Source of the DNA: an uncultured bacterium
Lineage (GTDB): Bacteria; Actinomycetota; Actinomycetes; S36-B12; CAIYMF01
Direction of reading: 5' to 3'
Assembly (NCBI GenBank): GCA_903927265.1
Contig: CAIYMF010000078.1
Coordinates: forward strand, 1-45,992
Length of the DNA: 45,992 nucleotides
Numbering within the stretch: the stretch's first letter is position 1; each line of letters opens with the position of its first letter. The notes beneath the pieces were generated by a model. The model was not told the origin of the DNA. It saw only the letters and a program-made list of their open reading frames with translations, and did not search any database. Position numbers and translations under genes: made by a program. Below, piece after piece: positions 1 to 45,992 of the stretch.

Positions 1-255
1 CCATGCAATTCCGAGGGGAGGAATGATGAGAAGGCCGACGAGGTAGGCCAGGAACTCAAACTTCGCGAAGGTGCGGTCGGTGCCAATCATCTGCACGACG
101 CCACCGATCAAATACGCGAGCAGCATGACTTCGAGCACGGCCGCTCCGATGAGCAGCGAGCGCGTGATTCGCTTGTTGGCAGCCGCTAACACGGCGGCCC
201 AGACTGCGAGTGCCACCGCAACGCCAATGATCAAATTGGCAAAGAGTCCCGTCAT
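1..255 (-). CDS. Small integral membrane protein, 5' part only
   Basis: The first 85 codons are visible; the gene leaves the window at its 3' end. The ATG at 255 is preceded by GAGGGG, a good ribosome binding site, and lies 10 nt after the stop of the M20 deacylase, so the two are probably co-transcribed. Three hydrophobic stretches are visible (about residues 4-25, 31-51 and 63-85), the last ending in a Pro-Pro turn. It resembles the small multi-pass membrane proteins of unknown function common in Actinomycetota, but I do not recognise a named family and assign no function. Confidence 0.7.
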   Translation of the reverse strand, partial: MTGLFANLIIGVAVALAVWAAVLAAANKRITRSLLIGAAVLEVMLLAYLIGGVVQMIGTDRTFAKFEFLAYLVGLLIIPPLGIAW

Positions 256-265
256 GTCATGCCCC

Positions 266-1546
266 TCAGGATTCCGAGGATGCGGTCGCGCGAAGAATGA
301 TGAGCACTAGGGACTCGGTCACTCGCTGAAATTCGTCAATGCTCACCTGCTCGATGGGCGAGTGTGCGTGGTGCGCGGCACCCGGACCGAATTGAAGGGT
401 GGGAATGCCTACGCCGGTGTAGTGGCGCAGGTCAGAGCCGTACGGAGCACCGCGATCGCGTGACTCGCGCCCGGTGATGTCGTTCCAGGCCGTTTGGGTT
501 AACGGCAGCAGCGGATCACCAGTTGGCATTTGGCCACTCGCGAACTGGCCGCCCGACCATTCGATCTGCACGGGGTGTTCAGACAACCAAGGATCGGCGG
601 CGCACACATGTGCGATGCGCGATTCGAGTACGGCGCGCGCCTGATCGACCGGCTCTCCGAGGGCAACCCCGTAGCGACCCTCGGCGACGAGGAGGTCGGG
701 CACCGTGCTGGCCCAGTCGCCTGCGTGCACGATGCCGACGGAAATGGGATAGGCGATCTGCCATCCATTCATTCGAGGATCAACCGACGCATTGCGGTCA
801 GTTTCGAGTTCGGCGAGGGCCTTGTACACCGGCAGGAACTTGTCGATGGCAGACACTCCGGCATAGCGCGTGCTTCCGTGCGTGGCCTGACCGGTGACAG
901 AAATTCGGAATGTGAGGGCGCCGCCGTTGGCAGTGATGGCATCGCCGGAGGTGGGTTCAGTGATGACGCACGCATCGCCGCGATGCCCGCGCATCAGAGT
1001 TCCGAAGGCACCGAGACCGCCGTCTTCCTCGCTGACGACGCTTTGGAAGGCCACGCGCCCGCGCAGGGTGACTCCGGAGGCGTGTAGTGCTCGCATTGCT
1101 GCGAGGTTGGCGATCAGACCCGCCTTCATGTCGCACGCTCCGCGACCAAAGATCACGTCGTCGACGATGCGAGGCGTGAACGGATCACCGATCCAGTTGT
1201 CGAGGTCTCCTGGGGGGACAACGTCAATGTGTCCTTGCAGGATCAGCGTCGGCCCGTCACCTGTCGCGGGTGTGGTGGCCACCAGCCCCCACGCCTCGTC
1301 GCGGGGCGCCTCAGTTCCGGGAAATCCGGGGTCGGCTTCGAGTGCGGCCACGTCCATCGACCAGAGGTCGGTCTCGAGGCCCAGCGGCTCAATGCGATCG
1401 GCCAGCCAATGCTGAGCCTGCGATTCGGCCGCTGACCCCGTGATGCTCGGAATCGCCAGCAGCGCCTGCAAATCCGACATTGCCTGCTGGTGATCGACCA
1501 ATTGGAGGACGCGGGACTCGGTGTCGGTCAGGGGCGAGGGATTCAC
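266..1546 (-). CDS. M20-family metallo-deacylase (ArgE/DapE/CPG2 type)
   Basis: A 426-residue zinc-dependent amidohydrolase that would release an acyl or aminoacyl group from an N-acylated amino acid or small peptide in the cytoplasm. The family's metal-binding signatures are all present: GHIDVVP (His106, Asp108), GRGACDMKAG (Asp139) and the SEEDGG glutamate pair (Glu173-Glu174, one of them the general base). The C-terminal half has the expected dimerisation domain and a late metal-ligand His in GPGAAHHAHSP. Length is normal. The exact substrate (acetylornithine, succinyl-diaminopimelate or another) cannot be read from the sequence. The GTG at 1546 lies 6 nt after a TAGTCT hexamer on the minus strand, suggesting a leaderless message; an ATG 22 codons later is an alternative start. 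Confidence 0.85.
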   Translation of the reverse strand: MNPSPLTDTESRVLQLVDHQQAMSDLQALLAIPSITGSAAESQAQHWLADRIEPLGLETDLWSMDVAALEADPGFPGTEAPRDEAWGLVATTPATGDGPTLILQGHIDVVPPGDLDNWIGDPFTPRIVDDVIFGRGACDMKAGLIANLAAMRALHASGVTLRGRVAFQSVVSEEDGGLGAFGTLMRGHRGDACVITEPTSGDAITANGGALTFRISVTGQATHGSTRYAGVSAIDKFLPVYKALAELETDRNASVDPRMNGWQIAYPISVGIVHAGDWASTVPDLLVAEGRYGVALGEPVDQARAVLESRIAHVCAADPWLSEHPVQIEWSGGQFASGQMPTGDPLLPLTQTAWNDITGRESRDRGAPYGSDLRHYTGVGIPTLQFGPGAAHHAHSPIEQVSIDEFQRVTESLVLIILRATASSES

Positions 1547-1564
1547 ACCCGTAGACTAGGCCCC
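1547..1564. promoter_or_regulatory. Shared symmetric -10 element between purF and the M20 gene
   Basis: Only 18 bp separate the two divergent GTG start codons. The plus strand reads TAGACT (1552-1557) followed by 7 nt and the purF GTG. The minus strand reads TAGTCT (1558-1553) followed by 6 nt and the M20 GTG. Both fit the actinobacterial -10 pattern TANNNT placed for leaderless transcription. The hexamers overlap by five bases because TAGACTA is nearly self-complementary. No Shine-Dalgarno sequence precedes either start, and there is no room for separate promoters in the gap. Confidence 0.6.
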
Positions 1565-3106
1565 GTGACCCGCGGTGACGGACGCCTCTCCCATGAACTG
1601 CTCCCGGGAGAGAAGGGACCCCAGGACGCCTGCGGGGTCTTTGGAGTGTGGGCTCCTGGCGACGAAGTTGCCAAGCTGACCTACTACGGCCTGTATGCGT
1701 TGCAGCACCGCGGGCAGGAGTCAGCGGGCATCGCCGTCAGCGACGGTCACCACACCGTCGTCTACAAAGACATGGGCTTGGTTTCGCAGGTTTTTAACGA
1801 GGCAACTCTTGAAACGCTCAAGGGACATCTGGCCATCGGACATGCTCGCTACTCCACCACCGGATCAAGTGTCTGGGAGAACGCGCAGCCGACTTTCCGT
1901 TCGACGGCAACCGGTCACCTCGCACTCGCGCACAACGGCAACCTCACGAACACGCACGAACTTGCCCGGCGGGTGGCAGAGCAGGAAGCAGCGCGCGGTG
2001 AACTTCCGTTCGGTCAGCGGATGGGCCTCGCGACCAGCGACACTGATCTGCTCACCGCACTCATTGCGGCCCATCCCGACCTGTCGGTTGAGGGTGCAGC
2101 GCTGAAGGAGCTTCCGATGGTACGAGGCGCTTTCAGTCTCGTGTTCATGGATGACTCAACTCTGTACGGCGCGCGCGATCCCCAGGGCATTCGGCCGCTG
2201 GTGCTGGGTCGCCTCGAGCGCGGATGGGTCATCGCCAGCGAAACTGCCGCACTCGACATCGTGGGTGCCTCGTTCGTGCGCGAAATCGAACCGGGCGAGT
2301 TGGTGTCAATCGACGAACACGGACTGCGTTCAGTACGTTTTGCCGAAGCGGCTCCCAAGGGCTGCCTATTCGAGTTCGTGTATCTCGCACGTCCTGACAC
2401 GACGATCAGCGGTCACTCCGTTCACGCGGTGCGCGTCGAAGTTGGTCGACGCCTTGCGCGCGAGGCACCGGTTGAGGCTGACCTGGTCATTCCGGTGCCC
2501 GAGAGCGGAACCCCCGCTGCTGTTGGTTACGCGCAGGGCAGCGGCATTCCGTTCGCACAAGGTTTGGTCAAGAACGCCTATGTCGGTCGCACCTTCATTC
2601 AGCCCTCGCAGACCATTCGTCAACTCGGCATTCGGCTCAAGCTCAATCCGCTGCGCGAGGTCATTGAGGGGCAGCGGTTGGTTGTAGTCGACGACTCGAT
2701 TGTGCGCGGTAACACGCAGCGTGCCATCGTGCGCATGCTGCGCGAAGCGGGTGCGCGCGAAGTGCACGTGCGCATTAGCAGTCCGCCGGTGAAATGGCCG
2801 TGCTTCTACGGAATCGACTTCGCCACACCCGCCGAACTCATCGCCCACGGACTCACTGTTGATGAGGTGCGCACGTCGATCGGAGCCGACTCGCTGTCGT
2901 ACATCTCGCTTGAGCAACTAGTTGAGGCAACCTCGGTGTCGATGGATCGCTTGTGCCGTGCCTGTTTCGACGGTGTGTACCCCATTGACCTTCCCGATCC
3001 TGAACTCATCGGGAAGCACACGCTCGAAATCATCGATCGCCCTGTCACCGACGGAATCGACCCTATGCTCGGCGGCGGCGCCTCCGACGCATTGCTGCAC
3101 CCATGA
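1565..3106 (+). CDS. purF: Amidophosphoribosyltransferase
   Basis: First committed step of purine synthesis: transfers glutamine amide nitrogen to PRPP, giving phosphoribosylamine. From the GTG at 1565 the product is 513 aa. A short propeptide precedes the N-terminal nucleophile Cys23 (DACGVFG), as in Bacillus-type enzymes. The glutaminase domain is followed by a phosphoribosyltransferase domain with the PRPP loop VVVDDSIVRGNT. The cysteines in KWPCFYG and CRACFDG match the [4Fe-4S] ligands of this enzyme class. An open frame continues upstream to 1490 but would overlap the divergent M20 gene, so I chose the leaderless GTG. Its 3' end overlaps purM by 4 nt (ATGA), so the two are translationally coupled. 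Confidence 0.95.
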   Translation: MTRGDGRLSHELLPGEKGPQDACGVFGVWAPGDEVAKLTYYGLYALQHRGQESAGIAVSDGHHTVVYKDMGLVSQVFNEATLETLKGHLAIGHARYSTTGSSVWENAQPTFRSTATGHLALAHNGNLTNTHELARRVAEQEAARGELPFGQRMGLATSDTDLLTALIAAHPDLSVEGAALKELPMVRGAFSLVFMDDSTLYGARDPQGIRPLVLGRLERGWVIASETAALDIVGASFVREIEPGELVSIDEHGLRSVRFAEAAPKGCLFEFVYLARPDTTISGHSVHAVRVEVGRRLAREAPVEADLVIPVPESGTPAAVGYAQGSGIPFAQGLVKNAYVGRTFIQPSQTIRQLGIRLKLNPLREVIEGQRLVVVDDSIVRGNTQRAIVRMLREAGAREVHVRISSPPVKWPCFYGIDFATPAELIAHGLTVDEVRTSIGADSLSYISLEQLVEATSVSMDRLCRACFDGVYPIDLPDPELIGKHTLEIIDRPVTDGIDPMLGGGASDALLHP

Positions 3107-4221
3107 GCCACGCGAACGAATCCGCGTCCTACGCGGCGGCCGGTGTCGATGTCGAAGCGGGTGAGCGCGCCGTTACGTTGATGAAGGAATCGATTGCGCG
3201 AGCTCAGCGGCCCGAGGTGGTCGGCGGGTTCGGCGGTTTCGCCGGCCTCTTCGACGCGTCTGCGTTGCGCGGTTACACCAGGCCGCTCCTTGCTACATCG
3301 ACTGACGGGGTCGGAACCAAGGTCGCCGTTGCTCAGCGCATGAACATTCACCACACCATCGGCATTGACCTCGTGGCGATGGTCGTCGACGATCTGGTCG
3401 TATGCGGAGCCGAACCGCTCTTCATGACCGACTACATCGCCACTGGTTCTGTGGTCCCCGAACGCATCGCGGCGATCGTTTCCGGAATTGCAGAAGGTTG
3501 CCGCCAAGCGGGGTGCGCCCTCGTTGGTGGCGAGACTGCTGAGCATCCAGGACTCCTCGACCCTGACGAGTACGACGTCGCGGGCGCCGGAACGGGCGTT
3601 GTTGAGGCCGATGAGTTGCTAGGTGCGCACCGGGTTCTGGCGGGCGATGTCGTGATCGCCATGCGGTCGAGCGGATTGCATTCCAATGGTTATTCGCTGG
3701 CTCGATACGTGTTGCTGTCGCAGGCAGGTTTGCAACTCGATGCGCACGTCGATCAACTCGGCCGCACACTCGGCGAAGAACTGCTTGAGCCGACCCGCAT
3801 CTACTCCCTTGACGTCTTGGACCTCGCGCGTGCTGACGACGTTGATGTGCATGCGGTGAGTCACGTCACTGGGGGTGGGCTCGCGGCTAACCTCGCTCGA
3901 GTGCTTCCGACCAACCTTGCTGCCGACATCGATCGATCGACGTGGACTCCTCAACCGGTGTTCACGCTGATCGGGTCACTCGGCAACGTGGCGCAACTCG
4001 AGCTCGAGCGTACGTTCAATATGGGTATTGGCATGATCGCCGTTGTTGCTGCTGGTTCTGTCGATGTGACGCTGGCCAGACTCAGTGCCCGCGGAGTGCC
4101 CGCGTGGGTCTGCGGAACCGTCCGCGCGCGAGTCGACGGTGAACATGGCGATGCGCAGGCAAAGGGTGGTTCAGGGGGTGCTGTCACCCTCGTAGGTCGG
4201 CATCTGGGTGACGCTGGCTGA
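3103..4221 (+). CDS. purM: Phosphoribosylformylglycinamidine cyclo-ligase (AIR synthetase)
   Basis: Catalyses ATP-dependent closure of FGAM to aminoimidazole ribonucleotide in purine synthesis. The 372-residue product begins SYAAAGVDVEAGERAV and has the family motifs STDGVGTK, the GGETAEHPG loop, GLHSNGYSL, and the conserved HVTGGGL segment before the C-terminal domain. Start ATG overlaps the purF stop (ATGA), so it is the second gene of a purF-purM operon. The following gene converges from the other strand with one base between stop codons, and no terminator hairpin is visible there. Length is slightly above typical because of a Gly-rich C-terminal tail. Confidence 0.95.
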   Translation: MSHANESASYAAAGVDVEAGERAVTLMKESIARAQRPEVVGGFGGFAGLFDASALRGYTRPLLATSTDGVGTKVAVAQRMNIHHTIGIDLVAMVVDDLVVCGAEPLFMTDYIATGSVVPERIAAIVSGIAEGCRQAGCALVGGETAEHPGLLDPDEYDVAGAGTGVVEADELLGAHRVLAGDVVIAMRSSGLHSNGYSLARYVLLSQAGLQLDAHVDQLGRTLGEELLEPTRIYSLDVLDLARADDVDVHAVSHVTGGGLAANLARVLPTNLAADIDRSTWTPQPVFTLIGSLGNVAQLELERTFNMGIGMIAVVAAGSVDVTLARLSARGVPAWVCGTVRARVDGEHGDAQAKGGSGGAVTLVGRHLGDAG

Positions 4222-4222
4222 A

Positions 4223-4447
4223 CTACGCCTGGCGGCGTTCGACTTCATCTTCGTCGTCGTCGATGTACTTGGCATAGGGGTCATCAGCGTCGTCGTCCTC
4301 GTCATCGTCGACGGGCACAACTTTCGGCGCAGTGGTCGACTGCGTGGCAAGTTCGGCTTGGAGACGATCGAAATCGGTCTCCGGCCCCCCGTATTTCAAC
4401 TCACGGGCAACCTTCGTTTGCTTGGCCTTGGCTCGGCCTCGCCCCAT
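4223..4447 (-). CDS. DUF3073 family protein
   Basis: A 74-residue protein with the characteristic DUF3073 start MGRGRAKAKQTKVARELKY, followed by an acidic tail rich in Asp and Glu that includes DDPYAKYIDDDEDE. The family is restricted to Actinomycetota and is commonly found beside purM, as here; its function is unknown. The ATG at 4447 has a purine-rich GAGGGGG about 6 nt upstream. It converges on purM with a single base between stops. The strongly basic head and acidic tail suggest interaction with nucleic acid or protein, but that is only inference. Confidence 0.85.
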   Translation of the reverse strand: MGRGRAKAKQTKVARELKYGGPETDFDRLQAELATQSTTAPKVVPVDDDEDDDADDPYAKYIDDDEDEVERRQA

Positions 4448-4796
4448 GGCTCGACCCCCTCATCCCGGTTGATCCGGAGCGGTATGACGGCTGACTGGTG
4501 GTCACGGGGCTGTCGACCCACGCGAACCTTGCCCAAGGTTATCCCAGAACGTTCGCGCTCGGCACCCGGAGGGGGGTCCCCCCTCCCCGCGAGTCCATCA
4601 GTGAGTGCCCTGGTGGGCCCCTCTTTTCTCACTACCCGATGGACGCGCGGAACGATGTCCCGCGTGCCAGATGGGAGGCGCGGATCGACAGATTTCCAAA
4701 ATGTCCACTTTTTGGCCCTCTGGACGGGCTTCAGCCCCACTCTGGGTGCCACACTTGGGTTATCCGGCCATGGATCCGGCGCAACAGGAGGTTCTG
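4448..4796. other. 349-bp gap with two inverted repeats
   Basis: No convincing gene lies between DUF3073 and the BldC-like gene. Two symmetric sequences stand out: AACCTT-gccc-AAGGTT at 4525-4540, and GGAGGGGGGTCCCCCCTCC at 4568-4586, whose 9-bp arms flank a single central base. The second has too small a loop for an RNA terminator and no T-tract, so it is better viewed as a DNA site or a topological feature. Promoters for both flanking genes must lie here, but I could not assign a clear -10/-35 pair. Confidence 0.5.
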
Positions 4797-5018
4797 ATGT
4801 CAGGTCGCACGACCAATCCGGCCGACGCTGACCGACTGCTGACGCCCGCCGAAGTCGCGGCGATGTTCCGAGTTGACCCTAAGACCGTTACCCGCTGGGC
4901 CAAGGCGGGCAAGCTCTCGAGCATCCGCACACTGGGCGGCCACCGTCGCTACAAGGCATCAGAAGTTGAGGCCCTGCTACACGGACTCGGCCCGGTGGTT
5001 GTTCCGCCGCACGCCTAG
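4797..5018 (+). CDS. bldC: BldC-like MerR-type DNA-binding protein
   Basis: A 73-residue single-domain protein with the winged-helix core LTPAEVAAMFRVDPKTVTRWAKAGKL and the wing GGHRRYKASEVEALL. Size and sequence match BldC, the actinobacterial MerR-like protein that binds DNA cooperatively as head-to-tail oligomers and controls development in Streptomyces. It lacks the effector domain of true MerR regulators. The ATG at 4797 is chosen because AGGAGG (4786-4791) lies 5 nt upstream, one of the best ribosome binding sites in the window. The purM, DUF3073, bldC neighbourhood is typical of Actinomycetes. Its targets here are unknown. Its stop overlaps the stop of the convergent hydrolase in the sequence CTAG. 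Confidence 0.85.
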   Translation: MSGRTTNPADADRLLTPAEVAAMFRVDPKTVTRWAKAGKLSSIRTLGGHRRYKASEVEALLHGLGPVVVPPHA

Positions 5019-7102
5019 GCTGCGCCAGTCGAGCCCAGGGCCCGACCGAGGGCACTCATGTCGCCGGACGCCAATTGCGACATGGTTTCAGGATCGAGTG
5101 AGTCGACGTCGACTCCCCACGCCTTGAGTTGCCCGACCACGGCCGTGCGGGCCTTGGCAAAACGCCGAGCGACCATTCGTCGCGCTGCCCACTCACGCTC
5201 GCGATCGCGCAGAGCCTGCTCGATCGCTTCGGACTGCTCGTGCGTCGACGGAAGCCCGTACGCGCGCTGCACCGCTTCGCACAGTTCGATCCGGTAGTCG
5301 TGGCCGAGTCGCACGAACTCACCGGGCTTGGAGTTCATGCCGTTCTTGAGGTCGATCAGATTGATGATGAACGTGGTGACCGGGCGGAACCGCGTTTCGC
5401 GGGGGACGCCGAGGGGGCGCTGTTCGGGTGGCCCCATCCACCACGGTGCTCTGACGACCGCGTCGTACGAGAACTTATTGATCGGGTCGTCGTGGTGCAC
5501 GATCTGGAAATGCCGCGCCGACGGTGCTGTCTCAAGTCCGATTTCATCAGCCTGTGACACCTGAGCGAGGATGCTGCCCGGATCGACCGCCTGGGGATCG
5601 TCGGCCCAGCGCTGCCAGAGTTGGGTGCGGAAGGGTGTTCCGAGGTAGAGGCCTCGTTCGATTCCGAGCCGGTCGAAATCGGCGGTGGTGCTGGTCGCAA
5701 CATCGAGGGCAACCTCGGCCCCGAGACTCTCACCGAACTGCATGACGCGGGGCCGCGATGACTCAGGCAGGGTGGCGAGGTGGTCGCGGATTCCTTCGAG
5801 TACCAGTCGTTGTAGATGCACACCGTCGCGCGTCTGATTGAGAGCGAGCGCGCTTGGAACGAGGGCGTACTGAGTGACCACGGTGGCGCAGGACCCGAGC
5901 GTGAGGTACTCAAGTGCCTCCGCGAACGAGTAGTTCACGTAGCCAACACCCGTGGGTGAGGCGACCACGATGATCGAGCGCTCGTAGGCACCCAACGACT
6001 GCAACTCCTTGAGTGCAAGGGCTGCTCGTTCTTCCACGGTGTCGGCGGCTTCGTATCCGGCGACGATGCGCACGGGCATCTGCGCCGGCTGACCCATCAC
6101 TGCTTCGATCTCTTGCGGGGTGAGGGTCATGATGACGAAGCGCCGGCCCTCTTTGCCGATGGTGTCGAAATCGATGCCGCTGGCGGGACCTGCGGTGACG
6201 TGCGGGCTGGTGGGCGGTGCGGGATACGCGGGCTCAACAATGTCGTCTGCATGCTGAACACGTCGGCGCACGAGGTTGAGTCCGTAAGCCCCTGCTGCGC
6301 CCAGAGCGCCGACTGCCACGGCGTGCCCCACGAGGGGAGTAACGGGGGTGGGGCGATGCAGTGCCCATGTGGCGGCGCGTGTGGTTCCTTCGGCAATCGC
6401 GAACTCGGCGCCTGCGATAGCCAAAAGTGAGGCGCCGCCCATGATTCCCATGCCGACAGCACGGGCAGCGTCGATTGCTCCGTCGGGACGTTCGATTTGG
6501 TGACGGTCGGTGACGCCGTACGCCTGGGCCCGGCGATCGCGTCGCCACACATTGATCGTCGAGACGACTGCGCCCAAGGCCGTGGCGACGAGGATACCTT
6601 CGAGGGGATTGCGGTCACCCATGGTGCGGCGGGTGACCTTGTCGGCGGCCACGACCAATGCGGCGCACCCGGCACCGGCTCCGATGAGGTAGGCGGCGCT
6701 GCGTGCGCTCGCGACCGGAAGTGGGACGTCATGTGAGTCAGGAATGCTGCGGACGACGGCGAAACTTCCTGCGGCGAGTGCCAAGCCGGTGAGCATCGTG
6801 GTGTTTTCGACATTGCCTCGACCGCTGCGCGCCACGGCGATCTCGATCAGTGCCTCCGTCGCGGCCACTGCGACGGTTCCGGTGGCTAGTCGCACGGCTG
6901 CGGCAGCACCGGTTGCAATCGCCTGATCGGTCGCTGATCGCGGTAGGAGCCCGCGCGCGAAGGACCCAGAGATGCTCGCTGCTGCTGCTGCCACGCCGGT
7001 TCGCAGCGCGAGGTACCGGCGAGGGTAGGTGTCTGCCACGCCATCAGTCTGCCGCAGGAGGGGTCTCCTGCGGTGATTGCGCTCACTGTGGCGCGGTGCC
7101 AC
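5015..7102 (-). CDS. Membrane-anchored alpha/beta-hydrolase (Abhydrolase_9, PF10081 type)
   Basis: A 695-residue protein with a hydrophobic N-terminal half (several Ala/Gly-rich membrane segments up to about residue 280) and a C-terminal hydrolase domain. The nucleophile motif GESLG is at 457-461 (Ser459). Family-typical segments VIMTLTP, SPTGVGYVNY, YLGTPF, HHDDPINKF and WWMGPPEQRP are present. The family is actinobacterial and of unproven substrate; a lipid or cell-envelope ester role is often assumed. The GTG at 7102 overlaps modC by 20 nt; a GTG at 7039 (giving 674 aa) is equally plausible because it lies just past the hairpin at 7052-7073. The position suggests it is the last gene of the mod operon, though its link to molybdate is unclear. 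Confidence 0.8.
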   Translation of the reverse strand: MAPRHSERNHRRRPLLRQTDGVADTYPRRYLALRTGVAAAAASISGSFARGLLPRSATDQAIATGAAAAVRLATGTVAVAATEALIEIAVARSGRGNVENTTMLTGLALAAGSFAVVRSIPDSHDVPLPVASARSAAYLIGAGAGCAALVVAADKVTRRTMGDRNPLEGILVATALGAVVSTINVWRRDRRAQAYGVTDRHQIERPDGAIDAARAVGMGIMGGASLLAIAGAEFAIAEGTTRAATWALHRPTPVTPLVGHAVAVGALGAAGAYGLNLVRRRVQHADDIVEPAYPAPPTSPHVTAGPASGIDFDTIGKEGRRFVIMTLTPQEIEAVMGQPAQMPVRIVAGYEAADTVEERAALALKELQSLGAYERSIIVVASPTGVGYVNYSFAEALEYLTLGSCATVVTQYALVPSALALNQTRDGVHLQRLVLEGIRDHLATLPESSRPRVMQFGESLGAEVALDVATSTTADFDRLGIERGLYLGTPFRTQLWQRWADDPQAVDPGSILAQVSQADEIGLETAPSARHFQIVHHDDPINKFSYDAVVRAPWWMGPPEQRPLGVPRETRFRPVTTFIINLIDLKNGMNSKPGEFVRLGHDYRIELCEAVQRAYGLPSTHEQSEAIEQALRDREREWAARRMVARRFAKARTAVVGQLKAWGVDVDSLDPETMSQLASGDMSALGRALGSTGAA
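7052..7073 (-). other. 9-bp stem, 4-nt loop hairpin between modC and the hydrolase
   Basis: On the minus strand CCGCAGGAG-ACCC-CTCCTGCGG forms a perfect stem. It lies just after the modC stop and before the GTG at 7039, inside the N-terminal codons if the hydrolase starts at 7102. No T-run follows on either strand, so it is not a canonical terminator. It could attenuate or process the mod transcript. Confidence 0.5.
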
Positions 7103-8165
7103 CTGCGGGATAGACCTCCAACTCGGTGGCCTTAGTCGAGAGCCACACCGGAGTTCCTCGCGTCAGTTGTAGTTCAACCACCGATGCCGCCGTCACGTCG
7201 GCCATCACGGTGGGTGGGCCCGCGGCGGTCACGCGCACTCGGTCACCGATGGGTTCGACTCCTTCAACCGTGCCGCGCCACACGTTGCGCGCACTGCCAC
7301 TGGGAGGACTGGTGTGGATGCTGATCGCATCGGGGCGCACGGCCACCAGTACAGCGCCGCTCACGTTGCGCTGCGCGGTGTGAAACTCTCCTCCAGAGGT
7401 CAGCGTGACACGTCCATCGTCGGCCTGGCCAGGAAGCAGATTGAGTCCGAGTAGACGGGCGACGTAGGTCGTCGCGGGTCGCCGCGCCACATCGAGCGCC
7501 AGACCTTCCTGGGTAATACGCCCCTGCTCAAGCACCACGATTCGTTCGGCCAGAACCAACGCATCGAGTGGATCGTGGGTGACGAGCAGAGTCGGAATAC
7601 CAACGAATGCGAGATGTTCGCGCAATTCGGCACGCACATCGATGCGAGTTCCGGCGTCGAGGGCCGCCAGTGGCTCGTCGAGAAGGAGCACGGCCGGATC
7701 GCAGGCAAGTGCGCGTGCGAGTGCGACGCGTTGTGACTGCCCGCCGGAGAGTTCCGAGGGTTTGCGGTCGGCAAGGCCGGTGAGAGACAAGCGCGTGATC
7801 CAGTCACCTGCCAGTTCCCGTGCCTGTCGCCGTCCTACTCCGGCAGCGCGGGGACCAAATGCGATGTTGTCGGCCACTGACATGTGTGGGAAGAGCAGGT
7901 AGTCCTGAAAGACGACACCAACGCGTCGCGACTCGGGTGCGGTGAGAATGTCGCGAGCAGGATCGTCGACAGTGACGCCGCCGATTTCAATCGATCCACT
8001 GGTGAGAGGTACGAGTCCGCTGATGGACCTCAGCAACGTTGATTTACCTGCACCATTGGGACCGATGACGGCAACGACTTCACCGGGCTCAACAATGATC
8101 GCTGCTTCGAGCGTGAAAGCAGCACGTTCGATGCGTGCGTTGAAGCGCAGTGCTTTCGAGTTCAT
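7083..8165 (-). CDS. modC: Molybdate ABC transporter ATP-binding protein
   Basis: ATPase that powers molybdate import through ModB. From the ATG at 8165 it has 360 aa: Walker A GPNGAGKST (35-43), signature LSGGQSQRVALARAL (from 139), Walker B VLLLDEP (about 159-165), the H-loop VTHDP, then a C-terminal Mop/TOBE domain from about residue 270 that would bind molybdate and regulate transport. An in-frame ATG 8 codons upstream exists, but the one at 8165 overlaps the modB stop (ATGA) and gives the usual family N-terminus. Third gene of modA-modB-modC. Confidence 0.92.
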   Translation of the reverse strand: MNSKALRFNARIERAAFTLEAAIIVEPGEVVAVIGPNGAGKSTLLRSISGLVPLTSGSIEIGGVTVDDPARDILTAPESRRVGVVFQDYLLFPHMSVADNIAFGPRAAGVGRRQARELAGDWITRLSLTGLADRKPSELSGGQSQRVALARALACDPAVLLLDEPLAALDAGTRIDVRAELREHLAFVGIPTLLVTHDPLDALVLAERIVVLEQGRITQEGLALDVARRPATTYVARLLGLNLLPGQADDGRVTLTSGGEFHTAQRNVSGAVLVAVRPDAISIHTSPPSGSARNVWRGTVEGVEPIGDRVRVTAAGPPTVMADVTAASVVELQLTRGTPVWLSTKATELEVYPAGGTAPQ

Positions 8166-8971
8166 GCCGCAGTTCCAGTACGTAGCCAACGATCACGCAG
8201 GAGTACAAGCACGGCAATCGAGAAGGCGAGCAACACCAGGCTCAGAGCGATGGCTTCTGAAGGGTCGCCTTCAAGACCGATGTAGACAGCGAGCGGAAGT
8301 GTTTGCGTGACTCCCGGAAGGTTGCCAGCGAAGGTGATCGTTGCCCCGAATTCACCGAGCGCTCGGGCGAACGTGAGTACGGCACCCGCGACTAATGAGG
8401 GAGCGATCAGTGGCAGGGTGACGCGTCGAAACACCGTGAGCCTGCTCGCACCGAGAGTTGCAGCGGCATCTTCAAAGCGGCCGTCGAGTCCACGTAGTGC
8501 CCCTTCGACAGTGATGATGAGAAAAGGCATTGCGACAAAGGCCTCGGCAATCACAACGCCAGGGGTAGTGAAGGGCAGCGTAATTCCGAACCACTGGTCA
8601 AGGTACTGACCGACGATTCCGCGTCGCCCGAATGCGAGTAGCAGGGCGATACCTCCGACGACGGGGGGCAGCACGAGTGGCACGGTGACGAGAGCGCGAG
8701 CAAATCGTCGGCCGGGAAAGACTGCACGCGCGAGCAACCACGCGAGTGGAACTCCGACAACAACAGAGATCGCTGTGGCGGCCGTTGCGGTGATGATGGA
8801 AAGCCTCAGGGCGTCAAGACTGGTCGGTGACGTGAGCACTGACAGGAGTTGACCCCACTGCGCTCGAATCAACAGTGCGAGCAGCGGAAGCCCAAGAAAG
8901 AGCAGCGCAAGTGCAGCCGGTACGGCTACGGGCCATGGCGGTTGTGTCGTGGTGCGATGTCGTCGACTCAT
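8162..8971 (-). CDS. modB: Molybdate ABC transporter permease
   Basis: Inner-membrane channel of the molybdate importer, 269 aa. It has about six hydrophobic segments and the BPD_transp_1 coupling loop near EDAAATLGASRLTVFRRVTLP, the EAA motif that contacts ModC. The N-terminal segment AALALLFLGLPLLALLIRA is the first membrane helix. Typical family phrases PLVLPPVVGGIALLLAFGRRG and ALGEFGATITFAGN identify ModB rather than another oxyanion permease. Start and stop both overlap the neighbouring mod genes by 4 nt, so translation is coupled through the operon. Confidence 0.93.
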   Translation of the reverse strand: MSRRHRTTTQPPWPVAVPAALALLFLGLPLLALLIRAQWGQLLSVLTSPTSLDALRLSIITATAATAISVVVGVPLAWLLARAVFPGRRFARALVTVPLVLPPVVGGIALLLAFGRRGIVGQYLDQWFGITLPFTTPGVVIAEAFVAMPFLIITVEGALRGLDGRFEDAAATLGASRLTVFRRVTLPLIAPSLVAGAVLTFARALGEFGATITFAGNLPGVTQTLPLAVYIGLEGDPSEAIALSLVLLAFSIAVLVLLRDRWLRTGTAA

Positions 8972-9753
8972 GGAGCAGCGAATCCTGCTTCGTGCATGAC
9001 CTTCTGTCCAGTCGCTGAGAGAAGGTACTGCACGAATGCGGTTGCCGTTGCTGGCTGCTTCGTTGTGAGCACGGTCGCTATGGGGTACTTCGTTGTCACG
9101 TTCTGATCGGCCGGGATTTCGATTCCGGTGACAGAGCCTTTCGCTGCCTGAACGTCAGTGACGTACACGATTCCTGCATCAACTTCGCCCAGTGTCACCT
9201 TCGACATCACGGCCTTGACGTCGGGTTCCTGCGACGTGGGAGTGACCGTCACTTTGTTCTTCTCAAACAGTGCTAGTGCCGTCGCTCCACACGGAACATC
9301 CTTTTGGCACACGGCAACTTTGATTCCGGGTGTGGCCAGATCTGCCAATGAGGTCACCGGAATGGATTGGGTCGTCGGCGTAACGATCTCGAGACTATTG
9401 ACGGCGAAAACTGCGGGATCGGCGGCCAGCTTCGCAGCGGTGACTGTTTCCATCGTCTTGTTGCTCGCTGATGCGAACACATCGGCGGGTGCACCCTGTG
9501 TGATCTGCGTTGCCAGCGAGCTGCTGCCGCCGAAGTTGAACGTGACCGTGGCGCCGGGGTTCGCTGCTTCGAACTGTGAACCGATGGTGGTGAAGGCGTC
9601 CTTGAGCGAAGCTGCAGCGAACACCGTGATGGCACCGTTGGCTGCCGCAGTCGTGGTTGGTTGTGTTGTCTCAGGCGTGGCATTCGTGTTTTGACCGCAT
9701 GCAGCCACGAGTCCCACCAATGCCAGCAGAGGCAAAGCTGAACGGATGCGCAT
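8968..9753 (-). CDS. modA: Molybdate-binding lipoprotein
   Basis: Extracytoplasmic substrate-binding protein for the importer, 261 aa. A signal peptide ends in the lipobox LVAAC with Cys19 as the lipidation site, followed by a Thr/Ala-rich linker. The mature part begins ITVFAAASLKDAFTTIG, the hallmark ModA start carrying an oxyanion-binding Ser, and has the FGGSSSLATQITQGAPADVFASA segment split across the second binding loop. The C-terminal ATAFVQYLLSATGQKVMHEAGF is also typical. The ATG has AAGGA about 6 nt upstream. It lies 14 nt after the regulator gene. Confidence 0.93.
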   Translation of the reverse strand: MRIRSALPLLALVGLVAACGQNTNATPETTQPTTTAAANGAITVFAAASLKDAFTTIGSQFEAANPGATVTFNFGGSSSLATQITQGAPADVFASASNKTMETVTAAKLAADPAVFAVNSLEIVTPTTQSIPVTSLADLATPGIKVAVCQKDVPCGATALALFEKNKVTVTPTSQEPDVKAVMSKVTLGEVDAGIVYVTDVQAAKGSVTGIEIPADQNVTTKYPIATVLTTKQPATATAFVQYLLSATGQKVMHEAGFAAP

Positions 9754-9767
9754 GAGGATCCTTGTCG

Positions 9768-10175
9768 TTAACGGTGGGTGGGGATTTCGATCACGACGTT
9801 CGTCGACTTCACTGAGGCGACAGCGAGTACGCCAGGTTCGAGACCGAGTTCATCGGCCGCCTCGCGGCTCATGAGCGAGACGATGCGATGGGGTCCCACC
9901 TGCATCTCGACTTGGGCCATCACGGTGTCACGAACCACGCGCGTGACGATGCCGGCGAGTCGATTGCGTGCGCTGGCGCCGACCACGGGTGATTCAAGTG
10001 CGGGGTCTCCTGCGGCGTTCTCAGTCATGTAGCTCGCGAGGTCAGCTCCTTCGATCACTGCCCGTCCCGCGTCGTCGGTTGCCGCAGTGAGGCGACCGGA
10101 GTCGATCCAGCGACGCACGGTGTCGTCACTCACCTGCAAGAGCGCTGCGGCTTCGCTGATCCGAAACTGAGTCAT
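9768..10175 (-). CDS. HTH-Mop molybdate-responsive regulator
   Basis: A 135-residue protein combining an excisionase/MerR-like helix-turn-helix (FRISEAAALLQVSDDTVRRWIDSGRL, residues about 4-29) with a C-terminal Mop/TOBE domain (about 67-132, ending VASVKSTNVVIEIP). Mop domains bind molybdate or tungstate, so this is probably the local molybdate sensor. It is the first gene of the operon with modABC, implying feedback control of uptake. It differs from ModE, which has a different winged helix and paired Mop domains. I chose the ATG at 10175, which gives the usual family start; in-frame ATGs at 10193 and 10202 would add 6 or 9 residues. Confidence 0.85.
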   Translation of the reverse strand: MTQFRISEAAALLQVSDDTVRRWIDSGRLTAATDDAGRAVIEGADLASYMTENAAGDPALESPVVGASARNRLAGIVTRVVRDTVMAQVEMQVGPHRIVSLMSREAADELGLEPGVLAVASVKSTNVVIEIPTHR

Positions 10176-10283
10176 ATGGGTAGCGTGCCGCATATGCACC
10201 ATAATCGCAATCGATAGTCCTCAATTGCGGAGTTGTGGCGTGGGAGAGAGCAGGCATCGGACGCACCTCCTTGCCGCAATGGC

Positions 10284-11471
10284 ATGCTCAGAGGCGTGCC
10301 GTCACACTCGCAACCCCGCGTTGTCTTTCACGTGGGTGGATCGAAAGTGGGGTCGACCGCGCTTCAACGAGCGCTCACAGCGCGCGGCAGTCGCAGTAAA
10401 TCGGGGCCGTTCCGATACGCGCAGTGGCGCGCCGACGGATCCGTGGGCGATGCCCCTCCTTCGGCCGCTGACTCACTCGGGGGCTACGCATTCTCGCCTT
10501 TCCAAATCAGCGAACTCGCCGCGTGGGATTTGCGGCGCATTGCCGCGGCCGCGGACGCGATCGTCTCTCGTGCCGGATCAACGCCAGTAGTCCTGAGCAA
10601 TGAGGGTTGGAATTCCGAGGCGTTACTGCTGCGCGAACCTCACGCGTTGAGTCGGTGTCGGTCGATCTTTGGAACCCGCGGCGCACGGTGGGAGGCCGTG
10701 CTCTACGTGCGGCCACAAGCGGCATGGCTCGAGAGTTTCTATCTTCAGTTTGGGATTTGGGCGGGGCGCGAGCCAGACATCTTTGCTCGCAATATGCAAA
10801 ACGGCCATGAGGGAATGTGGGCCGAGCGCGTTGACGCATTGCACGACATTGGTTTCGACACGGTGTCTGTGCGCTACGTGCCCGACGTCGTCGACGACTT
10901 CATGTACGGCGTGCTGTCACTTCCAACTGGCAGCGTCGGCGCACTCTCGGTCGCCAACCGTCGCGTGAGTTTGGATCTCTTGCTACTGATGCTCAGCGAC
11001 TCGCGACTTCGTCCCGATATGCATTCGCCTCATGTGGAGTTCCTGATTGAACGGATGGGGTCCGAATGGGATCTGCCAGAACGGCCCATTCCTCCCTTGC
11101 TGGGCGAGCAGGTTGTTGATGACGTTGTCGCGGCGTATTCCGATGACAATGCGCGGTTGATGACACTGCTCCCGCCCGAGCAAGGGGAGGCGTTTAGCCG
11201 AGACCTCAACGCATTCGTTGAGTCGCGCGTCGGCACTGAGACGATGTCTCGTGCGCAGTTGGCGGCCCTTCCCCTCGATCACGAATACATGGCCAAGTTG
11301 TCGGCCGGCGCGCTCGATAACGTGATGCGCGAGCGCTATGGCTACGGACTTCCGACGGCCGATGACCACTGGAGCGAAGCTCTACGTCACCATCCGCTGG
11401 TGAGCCGCCTACTTCCGCAGGGATCGACGCGGGCGATGTGGGCGGCACGCGCTGTCGATCGACTGCGGTGA
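10284..11471 (+). CDS. Sulfotransferase-like protein, copy 1
   Basis: A 395-residue protein whose N-terminus VVFHVGGSKVGSTALQRAL resembles the 5'-phosphosulfate (PAPS) binding loop of sulfotransferases, as in the better match HVGAAKTGSTSLQR of the next gene. Other shared blocks are VLSNEGWN, EAVLYVRPQAAWLESFYLQFGIWAG and PHVEFLIER. The 3'-phosphate-binding Ser/Arg region is plausibly the VRPQ..WLES segment. Donor and acceptor are unknown; a cell-surface glycan or lipid is possible. The start is uncertain: the ATG at 10284, a GTG at 10296 and a TTG at 10233 are all in frame, and none has a strong ribosome binding site. It and the following gene are clear tandem paralogues. Confidence 0.7.
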   Translation: MLRGVPSHSQPRVVFHVGGSKVGSTALQRALTARGSRSKSGPFRYAQWRADGSVGDAPPSAADSLGGYAFSPFQISELAAWDLRRIAAAADAIVSRAGSTPVVLSNEGWNSEALLLREPHALSRCRSIFGTRGARWEAVLYVRPQAAWLESFYLQFGIWAGREPDIFARNMQNGHEGMWAERVDALHDIGFDTVSVRYVPDVVDDFMYGVLSLPTGSVGALSVANRRVSLDLLLLMLSDSRLRPDMHSPHVEFLIERMGSEWDLPERPIPPLLGEQVVDDVVAAYSDDNARLMTLLPPEQGEAFSRDLNAFVESRVGTETMSRAQLAALPLDHEYMAKLSAGALDNVMRERYGYGLPTADDHWSEALRHHPLVSRLLPQGSTRAMWAARAVDRLR

Positions 11472-11485
11472 ACGGAACACAACCA

Positions 11486-12625
11486 ATGACGCAACGACTC
11501 GTGATGCATGTAGGTGCTGCCAAGACTGGATCGACGTCGCTGCAGCGAGTGTTGTCGCGCGACGCAGGCAGTTCCGATCTCTTCGTGTATCGCTGTTGGC
11601 AGAGTGACGGTTCGTTCACTGACGCGCGAGGTGCGCAGCACGGACTCACGGGGTACGCGTCGTCGCCGCTTCGCTTGATCGAGTTGGGCGATTGGGATGA
11701 CTCCCTCATTGCCACAGTGGCGCAACGAATCGCTCAACTCACGCGATCGTCGACCCTGGTGTTGAGCAGTGAAGGCTGGGCAGGTGACGCCGCCGAGATG
11801 TCGCCGAAGGCTAGTGCGAATCTGAAGCGGATTTTGGCCACGTCGGGTGTTGAGTCCGAAGCCGTTCTCTATGTGCGGCCGCAGGCACCGTGGCTCGAGA
11901 GTTTCTATTTGCAGTTCGGTATCTGGGAAGGCTTCGATATCGAGTGGTACGCGCACGCAGTGCGACTCGCGGGCGATGGCTTTTGGGCCAAGCGTGTGGC
12001 GGCGTTGCAGGAACTCGGCTTCACGCGAGTGACGGTGCGGCACGTCGATGATGTCGTGGCTGACTTCATGGGATATGTGCTGGCATTGCCCGCCAGCGAC
12101 CCTCGGCTGATCGGTCGCACCGCCGCAAACCCTCGCGTTGATCTCGACTTCCTACTCATGGCATTAGCCGATCCGCGACTGCGGCCCGGCCCGCACAGTC
12201 CGCACGTGGAGTTTCTGCTCGAGCGGGTGGCGGGCGAGTGGGAATTGCCGCATCGCGATGTTCCCCCTCTGATGGGTGAGGACCTTGTCGAGGTGACCGA
12301 GAATGCGTACGCCGACGACAATCGGGCCTTGATGTCGTTGTTGTCTGCATCGGATGCCGAGCGATTCGAGCAGCGGGCCTCAGCATTTCGGCAGGAGCAG
12401 GAGGGACGCGCGACCATGACACGCGCCGATCTGATGGCGATGGACATTGATCCCGCGTATCGAGAGCAGTTGGTGCTGCGCAGCCTTGACGAAGTGTTGC
12501 GTCAGCGATTCGGCGACGGAATCCCTGGAGTCCCGCCACTGCTGGCCGACGGAGCACAGCGGGCCACGCCAACTAAGAAACGTTCGCTGGTGCAGCGCCT
12601 CACGGGCCGAATTGATCGCGGTTAG
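11486..12625 (+). CDS. Sulfotransferase-like protein, copy 2
   Basis: A 379-residue paralogue of the preceding gene. It shares the N-terminal P-loop-like motif HVGAAKTGSTSLQRVL, EAVLYVRPQAPWLESFYLQFGIWEG, the DDVVADFMGYVLALP block, DPRLRPGPHSPHVEFLLER and the arrangement TMTRADLMAMDIDPAY. Similarity is spread over the full length, so an old tandem duplication with divergence is the simplest history. The ATG at 11486 is 14 nt after the copy 1 stop; a GTG at 11468 overlapping that stop is an alternative start. The stop overlaps the convergent mocA-like stop in TTAG. Function is as uncertain as for copy 1. Confidence 0.7.
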   Translation: MTQRLVMHVGAAKTGSTSLQRVLSRDAGSSDLFVYRCWQSDGSFTDARGAQHGLTGYASSPLRLIELGDWDDSLIATVAQRIAQLTRSSTLVLSSEGWAGDAAEMSPKASANLKRILATSGVESEAVLYVRPQAPWLESFYLQFGIWEGFDIEWYAHAVRLAGDGFWAKRVAALQELGFTRVTVRHVDDVVADFMGYVLALPASDPRLIGRTAANPRVDLDFLLMALADPRLRPGPHSPHVEFLLERVAGEWELPHRDVPPLMGEDLVEVTENAYADDNRALMSLLSASDAERFEQRASAFRQEQEGRATMTRADLMAMDIDPAYREQLVLRSLDEVLRQRFGDGIPGVPPLLADGAQRATPTKKRSLVQRLTGRIDRG

Positions 12626-13167
12626 TCAGCGAGCGGCTCGTCGAGGTCGTCGCCTGAGGCAACGTCGCCCACCTCAACGAGTGTCACATCGTGTTGGTCG
12701 AGATAGCGGCGTGCGCCACTGTCTCCGCTGACGGTGAGCATGAGCGCGTCCCAGTGATTGCGGTTGATCATCACCGGATGCCCGCGCACACCGTCGTACG
12801 AAGCAGCAGCGAGTTCCGCGGGACTGGCCACGAGGCGGGCAACGGCCTCGCCAGTGAGACCAGGTAGGTCGACGAGCGTCACGACAACACGCGTTGCAGT
12901 GGTGGAGTCGAGCAGGTGTCGTAGGCCCGCGCACAGCGACGAGCCCATGCCCTCGTTCCACATCTCGTTGCTCACGAGATCGTCTGCCTCTGGAACGTCA
13001 CCCACCCACGCGCCTAAGACGACGACGATCGGATCACAGCCGCCTTCCCGTAGAACGCGTACTGCTCGATCGACCAGTCGTTCACCGTCGATGACCACGG
13101 GTGCTTTCGGTTGACCGAATCGGCGGCCTTGGCCAGCCGCGAGGACCAGCCCTGCGGCCGGAGTCAC
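12622..13167 (-). CDS. MocA-like molybdenum cofactor nucleotidyltransferase
   Basis: A 181-residue NTP-transferase of the MobA/MocA type. The nucleotide-binding start GLVLAAGQGRRFGQPKAPV, the MGSSLCAGL segment and VTLVDLPGLTGEAVARLV match MocA, which attaches CMP to molybdopterin to make MCD, the cofactor form used by CO dehydrogenase and other xanthine-oxidase-family enzymes. The GTG start overlaps the xdhC stop (GTGA), so the two genes are coupled. The pairing fits XdhC/MocA partnership in cofactor sulfuration and delivery. Specificity for CTP rather than GTP is inferred from context. Confidence 0.82.
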   Translation of the reverse strand: MTPAAGLVLAAGQGRRFGQPKAPVVIDGERLVDRAVRVLREGGCDPIVVVLGAWVGDVPEADDLVSNEMWNEGMGSSLCAGLRHLLDSTTATRVVVTLVDLPGLTGEAVARLVASPAELAAASYDGVRGHPVMINRNHWDALMLTVSGDSGARRYLDQHDVTLVEVGDVASGDDLDEPLAD

Positions 13168-14270
13168 CTGGGTGCGCCGGTGTGGATGGGACCGCTGCCG
13201 TTGGTCAGCGCTTGTCCCGTTCCACCCCAGCGGGCTTGCACGATCTCCGCAGCAATCGAGATCGCCGTTTCCTCCGGCGTGCGTGCACCGAGGTCAAGTC
13301 CGATGGGTGAATGAATGCGCGCGATTTCCTCGTCGGTGAGGCCCGCTTCCTTCAATCGCACGAGACGGTCCTCGTGTGTGCGACGTGAGCCCATGGCGCC
13401 GATGTAGGCAGCCTTGGTGCGTACCGCGGTTTCCAATGCAGGCACATCGAACTTCGGATCATGCGTCAGGACACAAATGACGGTGCGCGCGTCGACTTGC
13501 TGTGATCCGAGCCAGCGGTGTGGCCAGTCGACCACCACTTCGTCGGCGTCGGGGAAGCGCTTACGCGTGGCGAAGATTTCGCGGGCGTCGACCACAGTGA
13601 CGTGGAAGCCCAAGGTTTTACCTACTCGGCAAAGAGCTGCAGAAAAGTCGATCGCGCCGAAGATGTACATGCGTGGCGCGGGTGCGAACGATGCGACGAA
13701 CACTTCAAGTTCTGTTCCGAGTCGCTCGCCGTCGGGTCCGTAGTGCAGGAAGCCGGTGGTTCCCGATTCCAAGAGCCCGAGAACGTCGGCGCTGACCGTG
13801 GCATCGAGCCGGTCGGTTCCGAGTGATCCTTCGACACCGCTTTCGCGCACGACAAGGTGTCGCCCGACGTGGGCTGGACCGCGCACGATCGTGGCCACGG
13901 CGACCGGCTCTTCCGCCGCGATGCTCGTGGAGATTCCTTCGAGTTCGGGCCAACGCTCTGCATCGACGCGTTCGACAAAGATTTCCAGAATGCCGCCGCA
14001 GGTGAGACCAACGGCGAAGGCATCGTCGTCGCTGACTCCGTAGGTTTCGAAGGCGGGCTCGCCGCTGGCGAGAACTTCCGACCCCAATTCGTAGAGCGCG
14101 CCCTCGACGCAGCCGCCACTGACCGAGCCGACCGCCTCACCACTTTCGGTGACGAGCATCGACGCTCCGGCAGGTCGAGGAGCCGATCGCCAGGTGCGGA
14201 CAACGGTGGCCATCGCCACGGCTTCGCCTCGTTCGTGGGCGGCCATGAGGGCGGGAAGGACTTCGCGCAT
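13164..14270 (-). CDS. XdhC/CoxI-family molybdoenzyme maturation protein
   Basis: A 368-residue member of the XdhC family, which binds molybdenum cofactor and directs its sulfuration and insertion into xanthine-oxidase-type enzymes. The N-terminal XdhC_CoxI domain has VRTWRSAPRPAGASMLV, GSVSGGCVEGALYE and LTCGGILEIFVE; the C-terminal Rossmann domain has MYIFGAIDFSAALCRV and the typical end YIGAMGSRRTHEDR.LRL, IGLDLGARTPEETAISIAAEI. The ATG at 14270 is chosen because TACTCT ends 6 nt upstream, a leaderless arrangement, and it matches the usual family N-terminus MREVLPAL. It is divergent from moaE and coupled to mocA. A second, YHS-fused paralogue lies in the cox cluster. Confidence 0.88.
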   Translation of the reverse strand: MREVLPALMAAHERGEAVAMATVVRTWRSAPRPAGASMLVTESGEAVGSVSGGCVEGALYELGSEVLASGEPAFETYGVSDDDAFAVGLTCGGILEIFVERVDAERWPELEGISTSIAAEEPVAVATIVRGPAHVGRHLVVRESGVEGSLGTDRLDATVSADVLGLLESGTTGFLHYGPDGERLGTELEVFVASFAPAPRMYIFGAIDFSAALCRVGKTLGFHVTVVDAREIFATRKRFPDADEVVVDWPHRWLGSQQVDARTVICVLTHDPKFDVPALETAVRTKAAYIGAMGSRRTHEDRLVRLKEAGLTDEEIARIHSPIGLDLGARTPEETAISIAAEIVQARWGGTGQALTNGSGPIHTGAPR

Positions 14271-14276
14271 TCCCAC

Positions 14277-14282
14277 AGAGTA
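14277..14282 (-). promoter_or_regulatory. -10 element for leaderless xdhC
   Basis: TACTCT on the minus strand is followed by GTGGGA and the xdhC ATG. No Shine-Dalgarno sequence is present and no convincing -35 is visible in the C-rich upstream DNA. Confidence 0.5.
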
Positions 14283-14339
14283 GGGCCGGAGCGGGGGGTT
14301 GCGCATGCCCCGCGGGGTGCAGTGGGGCGGCGAGACCCA

Positions 14340-14345
14340 CATAAT
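14340..14345 (+). promoter_or_regulatory. -10 element for leaderless moaE
   Basis: CATAAT, one mismatch from TATAAT, is followed by 6 nt (TGCCTG) and the moaE ATG. The xdhC and moaE promoters therefore diverge within about 80 bp. Confidence 0.5.
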
Positions 14346-14351
14346 TGCCTG

Positions 14352-14774
14352 ATGACCGCCATTCGCTGTGCCTCGGTGACCGACGCGCCTGTCTCCGTTG
14401 CGGAGATGGAGCGGTTGGTGGCCGATCGCTCGGCGGGTGCTGTGGTGAGTTTCTCTGGCGATGTGCGCGACCACGATCACGATCGACCGGTCGACCGCCT
14501 CGAGTACGAGGGGCATCCCACCGCTGCCCAGGTCATGGCCGATGTCGCGGCCGACATTGCGTCGCGCCACGAGGTTGTAGCGATTGCCGTCATGCACCGG
14601 GTGGGGCCCTTGGAGGTCGGCGACTCAGCGTTGGTTGCGGCGGTGAGTGCGGTGCATCGTTCGGAAGCCTTCGCGGCATGCGCGGCGCTCGTCGATGAGA
14701 CCAAGCATCGACTTCCGGTGTGGAAGCACCAGGTGTTCACGGATGGCACCGATGAGTGGGTGAACTGCGCGTGA
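14352..14774 (+). CDS. moaE: Molybdopterin synthase catalytic subunit
   Basis: Large subunit of molybdopterin synthase, which uses the MoaD thiocarboxylate to convert cyclic pyranopterin monophosphate into molybdopterin. The product is 140 aa, as expected. Family signatures are GAVVSFSGDVRDHDHDRPVDRLEYEGH, VVAIAVMHRVGPLEVGD, and the active-site region KHRLPVWKHQVFTDGTDEWV, which contains the catalytic lysines. The ATG follows a probable -10 by 6 nt and gives the normal N-terminus. It overlaps moaA by 4 nt. Its partner MoaD is encoded 2.3 kb away on the other strand. Confidence 0.93.
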   Translation: MTAIRCASVTDAPVSVAEMERLVADRSAGAVVSFSGDVRDHDHDRPVDRLEYEGHPTAAQVMADVAADIASRHEVVAIAVMHRVGPLEVGDSALVAAVSAVHRSEAFAACAALVDETKHRLPVWKHQVFTDGTDEWVNCA

Positions 14775-15781
14775 GTACGTTCTTGCCGCTTGCTGACACC
14801 TACGGCCGCGTGCACCGCGACCTACGCGTATCACTCACCGATCGCTGCAATCTGCGCTGCACGTATTGCATGCCTTCTGACTTCGCCGACTGGCTTCCTT
14901 CCGAGACGTTGTTGACGACCGACGAACTCATGCTTGTGATTGAGGTAGCGACGTCGCTCGGAATCACGGGCGTGCGATTGACGGGTGGCGAGCCCACGCT
15001 TCGACCCGACATCGTCGACATCGTACGACGCATCAACGAGTTGCCGGCGCGGCCTGAAATTAGTGTGACCACCAACGGCATTCGCCTGGTCGATCTGGCG
15101 CAGCCGCTGCGCGATGCCGGGCTCAAGCGGGTGAATGTCAGTCTCGACACTCTCGATCGTGATCGGTTCAAGGCGCTGACGTATCGCGATCGGTTCGACG
15201 ATGTGATCGCGGGGTTGCGCGCGGCGGTTGCCGCGGGCCTGACGCCAGTCAAGGTCAACGCGGTGCTGATGCGCGGCGTGAACGATGACGAAGCGATCAC
15301 GCTCGTGCAGCGGGCCATTGACGAGGGCTGGCGTTTGCGCTTCATCGAGCAGATGCCTCTTGATGCCGGTGGTCAATGGTCGCGCGGCGAAATGATCAAG
15401 GCCGACGAGATCTTCACGATGCTCAGTGAGAAGTGGACGCTCACGCCGGTTGCTTCGCGCGGGTCGGCGCCGGCCGAAGAGTTTTCGATCGATGGCAGTG
15501 ATGTCACCGTCGGCATCATCGCCAGCGTGAGCAAGCCGTTCTGTGCGGCGTGCGACCGGCTTCGACTGACGGCTGATGGCCAACTGCGCAACTGCTTGTT
15601 TGCTCGTGACGAACTTGATCTTCGGGTGGCGTTGCGCGATGAGTCGCTGTCGGAAGACGAACGTCGGGCCGAGGTTGAGCGTCGGCTGCGTTTGGTGGTG
15701 GCCGATAAGTTGCCCGGTCACGGCATTAACGACCCGAGCTTCATCCAGCCGGCTCGGCCGATGTCCGCCATCGGCGGCTAG
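14771..15781 (+). CDS. moaA: GTP 3',8-cyclase (molybdenum cofactor synthesis, radical SAM)
   Basis: Radical-SAM enzyme that starts molybdenum cofactor synthesis by converting GTP to 3',8-cyclo-7,8-dihydro-GTP. The product is 336 aa. The SAM cluster motif is C26-N-L-R-C30-T-Y-C33; the second, substrate-binding cluster is formed by the C-terminal CAACDRLRLTADGQLRNC; the protein ends in the essential Gly-Gly tail (SAIGG). The TGGEPTLRPD and NVSLDTLD motifs are also present. The GTG overlaps the moaE stop (GTGA), so the genes are coupled. A copy of the interspersed repeat begins 20 nt after the stop. Confidence 0.95.
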   Translation: MSTFLPLADTYGRVHRDLRVSLTDRCNLRCTYCMPSDFADWLPSETLLTTDELMLVIEVATSLGITGVRLTGGEPTLRPDIVDIVRRINELPARPEISVTTNGIRLVDLAQPLRDAGLKRVNVSLDTLDRDRFKALTYRDRFDDVIAGLRAAVAAGLTPVKVNAVLMRGVNDDEAITLVQRAIDEGWRLRFIEQMPLDAGGQWSRGEMIKADEIFTMLSEKWTLTPVASRGSAPAEEFSIDGSDVTVGIIASVSKPFCAACDRLRLTADGQLRNCLFARDELDLRVALRDESLSEDERRAEVERRLRLVVADKLPGHGINDPSFIQPARPMSAIGG

Positions 15782-15800
15782 CCACCTCCCTCCCCCCTTT

Positions 15801-15850
15801 TTCCGCATGGGGGGACACTCAGCACGCATAGGCGCAGTTTTGTTACCCCA
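15801..15850 (+). repeat. Interspersed ~50-bp repeat, copy A
   Basis: Forward copy. It reads TTCCGCATGGGGGGACA, then CTCAGCACGCATAG, then GCGCAGTTTT, a 4-nt spacer and CCCC. It lies just after moaA and, with inverted copy B, brackets the AbiEi/nuclease-like gene. Similarity with B continues outward into CCCCTTTTT on this side and AAAAGGGG on the other. Confidence 0.9.
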
Positions 15851-15911
15851 GCATTCGCAGTTGTCCACATGCTGCTCGCGGCCGTTCCCGGAATTGCGTC
15901 AGAGTGTGGCC

Positions 15912-16949
15912 ATGCCCACTCGATCTCGAAGTCACGACCTCTTGAATCAGGTCGCATCTGCCCAAGCCGGCCTTGTCACATCCGCGCAATTGGCGGAAAT
16001 CGGCGTGCGCACTTCCACTGTCTCGCGCCGATCGAGGATGGGCGGAATGTGGAATCGGGTTCTTCCGAGCGTGCACCTCGTGACAGGTGGGCAGCCAGAC
16101 CGTCTTCAACGTGAATTCGCGGCACAGTTGTACGCGGGCGCCTCGTCGGTTCTCACTGGAATTACGGCGCTCCGCCATTACGAGCCCAGACTGGCCCGCA
16201 CACTCTGGCTTCCCGACGATCGCTATGTCGTGGAATCAGTTCACGTACTCGTTGATCACTCGTGTCGCCGCGCCTCGGTCGCCTTCGTGGAAATCGAGCG
16301 AACACGGAGACTCCCTGAGCGTTCGGTCACCGAATTCCGTGACGGTTTGGTTCTCGCGCCACCCGCGCGAGCAGTCAGCGATGCCGCAAGGCGCATGCGG
16401 TCGGAATCGGATGTCCGTGAATTGGTCATCGCTTCTCTGCGGTTGGGGCTCGCCAACGCGTCTGATCTGACTCAGGAATTGAAACTCGGTCCGATTCGAG
16501 GACGTGCCTTCCTGCGTTCGGCTATTGAACACGCAGAAGTAGGAGTGTGGTCTCCGTCGGAAGGCGATTTGCGTGATCTCTTCACCGGATCTCAGCTTCC
16601 CGAACCGATGTGGAATCCGCGTTTGGTTGGACCGCGCGGCGAGTTCATTGCCATTCCCGACGCTTGGTTCGATGAGGTGGCGCTTGCTGTCGAGGTAGAC
16701 AGCCGCGAGCACCACAGTTCGGGCGACGGTTGGGAAAGAACACTGTCGCGGCAAGCACGTTATGCAGCGGCTGGGGTGCTGTGTATTCCGGTCACGCCTC
16801 GTCAGATTCGCGAGCAACCCGAGCGGACCTTGCTCTCGATAGAGGAAGCCTATGCAACGGCATTGGCGAGACCTCGTCCGCTCGTGCGGGCCGTTGTCGG
16901 GCAAACCCGAGCCGAGGGGCGGGTTACTCCTGTGTCCTGGGCCGGATGA
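15912..16949 (+). CDS. AbiEi-like wHTH protein with nuclease-like C-terminus
   Basis: A 345-residue protein of a type frequent in Actinomycetota. The N-terminus (HDLLNQVASAQAGLVTSAQLAEIGV, then RRSRMGGMWNRVLPSVHLV) resembles the winged helix of AbiEi-type antitoxins. The C-terminus (about 215-320) has a pattern like the Vsr/DUF559 restriction fold: Glu in WSPSEGDLRDLF, then IPDAWFDEVALAVEVDSREHH, compatible with a PD-(D/E)xK-like core, although a catalytic Lys is not obvious. No toxin partner (AbiEii) is adjacent. Its codon use looks less GC3-biased than moaA and coxL. It interrupts the moaE-moaA / moaD neighbourhood and is bracketed by inverted repeat copies A and B. A CAGAGT hexamer 6 nt before the ATG may be a leaderless -10. 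Function unknown. Confidence 0.7.
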   Translation: MPTRSRSHDLLNQVASAQAGLVTSAQLAEIGVRTSTVSRRSRMGGMWNRVLPSVHLVTGGQPDRLQREFAAQLYAGASSVLTGITALRHYEPRLARTLWLPDDRYVVESVHVLVDHSCRRASVAFVEIERTRRLPERSVTEFRDGLVLAPPARAVSDAARRMRSESDVRELVIASLRLGLANASDLTQELKLGPIRGRAFLRSAIEHAEVGVWSPSEGDLRDLFTGSQLPEPMWNPRLVGPRGEFIAIPDAWFDEVALAVEVDSREHHSSGDGWERTLSRQARYAAAGVLCIPVTPRQIREQPERTLLSIEEAYATALARPRPLVRAVVGQTRAEGRVTPVSWAG

Positions 16950-16950
16950 T

Positions 16951-16999
16951 GGGGTAGAAAAACTGCGTCTATGCGTGCCTCATGTCCCCCCATGCAGAA
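16951..16999 (-). repeat. Interspersed ~50-bp repeat, copy B
   Basis: Reverse-oriented copy, 2 nt after the AbiEi-like gene and downstream of moaD on the minus strand. Read on the minus strand it is GCATGGGGGGACA, the variant TGAGGCACGCATAG, then ACGCAGTTTTTCTACCCC. The CTCA of the other copies is TGAG here, making B the most divergent copy. Confidence 0.88.
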
Positions 17000-17030
17000 A
17001 AGGGGCGGGGCGGCGCGGGGCGGCGCGACG

Positions 17031-17282
17031 TTAGCCGCCGGCGAAGGGTGGCAGGACGTCGAGTCGACTTGCTGCCACGAGCGGCGCGCTGAGATCGCCA
17101 GCCTTCACCGACACTTCGTCGACCAAATACGAGCAGCGGGGAAGTACGTCGCTGAGGGCTGGAAACTCCGCGACTAACCGTTCAAGTACCTCACCGAGCG
17201 TGCCAGGTTCGGTCACCCAGTCCGAGCAACCTGCCGCGGCCCGGGCGGCGGCAAAAAGGTGCACTTCGACGGTTCCAGTCAT
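17031..17282 (-). CDS. moaD: Molybdopterin synthase sulfur carrier subunit
   Basis: A ubiquitin-like sulfur carrier of 83 aa. It ends in the diagnostic Gly-Gly (LPPFAGG) whose terminal carboxylate becomes the thiocarboxylate that donates sulfur in MoaE. Beta-grasp features include VEVHLFAAARAAAG near the start, LGEVLERLVAEFPAL in the middle and SRLDVLPPFAGG at the end. The ATG at 17282 lies 6 nt after TAGGCT, another leaderless arrangement. It stands alone on the minus strand between repeat copies B and C, apart from its partner moaE. Length is normal. Confidence 0.92.
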   Translation of the reverse strand: MTGTVEVHLFAAARAAAGCSDWVTEPGTLGEVLERLVAEFPALSDVLPRCSYLVDEVSVKAGDLSAPLVAASRLDVLPPFAGG

Positions 17283-17288
17283 GGGGCC

Positions 17289-17294
17289 AGCCTA
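17289..17294 (-). promoter_or_regulatory. -10 element for leaderless moaD
   Basis: TAGGCT on the minus strand is followed by GGCCCC and the moaD ATG. Repeat copy C begins 12 bp further upstream, so any -35 contact would fall at or within the repeat. Confidence 0.5.
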
Positions 17295-17305
17295 AACGCC
17301 CCCTT

Positions 17306-17356
17306 GATGGGGGAGAAAAACTGCGCCTATGCGTGCTGAGTGTCCCCCCATGCGCA
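17306..17356 (-). repeat. Interspersed ~50-bp repeat, copy C
   Basis: Reverse-oriented copy between moaD and coxG. Its outer arms pair best of all copies: ATGGGGG at 17307-17313 is complementary to CCCCCAT at its other end, leaving a roughly 30-nt loop. The interior matches the consensus CTCAGCACGCATAGGCGCAG. Confidence 0.9.
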
Positions 17357-17461
17357 AATGTACGGTCAAGATGCGCGAGGTCGTAGAGGGGTCTAGTCTT
17401 TGCCCACACGTGACGTACGCCTCACGATGCCCTTCCCGCTACGCCTCGATTCGGAGAATCC

Positions 17462-18100
17462 ATGGAACTGCAGAACTCCTTCACCGTGCCCGCCGACATT
17501 GACACTGCGTGGCAGCAGTTGCTCGACGTCGAGAGCGTCGCACCCTGCATGCCCGGTGCCACCTTGGAATCGGTCGACGGCGACGACGTCACCGGCAACG
17601 TCAAGGTCAAGCTCGGCCCGGTGAGCATGTCGTACGCGGGCAAGGCCACCTTCATCAAGAAGGATGAGGAAACCCACACAGCGGTGCTCGAAGGCTCCGG
17701 CAAGGAAGCCAAGGGTGGCGGCACCGCGAAGGTGCTCGTGACCACCACACTCGTTGCCGAGGCCCCCGACCGCACCCGCGTCGACGTCACCACCGACCTC
17801 ACCATCACTGGAAAGGCCGCTCAGTTCGGCCGCGGCGTGATGCAGGATGTTGCCGGCCGCATCATCGACCAGTTCGCCGCCAACCTCGCCGCATCCATGA
17901 CTGCCCCGATCGCAGCCGCAACTGCCGCCGGAGCAACCGCCGATGGCGCACCGGCAGCTCCGCGTCCGGTTCAGGCCGCCGAAGCGATCGACCTCGGGGC
18001 GGTAGCCACCGCTCCTCTTCTCAAGCGTGCCATCCCGATCGTTATCGGCGTTGTGATCATCGCCGGAGTCATCTGGTGGGCCACTCACCGAGGCGAGTAG
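17462..18100 (+). CDS. coxG: CoxG-like membrane-anchored SRPBCC protein
   Basis: A 212-residue protein of the CO dehydrogenase subunit G family. The N-terminal SRPBCC/START-like domain (about 1-145) has FTVPADIDTAWQQLLDVESVAPCMPGATL and ends near QFGRGVMQDVAGRIIDQFAANL. An Ala-rich linker then leads to a single C-terminal membrane helix (AIPIVIGVVIIAGVIWWAT, about 187-205). In Oligotropha-type systems CoxG is implicated in recruiting CO dehydrogenase to the membrane. The ATG has GGAGA about 4 nt upstream. A TAGTCT hexamer at 17394-17399 could be its -10. It begins the cox gene series. Confidence 0.88.
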   Translation: MELQNSFTVPADIDTAWQQLLDVESVAPCMPGATLESVDGDDVTGNVKVKLGPVSMSYAGKATFIKKDEETHTAVLEGSGKEAKGGGTAKVLVTTTLVAEAPDRTRVDVTTDLTITGKAAQFGRGVMQDVAGRIIDQFAANLAASMTAPIAAATAAGATADGAPAAPRPVQAAEAIDLGAVATAPLLKRAIPIVIGVVIIAGVIWWATHRGE

Positions 18101-18159
18101 GGCCGACAAAACCCTTACGTCAAACCCCTACCTTTGGCCGCACATTGTCGCTAGCGTCA

Positions 18160-18173
18160 AGGACCTAGGTCCT
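18160..18173. promoter_or_regulatory. Perfect 14-bp palindrome upstream of coxM
   Basis: AGGACCTAGGTCCT is fully self-complementary and is followed directly by GTTCTGAAC, a second symmetric 9-mer. Both lie in the 134-bp gap between coxG and coxM, where a coxMSL promoter would be expected. A TTGTCG at 18145-18150 could be a -35. This is a candidate operator for an unknown regulator. Confidence 0.45.
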
Positions 18174-18234
18174 GTTCTGAACAATCCGCACATTTCACCC
18201 CAACCCCATCCCCACTCACATGGAAGGTGAGGGC

Positions 18235-19104
18235 ATGCAGACTCCCGCACCGGTCGGGTATGCCAAGGCAACGTCGGTTTCCGACGCCCTTGCCCTACTC
18301 AAGAAGCACGGCGAGGACTCCCGCATCGTTGCGGGCGGACACAGCCTGATCCCCATGATGCGCTTGCGCATCGCCGCCCCCGAGGCACTGATCGACATCA
18401 ATGATGTCGCCGAGCTCAAGGGAATCTCCATCGAAGGCAACGAGATCGTCATCGGCGCCATGGTGCGCCATGCCGAGGTGCTGTCCTCGCCGATCCTCGC
18501 CGAGCACTACGCGATCTTCCGTGAGGCTGAGAAGCTCATCGCCGACCCGATCGTCCGCAACCGCGGCACAATCGGCGGATCCATGTGCCAGGCCGACCCA
18601 TCGGAGGATCTCTCCGCAGTGGGCGCGGCGCTCAAGGGTTCCGTGGTGATTCAAAGCGCCTCCGGATCTCGCACTGTCGCCCTCCGGGACTTCCACGAGG
18701 GCCCGTACATGACCAAGGTCGCGCAGACCGAAATCCTCACCCAGGTACGCTTCCCGATTCGCCCCGGAGCAGGTAGCGCATACGAGAAGGTTGAGCGCCG
18801 CGTTGGCGACTGGCCCGTCGCGTCGGCTGGTACGTACGTGGTGGTCAGCAACGGCGTTGTTGCTGACTGCGGCATTGGACTGACCGCTGTTGGCGCCGAG
18901 CACTTCTGTGCACCCGAGGCCGAAGCCTTCCTCATCGGTAAAGAGCCGACGGAAGAAAACCTTTCGGCCGCGGCGCAGCTTGCAGCTGACGCCTGCAACC
19001 CGTTCTCCGACCAGCGAGGTCCGGCGGATTACAAGAAGCACCTTGCCCACGAACTCACGTTGCGGGCGCTTCGCCGTTCCGCTGCCGCAAGCCAGGGAGC
19101 CTGA
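18235..19104 (+). CDS. coxM: CO dehydrogenase FAD-binding subunit (form I)
   Basis: Medium subunit, 289 aa, which passes electrons from the FeS subunit through FAD to the quinone pool. Both FAD-binding motifs of the CoxM family are present: AGGHSLIPMMRLR near residue 33 and TIGGSMCQADPSED near 112. The C-terminal CO_deh_flav_C domain includes GIGLTAVGAEHFCAPEAE. I chose the ATG at 18235, which follows GGTGAGG, over an in-frame ATG 5 codons upstream. It is first in the M-S-L order typical of form I clusters. Confidence 0.94.
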   Translation: MQTPAPVGYAKATSVSDALALLKKHGEDSRIVAGGHSLIPMMRLRIAAPEALIDINDVAELKGISIEGNEIVIGAMVRHAEVLSSPILAEHYAIFREAEKLIADPIVRNRGTIGGSMCQADPSEDLSAVGAALKGSVVIQSASGSRTVALRDFHEGPYMTKVAQTEILTQVRFPIRPGAGSAYEKVERRVGDWPVASAGTYVVVSNGVVADCGIGLTAVGAEHFCAPEAEAFLIGKEPTEENLSAAAQLAADACNPFSDQRGPADYKKHLAHELTLRALRRSAAASQGA

Positions 19105-19106
19105 CA

Positions 19107-19586
19107 ATGCAGATCACGCTGACGGTTAACGGAACCGAATACACCCGCGATGTTGAGCCGCGCATGCTGCTCGTGCACTTTATTCGCGATGAACTTCTGC
19201 TGCGCGGCACGCACTGGGGATGTGACACGTCCAACTGTGGAACGTGCACGCTCTGGGTTGATGGTGAGCCCGTGAAGAGCTGCACGATGCTTGCGGTGAT
19301 GGCTGATGGTCGCGCAATTCGCACCGTCGAAGGCCTGGCCAATGGCGCCGAACTCGACCCCATCCAGCAGGGCTTCATCGAATGCCACGGATTGCAGTGC
19401 GGCTTCTGCACCCCCGGCATGATGATGACCGGCCGTTGGTTGCTCGACAACAACCCGAATCCCTCAGAAGGGGAAATTCGCGAATGCATCTCGGGTCAGA
19501 TCTGCCGTTGCACCGGATACAAGAACATCGTCTCAGCGATCCAGTGGGCCGCTGAGCACCCTGCGACCAGTGAGGTGACTTCATGA
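19107..19586 (+). CDS. coxS: CO dehydrogenase iron-sulfur subunit
   Basis: Small subunit, 159 aa, carrying two [2Fe-2S] clusters. The N-terminal plant-type cluster is in CDTSNCGTCTLWVDG plus a later Cys (VKSCTML). The C-terminal cluster is in CGFCTPGMMMTG and GQICRCTGYKNIVSAI. The order and spacing are typical for xanthine-oxidase-family small subunits. It starts 2 nt after the coxM stop, and its stop overlaps the coxL start by 4 nt (ATGA). Confidence 0.95.
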   Translation: MQITLTVNGTEYTRDVEPRMLLVHFIRDELLLRGTHWGCDTSNCGTCTLWVDGEPVKSCTMLAVMADGRAIRTVEGLANGAELDPIQQGFIECHGLQCGFCTPGMMMTGRWLLDNNPNPSEGEIRECISGQICRCTGYKNIVSAIQWAAEHPATSEVTS

Positions 19587-22030
19587 CCGCCGTTGAAGAG
19601 GTGCCGCTGAGCCCAGCGGGTAACCCCATCGGCTTTGGCTCGATGAAGCGCGTGGAAGATGCGCGTTTCGTTCGCGGTCAAGGTAACTACGTTGACGACG
19701 TGAACCTGCCCGGAATGCTGCACAGTGCGATTCTGCGCAGCCCGCACGCGCACGCGCGCATTGTGTCGATCGACAAGTCGGCCGCCGAAGCACTTCCCGG
19801 TGTCGTGCTCGTGATCACCGGCGAAATGCTCGCCGGTGTTCCGCGTCCGTCGCTGTTGGGTGACAACTTCGCCTGGATGCCCACGCTGTCCTACGACACG
19901 CAGGCAGTGCTGGCCACCGACAAGGTGCGTTTCCAGGGTCAGGAAGTCGCGTTCGTTATCGCCGAGAGCAAGTACATCGCTCGCGATGCACTCGAACTCA
20001 TCGACGTTGAATACGACGTTCTCGACGCCGTCATGGACGCCAAGAAGGCCATGGACCCCGACGCTCCCGTCATCCGTGACGACAAGGGTCAGACCGACAA
20101 CAGCATCACTGACGTTCACGGTAACCAGTCGTGGGAGTCGGGCAACGCGGAAGCGACTGCTGCTGCGATTGCCGCTGCTGAGGCCGACCCCAACTGTGTC
20201 GTCGTGACCGAGCAGATTCTCTACCCGCGCGTGCACCCGGCGCCCATGGAGACGTGTGGTTCGGTTGCCGAACTCAACCCGGTCACCGGTCAGCTCACGC
20301 TCTACACGACCAGCCAGGCACCGCATGCACACCGCACGGTGTACGCGATGGTCGCCGGTCTGCCCGAGCAGAAGATCCGCGTCATCAGCCCCGATATCGG
20401 TGGCGGTTTCGGCAACAAGGTCGGCGTGTACCCCGGCTACGTTCTCTCGATCGTCGGAAGTCTGCTGACCGGCAAGCCGGTGAAGTGGATGGAAGACCGC
20501 AGCGAGAACTTGATGTCGACGTCGTTCGCTCGCGACTACCACATGAAGGCAACCATCGCGGCGACCAAGGAAGGCAAGATCCTCGCGGTTGACGTTGACG
20601 TTCTCGCCGACCACGGTGCGTTCAACGGTGTGGCACAGCCGACCAACTACCCGGCCGGTTTCTTCCACATCTTCTCGGGTTCGTACGACTACCCGAACGC
20701 GCATTGCAAGGTCACGCCGGTGTACACCAACAAGGCACCCGGCGGCGTTGCATACGCATGTTCGTTCCGCATCACCGAAGCCGCGTACGTGATTGAGCGC
20801 GTCGTCGACTGCCTCGCGGCCGAACTGCAGATGGACCCGGCGGAGTTGCGGTTGAAGAACCTCATCGCTTCTGACAAGTTCCCCTACATGTCGCCCACTG
20901 GCTGGGAGTACGACTCGGGCGAGTACGAGAAGACGATGCGACTCGCCATGGAAATCGCTGGGTACGACGAACTGCGCCGCGAGCAGGCAGAGAAGCGTGC
21001 CAAGGGCGAGTACATGGGTATCGGCATCTCGTTCTTCACCGAAGGTGTGGGCGCCGGACCGCGCAAGACGATGGACATTCTCGGCCTTGGTATGGCCGAC
21101 GGTATTGAACTGCGCGTGCACCCCACGGGCAAGGCAGTGCTGCGTCTGTCGGTGCAGTCTCAGGGTCAGGCACATGAGACGACCTTCGCGCAGATTGTGA
21201 GCCACGAGCTCGGCATTCCGCCCGAGGACATCGACGTCGTGCACGGTGACACCGACCAGACTCCGTTCGGCCTCGGAACCTACGGTTCACGGTCGACTCC
21301 GGTGTCGGGTGCTGCCGCTTCTGTCGTCGCACGCAAGGTGCGCGAGCGGGCCAAGATCGTTGCTGCGGCAGCGCTTGAGTGCTCGCCCGATGACCTCGAG
21401 TGGGAACTAGGCCGCTGGTACGTGAAGGGTGACAAGGAGCGCGGCAAGACGATTCAGGAAATCGCTCTTCTCTCGCACAGTGCACTCGAACTGCCCGAAG
21501 GTATCGAGGGTCACCTCGACGCCACGGCCGTCTACAACCCGCCGAACCTCACCTACCCCTACGGCTGCTACATCTGCGTCGTTGACGTTGATGTGTTGAC
21601 CGGCCAGGTCAAGGTGCGTCGTTTCATCGCCGTCGACGACTGCGGTGTGCGCATCAACCCGATGATCGTCGAGGGCCAGGTTCACGGTGGCCTTGCTGAC
21701 GGAATCGGTATGGCGCTGATGGAACTCATCGCGTTCGATGAAGACGGAAACTGCCTCGGCGGTTCGTTCATGGACTACCTGTTGCCCACGGCAATGGAAT
21801 GCCCTGACTACGAACTCGGCGAGACCGTCACGCCGTCACCTCACCACCCGATTGGTGCCAAGGGTGTCGGCGAGTCGGCAACCGTGGGTTCCCCCGCGGC
21901 TGTGGTCAACGCTGTGATCGACGCGATCAGCCCGTTTGGAGTGCGTCACGCCGACATGCCGCTTACCCCGGCAAACGTGTGGCGTGCGGTTCAGGGCCGG
22001 CCGATGCGTACGGATATGGCCGTAGAGTAA
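19583..22030 (+). CDS. coxL: CO dehydrogenase large subunit, form I (Mo-Cu)
   Basis: Catalytic subunit, 815 aa, that oxidises CO to CO2 at a Mo-Cu centre with molybdopterin cytosine dinucleotide. The active-site loop reads AYACSFR (residues 390-396), matching the form I signature AYxCSFR with Cys392 as the copper ligand, not the form II motif AYRGAGR. The residue before Cys is Ala, where characterised enzymes often have Arg. Other family blocks are HPAPMETCGSVAELNP, SPDIGGGFGNKVGVYPGY and the C-terminal GAKGVGESATVGSPAAVVNAV, which contains the catalytic Glu. Length is normal. Codon use is strongly biased, suggesting high expression. A 582-codon open frame on the opposite strand is an artefact of that bias. 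Confidence 0.96.
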   Translation: MTAVEEVPLSPAGNPIGFGSMKRVEDARFVRGQGNYVDDVNLPGMLHSAILRSPHAHARIVSIDKSAAEALPGVVLVITGEMLAGVPRPSLLGDNFAWMPTLSYDTQAVLATDKVRFQGQEVAFVIAESKYIARDALELIDVEYDVLDAVMDAKKAMDPDAPVIRDDKGQTDNSITDVHGNQSWESGNAEATAAAIAAAEADPNCVVVTEQILYPRVHPAPMETCGSVAELNPVTGQLTLYTTSQAPHAHRTVYAMVAGLPEQKIRVISPDIGGGFGNKVGVYPGYVLSIVGSLLTGKPVKWMEDRSENLMSTSFARDYHMKATIAATKEGKILAVDVDVLADHGAFNGVAQPTNYPAGFFHIFSGSYDYPNAHCKVTPVYTNKAPGGVAYACSFRITEAAYVIERVVDCLAAELQMDPAELRLKNLIASDKFPYMSPTGWEYDSGEYEKTMRLAMEIAGYDELRREQAEKRAKGEYMGIGISFFTEGVGAGPRKTMDILGLGMADGIELRVHPTGKAVLRLSVQSQGQAHETTFAQIVSHELGIPPEDIDVVHGDTDQTPFGLGTYGSRSTPVSGAAASVVARKVRERAKIVAAAALECSPDDLEWELGRWYVKGDKERGKTIQEIALLSHSALELPEGIEGHLDATAVYNPPNLTYPYGCYICVVDVDVLTGQVKVRRFIAVDDCGVRINPMIVEGQVHGGLADGIGMALMELIAFDEDGNCLGGSFMDYLLPTAMECPDYELGETVTPSPHHPIGAKGVGESATVGSPAAVVNAVIDAISPFGVRHADMPLTPANVWRAVQGRPMRTDMAVE

Positions 22031-22034
22031 AACG

Positions 22035-23024
22035 ATGACCACTATGGCGCTGCACGAACGGGCCGAGGCGTTGAAGACGCGTCGAGTTCCGTTCGTGCAC
22101 GCCCGGGTGGTGCTCGCCGAACGCCCCACGTCAGCAAAGCCTGGCGATGAGGCGCTCGTACTTCCCGACGGAAGCATCGAGGGTTTCGTTGGCGGAACGT
22201 GCGCCGAATCAACTGTTCGGTTGCAAGGGTTGTCGCTGCTCGCATCAGGTGATTCCATGCTGTTGCGCATCGCACCCAATCCCGAAAGTGACCAACCCGG
22301 CAAGACTGTGGTGCACAACCCGTGCCTGTCGGGAGGCACCCTAGAAATCTTCCTTGAGCCGGTGTTGCCTTCCCCGCTTGTCGGAGTGCTCGGCGATACG
22401 CCGATGGCACAAGCAATGATTCGCATCGGCTCTGCGCTCGGCTACGAAGTGCGAGCTTTCGACGACATCGATGTGACGGTTGCCGATGTCGTGATTGTTG
22501 CGACGCATGGCAAGCGTGAGGAAGAAACTCTCACCGCCGCCGTTCGCGCTGGGGTTCCGTACATTGGCCTGATCGCGAGTCCCAAGCGCGGAAGCGCGGT
22601 TCTGGGATTCCTCGAACTCAGCGAAGATGAGAAGTCGCAGATTCACACGCCCGCTGGTTTGAACATTGGCGCACGAACGCCGAATGAGATTGCGCTGTCG
22701 GTGTTCGCGCAGGTGATTGAGAAGCGGACGTCGTCGACTCGTTCGCGGTCAATGGGTTCAGCTGAATCAACGGGCACGGCAGATGCTTCGGTCACTGCAT
22801 TCGCTGACGTTCCCTTCACATCCGCCGAGCCCGTTTCAACCTCAGTTACTTTTGAAGTCGCTGCGTCCGTCGTGCCCACTTCCATTGACCCTGTATGCGG
22901 TATGACGGTCTTCGAAGCAGCCGATGGATTGTTCGCCGACGTTGATGGTGAGCGCGTGTGGTTCTGCTGCCCGGGTTGCCGGCGCGAGTTCTTGAAGAAT
23001 CCCGGGAAGTACCCGCGGTCGTGA
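22035..23024 (+). CDS. coxF: CoxF-type XdhC-family protein fused to a YHS domain
   Basis: A 329-residue maturation protein for CO dehydrogenase. Residues 1 to about 230 form an XdhC/CoxI module: GSIEGFVGGTCAESTVRL and the Cys-containing NPCLSGGTLEIFLEP, then a Rossmann part with LVGVLGDTPMAQAMIRIG and IHTPAGLNIGARTPNEIALSVFAQV. A Ser/Thr-rich linker leads to a C-terminal YHS metal-binding domain (DPVCGMTVFEA, then WFCCPGCRREFLKNPGKY). YHS domains bind metals, so a copper or sulfur role in building the Mo-S-Cu centre is attractive but inferred. Starts 4 nt after coxL and overlaps coxD. Confidence 0.87.
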   Translation: MTTMALHERAEALKTRRVPFVHARVVLAERPTSAKPGDEALVLPDGSIEGFVGGTCAESTVRLQGLSLLASGDSMLLRIAPNPESDQPGKTVVHNPCLSGGTLEIFLEPVLPSPLVGVLGDTPMAQAMIRIGSALGYEVRAFDDIDVTVADVVIVATHGKREEETLTAAVRAGVPYIGLIASPKRGSAVLGFLELSEDEKSQIHTPAGLNIGARTPNEIALSVFAQVIEKRTSSTRSRSMGSAESTGTADASVTAFADVPFTSAEPVSTSVTFEVAASVVPTSIDPVCGMTVFEAADGLFADVDGERVWFCCPGCRREFLKNPGKYPRS

Positions 23025-23905
23025 GCGTCGCCGACCTCATTCCTGATACCGCCGCGCTCACCGAGCGACTTGCTGAGGCGGGCTATCTCGCTGACCCAGG
23101 TTTGGCTACGGCGCTCTTCTGCGCGGTTCGACTTCCGCAGCCGCTATTGCTCGAAGGTGAAGCGGGCGTCGGAAAGACGCAGGCTGCCAAGTCGCTTGCG
23201 ACGCTGCTCGACACTCCGTTGATTCGCCTGCAGTGCTTCGAAGGCATTGATGCCGCCGAAGCGCTGTATGAGTGGAACTATCCGCGGCAGTTGCTCGGTA
23301 TTCGTTTGGCCGAAGCACGTGGTTCTGACCTCGCTGAAGAATCGCTCTTCGGCCCCGGCTACTTGATTCGTCGTCCATTGCTTGCGGCTCTTGAACACCC
23401 AGGCCCGCGGCCTGCCGTGCTGCTCATCGATGAAGTCGATCGCGCCGACGAAGAGTTCGAGGCGTTCTTGTTTGAGTTACTCGCTGAGTCGTCGGTCACG
23501 ATTCCTGAGATCGGAACACTGCACGCCGAATACCCGCCGATCGTGATTCTCACCTCGAACCGCACACGCGATTTGCACGATGCGCTCAAGCGTCGTTGCC
23601 TGTACCACTGGATTGACTACCCGCCCCTTGCGCAGGCAACCGCCATCGTCGCGGCGCGCGTTCCGGAAGCTGACGCGGTGCTGGTCAATCAGATCGCGGT
23701 GGCAGTGCAGCGATTGCGTTCACTTGATGTGCAGAAGCCGCCGGGTGTCGCTGAGGCAATCGACTGGGTACACGCCGCGAAATTGATGGGGCTCGCGCGA
23801 CTGGATGAGTCGGGTGTCGAGTCGACGCTCGGTTCGGTGCTGAAGTACCGCGAAGACCACGACGTTGCTCGGGCGAAGGGATTCGCCTGGGTCGCTAATG
23901 GCTGA
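23021..23905 (+). CDS. coxD: CoxD, MoxR-type AAA+ ATPase
   Basis: A 294-residue AAA+ ATPase of the MoxR family, needed in Oligotropha to build the Cu-S-Mo site. It has Walker A GEAGVGKT (near 46-53), the sequence LQCFEGIDAAEALYEWNYPRQLL, Walker B VLLIDEVDRADEEFEAFLFELL, sensor 1 ILTSNRTRDLHDALKRRCLYHWIDYP and the C-terminal lid. The GTG at 23021 overlaps the coxF stop (GTGA), and the gene overlaps coxE by 8 nt. It would act together with the VWA protein CoxE, the usual MoxR-VWA pairing. Confidence 0.93.
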   Translation: MSVADLIPDTAALTERLAEAGYLADPGLATALFCAVRLPQPLLLEGEAGVGKTQAAKSLATLLDTPLIRLQCFEGIDAAEALYEWNYPRQLLGIRLAEARGSDLAEESLFGPGYLIRRPLLAALEHPGPRPAVLLIDEVDRADEEFEAFLFELLAESSVTIPEIGTLHAEYPPIVILTSNRTRDLHDALKRRCLYHWIDYPPLAQATAIVAARVPEADAVLVNQIAVAVQRLRSLDVQKPPGVAEAIDWVHAAKLMGLARLDESGVESTLGSVLKYREDHDVARAKGFAWVANG

Positions 23906-25214
23906 GGTATCTGCCGCGCCGGACATCCGGCTCTCGGAGGTCATCGCCGCCTTCGGTCACCTGCTGCATGCCGCCGGTGTTCCCGTGACTCCCGAACGCA
24001 GTGGGCGCTTCGCTGAAGTGGTCATGCTCGCGCAGCCACAGTCTCTCACCGAACTCGCTGCTCTGGGGCGAGTAACTCTGTTGAGCACTCACGATCAGAT
24101 TGAGATCTTCGATCGAGTCTTTGGCGAGGTGTTCCGCGGTTTGGTCGACATCACCGACTCGCGCGGTGATTCCAATAACCCAGCACCCGCGTCGGTGCTG
24201 CCGTCGGAGGAAAAGTCCGAGGGCGAAGGTGAGCGCGAAGGCAAGGAAGCCGAACAACCGCGCGGAACGAGTGGGCTTCCCGGCGAAGGTGATGGTGAGG
24301 GTGATGATGAAGTCGAGCAGGAGTCGGTGCTCGCCGCCGTCAGTGCCGAAGAACGTTTGGGGCACAAGGACTTTGCGGCTTGTACGCCCGATGAATTAGC
24401 GCTGTTGAATGCACTTGTTGAACGACTCGCTTTCGTTCCGCCTCCGCGTAAGGGAAGGCGTATGCGCCGTCATCACCGCGGCACTGCGCTTGATGTGCGA
24501 GCGACATTGCGCGAATCGCACCGCACGCAGGGCGATCCGGTGAACCGCATTTACCGCAAGTCGATGGAGCGCCCGCGACGCGTGGTGTTGATCGCTGATG
24601 TGTCAGGTTCGATGGAACCGTATGCGCGCGTGTATTTGCACCTCATGCGCGGCGCGGTGCGCGCGTTGCATTCCGAGGCGTTTGTGTTTGCCACGCGATT
24701 GACGCGTCTGACGCGACAGTTGAGTCACACACACCCCGACGTTGCCTATCGCAAGGCCGCTGAGGCGGCACCCGACTGGTCGGGCGGCACGCGCATTGGT
24801 TCGGCGCTCAAATCATTCATCGACGACTACGGGCGCCGAGGCATGGCGCGTGGAGCGGTGGTGGTGATCGTGTCAGATGGTTGGGAGATCGACGACCCGA
24901 CATTGGTGGGCGACATGATGCAGCAGTTGTCGCGCTTGGCCTTTCATATCGTGTGGGTCAATCCGCGCAAGGCGGCTCGTGACTACCGACCCGTCGTCGG
25001 TGGCATGGCGGCGGCAATGCCCTACGTCGACACGTTCGTGAGCGGGCACTCACTGCGGTCGTTGGAAGAAGTAATGCGCGCGATTCATTCAGTTGCTGAA
25101 GGTGGTCGACGACGTGCCGAGACGCGCCCGTTGCATCTGCCGCAGGCGGTTGCTGAGGCGGTTCCGGTCGGCGCCGAGGAACCGAAGCCTGCCTTCTGGG
25201 GACTAGGGCTCTAG
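23898..25214 (+). CDS. coxE: CoxE, VWA-domain maturation factor
   Basis: A 438-residue protein of the CoxE family, partner of the CoxD ATPase. The N-terminal half (about 1-190) is helical, with a highly charged Glu/Gly-rich linker. The C-terminal von Willebrand A domain has the MIDAS start LIADVSGSMEPYARVYLHL, the later WSGGTRIGSALKSFI and VVIVSDGWEIDDP. The ATG at 23898 lies inside the end of coxD and gives the normal family N-terminus. CoxD-CoxE are thought to remodel apo-CO dehydrogenase so that sulfur and copper can be inserted. moeA follows after 9 nt. Confidence 0.92.
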   Translation: MAEVSAAPDIRLSEVIAAFGHLLHAAGVPVTPERSGRFAEVVMLAQPQSLTELAALGRVTLLSTHDQIEIFDRVFGEVFRGLVDITDSRGDSNNPAPASVLPSEEKSEGEGEREGKEAEQPRGTSGLPGEGDGEGDDEVEQESVLAAVSAEERLGHKDFAACTPDELALLNALVERLAFVPPPRKGRRMRRHHRGTALDVRATLRESHRTQGDPVNRIYRKSMERPRRVVLIADVSGSMEPYARVYLHLMRGAVRALHSEAFVFATRLTRLTRQLSHTHPDVAYRKAAEAAPDWSGGTRIGSALKSFIDDYGRRGMARGAVVVIVSDGWEIDDPTLVGDMMQQLSRLAFHIVWVNPRKAARDYRPVVGGMAAAMPYVDTFVSGHSLRSLEEVMRAIHSVAEGGRRRAETRPLHLPQAVAEAVPVGAEEPKPAFWGLGL

Positions 25215-25223
25215 GGTCATGAC

Positions 25224-26450
25224 ATGAGAACGGTCGAAGAGCACCAGGCAATCGTGCTTGCGGGAGTAGAGCCGCTTGAGGTCATCGAGGTACCGCTACT
25301 CGAGGCCGTGGGGCAGGTTCTCGCGCGCGACGTGGTAGCGCCGTGGCCACTTCCGTCATTCGACAACAGCTCGATGGATGGTTACGCGGTAGTGGCCGCC
25401 GATCTTGCCGGTGCCTCTGTTGATGTGCCGGTGGTGTTGAACGTGTTGGGCGATATCGCTGCGGGTGGTGACTCGTCGGCCGTGATCGCTGCCGGTACTG
25501 CCGTGCGCATCATGACCGGTGCCCCGATGCCGGCAGGAGCCGATGCGGTGGTGCCGGTCGAGGCGACCGATGGTGGTGCTGAGCGTGTGACCTTTACCGC
25601 GCCAGTGTCGGAAGGCGCGTGCATTCGGCGGGCCGGTGAAGACGTCGTGGCAGGCGAGACGGTGGCGCGTGCGGGCGATGTGGTGAGTGAGCGCACGATT
25701 CCGGTGCTCGCATCAGTGGGACTCGGCGTGCTCCCGGTGCGCCGTCGCCCTCGGGTGATTGTGATTTCGACCGGTGACGAGTTGGTTGAGCCGGGTACGC
25801 CACTCACACACGGACTCATCAGCGATTCCAACGGATACATGCTCACAGCGTGCGCCACTGCGGCCGGTGCCGATGCGGTGCGCGCGCCGCGTGTGCGCGA
25901 TGATGCCGAGGCTTTCCGTGCGGCGTTGGATGCGGCGGCTGCGGAGGCCGACATCATCGTCACAAGCGGCGGGGTGAGTATGGGCGAGTACGACACGGTG
26001 AAGGCGGTGTTGCGCGCGAGTGGTGAGGTCGAATTCGCGAAGGTAGCGATGCACCCTGGCATGCCGCAGGGCAGCGGGCACGTGGGCGAGCGGCGGGTTC
26101 CGATCATCACACTTCCCGGAAATCCGGTCAGCTCCTTCATTTCTTTTGAGTTGTTCGTGCGGCCGGTGATTCGGCGCATGCTTGGTTTCGAGTCGTTGTT
26201 CCGTGCCACTGAGCCGGCGGTAGCGCTTGAGGAGTGGCATTCCAGCGTGGCGAAGGCGCAGTATGCGCGCGCGGTGCTTGAGGTAGGTGATGACGGGGTT
26301 CGTCGCGTGCGACCGGTGGGTGGTCAGGGCTCGCACATGATGGCGGGACTCGCTGAAGCGACTGCGTTGGTGGTTGTGCCCGTTGGTGCCGATCGCGTTG
26401 AGGCCGGGCAGACTGTCACCGTGATCGATCTGAATCGGGAGACTCCATGA
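25224..26450 (+). CDS. moeA: Molybdopterin molybdenumtransferase
   Basis: Inserts molybdate into adenylylated molybdopterin, releasing AMP. The product is 408 aa with the MoeA N-terminal block FDNSSMDGYAV, GAPMPAGADAVVPVE, the MoCF-binding region VISTGDELVEPG and VTSGGVSMGEYD, PGNPVSSF, and a C-terminal beta-barrel domain. It overlaps moaC by 4 nt and directly follows coxE on the same strand, so cofactor synthesis is probably co-expressed with the enzyme that consumes it. Confidence 0.94.
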   Translation: MRTVEEHQAIVLAGVEPLEVIEVPLLEAVGQVLARDVVAPWPLPSFDNSSMDGYAVVAADLAGASVDVPVVLNVLGDIAAGGDSSAVIAAGTAVRIMTGAPMPAGADAVVPVEATDGGAERVTFTAPVSEGACIRRAGEDVVAGETVARAGDVVSERTIPVLASVGLGVLPVRRRPRVIVISTGDELVEPGTPLTHGLISDSNGYMLTACATAAGADAVRAPRVRDDAEAFRAALDAAAAEADIIVTSGGVSMGEYDTVKAVLRASGEVEFAKVAMHPGMPQGSGHVGERRVPIITLPGNPVSSFISFELFVRPVIRRMLGFESLFRATEPAVALEEWHSSVAKAQYARAVLEVGDDGVRRVRPVGGQGSHMMAGLAEATALVVVPVGADRVEAGQTVTVIDLNRETP

Positions 26451-26932
26451 GCGAGAAGCAGTTCACGCATGTCGATGAGTCGGGTGCAGCGCGCATGGTT
26501 GACGTGAGCGGCAAGGAAATTTCCGTGCGCACAGCAACGGCATCAGGTCGCGTTGAGGTATCGGCCGAGGTGGTGGCGCTGTTGCGCGGGGCCGGTGTTC
26601 CGAAGGGTGATGCGCTGGCCGTTGCACGCATTGCTGGAATTCAGGCGGCCAAGCGCACGCCCGATCTCGTTCCGCTCTGTCATCCCATTGCGATTCATGG
26701 TGTTGAGATCGAGTTGGTCGTTCACGATGATCATGTGTCGATCCTGGCTGTGGTGCGCACTGCAGATCGCACCGGTGTTGAGATGGAAGCGCTCACTGTG
26801 GTTGCGGTCGCCGGGCTTGCGCTGATCGACATGGTGAAGGCCGTTGATCCGTCGGCAGTGATTACTGACGTGAAGGTGTTGGAGAAGACCGGTGGCAAGA
26901 CCGGTCACTGGACTCGACCCGCGGATCGTTGA
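26447..26932 (+). CDS. moaC: Cyclic pyranopterin monophosphate synthase
   Basis: Converts the MoaA product, 3',8-cyclo-7,8-dihydro-GTP, into cyclic pyranopterin monophosphate. The product is 161 aa with the conserved N-terminal FTHVDESGAARMVDVSGKE, the active-site region DLVPLCHPIAIHGVEIE, and TGVEMEALTVVAVAGLALIDMVKAVD followed by a late catalytic Lys region (VLEKTGGKTG). Start overlaps the moeA stop (ATGA). Length is normal. Confidence 0.95.
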   Translation: MSEKQFTHVDESGAARMVDVSGKEISVRTATASGRVEVSAEVVALLRGAGVPKGDALAVARIAGIQAAKRTPDLVPLCHPIAIHGVEIELVVHDDHVSILAVVRTADRTGVEMEALTVVAVAGLALIDMVKAVDPSAVITDVKVLEKTGGKTGHWTRPADR

Positions 26933-26933
26933 G

Positions 26934-27413
26934 ATGGCCGATTTCCGCGCGTTAGTGATCACGGTGTCGACGCGTGCTGCAGCGGGCGTGTGGGACGACC
27001 GTTCGGGGCCGATTCTGCGCGAGGGATTGGTGGCGCTCGGTCTTGAGGTTGAGGGCCCGGTCGTGGTGGCCGACGGTGACGCAGTGGAAGTGGCGTTGCG
27101 TGAAGGCGTGGCTGCGGGCTTCCACGCGATTGTGACGACGGGTGGCACAGGGCTCACGCCTACGGATCTGACTCCGGAAATGACTGCGCGCGTGGTCGAT
27201 CGCGCGATTCCGGGGATCGCCGAAGCGTTGCGTTCAGGTGGAGTGGCGGCAGGGGTTCCGACGGCGATCCTTTCGCGCGGTATTGCCGGAACTGCTGGGC
27301 AGACGTTGATCGTGAATCTGCCGGGTTCGCCGGGCGGTGTGCGCGACGGACTCGCGACGTTGGGGCCGATCCTTAAGCACGCACTTGAACAGATCCCCGG
27401 CTCCGACCACTAA
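26934..27413 (+). CDS. mog: Molybdopterin adenylyltransferase (MogA/MoaB type)
   Basis: Adenylylates molybdopterin before metal insertion by MoeA. The product is 159 aa with RALVITVSTRAAAGVWDDRSGPIL, the MPT-binding motif IVTTGGTGLTPTDLTPE, and NLPGSPGGVRDGL near the end. The ATG at 26934 begins 1 nt after the moaC stop. It closes the cox-moe-moa series and is followed by the inverted repeat pair D/E. MogA and MoaB names are used interchangeably for actinobacterial members. Confidence 0.93.
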   Translation: MADFRALVITVSTRAAAGVWDDRSGPILREGLVALGLEVEGPVVVADGDAVEVALREGVAAGFHAIVTTGGTGLTPTDLTPEMTARVVDRAIPGIAEALRSGGVAAGVPTAILSRGIAGTAGQTLIVNLPGSPGGVRDGLATLGPILKHALEQIPGSDH

Positions 27414-27459
27414 CCCACTTACCCCTGACCCCTGACCCCCTCTCTCTTTTCCGCTCTAT

Positions 27460-27510
27460 TTCCGCATGGGGGGACACTCAGCACGCATAGGCGCAGTTTT
27501 CAGTACACCC
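27460..27510 (+). repeat. Interspersed ~50-bp repeat, copy D
   Basis: Forward copy 47 nt after mog: TTCCGCATGGGGGGACA, CTCAGCACGCATAG, GCGCAGTTTT, then CAGTACACCC. The end is less C-rich than in the other copies. It forms an inverted pair with E. Confidence 0.9.
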
Positions 27511-27609
27511 ATTGAATTGGGTTGGGCTTGTGTCTCCTGTTAACGAAGGGGAGTCAGACAAGCGCGCACGTTGAATACGCCACGACAACCCCGCAATTGG
27601 CAACTCCTT
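27511..27609. other. 99-bp spacer between inverted repeats D and E
   Basis: No gene. The spacer is itself partly symmetric: AATTGGGTTG near the left end is matched by CAACCCCGCAATT near the right end, and GCTTGT(27528-27533 region) faces ACAAGC. The D-spacer-E unit of about 199 bp therefore looks like one long imperfect palindrome. Confidence 0.55.
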
Positions 27610-27658
27610 GGGGTAGAAAAACTGCCTCTATGCGTGCTGAGTGTCCCCCCATGCGGAA
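27610..27658 (-). repeat. Interspersed ~50-bp repeat, copy E
   Basis: Reverse-oriented copy 9 nt beyond the fhs stop. On the minus strand it reads TTCCGCATGGGGGGACA, CTCAGCACGCATAG, AGGCAGTTTTTCTACCCC, differing from the consensus at GCGC/AGGC. Confidence 0.9.
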
Positions 27659-27667
27659 GGCTGTTGG

Positions 27668-29335
27668 TTAGGCGAGGCCCACAATGCGTCCGTCGATCAC
27701 ATCGATCGTGAGTGACGCAGGTTTCGCGGGAAGCCCGGGCATCGTCATGATGTCGCCGCACACCATCACGATGAACTCGGCCCCAGCCGAGAGCCGCACC
27801 TCGCGAATCGCGATCGTGTGACCACTCGGCGCGCCACGAAGGGTCGCGTCGGTCGAGAATGACGACTGCGTCTTGGCAATGCATACCGGGAACGACCCGT
27901 AGCCCGAGGCTTCGAGTTCGGCGATACGCGTGAGAATCGCGGACGACGCGGAAACATCGGCCGCTCCGTAAACCCGGGTTGCAATCGCACGCACCTTGTC
28001 GAGCAGGCCCATCTCGTCGGGGTATACGAACTGCACCTCGGAAGGCGCCTCGCATACTTCGACAATCGCCTCCGCCAGTGTCACTGCCCCGGCCCCACCA
28101 TCGCCCCAGTGCGATGCAATGACTGCGCGCGCCCCGGTTTCTTCGACCAAGGTGCGAACGAGTTCAAGTTCAGCGTCGGTGTCGGCGCCGAACTTGTTAA
28201 TTCCAACAACCGTGCGAATTCCGTAGACCTCGCTGACATTGTGGATGTGTCGCTCGAGGTTCACGAATCCGGCGCGCACCGCGTCGAGGTTCTCAGTACC
28301 AAGTTCAGCAAGCGCAACGCCACCGTGGTACTTCAACGCTCGCACGGTCGAGACGATGACGGCAGCCGACGGACGCAACCCCGACTTGCGGCACTTAATA
28401 TCGACGAACTTCTCGGCACCAAGATCAGCGCCGAAGCCGGCCTCAGTGACGACGTAATCGGCCAACTTCATCGCCGACGTCGTGGCGATGACGGAGTTGC
28501 ACCCGTGTGCGATGTTCGCGAATGGTCCGCCGTGAACGAACGCGGGTGTTCCTTCGAGTGTCTGCACGAGGTTGGGGGCGAATGCATCACGCAACAGTGC
28601 CGTCATGGCGCCGTCAGCCTTCAGATCGCGCGCAGTCACTGCCACCTTGTCGCGCGTGTACCCGACAACGATGTTGCCGAGGCGACGCTTGAGGTCATCG
28701 AGTGACGTGGCGAGGCAGAAGATCGCCATCACTTCACTGGCCACGACAATGTCGAAGCCGTCTTCGCGCGGGTATCCGTTAGCTGGCCCACCAAGTGACA
28801 CCACGATGTCGCGCAATGCGCGGTCATTCATGTCGACAACGCGCTTCCACGTGATGCGGCGCACATCGATGCCGAGTTCATTGCCGTGATGAATGTGGTT
28901 GTCGAGCAAAGCCGCGAGCAGGTTGTTCGCCAGGCCGATTGCGCTGAAGTCGCCAGTGAAGTGCAGGTTGATGTCTTCCATCGGAACAACCTGCGCGTAC
29001 CCGCCGCCTGCGGCGCCACCCTTGATGCCGAAGACTGGGCCGAGTGAGGGCTCGCGCAAGCAGATCATCGCGTGCTTACCGATGCGACGCAGTCCGTCGC
29101 CGAGACCGACTGTTGTCGTGGTCTTACCTTCGCCCGCGGGCGTGGGACTGATCGCGGTGACGAGCACGAGGTGCCCACCCTCGCGCGGCGGAAGCGTGCT
29201 CAGGAAGTCCAGTGACACCTTTGCCTTGTAGTGGCCGTAGGGCTCAAGCGCTTCGTCCGGAATGGCGATGGTTTCGGCGATCTTCCCAATGCGCTGCAGT
29301 GTTGCGGCCTGGGCAATATCGATGTCACTAGGCAC
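27668..29335 (-). CDS. fhs: Formate--tetrahydrofolate ligase
   Basis: Interconverts formate plus ATP plus H4F with 10-formyl-H4F. The product is 555 aa, the normal length, with the P-loop [18 protein letters not shown] near residue 70, the family signature [27 protein letters not shown], and [17 protein letters not shown]. The GTG start lies 3 nt after the etfA stop, so it is the last gene of gntR-DMGDH-etfB-etfA-fhs. In a demethylating context it could run in the ATP-forming direction, releasing formate; this is inference. Confidence 0.96.
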
Positions 29336-29338
29336 GGT

Positions 29339-30298
29339 TTATCCCTTTGCTGCTCGGGTTGCTTCGACAAGTGCGGGCATAACGGAGTGCAGATCACCGA
29401 TCACGGCGTAGTGCGCAAACCCCATGATCGGGGCATCCTTATCGGTGTTGATTGCGATGATCGTCTTGGCGCTGCGGCAGCCGGCAATGTGCTGAGTCGC
29501 GCCACTGATCCCACAAGCAATGTAGAGGTCAGGAGCGACCTTGGTGCCGGTTTGTCCAACTTGCTCGCTGTGGGGGCGCCAACCTGCGCTGGTCACCACG
29601 CGCGAGCACCCGACGGCTCCACCGAGAAGCTCGGCCAACTGATCGAGCGATTCGAATCCCTCGGCGCTACCAACACCACGTCCACCGGAAACGATCACGC
29701 GCGCGTCGGCAAGACCGATTCCGCCACCGCCACCACCCGTGCGATCAATCACGCGCACGGCCGTATCGATGGGGTCGAGGGCCGGCGTGAACTCGCGCAT
29801 GGTGACCGACTCGGGTGACTCGACCGCCGTCACGGTGTGCGGCGCGATGGTTGCGAGCAGCACGGGTGCGTGAACAATGGCAGTCTCGAGCAGGTTGCCA
29901 CCCCATCGGTTGCGCACCACTTCGTGATCGCCCGAAGCCGACAGCGTGATCGACACCGTGTCAGCCGACATCGGAGCGTCGAGCAATGCGCCGAGATGCG
30001 CGAGCACCTCGTTGCCGCGCGGTGTTCCGGCGGAAATCACTGCCTGCGGCGACAATTCCGTCACCAACTGCTGCGCTGCACGCGCCGCGGCCAACGGCGT
30101 GTAGTCGGTAAGCGCGTCGTGCACGGCAAGGTGCACGACTGTCGCGCCATGCGCGCCTAGTTCATCGGCAGTGCTTCGACCGTCAGCACCCACAACCAAC
30201 ACCTGCACATCGGCATCGAGCGCCTTCGCAGCTGTGACGGCTTGCAGCGACAGCGGATCGAGAATTCCGAGATCGTGATCGGCATAAACGACAATCAT
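29339..30298 (-). CDS. etfA: Electron transfer flavoprotein alpha subunit
   Basis: FAD-binding subunit, 319 aa. The C-terminal FAD domain has VIVSGGRGVGSAEGFESLDQLAELLGGAVGCSR, the QVGQTGTKVAPDLYIACGISGATQH signature, and ends in the expected NTDKDAPIMGFAHYAVIGDL. The N-terminal half is the alpha/beta ETF fold starting VVYADHDLGILDPLSLQ. The ATG overlaps the etfB stop. It would accept electrons from the adjacent FAD dehydrogenase and pass them to ETF-quinone oxidoreductase, which is not in this window. Confidence 0.95.
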   Translation of the reverse strand: MIVVYADHDLGILDPLSLQAVTAAKALDADVQVLVVGADGRSTADELGAHGATVVHLAVHDALTDYTPLAAARAAQQLVTELSPQAVISAGTPRGNEVLAHLGALLDAPMSADTVSITLSASGDHEVVRNRWGGNLLETAIVHAPVLLATIAPHTVTAVESPESVTMREFTPALDPIDTAVRVIDRTGGGGGGIGLADARVIVSGGRGVGSAEGFESLDQLAELLGGAVGCSRVVTSAGWRPHSEQVGQTGTKVAPDLYIACGISGATQHIAGCRSAKTIIAINTDKDAPIMGFAHYAVIGDLHSVMPALVEATRAAKG

Positions 30299-31068
30299 CA
30301 GATCACTCCGATCTGTCGGAACACGTCGACCAATGCAGGAACCGCATCGGCACCTGTTCCGAGCACCGTCGCACTGCGCTCTTCGACTTCGGGAAGTTCA
30401 AGTCGCACCTTCTCGAGACGCGGCGCGGGGTGTTCGCCTGCAACGGTGTCGATGGGCTTCTTACGTGCCTTGATGCGACCTGGCACCGACGGGTAGCGCG
30501 GAATGTTGATGCCGTCCTTCACCGTGATCACCGCGGGCAACGCCACTTCGTACACCTCACGGTGTGATCCGACAGCTCGTTCACAACGCGCGACACCATC
30601 GGAAATGGTGAGGCCCTTGACGTTGGTGACGACGGGCCAACCGAGTGCGTGTGCCATGCGAATGCCGACCTGGTAGTCGGCAGTGTCAGCGGCCTCAGTA
30701 CCCAGCAGCACGAGATCGAAGGCACCGGCATCGGGAACACCAGCGCGCACCTGCTCGGTGAGCGCAGCGGCAGTCGCTTGCGGATCCCATTCGGTGCCAT
30801 CGGTTTCGACCACCACGCCGCGGTCAATTCCGACGGCTAGCAAGTCGCGAATCTGTTCGGCGGATTCGGCAACACCGAGTGAGATCACGGTGCTGCTGCC
30901 ACCGTTCGCTTCGACCAGTTGCACCGCTGCTTCGGCCGCGCACTCTTCATGGGGCGAGAGCGTGAAGCCGAGGAAGCTGCTCTCAGTATCGATATCGGTG
31001 CTGTCGGCATTGAGAACCCAACGCCCGCCGCTGAGCGGCACGCGCTTCACACACACAGCGATGTTCAT
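30298..31068 (-). CDS. etfB: Electron transfer flavoprotein beta subunit
   Basis: AMP-binding subunit, 256 aa. It begins MNIAVCVKRVPLSGGRW and has the ETF beta features LSPHEECAAEAAVQL, VLLGTEAADTADYQVGIRMAHALGWP, and LPAVITVKDGINIPRYPS followed by the recognition loop that docks dehydrogenases. Overlaps on both sides (ATGA with DMGDH and with etfA) imply tight translational coupling, so the complex is probably dedicated to the upstream dehydrogenase. Confidence 0.95.
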   Translation of the reverse strand: MNIAVCVKRVPLSGGRWVLNADSTDIDTESSFLGFTLSPHEECAAEAAVQLVEANGGSSTVISLGVAESAEQIRDLLAVGIDRGVVVETDGTEWDPQATAAALTEQVRAGVPDAGAFDLVLLGTEAADTADYQVGIRMAHALGWPVVTNVKGLTISDGVARCERAVGSHREVYEVALPAVITVKDGINIPRYPSVPGRIKARKKPIDTVAGEHPAPRLEKVRLELPEVEERSATVLGTGADAVPALVDVFRQIGVI

Positions 31069-33584
31069 CCCATGATCCGTTCGTTGGCCGGGTCGAACAA
31101 CGCCGTGTTTCCGACGACCGCGACGGTGACCGGGTACTGCTCTCCGAGGTATTCAACGAGCAACTTCGTTCCCGCAACAGCGTGCTCGGGCGGCAGGTAG
31201 GCCATCAGCACGTGCTTACCGATGCTGGGTGCCGAACCCGCGCTGGTGACGTACGAGCGGCGGCCCTTGGCGTCGGCGATCGTCTGGCCATCGAGCGTCA
31301 GGATGGGCTCGCGGCCGAGCATGTAGCGATTCTCACCGGTGCTTGACGTGTGGTCGTCGACGGTGAGCGAACACAGCGTGGTGATGAGAACGTCATCGCG
31401 GTGCTGCAAGTGCGCTTCCTTACCAATGAAGTCGGCAGCCTTCACCTTGTTGGTCTGCATACCGGCTTCCATCACTGAATATTCAGTTTCGAGTTCGGTG
31501 CCAAACGCGCGGTACGACTTCTCGAGGCGACCGGTTGTTCCGTACACACCGATGCCAACGGGAATGAGGCCGCTGGGCTGACCGGCTTCAAACACCATGT
31601 CCCACAGGCGAGCGCCCTGCTCGAACGGAACGTAGAGTTCCCATCCGAGATCACCGACGTAGGAGATGCGTGATGCGAGTACGCGCAACGGACCCATCTC
31701 GATCACGCGGCAGGTACCGAACGGGAACGCCTCGTTGCTCATGTCCGCCTTGGTGAGTGACTGCATGATGTCGCGTGCCTTCGGTCCCCAGATTCCGAGC
31801 GTGGTCATCGACGACGTGAGATCAGTGACCTGTGCTGAACCGTCTTCGGGGCACTGGTCGCGGAACCACTTGAGGTCGCCCATTCCGTGTGCACCACCAG
31901 TGACAACGCGGAAGTGCTCGTCACCCAGACGCATGATGGTGAGGTCGCTCTTGAAGCCCCCCTTGGGGCTGAGCACAGGGGTGTAGACGACCTTGCCTGT
32001 GGCAACGTCCATCTGGCGCATCGCGGTGCGCTGCACGACATCGAGTGCCGACGGTCCGGTGACATCGAAGATGGCGAAGGCGGTGAGGTCAACCATGCCT
32101 GCGGTCTCACGCATCTGCAGGTGTTCGGCGTTGATGATCGGCGACCACCAGCGCGATTCCCATTCAGCGGTGCGTGGCATCACGGCGTCGCCGAACTTTT
32201 CGACGAGACCTTCGTTGCTGGCGTACCACCAGGGGCGTTCCCAGCCAACGGTTTCGTAGAACACGGCGCCGAGTTCCTTCTCGCGCTCGTAGTAGGGCGA
32301 CAGGCGCACGTTGCGGTTGCTGCTCCACTGTTCGGCGGGGTGCACGATGCCGTACGTCTTGTTGAAGCCCTCGCTGGTACGCGCGGTGATGTGTTCGCGG
32401 GTCTTGTGGTGGTCGTGGAAGCGCGCGATATCGCTTGCGTGCAGGTCGATTTCGCTCTCACCTAAGACGATCCATTCGGCCACCGATTTACCGGTTCCGG
32501 GGCCTTCTTTGATCCACACTGCCGCCACTGACCACAGACCGCGAACCTCGGGAGTCTCGCCAAGAATCGGCATGCCGTCGGGAGTGAGCGAGAGCAGACC
32601 GTTGATGGCGTACTTCTCGCCAACACTTTCGTCGCCCACAATCTCGGGCATGAGTTCGAGTGCGTGCTCGTCTTGCAGATCGAAGTCGACCTGCGTGAAC
32701 GGGAATTCGGTGGGGCTCAGTGCGGCCTGAGCGTTCGACGGAATTTCGTCGACCTCGTGCAGGATCGGGCGGTGCGCATACGAACCAACCTCGAGGCCAC
32801 TTCCGTGCTGGCGCTCGTACATGTTGGTGTCCATGTCGCGCACGATGGGCCACTCGATGTCACCCTTGGCGTCAGCGAAGCGCGGCACTGGGCCAATGTC
32901 CTTCATCTGGTGCACGGCGGGGGTCAACGGAATGTTGGCGCCGGCCATCTTCGCGATCTTTGGGCTCCAGCAGCCGCACGCGATGACGACGAGGTCTGCC
33001 TCAATGCGTCCCTTGTCGGTGATGACGGCGGTGACGCGGCTGTTCACGACCTCGATGTCGAGTACCTCGGTGTTCGCCGACACGGTGAGCGCGTCAAGTT
33101 CCTGTGCCCGCTCGCGCATGATGGTGCCAGCGCGCAGTGAGTCGACGACGCCCACGCTCGGTGTGTAGAAGCCACCGAGAATGACGTCCTTGTCGAGGAA
33201 CGGGACGAGTTCTTCAACCTCATCAGGCGTGAGGATGCGCGTGTGGTCAATGTCGAACGACTTGGCCGATGACATGCGGCGGTGCAGTTCCTGCATGCGC
33301 TCGGGCGTGCGGGCGACTTCGATTCCGCCGCACTCGGTGAACACGCCCATTTCCTTGTACTGGCGCATGCTCTCGTGCGTGAGCTCAGTCATTTCCTTGG
33401 TGTGGTCGACTGGGAAGATGAAGTTCGACGCGTGACCCGTTGAACCACCAGGGTTGGGTAGCGGCCCTTTGTCGACCTGCACGATGTCGCGCATGCCGAG
33501 GCGCGCAAGGTGATACGCGATGCTGTTGCCCACAATCCCCGCGCCGATGACAACGCAGGTGGCCTTGCTGGGGAGGTTGCTCAT
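31065..33584 (-). CDS. Dimethylglycine/sarcosine dehydrogenase (FAD-GcvT fusion)
   Basis: An 839-residue two-domain oxidoreductase. The N-terminal DAO domain has the FAD motif VVIGAGIVGNSIAYHLARLG, and His51 in GGSTGHASNF is at the position of the GSTWHAAG motif used for covalent FAD in relatives. The C-terminal half is a GcvT-like folate domain (VQRTAMRQMDVATGKVVYTPVL, GDLGWELYVPFEQG). Such enzymes demethylate dimethylglycine or sarcosine and trap the carbon as 5,10-methylene-H4F. The adjoining etfBA favours a dehydrogenase over an oxidase. Length is close to Arthrobacter dimethylglycine oxidase (about 830 aa). A purine-rich AAAGGGA precedes the ATG. Substrate (dimethylglycine or sarcosine) is uncertain. 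Confidence 0.87.
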   Translation of the reverse strand: MSNLPSKATCVVIGAGIVGNSIAYHLARLGMRDIVQVDKGPLPNPGGSTGHASNFIFPVDHTKEMTELTHESMRQYKEMGVFTECGGIEVARTPERMQELHRRMSSAKSFDIDHTRILTPDEVEELVPFLDKDVILGGFYTPSVGVVDSLRAGTIMRERAQELDALTVSANTEVLDIEVVNSRVTAVITDKGRIEADLVVIACGCWSPKIAKMAGANIPLTPAVHQMKDIGPVPRFADAKGDIEWPIVRDMDTNMYERQHGSGLEVGSYAHRPILHEVDEIPSNAQAALSPTEFPFTQVDFDLQDEHALELMPEIVGDESVGEKYAINGLLSLTPDGMPILGETPEVRGLWSVAAVWIKEGPGTGKSVAEWIVLGESEIDLHASDIARFHDHHKTREHITARTSEGFNKTYGIVHPAEQWSSNRNVRLSPYYEREKELGAVFYETVGWERPWWYASNEGLVEKFGDAVMPRTAEWESRWWSPIINAEHLQMRETAGMVDLTAFAIFDVTGPSALDVVQRTAMRQMDVATGKVVYTPVLSPKGGFKSDLTIMRLGDEHFRVVTGGAHGMGDLKWFRDQCPEDGSAQVTDLTSSMTTLGIWGPKARDIMQSLTKADMSNEAFPFGTCRVIEMGPLRVLASRISYVGDLGWELYVPFEQGARLWDMVFEAGQPSGLIPVGIGVYGTTGRLEKSYRAFGTELETEYSVMEAGMQTNKVKAADFIGKEAHLQHRDDVLITTLCSLTVDDHTSSTGENRYMLGREPILTLDGQTIADAKGRRSYVTSAGSAPSIGKHVLMAYLPPEHAVAGTKLLVEYLGEQYPVTVAVVGNTALFDPANERIMG

Positions 33585-33623
33585 GGTGGTTCCCTTTCGG
33601 TTGCTGCGGGTTGTGTGGGCGAG

Positions 33624-34280
33624 TTACAGGGCTCTGCGGATTGCTGTCTCAAAGCCGCCAATGTGAGCGGCCATGGTGTCGGCGGCGCGTTGTTCATCGC
33701 CGTCGCGCACTGCTTCGAGAATCGCGCGGTGTTCGAGTACCGCATCATCAAGGTGTTCGAGGCGATCGAGCGCGAGGAACCAGATGCGCAATGCGTGCGT
33801 GTAATAGTCGTCGAGTACACCTTCGAGGAATGGGTTGCGCGCGCAGCGATAGATGAAGCGGTGCAGGCGCTGGTCGAGTGCCATCAGATCGCGACCTTGA
33901 GGTTGACCAGCGATCGTGTCGAGCGCGTGCAGCAGGTGGTCGAGTTCGAGGCGGTCGTCGTCGGCGAGGCGTTGGGCGGCGAGGCGGGCCGCCGCGGGTT
34001 CAAGCATCTCGCGGGCTTCGGAAAGGGAGGCGAGGTCGCGGGCGTCGATTCCGGCGACGAACATTCCGCGGCGGGGGTAGACGTCGACGAGGCGTTCGTG
34101 GGCCAGGGCGCGCAGGGCTTCCCGAACGGGGGTGCGGCCCATATGCAGGCGCTTCATCAGGTCGGCTTCGCTGATCACCGCGCCGGGGGGTAGCTCGAGG
34201 GTGACGATGAGATCGCGGATTTCAAGGCGGGCTTGTTCGCTGAGCAGCAGGGGCTCAGATTCGGAAGGGACGGCGACCAC
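33624..34280 (-). CDS. GntR-family (FCD/FadR-type) regulator
   Basis: A 218-residue regulator with an N-terminal winged helix (LPPGAVISEADLMKRLHMGRTPVREALRALAHERLVDVYPRRGMFV) and a C-terminal all-helical FCD ligand domain whose metal/ligand residues appear in DLMALDQRLHRFIYRCARNPF and LEHRAILEAVRDGDEQRAADTMAAHI. It heads the operon with the dimethylglycine dehydrogenase, etfBA and fhs, so it probably senses a methylated amine or amino acid. An open frame extends 305 codons upstream, but I chose the GTG at 34280: TATCGT lies 6 nt before it, and the upstream part crosses repeat F and the divergent gene. Confidence 0.9.
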   Translation of the reverse strand: MVAVPSESEPLLLSEQARLEIRDLIVTLELPPGAVISEADLMKRLHMGRTPVREALRALAHERLVDVYPRRGMFVAGIDARDLASLSEAREMLEPAAARLAAQRLADDDRLELDHLLHALDTIAGQPQGRDLMALDQRLHRFIYRCARNPFLEGVLDDYYTHALRIWFLALDRLEHLDDAVLEHRAILEAVRDGDEQRAADTMAAHIGGFETAIRRAL

Positions 34281-34286
34281 CCGCCC

Positions 34287-34307
34287 ACGATACAACAGAT
34301 ATATCAG
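34287..34307 (-). promoter_or_regulatory. Leaderless gntR promoter with embedded palindrome
   Basis: On the minus strand TATCGT (34292-34287) is followed by GGGCGG and the gntR GTG. Just upstream the palindrome GATATATC (34298-34305), within CAGATATATCAG, occupies the -35/-10 spacer. This is a classic place for a repressor, and GntR proteins bind short AT-rich palindromes, so autorepression is likely. Confidence 0.55.
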
Positions 34308-34329
34308 TCTGCACACCAGTTGCACACAA

Positions 34330-34379
34330 TTCCGCATGGGGGGACACTCAGCACGCATAGACGCAGTTTTCCTGCCCCA
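34330..34379 (+). repeat. Interspersed ~50-bp repeat, copy F
   Basis: Forward solo copy between divergent gntR and the glyoxalase-like gene: TTCCGCATGGGGGGACA, CTCAGCACGCATAG, ACGCAGTTTT, CCTG, CCCC. It sits upstream of coding sequence on both sides, unlike copies A, B, D and E, which follow genes. Confidence 0.9.
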
Positions 34380-34412
34380 GCAAGCTGTTGTTACCTCCCA
34401 GATGGGTGTCTC

Positions 34413-35078
34413 ATGGCCGCACAGCCCGTGCTCGTGGATCACGTCGTGATTGTGAGCCTCAATGTCGACGACACCTGTCAACGGCTGTACGACGCGACGG
34501 GATTGGCGAGCATTGCTGGTGGTGTTCACGAAGGACTTGGTACCGCGAACCGCATTGTTCCCCTCGGAACCGGCTACCTCGAGATTCTGGCCGTCGACGA
34601 CGCGACCCTCGCCGCACTTAACCCTTTCGGGCAACTGGCCCTCGCGGGGGCGGCTACGGCGCGGGATTCGGGCCAGGTCGAGCATCTCGCTGCGTGGAGT
34701 GCCTGCGTGCCCTCGGTAGAGCGCGCTGCCGAAGCGACTGGCGGTGAGGTGATGGCGCTGTCGAGAGCGGGGGTCAGTGTGCGCTTGACGGGCATTGCGG
34801 AAGCAACCGTCAATCCGTCGCTGCCGTTCTTGTTGCAGCGCGCCGAAGGCCAGGTGAGCCCGCAATCGCGTAACGCTGATCATCGAGTGCAGCCGACGGG
34901 AGTCGCGCGACTCATCGCCTCGAGTCCGGCGTCCAATCGTCGGGCGGAACACCTGCCATTGGGTGCTACTGAATTCGACGTCACTACGGGTGACGCCGCG
35001 CTGCTTTCTGTCGAAATCGCGTTCGCCGACGGAACACTCACGCGTCTCACAGCGCAGTCGCCAACCGGCGAGGTCTGA
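34413..35078 (+). CDS. Glyoxalase-like domain protein
   Basis: A 221-residue protein with an N-terminal half resembling the glyoxalase-like fold (PF13468): [40 protein letters not shown]. The early His and Glu in these segments are the usual metal-ligand positions. The C-terminal half is more divergent. Substrate unknown. It lies 1 nt before sdaA and is co-oriented, so the two are probably co-transcribed from the divergent region that also holds the gntR promoter and repeat F. Confidence 0.7.
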
Positions 35079-35079
35079 C

Positions 35080-36444
35080 ATGGCCGTCAGCGTCTTCGAG
35101 TTGTTCTCGATTGGAATCGGACCTTCGAGTTCGCATACCGTGGGTCCGATGCGTGCGGCGAATGCATTCGCGCACGCTCTTGAGGCCGAAGGCACTATCG
35201 CCGCTACCCGGCGTGTGTGCGTCGAACTTCTTGGATCACTCGGAGCTACCGGACGTGGACACCATTCCGATCGCGCGGTGATGCTGGGGCTGATGGGACT
35301 TGCGCCCGAGACGGTTGACCCTCGTGCGGTGGATTCCCTGCTGGAACGCGTTCGTCAGTCGCATCGACTTGATCTGATCGGTCAGTGGCCGATCGAATTC
35401 GATGAACACGATGACCTCTCGTTGATCGGAGCGGTGGTGCTACCCAGGCATCCCAATGCCATGGTGTTCAGGGCTTTTGATGGTGGGGGGACGTTGCTGC
35501 ACAAGGGCACGTACTACTCCGTGGGTGGTGGTTTCGTGCTTGACGATGCCGACCATGAAGTGGTGCCGGCCGAGCATGTCGAGCCGCTGCCACTTCCTTT
35601 CACTACCGGGGCTGAACTCTTGGCGCGGTGCAGTGAGTCAGGTCGCGGTGTCAGTGGCGTCATGCGTGCAAATGAGGAAGTGCTGCGAACGCCCGAGGAA
35701 ATCGAATCGGGACTGCTCGCGATCTGGCGGGTGATGCAGTCATGTGTGCGTGCGGGATGCGAGACTCCTGGAACGTTGCCGGGCGGGTTGTCGGTCAGAC
35801 GTCGAGCTTCCGAACTTCGCACGCAACTCGAAAAGGGTTCCGACGATCCACTGCATGTACTCGATTGGGTATCGCTCTATGCGCTCGCTGTAAATGAGGA
35901 AAATGCAGCGGGTGGGCGTGTGGTCACTGCACCAACCAACGGAGCCGCAGGCATCATTCCTGCGGTGCTGCACTATTACCGCGACTGGGTTCCGGAAGCG
36001 ACGGATGAGGGAGTGGTGCGCTTCCTTCTTGCCGCGGGCGCCATCGGTTTGATCGTGAAGGAGAACGCATCAATCTCCGGTGCCGAGGTGGGATGTCAGG
36101 GTGAAGTCGGTTCGGCGTGTGCCATGGCTGCAGCTGGCTTGACCGAGGTGATGGGTGGAAGTCCCGAGCAGGTCGAAAACGCTGCCGAGATTGCGATGGA
36201 ACACAACCTCGGACTTACCTGCGATCCGATTGGCGGGCTGGTGCAGATTCCGTGTATTGAGCGGAATGCCGTGGCCGCGGTGAAAGCGATTGCGGCATCC
36301 CGCACTGCGCTCAATGGTGACGGAGTTCACGTGGTATCGCTTGATCAGGTCATCCGTACGATGAGGCAAACGGGCGCCGACATGATGAGCATCTACAAGG
36401 AAACCTCACTCGGAGGACTCGCCGTCAATGTCATTGAGTGCTGA
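35080..36444 (+). CDS. sdaA: L-serine ammonia-lyase, iron-sulfur type
   Basis: Deaminates L-serine to pyruvate and ammonia with a [4Fe-4S] cluster. The 454-residue single chain has the beta domain first ([43 protein letters not shown]) and the alpha domain second, with the cluster cysteines in [17 protein letters not shown] and [36 protein letters not shown] is a further signature. Its position in a glycine-betaine/C1 island suggests it takes serine made from glycine plus methylene-H4F into pyruvate; no glyA is present in this window. Confidence 0.95.
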
Positions 36445-36491
36445 GGTGGGGCGCCGGAACGCGCTAGGTGCGCGCTGGGGTGCCCCCGATG

Positions 36492-37130
36492 TTAAGAGGG
36501 GGGAAGGTTAAGAGGGGGCAGGGGGAGGGGGGAAATGAGGGAGGCGAGTTCGGCTTCGAGGCCGGTGAGGCCGACATCGATGATCTCCAACGGAAGACCA
36601 ATGCGATCGGCCGCGGCCTGCGCCGCCGCTTGCACTGCGGGAGTGCGATGCCCGGCGAGCCACACCACACGCGTGTAGTGCGCGAAGTAGTCATCGCGCA
36701 AATCGGGGTAGCGGTCAAGTCCGAGTTCGGCGATCACTGTGCGCGTGAACGACGATGCGAGGAAGTCGGTGAGTATGTACGTTCCTGGCTCGGATTCGAA
36801 TACCGCACGCAGTCGCTCCACCCCCGCGTACACGTCGTAACAGTGGTCTCCTCCGAGCCGCCGCACCCCGTGATTCTCACACACCTCATCAATCGCACCG
36901 CGCGAACCGCAGTCGGAATACGCAACAGCGAGCGTGCCGTAACGGGGCGCGAGCTCAGTCAGTAGTCGATCGACTTCGCCGGCAATGCGCCCGGGGTGGT
37001 TGTGCAGCAGCGGCGGAAGTGGATGCACCGACACGTTCCACCCGCGCGTCTCAACAACGCGTGCGATGTCGATGCTCAACGCACCGCACGCAACAACGCC
37101 GACGCTAGGAAGGGGGGAAGGCGAGTTCAT
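36492..37130 (-). CDS. DUF1638 family protein
   Basis: A 212-residue protein of the DUF1638 family, often found beside MttB-family methyltransferases, corrinoid proteins and their activators. Conserved Cys-containing motifs are VACGALSIDI near the N-terminus, YSDCGSRGAIDEVC and GDHCYDVYAG; the FLASSFTRTV segment is also typical. Role unknown; redox or metal handling in the corrinoid cycle is a guess. The ATG at 37130 overlaps the activator gene by 26 nt, so it ends the seven-gene operon. The C-terminal tail (LISPLPLPPLNLPPS) is coded by a G-rich tract with two copies of GTTAAGAGGGGG on the plus strand, suggesting slippage extended or truncated the end. Confidence 0.82.
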   Translation of the reverse strand: MNSPSPLPSVGVVACGALSIDIARVVETRGWNVSVHPLPPLLHNHPGRIAGEVDRLLTELAPRYGTLAVAYSDCGSRGAIDEVCENHGVRRLGGDHCYDVYAGVERLRAVFESEPGTYILTDFLASSFTRTVIAELGLDRYPDLRDDYFAHYTRVVWLAGHRTPAVQAAAQAAADRIGLPLEIIDVGLTGLEAELASLISPLPLPPLNLPPS

Positions 37131-38967
37131 CCACGAACCGATCGTTGAAGTCGGTACGGTCGCTGAGTTCCATGTACTCGATCTCCTCGAGCAGCGCATT
37201 CGCCCCATGACGTTCAGGAAGACTCAGCAGCACCATCTTCGCGCCTTCGCCGGCAACGTTGCCGGCGCTCACAATGCGCAGTACCGGAAGTGCTGGAACG
37301 AGTCCGATGCGAATGGCACTGCGCGCCGACAAGTACGTTCCGAACGAACCGGCGAGTAGTACCTGCTGCACGTCAGACTCTTTGGCGCCGAATTCTTCAA
37401 GTAGCAGGCGCCAACCCGTGCTGATAGCTGCCTTGGCGAACTGCAACTCGCGCACATCGCGCTGCGTCAGTACAACCGGGTCACCGCCCGATTCGCTGGC
37501 GGTCGCCAATTCAAAGCGGCGTTCACCGTCGACTTCGGTGAAGCGCGCCGCCAGATCGGGTCGCGCATCAACGATCAACTCGGGTGTGAGGAACCGCCCT
37601 GACGCATCGATTAGCCCGACGCGCACCAACTCGGCCACGGCGTCGACCAAACCCGAACCACACAAACCCACCGGCGCAACCTCGCCAATCACTCCGCACT
37701 CAATGCCATCGTCGGTGATGACGACCGTTTCGATAGCACCAGGCGCCGCGCGCATTCCATTGCGAATCGATGCGGCTTCGAACGCGGGGCCGGCAGGTGC
37801 CGCTGTCGCCATGATGCGCTCGCCGTCGCCCACGACGATTTCGCAGTTGGTGCCGACGTCGATGAACAGCCGTAGCCGCTTGTCCCGATCCATACCCGAC
37901 GCCAGCGCACCCGCGATGATGTCACCGCCGACATACGCGCCGAGAGCCGGAAGAACGGCAGCGCGTGCGCTCGGGTGCAGGTGCAGCCCAAGGTCGGTGG
38001 CCCGCAGCCCGCAGTAGCTGGCGCTCGCCATGATGAACGGCGCGACACCCAGCGGTTCGGGGTCGATACCCAGCACCAACTGCACCATCGTGGCGTTACC
38101 GGCGAGTGTCACTTCGTACACCACCGCCGGATCTACGCCACCTTCCTCACACACCTCGGCCGCGAGTTCGGCAAGAGTCTCGTGGGCTAACGATTGAAGA
38201 CGAGGCAGCGCCTCGGGATCGAGCATCGTCGCGCTGATTCGACTAATGACGTCGGCACCGAAAGGCTGCTGCTTGTTGAGCATTGAGCGAACCGCAACCG
38301 GAGTACCGGTCGTGATGTCCATGAGCGTGGCAACGACGGTGGTGGTTCCGAGGTCGATCGCGATTCCGTGCGCCGTTGACGTGGTGTCGCCGGCTTCAAT
38401 TCCGATCAGGTCCTCATCAACGACAACGACGGTGACCTTCCACTGTGCCGCGCGCAGTTCACGACCGAGAGTGGCGAGCACGCGCGGTTCGACGCGCAAT
38501 TCAAGATCATCAACGGCATCGAGAACTCGCACGACGTCAGTGCGCTGATCAGTGAGCGTCGGCTCTTCAAGCTCGATGTACCGCTTCTGCACGGCGGGAC
38601 GCAAAATCACCTGTCGGCCGACACCGACTGTCGCGGCCTTGGGGCGTGTCGTGAGAGGTGGCACCTCAATGCGCAGATCGCCGGAAGCCGTGGCCAAGCA
38701 CGCAAGCCTCCAGCCATCACGCACGCGCTCCTCTCCAAGGGCACGCACGTCAAGACGCGACACCGGAATCGTCCCATCGAGCACACGAATTCCACACTTC
38801 TTACACGTGCCGTGACCACCACACGTTGAATCAATCGCAATGCCATTCCAACTGGCAGCGTCAAAAACCGACACTCCGGTTGGAACGCGTACCGACTTGG
38901 CCGCGGGTTCGAACGCGAGCGTCACTCGCGTCGGAGCCGCTGTGTCGTCGGCAGGTAAGTCGGTCAT
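37105..38967 (-). CDS. Corrinoid reductive-activation protein (RACo-like, 2Fe-2S plus ASKHA)
   Basis: A 620-residue activator that would use ATP and a low-potential electron to return an accidentally oxidised Co(II) corrinoid to active Co(I). The N-terminal plant-type [2Fe-2S] domain has STCGGHGTCKKCGIRV plus a later Cys in WRLACLA. After a linker, the ASKHA/DUF4445 domain starts AHGIAIDLGTTTVVATLMD and includes EVTLAGNATMVQL, LFIDVGTNCEIVVGDG, VGLCGSGLVDAVAELV and LLAGSFGTYL. This is the RACo architecture seen with corrinoid methyltransferases. Its presence supports a working B12-dependent methyl transfer. Start overlaps the upstream methyltransferase stop (ATGA). Confidence 0.9.
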   Translation of the reverse strand: MTDLPADDTAAPTRVTLAFEPAAKSVRVPTGVSVFDAASWNGIAIDSTCGGHGTCKKCGIRVLDGTIPVSRLDVRALGEERVRDGWRLACLATASGDLRIEVPPLTTRPKAATVGVGRQVILRPAVQKRYIELEEPTLTDQRTDVVRVLDAVDDLELRVEPRVLATLGRELRAAQWKVTVVVVDEDLIGIEAGDTTSTAHGIAIDLGTTTVVATLMDITTGTPVAVRSMLNKQQPFGADVISRISATMLDPEALPRLQSLAHETLAELAAEVCEEGGVDPAVVYEVTLAGNATMVQLVLGIDPEPLGVAPFIMASASYCGLRATDLGLHLHPSARAAVLPALGAYVGGDIIAGALASGMDRDKRLRLFIDVGTNCEIVVGDGERIMATAAPAGPAFEAASIRNGMRAAPGAIETVVITDDGIECGVIGEVAPVGLCGSGLVDAVAELVRVGLIDASGRFLTPELIVDARPDLAARFTEVDGERRFELATASESGGDPVVLTQRDVRELQFAKAAISTGWRLLLEEFGAKESDVQQVLLAGSFGTYLSARSAIRIGLVPALPVLRIVSAGNVAGEGAKMVLLSLPERHGANALLEEIEYMELSDRTDFNDRFVDELAFPPS

Positions 38968-39827
38968 GCGGTGCCCGCGGCGAGACGTGCGCGGTGTGCG
39001 GCGATCCAGTTGGCGCCCCACTCGTCGTTGCCGAGCATGAGGTCGCCACCTCGCACCGCGCGCACCATCTGCTCGGTGCGGCAATCCATGATCGCGCTGG
39101 TCAGACCGACGGTCATCGCCATCGGCAAGAACACCGAACCGATGGTGTGTCGATCGGGCATTCCGAATGAGACGTTCGAAGCGCCGAGGGTCATGTTCAG
39201 ACCGAACTCATCGCGGATGAGGCGAATGGTTTCGAGTGTCTTGAACACGAGCGTTGAGTCGGCGCCGATCGGCATCGCCAGCGGGTCGATCACGATGTCT
39301 TCGATCGCGATGCCGTATTCCTGCGTGGCGACGGTCACGATCTTGCGCACGAGTTCGAGCCGCGCGTGCGGGTCGTCGGGAATCTCTTCTTCGTCGTTGG
39401 GCAACGCAACCACGGCTGCACCGTAACGCTTCACCAGCGGCAGAATCTGCTCCATGCGTTCGTCTTCGGCGGTAATTGAGTTGACCAACGCCTTGCCCTG
39501 ATACACCGACAGTCCGGCCTCGAGGGCTTCCACCACTGACGAATCGATGCACAGCGGAAGGTCAGTCAGACTCTGCGCAAGAATCACCGACTTCGCCAGC
39601 ATGTCGGCTTCATCAACAAGCGGCGCGCCCATGTTGATGTCGAGCATCGTCGCGCCACCAGCAACCTGGCTCAGTACGTCGGCCTCAACGGAGCTGAGGT
39701 CACCGGCGCGAAGCTCGTCTTGAAACTTCTTGCGACCGGTGGGGTTGATGCGCTCACCGATGATGCAGAACGGCTGGTCGTGACCAATGGTCACCGTGCG
39801 GGTCGCGGAACGGACAACGGTGTGCAT
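38964..39827 (-). CDS. Methyltetrahydrofolate:corrinoid methyltransferase (MeTr/MtgA type)
   Basis: A 287-residue pterin-binding TIM barrel that moves a methyl group between a corrinoid protein and H4F. Typical motifs are CIIGERINPTGRKKF, GATMLDINMGAP, IDSSVVEALEAGL, LVNSITAEDERM, VIDPLAMPIGAD and the GASNVSFGMPDR substrate loop. The size excludes full-length MetH and dihydropteroate synthase is ruled out by these motifs. In this operon the logical direction is methyl-corrinoid to H4F, as for MtgA in glycine betaine demethylation. Spaced 32 nt after metF with GGAGAA before the ATG. Confidence 0.88.
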   Translation of the reverse strand: MHTVVRSATRTVTIGHDQPFCIIGERINPTGRKKFQDELRAGDLSSVEADVLSQVAGGATMLDINMGAPLVDEADMLAKSVILAQSLTDLPLCIDSSVVEALEAGLSVYQGKALVNSITAEDERMEQILPLVKRYGAAVVALPNDEEEIPDDPHARLELVRKIVTVATQEYGIAIEDIVIDPLAMPIGADSTLVFKTLETIRLIRDEFGLNMTLGASNVSFGMPDRHTIGSVFLPMAMTVGLTSAIMDCRTEQMVRAVRGGDLMLGNDEWGANWIAAHRARLAAGTA

Positions 39828-39859
39828 GGTTCTCCTCGTAACAGCGGGTGGTGCGTGGA

Positions 39860-40756
39860 CTAGGGACGCAAACCAAGATCGCCGACGAGGCGGGCAAGTG
39901 ATCCGTCGTGTCGGAAGTCGGTGATGTGCAGACCGGCGACTCCGCGCAGCGACAGCGCATGCTGCGCAAGTTCGCGAGTTACTTGGTACGACTCCTCAGC
40001 GGGGTTAGCGGCTGAAGCAACGCGACTGCGAAGGTCGTCAGGGACGTCGATGCCCGGCACGTTGTCGTGCATAAATGTCAGTGCGCGCGCTGACTTGGTG
40101 AGGCACACGGTGGGAAGTAGTGCGGTCGGCACGTCGATGCCTTCAGCAACGCAGCCGTGGATGAACGACTCGAGTCGGTCGGGGTGATAGCAAATCTGAA
40201 GTTGCAGGAAGCGAGCCCCCTCACCGCTCTTGAGAGCCGCCCGCTTCACCCGATAGTCAAACGGCGGTGCACTGGGATTCTCGACTGCACCGATGAACAG
40301 GCGGGGCGGATCAGCAATGGGACGACCGGAAAGATAACGCCCTTCAGCCAAACCGCTGGCCACCCGAATCAACTGCGGGCTGTCGAGATCGAAGACACGC
40401 CTCGCCTCGGGCTCGTCTCCCGCGGTGACATCGTCACCGGTGAGTGCGCAGATATTCTCGACGCCAAACAGAGCCGCACCGATTATGTCGGCTTGCTGTG
40501 CAATGCGATTGCGGTCGCGGCACACCACTTGCAAGATCGGCTCCGCGCCGAGCGTTGCCAATGCGATGGCGATCGACACATTGGAGGCGTGCGCATGGGC
40601 TGCGGGATTGTCGGTGGCGTTGATGGCGTCGACATACGGAAGAAGCGGGTCGAGTTTCGAACGCACCGCATCAAGCCCGCCGCCATCAATCGACGGAAAC
40701 TCTGCCGTGACGATGTGCCGTTCACGTGAATCGACCAATTCCGAGAGGCGACTCAT
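39860..40756 (-). CDS. metF: 5,10-methylenetetrahydrofolate reductase
   Basis: A 298-residue flavoprotein TIM barrel of the MTHFR family. Signature segments include EFPSIDGGG, DAINATDNPAAHAHASNVSIAIALATLGAEPILQVVCRDRN, NICALTGDDV, and FLQLQICYHPDRLESFI. It interconverts methyl-H4F and methylene-H4F. Directly overlapping metV, it would form a MetVF-type pair; in this operon the oxidative direction (methyl-H4F to methylene-H4F) is suggested by the adjacent methyltransferase but is inferred. It could also serve methionine synthesis. Confidence 0.9.
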   Translation of the reverse strand: MSRLSELVDSRERHIVTAEFPSIDGGGLDAVRSKLDPLLPYVDAINATDNPAAHAHASNVSIAIALATLGAEPILQVVCRDRNRIAQQADIIGAALFGVENICALTGDDVTAGDEPEARRVFDLDSPQLIRVASGLAEGRYLSGRPIADPPRLFIGAVENPSAPPFDYRVKRAALKSGEGARFLQLQICYHPDRLESFIHGCVAEGIDVPTALLPTVCLTKSARALTFMHDNVPGIDVPDDLRSRVASAANPAEESYQVTRELAQHALSLRGVAGLHITDFRHDGSLARLVGDLGLRP

Positions 40757-41211
40757 GGCAGCGGATTCCGCTCATGGAATCCGGTATCGAGAGAGTCAAT
40801 GTCGTCGACTTCACCGAGCGACGACTCGACCTCGATGTCGGGCGCGTAGGTAGCCCCGTTCCAGCCGAGCGGCGTCTGTCGGTCGCGACCCGTGAAGAGA
40901 TTGGTCCACGACGCCGATCCGCGCAGTTGGTTGTCGACCGGCGGACGTAAGTGGTCGAACTCGCGCTCCCATGAGGTCGGGTTGAAAGCCGAACGTGAAC
41001 GTCGTTCGGCAACAGTCCAGACACACTCCATCTCGGGCTTCACTTCGCAGTGACCGTCTTCGCGTACACCACCGCACGGCCCGTTACGCAACGTCTTCGG
41101 GCAGGTCATGGGGCACGTCATTCCGGTGGCATGCAGTACACACTGCCCACACATGCGGCAGTCCCACACGCGGCCCTTGACCGCGTGCTCGACGACCGGA
41201 AGCAAACGCAT
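40753..41211 (-). CDS. metV: MetV-like Cys-rich partner of methylenetetrahydrofolate reductase
   Basis: A 152-residue protein of the MTHFR C-terminal/MetV type (PF12225). The Cys-rich core WDCRMCGQCVLHATGMTC, then CPKTLRNGPCGGVREDGHCEV, then MECVW is typical of the family's metal or FeS site. MetV partners with MetF in acetogens and in some Actinomycetota. It overlaps metF by 4 nt and starts 2 nt after the corrinoid-protein stop. The C-terminal 60 residues carry no recognised motif. Its electron acceptor here is unknown. Confidence 0.87.
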   Translation of the reverse strand: MRLLPVVEHAVKGRVWDCRMCGQCVLHATGMTCPMTCPKTLRNGPCGGVREDGHCEVKPEMECVWTVAERRSRSAFNPTSWEREFDHLRPPVDNQLRGSASWTNLFTGRDRQTPLGWNGATYAPDIEVESSLGEVDDIDSLDTGFHERNPLP

Positions 41212-41213
41212 GG

Positions 41214-41879
41214 TCAGACGGAGGCGCTTGCGCGCTTGGCTGCCAAGAGATCCTTGGCGCGACGCACCGCTGTTGCTGCATCGGCCGCGTAGCCGTCAGC
41301 ACCACACACGTCGGCGTACTCCTGAGTGACTGGTGCACCGCCGACCATGATGATGACCTTGTCGCGAAGGCCAGCCTTCTCGATGGCGTTGATGTTGGCC
41401 TTGAACATCGGCATCGTGGTGGTGAGGAAGGCAGACATACCCACGATGTCGGGCTTGTGTTCTTCAATCGCTGCGATGAACTTCTCAGGCGGCACTTGCA
41501 CGCCTAGGTCGATCACCGTGAAGCCCGCGCCCTCAAGCATGATGTTGACGAGGTTCTTGCCGATGTCGTGCACATCGCCCTTGACGGTGCCCATGAGGAA
41601 AGTGCCCACACTCTCGGCACCAGTCGCGGCGAGCAGGGGCCGTAGCACCTCAAGTGCGCCAGCCATTGCACGTCCGGCGATCAGCATCTCGGGCACGAAC
41701 CAGTCGCCGCGCTCGAAGCGGGCGCCGACCTCTTCCAGCGAAGGAATGAGAGCGTCGAAGAGCAGTTGGCTCGGAGTGAGTCCGTCTTCGAGTCCCTGAT
41801 TGGTCAACTCCAGCACCGCCGGAGCGTTTCCAACCATCGTCTCGTCGTACAGGGCTTTGAGAATCTCGTCGTGCGTCAT
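41214..41879 (-). CDS. Methyltransferase corrinoid protein (MtbC/MttC type)
   Basis: A 221-residue B12-binding protein that carries the methyl group between the substrate methyltransferase and the H4F methyltransferase. A helical cap (1 to about 85) is followed by the Rossmann B12 domain with the lower-ligand motif GDVHDIGKN (DxHxxG, His near 106), then MSAFLTTTMPMFKANI and the VGGAPV signature. The size and sequence match the stand-alone corrinoid proteins of methylamine and glycine betaine systems. Its ATG overlaps the iclR stop (ATGA). The cognate substrate methyltransferase is presumably the divergent mttB-like gene. Confidence 0.92.
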   Translation of the reverse strand: MTHDEILKALYDETMVGNAPAVLELTNQGLEDGLTPSQLLFDALIPSLEEVGARFERGDWFVPEMLIAGRAMAGALEVLRPLLAATGAESVGTFLMGTVKGDVHDIGKNLVNIMLEGAGFTVIDLGVQVPPEKFIAAIEEHKPDIVGMSAFLTTTMPMFKANINAIEKAGLRDKVIIMVGGAPVTQEYADVCGADGYAADAATAVRRAKDLLAAKRASASV

Positions 41880-42676
41880 GCTGCGCCGGCCTTTCTGGGG
41901 GAAGAAAGCCGGTCGGTGGTCGAGCCGGCGGTGGACGTGAGTTGAGCTGACAGGCTATGTGCCTCGGCGACAAGCGACGTGCCGATGCGATGTATTTGCG
42001 CAGACGTGATGCGAGTATCTGGTCCTGAAACTGAGAGTGCGGCGACGGCGCGACCATCAACGAGTACCGGCGCCGCGATTGCGATGAGACCTTCTTCAAG
42101 TTCACCGTCGGCAATGGCGTAGCCGCGTTCACGCGTCAGGCGCAGGTCAACTTCGAGTTCGTCGCGGGTCGTGATGGTGCGCGCCGTGAGCTTGCTCAGG
42201 CGCCCCGTCGGAAGTGGGTGGCCGAAAGCGAGCACTGCTTTGCCCAGAGCAGAGCAGTGAAAGGGAACCTCGCGGTCGACCCAGTTGATGGCCCCGAGCA
42301 TGAAGCGCGGATCGACCTGATCAATTTGCACCATTCCGTGAGGCGACATCACGGCCACGTTGATGGTTTCGCCAGTAGCCGCACCTAGGCGCTCAAGCGC
42401 GGGCCGCGCCAGCAAACGCAGACGGTCATCGTCGGAATGTGCACGCGCGAACTTCGTCAGCACCGGGCCTGGTTGCGCCGCTCCGTCGTCGGTGCGGCTG
42501 ATGAGGCCGCCACGCTCGAGACTGGCCAGCAGGCGAGACACGGTGCTCTTCGGTAAGCCGGTGTCGAGAACGAGGTCGGTGAAAGGAACGGGCGATTCGG
42601 AACTGACGACGCGCACCAACAGATCGGCAGCGCGGTCAACGGCACGCGCTCCGGTCGCTGTGCTCGAGGCGGTCAC
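41876..42676 (-). CDS. IclR-family regulator of the corrinoid/C1 operon
   Basis: A 266-residue regulator with an N-terminal winged helix (ARAVDRAADLLVRVVSSESP, then LPKSTVSRLLASLERGGLI) and a C-terminal IclR effector domain (INVAVMSPHGMVQIDQVD, FHCSALGKAVLAFG, ITTRDELEVDLRLTRERGYAIADGELEEGLIAIAAPV). I chose the GTG at 42676 because GGAGG lies 4 nt upstream (42681-42685 on the plus strand); an upstream ATG at 42787 would overlap the divergent operator. It heads the seven-gene operon, so autoregulation together with control of mttB is likely. The ligand may be glycine betaine or a demethylation product. Confidence 0.9.
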   Translation of the reverse strand: MTASSTATGARAVDRAADLLVRVVSSESPVPFTDLVLDTGLPKSTVSRLLASLERGGLISRTDDGAAQPGPVLTKFARAHSDDDRLRLLARPALERLGAATGETINVAVMSPHGMVQIDQVDPRFMLGAINWVDREVPFHCSALGKAVLAFGHPLPTGRLSKLTARTITTRDELEVDLRLTRERGYAIADGELEEGLIAIAAPVLVDGRAVAALSVSGPDTRITSAQIHRIGTSLVAEAHSLSAQLTSTAGSTTDRLSSPRKAGAA

Positions 42677-42721
42677 CGAACCTCCGAGGGGAGGGCAGAC
42701 ATGCGGTCTGCGCTTGGTTTG

Positions 42722-42757
42722 AACTGTTTCACCATATGGAACCACTGTTCCACAGTT
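42722..42757. promoter_or_regulatory. Nested inverted repeats, IclR-type operator
   Basis: TGGAAC-CACT-GTTCCA (42737-42752) is a perfect 6+4+6 inverted repeat of the style bound by IclR proteins. It lies inside a wider pair, AACTGT (42722-42727) and ACAGTT (42752-42757). It occupies the gap between divergent iclR and mttB-like genes. Confidence 0.65.
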
Positions 42758-42762
42758 GAGTG

Positions 42763-42768
42763 TAGGAT
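42763..42768 (+). promoter_or_regulatory. -10 element for the mttB-like gene
   Basis: TAGGAT fits TANNNT and lies 36 nt before the GTG start, so unlike several other genes here this one has a leader. The IclR-type inverted repeat covers the region where RNA polymerase would make -35 contacts. Confidence 0.45.
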
Positions 42769-42804
42769 CCCTCTCACCAGCGGTCAAGCGAAGGGACGTC
42801 TCCC

Positions 42805-44244
42805 GTGTTCGTCAACACCATGCCTCGGTACGAAATCCTCTCCGAAGACGCGATGGCGGTGTTGGAGAAGGGCTGGCGGCGACTGGTCAGCGAGATCGGC
42901 ATTGAGTTCCTCAAGCCTGAAGCGCTCGATCTCTTCCGTGCCGCTGGAATGAAGGTCGAAGGCGACAACGTCTTCCTCGATCCCGACTTCATCCTTGAAC
43001 AGGTTGCCAAGGCGCCGCGCGAGTTCGACATGCAGGCCCGCAACCACGCGAATGACGTGCACATCGGTGGCGACCACATGGTGTTCTCGAGTGTCTATGG
43101 CCCGCCATTCGTTCTGCGCAATGGTGTGCGCCGCGAGGCAACTCTGGCCGACTACCGCAACTTTGCGATGCTCGCGCAGTCTTTCGACGCGATCGACAGC
43201 GTGGGTGGCGTCGTGTGCGAGCCCAACGACTCGCCCCTCGATTCACGGCACCTCGACATGCTCTACGCAACGCTCACGCTCACCGACAAGATCTTCCAGG
43301 GCAATGTCGTCACCGGTGGCAACGCCCGCGACACCATCGCGATGAGCGAGATTGTCTTCGGCGGCCGCGAATCGATTGAGGCCAAACCCGCGAGCATCTC
43401 GCTGATTAACTGCAACTCGCCGCTGCGCTGGGACGACCGCATGCTCGACTCGCAGTTCGAGTACACCGCCGCCAACCAGCCGGTCATCCTCACGCCGTTC
43501 CTGCTGATGGGCGCCATGTCGCCGGTGTCGATTCCCGCGGCCCTCGTTCAACAGATGGCCGAGGCGCTCAGTGGAATCGCGCTGTCACAGCTCATTCGCC
43601 CCGGTGCACCCGTCGTCTTCGGATCATTCCTGTCGAACATCGACATGCAGTCGGGCTCGCCGCAGTTCGGAACTCCCGAGTCAGCCATCGGGCTGTTGTG
43701 CACCGGCCAGATCGCGCGACGCTTCGGCCTTCCGTTCCGCACGGGTGGCGGCCTCAATTCATCACAAAGCCCCGATGCGCAGTCGGCCTACGAGTCGTTG
43801 ATGACCATGCTGCCGACCTTCCTTGCCGGAACGAACTTCGTGATGCACTCGGCCGGCTGGCTCGAGGGCGGCCTCGTCGCGGGGTATGAGAAGTACGCCA
43901 TCGACGTTCAGGTACTCGAAAGTTTGATCCGCGAGTTCACCCCGCTCGAGATCACCGAGGAGTCGCTCGCATTCGGAGCACACGAAGAGGTTGGCCACGG
44001 CGGTCACTTCCTCGGCGCTGCTCACACGATGGAGCGCTTCCGCACCTGCTTCTACCGTCCATTCCTGTCGAGCTCGGATAACTACGAGCGGTGGACTCGC
44101 CTCGGTGCGCGGGATACCGCAACTCGGGCGGGCGAGATCGTCGACAAGAAGCTCGAGGAGTACGAAGCACCCTCGATTGACGAGACCATTCGCGAGGAAC
44201 TCGAGGACTTCGTGATTCGCCGTCGGGCTGAACTCGGCGACTAG
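42805..44244 (+). CDS. MttB-family corrinoid methyltransferase, non-pyrrolysine (MtgB-like)
   Basis: A 479-residue member of the trimethylamine methyltransferase (MttB) superfamily. Early blocks are YEILSEDAMAVLEKGWRRLV and VSEIGIEFLKPEALDLFRAAG; later ones are IDSVGGVVCEPND, GNVVTGGNARDTIAM, RTGGGLNSSQSPDAQSAYES and LEGGLVAGYEKYAID. The frame is open throughout with no internal amber codon, so it is not a pyrrolysine enzyme; non-Pyl relatives demethylate glycine betaine (MtgB), carnitine or proline betaine. Partnership with a dimethylglycine dehydrogenase and betA favours glycine betaine, but this is context only. The GTG at 42805 follows GAAGGGA by about 9 nt. Divergent from iclR and controlled by the shared operator region. 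Confidence 0.85.
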   Translation: MFVNTMPRYEILSEDAMAVLEKGWRRLVSEIGIEFLKPEALDLFRAAGMKVEGDNVFLDPDFILEQVAKAPREFDMQARNHANDVHIGGDHMVFSSVYGPPFVLRNGVRREATLADYRNFAMLAQSFDAIDSVGGVVCEPNDSPLDSRHLDMLYATLTLTDKIFQGNVVTGGNARDTIAMSEIVFGGRESIEAKPASISLINCNSPLRWDDRMLDSQFEYTAANQPVILTPFLLMGAMSPVSIPAALVQQMAEALSGIALSQLIRPGAPVVFGSFLSNIDMQSGSPQFGTPESAIGLLCTGQIARRFGLPFRTGGGLNSSQSPDAQSAYESLMTMLPTFLAGTNFVMHSAGWLEGGLVAGYEKYAIDVQVLESLIREFTPLEITEESLAFGAHEEVGHGGHFLGAAHTMERFRTCFYRPFLSSSDNYERWTRLGARDTATRAGEIVDKKLEEYEAPSIDETIREELEDFVIRRRAELGD

Positions 44245-44328
44245 ATCGGTCGATAGCGTGAATCCCGCGCGTCGAGACCGTCGCGTGCCTCAGGATGGGG
44301 ACGGGCGACGACCGGAGGAAGGGCACGC

Positions 44329-45992
44329 ATGACGGATTCGTACGACGTGATCATCGTCGGAGGTGGCTCGGCGGGGTGCGCTCTCGCGAACCGCCTTTCG
44401 GCTGATCCGACGACCTCCGTGCTAGTGATTGAGGCCGGTCGCAAAGACTGGAAGGCCGACGTCTACGTGCACATGCCAGCGGCCCTGACCTTTCCGATCG
44501 GCAACCCCTTGTACGACTGGATGTACTCCAGCGATCCCGAGCCCTTCATGAATGACCGCCGCGTCACCGCTGGTCGCGGCAAGATTCTCGGTGGCTCGAG
44601 CAGCATCAACGGAATGATCTTCCAGCGCGGCAACCCGCTTGATTACGAACGTTGGGCGGCCGACCCTGGCATGCAGTCGTGGGACTACGCACACTGTTTG
44701 CCGTACTTCAAGAAGATGGAAAACTGCCTCGCCGGGGAAGATCCGTGGCGTGGTGGCAGTGGACCGCTCGAAGTCGAACGCGGGCCGGTACGCAACCCGT
44801 TGTTCGGTGCCTTCTTCAATGCCGTGCAGCAAGCGGGGTATCCGCTGACGCATGACGTGAACGGTTACCGCCAGGAAGGCTTTGCCGCATTCGATCAGAA
44901 CCTTCGCAACGGACGCCGACTATCAGCGGCACGTGCCTACTTGCATCCAGTTATGCACCGACGCAATCTCACCGTGCGCACCAGTACCCAAGTGGCGCGC
45001 GTGGTGTTCGACGGAACTCGCGCTGTGGGTGTTGAGGTACTCGGCCGTGGTGGCTCGCTTGAGCGCATCACTGCCGGTGAAGTGATTCTCAGCGGTGGTG
45101 CCTTCAACTCGCCGGCGTTGCTTCAACTCTCAGGCGTCGGCGACTCCGCGCACCTCGAATCAGTTGGCGTGAAACCGATACACCACCTGCCAGGTGTGGG
45201 AGCGAACCTACAAGATCACCTTGAGGTGTACGTGCAGCATGCGTGCACACAGCCGGTGTCACTCAATCCGAACTTGAAGATGTGGAAGCGGCCAATCATT
45301 GGTGCGCAGTGGTTGTTCCTTCGCTCGGGCCCTGGTGCGTCGAACCACTTTGAGGGTGGGGGATTCGCACGCAGCAACGACGAGGTTGCCTACCCCAACC
45401 TGATGTTCCACTTCCTGCCGATCGCAGTGCGCTACGACGGAACAGCCCCAGCAGGCGGTCACGGCTATCAGGTGCACATTGGTCCGATGTATTCCGATGC
45501 TCGCGGACAGGTGCGCATCACCTCGCCTGATCCGACGACCGCCCCAAGCATTGCCTTCAACTACCTGAGCACCGACCAAGATCGGCGCGAGTGGGTTGAA
45601 GCAGTGAAGGTTGCTCGCGACATTCTCAGTCAGCCAGCGTTTGCCGAATTCAGCGGTGGTGAGATCTCACCCGGATCTGAGGTCAGCACCGACGAGCAAG
45701 TTCTTGACTGGGTTCGGCGCGAGGGTGAGACGGCGTACCACCCGTCGTGTACGTGTCGCATGGGTACCGACGATATGTCGGTCATCGACCCTGCGACGAT
45801 GCGCGTGCATGGTCTCGACGGAATCCGAGTGGTGGATGCATCGGTGTTCCCCTACATCACGAACGCGAATCTGTATGCGCCGACAATGATGGTGGCAGAG
45901 AAGGCCGCCGACCTCATTGTCGGACGCGTAGCGCTGCCGGCGGAACGACGTGAGTTCTACCGCCATGCAACTGGCATGCCGCTTGAGGAGGC
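44329..45992 (+). CDS. betA: Choline dehydrogenase-like GMC oxidoreductase, 3' end outside window
   Basis: 554 codons are visible, open to the window edge, so only a few C-terminal residues are probably missing. The Rossmann FAD motif [18 protein letters not shown] is at residues 8-25, the GMC signatures [20 protein letters not shown] and [22 protein letters not shown] follow, and the catalytic His is in [11 protein letters not shown] with the Asn in [22 protein letters not shown]. These fit BetA, which oxidises choline to betaine aldehyde and on to glycine betaine; other GMC alcohol dehydrogenases are possible. GGAGG lies 11 nt before the ATG. It follows mttB by 84 nt on the same strand, which ties substrate supply to demethylation. 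Confidence 0.85.

Follow-up and report, generated by a model that had tools for sequence, protein, structure and literature searches.

The window, the whole stretch of 45,992 nt that was analysed, carries a single gene enclosed by two inverted repeats between moaA and a moaD-like gene, together with further copies of the same repeat (family 1) and one repeat of a second family. The features are as follows.

14756-15781, forward strand: moaA, the left neighbour, which adjoins moaD or coxG in related genera
15792-15857, reverse strand: family-1 repeat copy A, left arm, with its tip (TGGGG) toward the gene; profile match 15798-15850
15912-16949, forward strand: gene for a 345-aa protein with an AbiEi-type winged helix and a PD-(D/E)XK (DUF559/MTES_1575-like) domain; motif PDAWFDEVALAVEVDSREHH
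16943-17008, forward strand: family-1 repeat copy B, right arm, tip toward the gene; profile match 16950-17002
17031-17282, reverse strand: moaD-like gene, the right neighbour, convergent to moaA
17303-17361, forward strand: third copy of family 1, located between moaD and coxG; DNA match, with profile match 17308-17359
27458-27506, reverse strand: family-1 copy that forms the left half of a tip-facing doublet; DNA match and profile
27609-27659, forward strand: family-1 copy, right half of this doublet after a spacer of about 0.1 kb; DNA match and profile
34328-34379, reverse strand: single family-1 copy; DNA match and profile
36447-36488, forward strand: family-2 repeat (TGGGGCGCC...GCGCTAGG...GGGTGCCCCC)

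The two arms are inverted, 66 nt long, 82% complementary and 1085 nt apart, which confirms the bracketing of one gene that was described in the first-pass annotation. The similarity reported there beyond the repeat core, into CCCCTTTTT on one side and AAAAGGGG on the other, is real and forms part of the 66-nt arms. By DNA match, six family-1 copies lie within the window. Read from the tip, the unit consists of TGGGGTAAGAAAACTGCGTCTATGCGTGCTGAATGTCCCCCCATGCGGAAA followed by a G-rich tail, the length of which varies between this genome (G000) and that of the sister species, a Lac Pavin Actinobacteria MAG (G001) and the sole relative from the same genus. At loci of both genomes such G-rich tandem tails, polymorphic in length, separate the repeat from the adjacent gene, e.g., as GGGGTTA repeats at G001 C10:193855.

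Downstream of moaA, at a distance of 26-83 bp, related genomes of the family have convergent moaD and then coxG, or else coxG, and the AbiEi-type gene is absent. The relatives thus hold an empty moaA-moaD site, and the neighbourhood is indeed split by the unit, as had been proposed. Because the gap in related genera is so short, the gene and its repeats most likely entered the site together, in the ancestor of both sister species, each of which carries the unit of ~1.25 kb. The CoxG-like gene and the genes downstream of it (window 17462-28000) resemble a CO-dehydrogenase-type cluster beside the moa genes.

The AbiEi-like helix and restriction-fold C-terminus that had been read from the sequence were recovered weakly by Pfam (AbiEi_4, E=0.01; MTES_1575 REase, E=0.028), clearly by the PADLOC AbiEi models, which match the winged-helix N-terminus (1e-11), and in the paralogues, six of which lie above the gathering score for DUF559; the window's own protein falls below this family cut-off. 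The acidic motif D..ExD..H is conserved across the homologues (alignment A2), where E261 is invariant and D250, D263 and H268 are nearly so, and a family profile compared with the PDB gave weak matches, mainly to restriction-type nucleases. The fold is PD-(D/E)XK-like, neither DDE nor HUH. PF01797, the HUH/Y1 transposase domain, has no match in the protein, and a search with it across the whole genome found no Y1 (HUH) transposase or RAYT, so that a RAYT acting in trans was rejected. An AlphaFold model built from two sequences was discarded at a pLDDT of 34. No AbiEii toxin adjoins the gene, the neighbours being moaA and moaD.

The orthologue in the sister species is 98% identical, and paralogues within this genome share 39% identity or less. 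With a third-position GC of 0.60, compared to 0.68-0.80 in the neighbouring genes, the less biased codon use ascribed to the gene was correct. A phage origin was rejected, as neither phage records nor viral contigs contained a homologue of the protein and no copy of the family-1 repeat was found in the viral contigs.

By sequence profile, family 1 has about 59 copies here and 53 in the sister species; run on 15 other genomes of the family, the profile found none. A pattern search with up to 3 mismatches gave 45 copies in this genome, and the backwards-read control pattern gave none. The repeats are mainly intergenic, most copies are mutually 85% identical or more, and they occur as singlets and as tip-facing doublets without an AbiEi-type gene. 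When two copies are neighbours within 3.5 kb, their tips face each other in 12 of 13 cases here (P=6e-7) and in 7 of 8 in the sister species (P=4e-4). The family-2 repeat is located 60-85 bp from several family-1 copies, thereby forming tip-facing mixed doublets, and in the sister species it lies directly beside another AbiEi homologue, the second one (G001 contig C24). Hairpin folding is strong for family 2 and for the repeats of most lineages; for family 1 there is no convincing hairpin. A reading of the repeat as a riboswitch or RNA family was rejected, since Rfam gave no match and covariation is absent.

Several other genes were seen inside tip-facing family-1 pairs in both species, namely a class I fumarase-like gene (L070 1-1900 in G000 C126; L257, G001 C5:259600-261405) and the genes for a 224-aa protein and an S51-like peptidase (L061, L063; L117, L124). 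Two contigs of this genome (C227 1-3629 and C55 1-1250; L065, L060) have the outer flank and the first repeat in common and then continue differently, which suggests that the MAG combines several strains or that the region is rearranged.

Repeat searches around homologues in several genomes revealed different inverted repeats in each. To score bracketing, the 700 bp on each side of a gene were compared with each other in either orientation and the best local match was taken, with a score of 45 or more as the line. The first-pass annotation had named repeats scattered independently of the gene family, or an unflanked gene in all relatives, as arguments against its proposal. Neither was found: 22 of the 24 motif-intact homologues are bracketed by lineage-specific repeats of their own, compared to 18 among the 541 control genes (p=3e-26; the control count is the raw 19/542 after removal of the Rhodococcus homologue). 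The association of the gene family with repeats is therefore well supported.

A flank window of 300 bp missed L243, L247 and L250, which were recovered with 700 bp and the direct orientation, and the controls were scored likewise. Motif-intact L131 and L242 fall below 45 and have weaker arms. Two motif-less homologues, in which ELAAPD replaces EVDSREHH, score 23-28 and have no bracketing repeats; as they are orthologues, they count as one evolutionary event. The 24 homologues are likewise not independent, because many of them sit at shared gene neighbourhoods. The more similar two proteins are, the more similar their repeats tend to be (Mantel r=0.69, p=5e-5), and since several homologues share neighbourhoods this may reflect joint inheritance. 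Tip-facing family-1 pairs enclose other genes too, so that bracketing alone is not unique to the AbiEi gene, and uniqueness was ruled out. Among ordinary genes, a few have strongly matching flanks with scores of 87-343 (L273 18093-19427 in G003, L179 12363-13112, L297, L306, L325), including an MFS transporter and a polysaccharide deacetylase.

The same arrangement was found in named records. Homologues from a plasmid database are bracketed in Rhodococcus ruber (this one is also counted among the 24), in Arthrobacter (three) and in Tsukamurella (one), mostly by near-perfect palindromes within 0-130 bp of the gene. No bracketing repeats were found around a Nonomuraea DUF559 protein that is apparently shortened at the N-terminus.

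A search of this and related genomes for repeat copies, as the annotation had advised, showed that the tested repeats have further copies in their own genomes. In G008, which belongs to another genus, a 390-kb sample contains 7 further type-a copies, including tip-facing doublets 0.1-0.3 kb apart, and also a type-b doublet. Extra copies were likewise present in G009, G010 and G013, and the repeats of three further paralogues in this genome have them too. R. ruber has 6 palindromic units in 74 kb, and the named records hold 11 (StoSoilB13), 20 (T. tyrosinosolvens) and 17 (Arthrobacter ERGS1:01) repeat places, where palindromes may count twice.

Nearly all family-1 sites are common to both sister species, with flanks mostly 84-95% identical, and thus little recent movement is seen. 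Alignable flanks at these shared sites often enclose a different repeat variant or a different tail, and the repeats are conserved far better than their own flanks. One copy in G001 (C23:97346), which has a C-rich tail of its own, apparently sits within what is left of the copy that G000 has at C275. G001 also shows a deletion of about 3 kb that ends exactly at the inner tip of a repeat and spares only the final codons of a dehydrogenase gene, and further differences between the species are likewise located beside repeats; the direction of such repeat changes is in part our interpretation. For a lone repeat, neither a clean empty site nor the target duplication that had been suggested as a check was found; in the comparison for target duplications the outgroup sites were too diverged and low-complexity tails occupied the edges.

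The analogy with REP elements and their RAYT partners, drawn in the first-pass annotation, is supported by the recurrent bracketing, the extra repeat copies, the empty moaA-moaD site and the same arrangement in named homologues outside the family. We consider it probable that the locus represents a REP/RAYT-like partnership of repeat and enzyme, in which the enzyme is a PD-(D/E)XK nuclease with an AbiEi-like winged helix. This reading is favoured because bracketing recurs family-wide with lineage-specific repeats that have further genomic copies, is absent where the nuclease motif is lost, and involves repeats whose similarity tracks that of the proteins, and because neighbouring family-1 copies face each other with their tips, orthologous repeats change while their flanks persist, the deletion stops at an inner tip and no Y1 (HUH) transposase was found in the genome. 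It is weakened by the lack of a convincing hairpin in family 1, unlike the repeats of most other lineages, and by the sharing of sites between the two species without a clean empty site or target duplication. The non-independence of the 24 homologues, the low scores of L131 and L242, the single event behind the motif-less pair and the unrelated genes inside tip-facing pairs also count against it.

An ordinary insertion sequence, in which the gene would encode a transposase, the arms would be its terminal inverted repeats and the scattered copies would be the corresponding MITEs, is unlikely. A single gene between inverted repeats, inserted as one unit between moaA and moaD, would fit such an element, and the gene-less doublets resemble MITEs. 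However, near-identical copies of the gene are absent: the paralogues are at most 39% identical, whereas most repeats reach 85% or more. Moreover, the genes are often found at shared neighbourhoods, no target duplication was seen, and the fold is PD-(D/E)XK-like rather than DDE or HUH.

Quite unlikely is also a role of the protein as a regulator or DNA-organising factor, for which the repeats would be selected binding sites with autoregulatory copies around its own gene. AbiEi antitoxins bind repeats in their own promoter, the protein carries an AbiEi-like helix, and the strong conservation of the repeats relative to their flanks would agree with selected sites. Against this, repeats occur at both ends of the gene, even just past the stop codon, bracketing is gone where the nuclease motif is lost, and the geometry of the doublets resembles REPINs. 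A reading of the repeats as passive RNA elements, of the terminator or REP type, which collect in intergenic gaps and bracket the gene incidentally is very improbable and already largely refuted by the flank test (22/24 versus 18/541, p=3e-26), for although they are intergenic and 18 of the 541 other genes have similar flanks, the hairpins have no adjoining T-run typical of terminators and bracketing held for the named homologues outside the family.

In the favoured partnership of repeat and nuclease, the gene for the protein is enclosed by an inverted pair of the repeat that belongs to it, and the nuclease is predicted to act on the repeats. The winged helix would recognise the cognate repeat, and the nuclease would cut at or beside its inner tip, on the TGGGG side. 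Repair could then copy or rewrite the repeats and sometimes delete DNA beside the tip. The doublets would be non-autonomous and depend on the protein for mobilisation in trans, in the way proposed for REPINs and RAYTs.

HUH RAYTs are one well-known class of dedicated enzyme for REP-like repeats. In REPtrons and TIRtrons, REP or TIR repeats are combined with RAYT/TIRYT tyrosine (HUH) transposases (Di Nocera et al., 2013, PMC3733652; REPINs, PMC3116915). Like these, the system described here has a gene inside inverted repeats, multi-copy repeats that are often inverted dimers, and a separate gene for each of several repeat types, and some of the TIRs hold a GGGG-containing motif as well (GGGGWSAS; PMC3733652). 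In contrast, an AbiEi-type helix and a PD-(D/E)XK nuclease replace the HUH/Y1 transposase, and the host belongs to the Actinomycetota, which are unmentioned in PMC3733652. The protein therefore shares with RAYTs the flanking by an associated repeat but not the HUH/Y1 domain, and the repeats share with REPINs the many copies, the mainly intergenic location and the inverted doublets; hairpins are strong for family 2 and most lineages and absent for family 1. For CGTC-tagged REPs a dedicated transposase was not found (PMC3733652); they are palindromic, dimeric and multi-copy like the repeats here, and some of the palindromes here contain CGTC (L253, L254, L256).

With the AbiEi antitoxin of type IV AbiE the protein has the winged-helix N-terminus in common, but with a nuclease domain added and the AbiEii toxin missing beside the gene it does not form an AbiE toxin-antitoxin unit. 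Caulobacter VsrA (DUF559/Vsr-like) has the same DUF559-type PD-(D/E)XK fold; the passages on this enzyme in PMC12907096 propose a role in mismatch repair and describe no repeat partnership. In the limited literature collection that was searched, nothing on point linked DUF559 or AbiEi to repeats of this kind, in line with the earlier remark that no such pairing was known.

More broadly, the large actinobacterial AbiEi/DUF559-type family may consist of nucleases dedicated to palindromic repeats throughout the genome, which they would create, copy or rewrite. They would then represent a second, independent solution to the role of RAYTs, and CGTC-type REPs may also have their missing partner among them; for this wider proposal we see the chances as evenly balanced. 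The pairing with a PD-(D/E)XK protein offers a candidate enzyme for the repeats and a candidate function for proteins annotated as "AbiEi antitoxin domain" or DUF559, a family that is itself poorly understood. Such genes in defence catalogues may thus not be parts of toxin-antitoxin systems, and the finding suggests that a second, unrelated type of enzyme stands behind REP-like mobile repeats.
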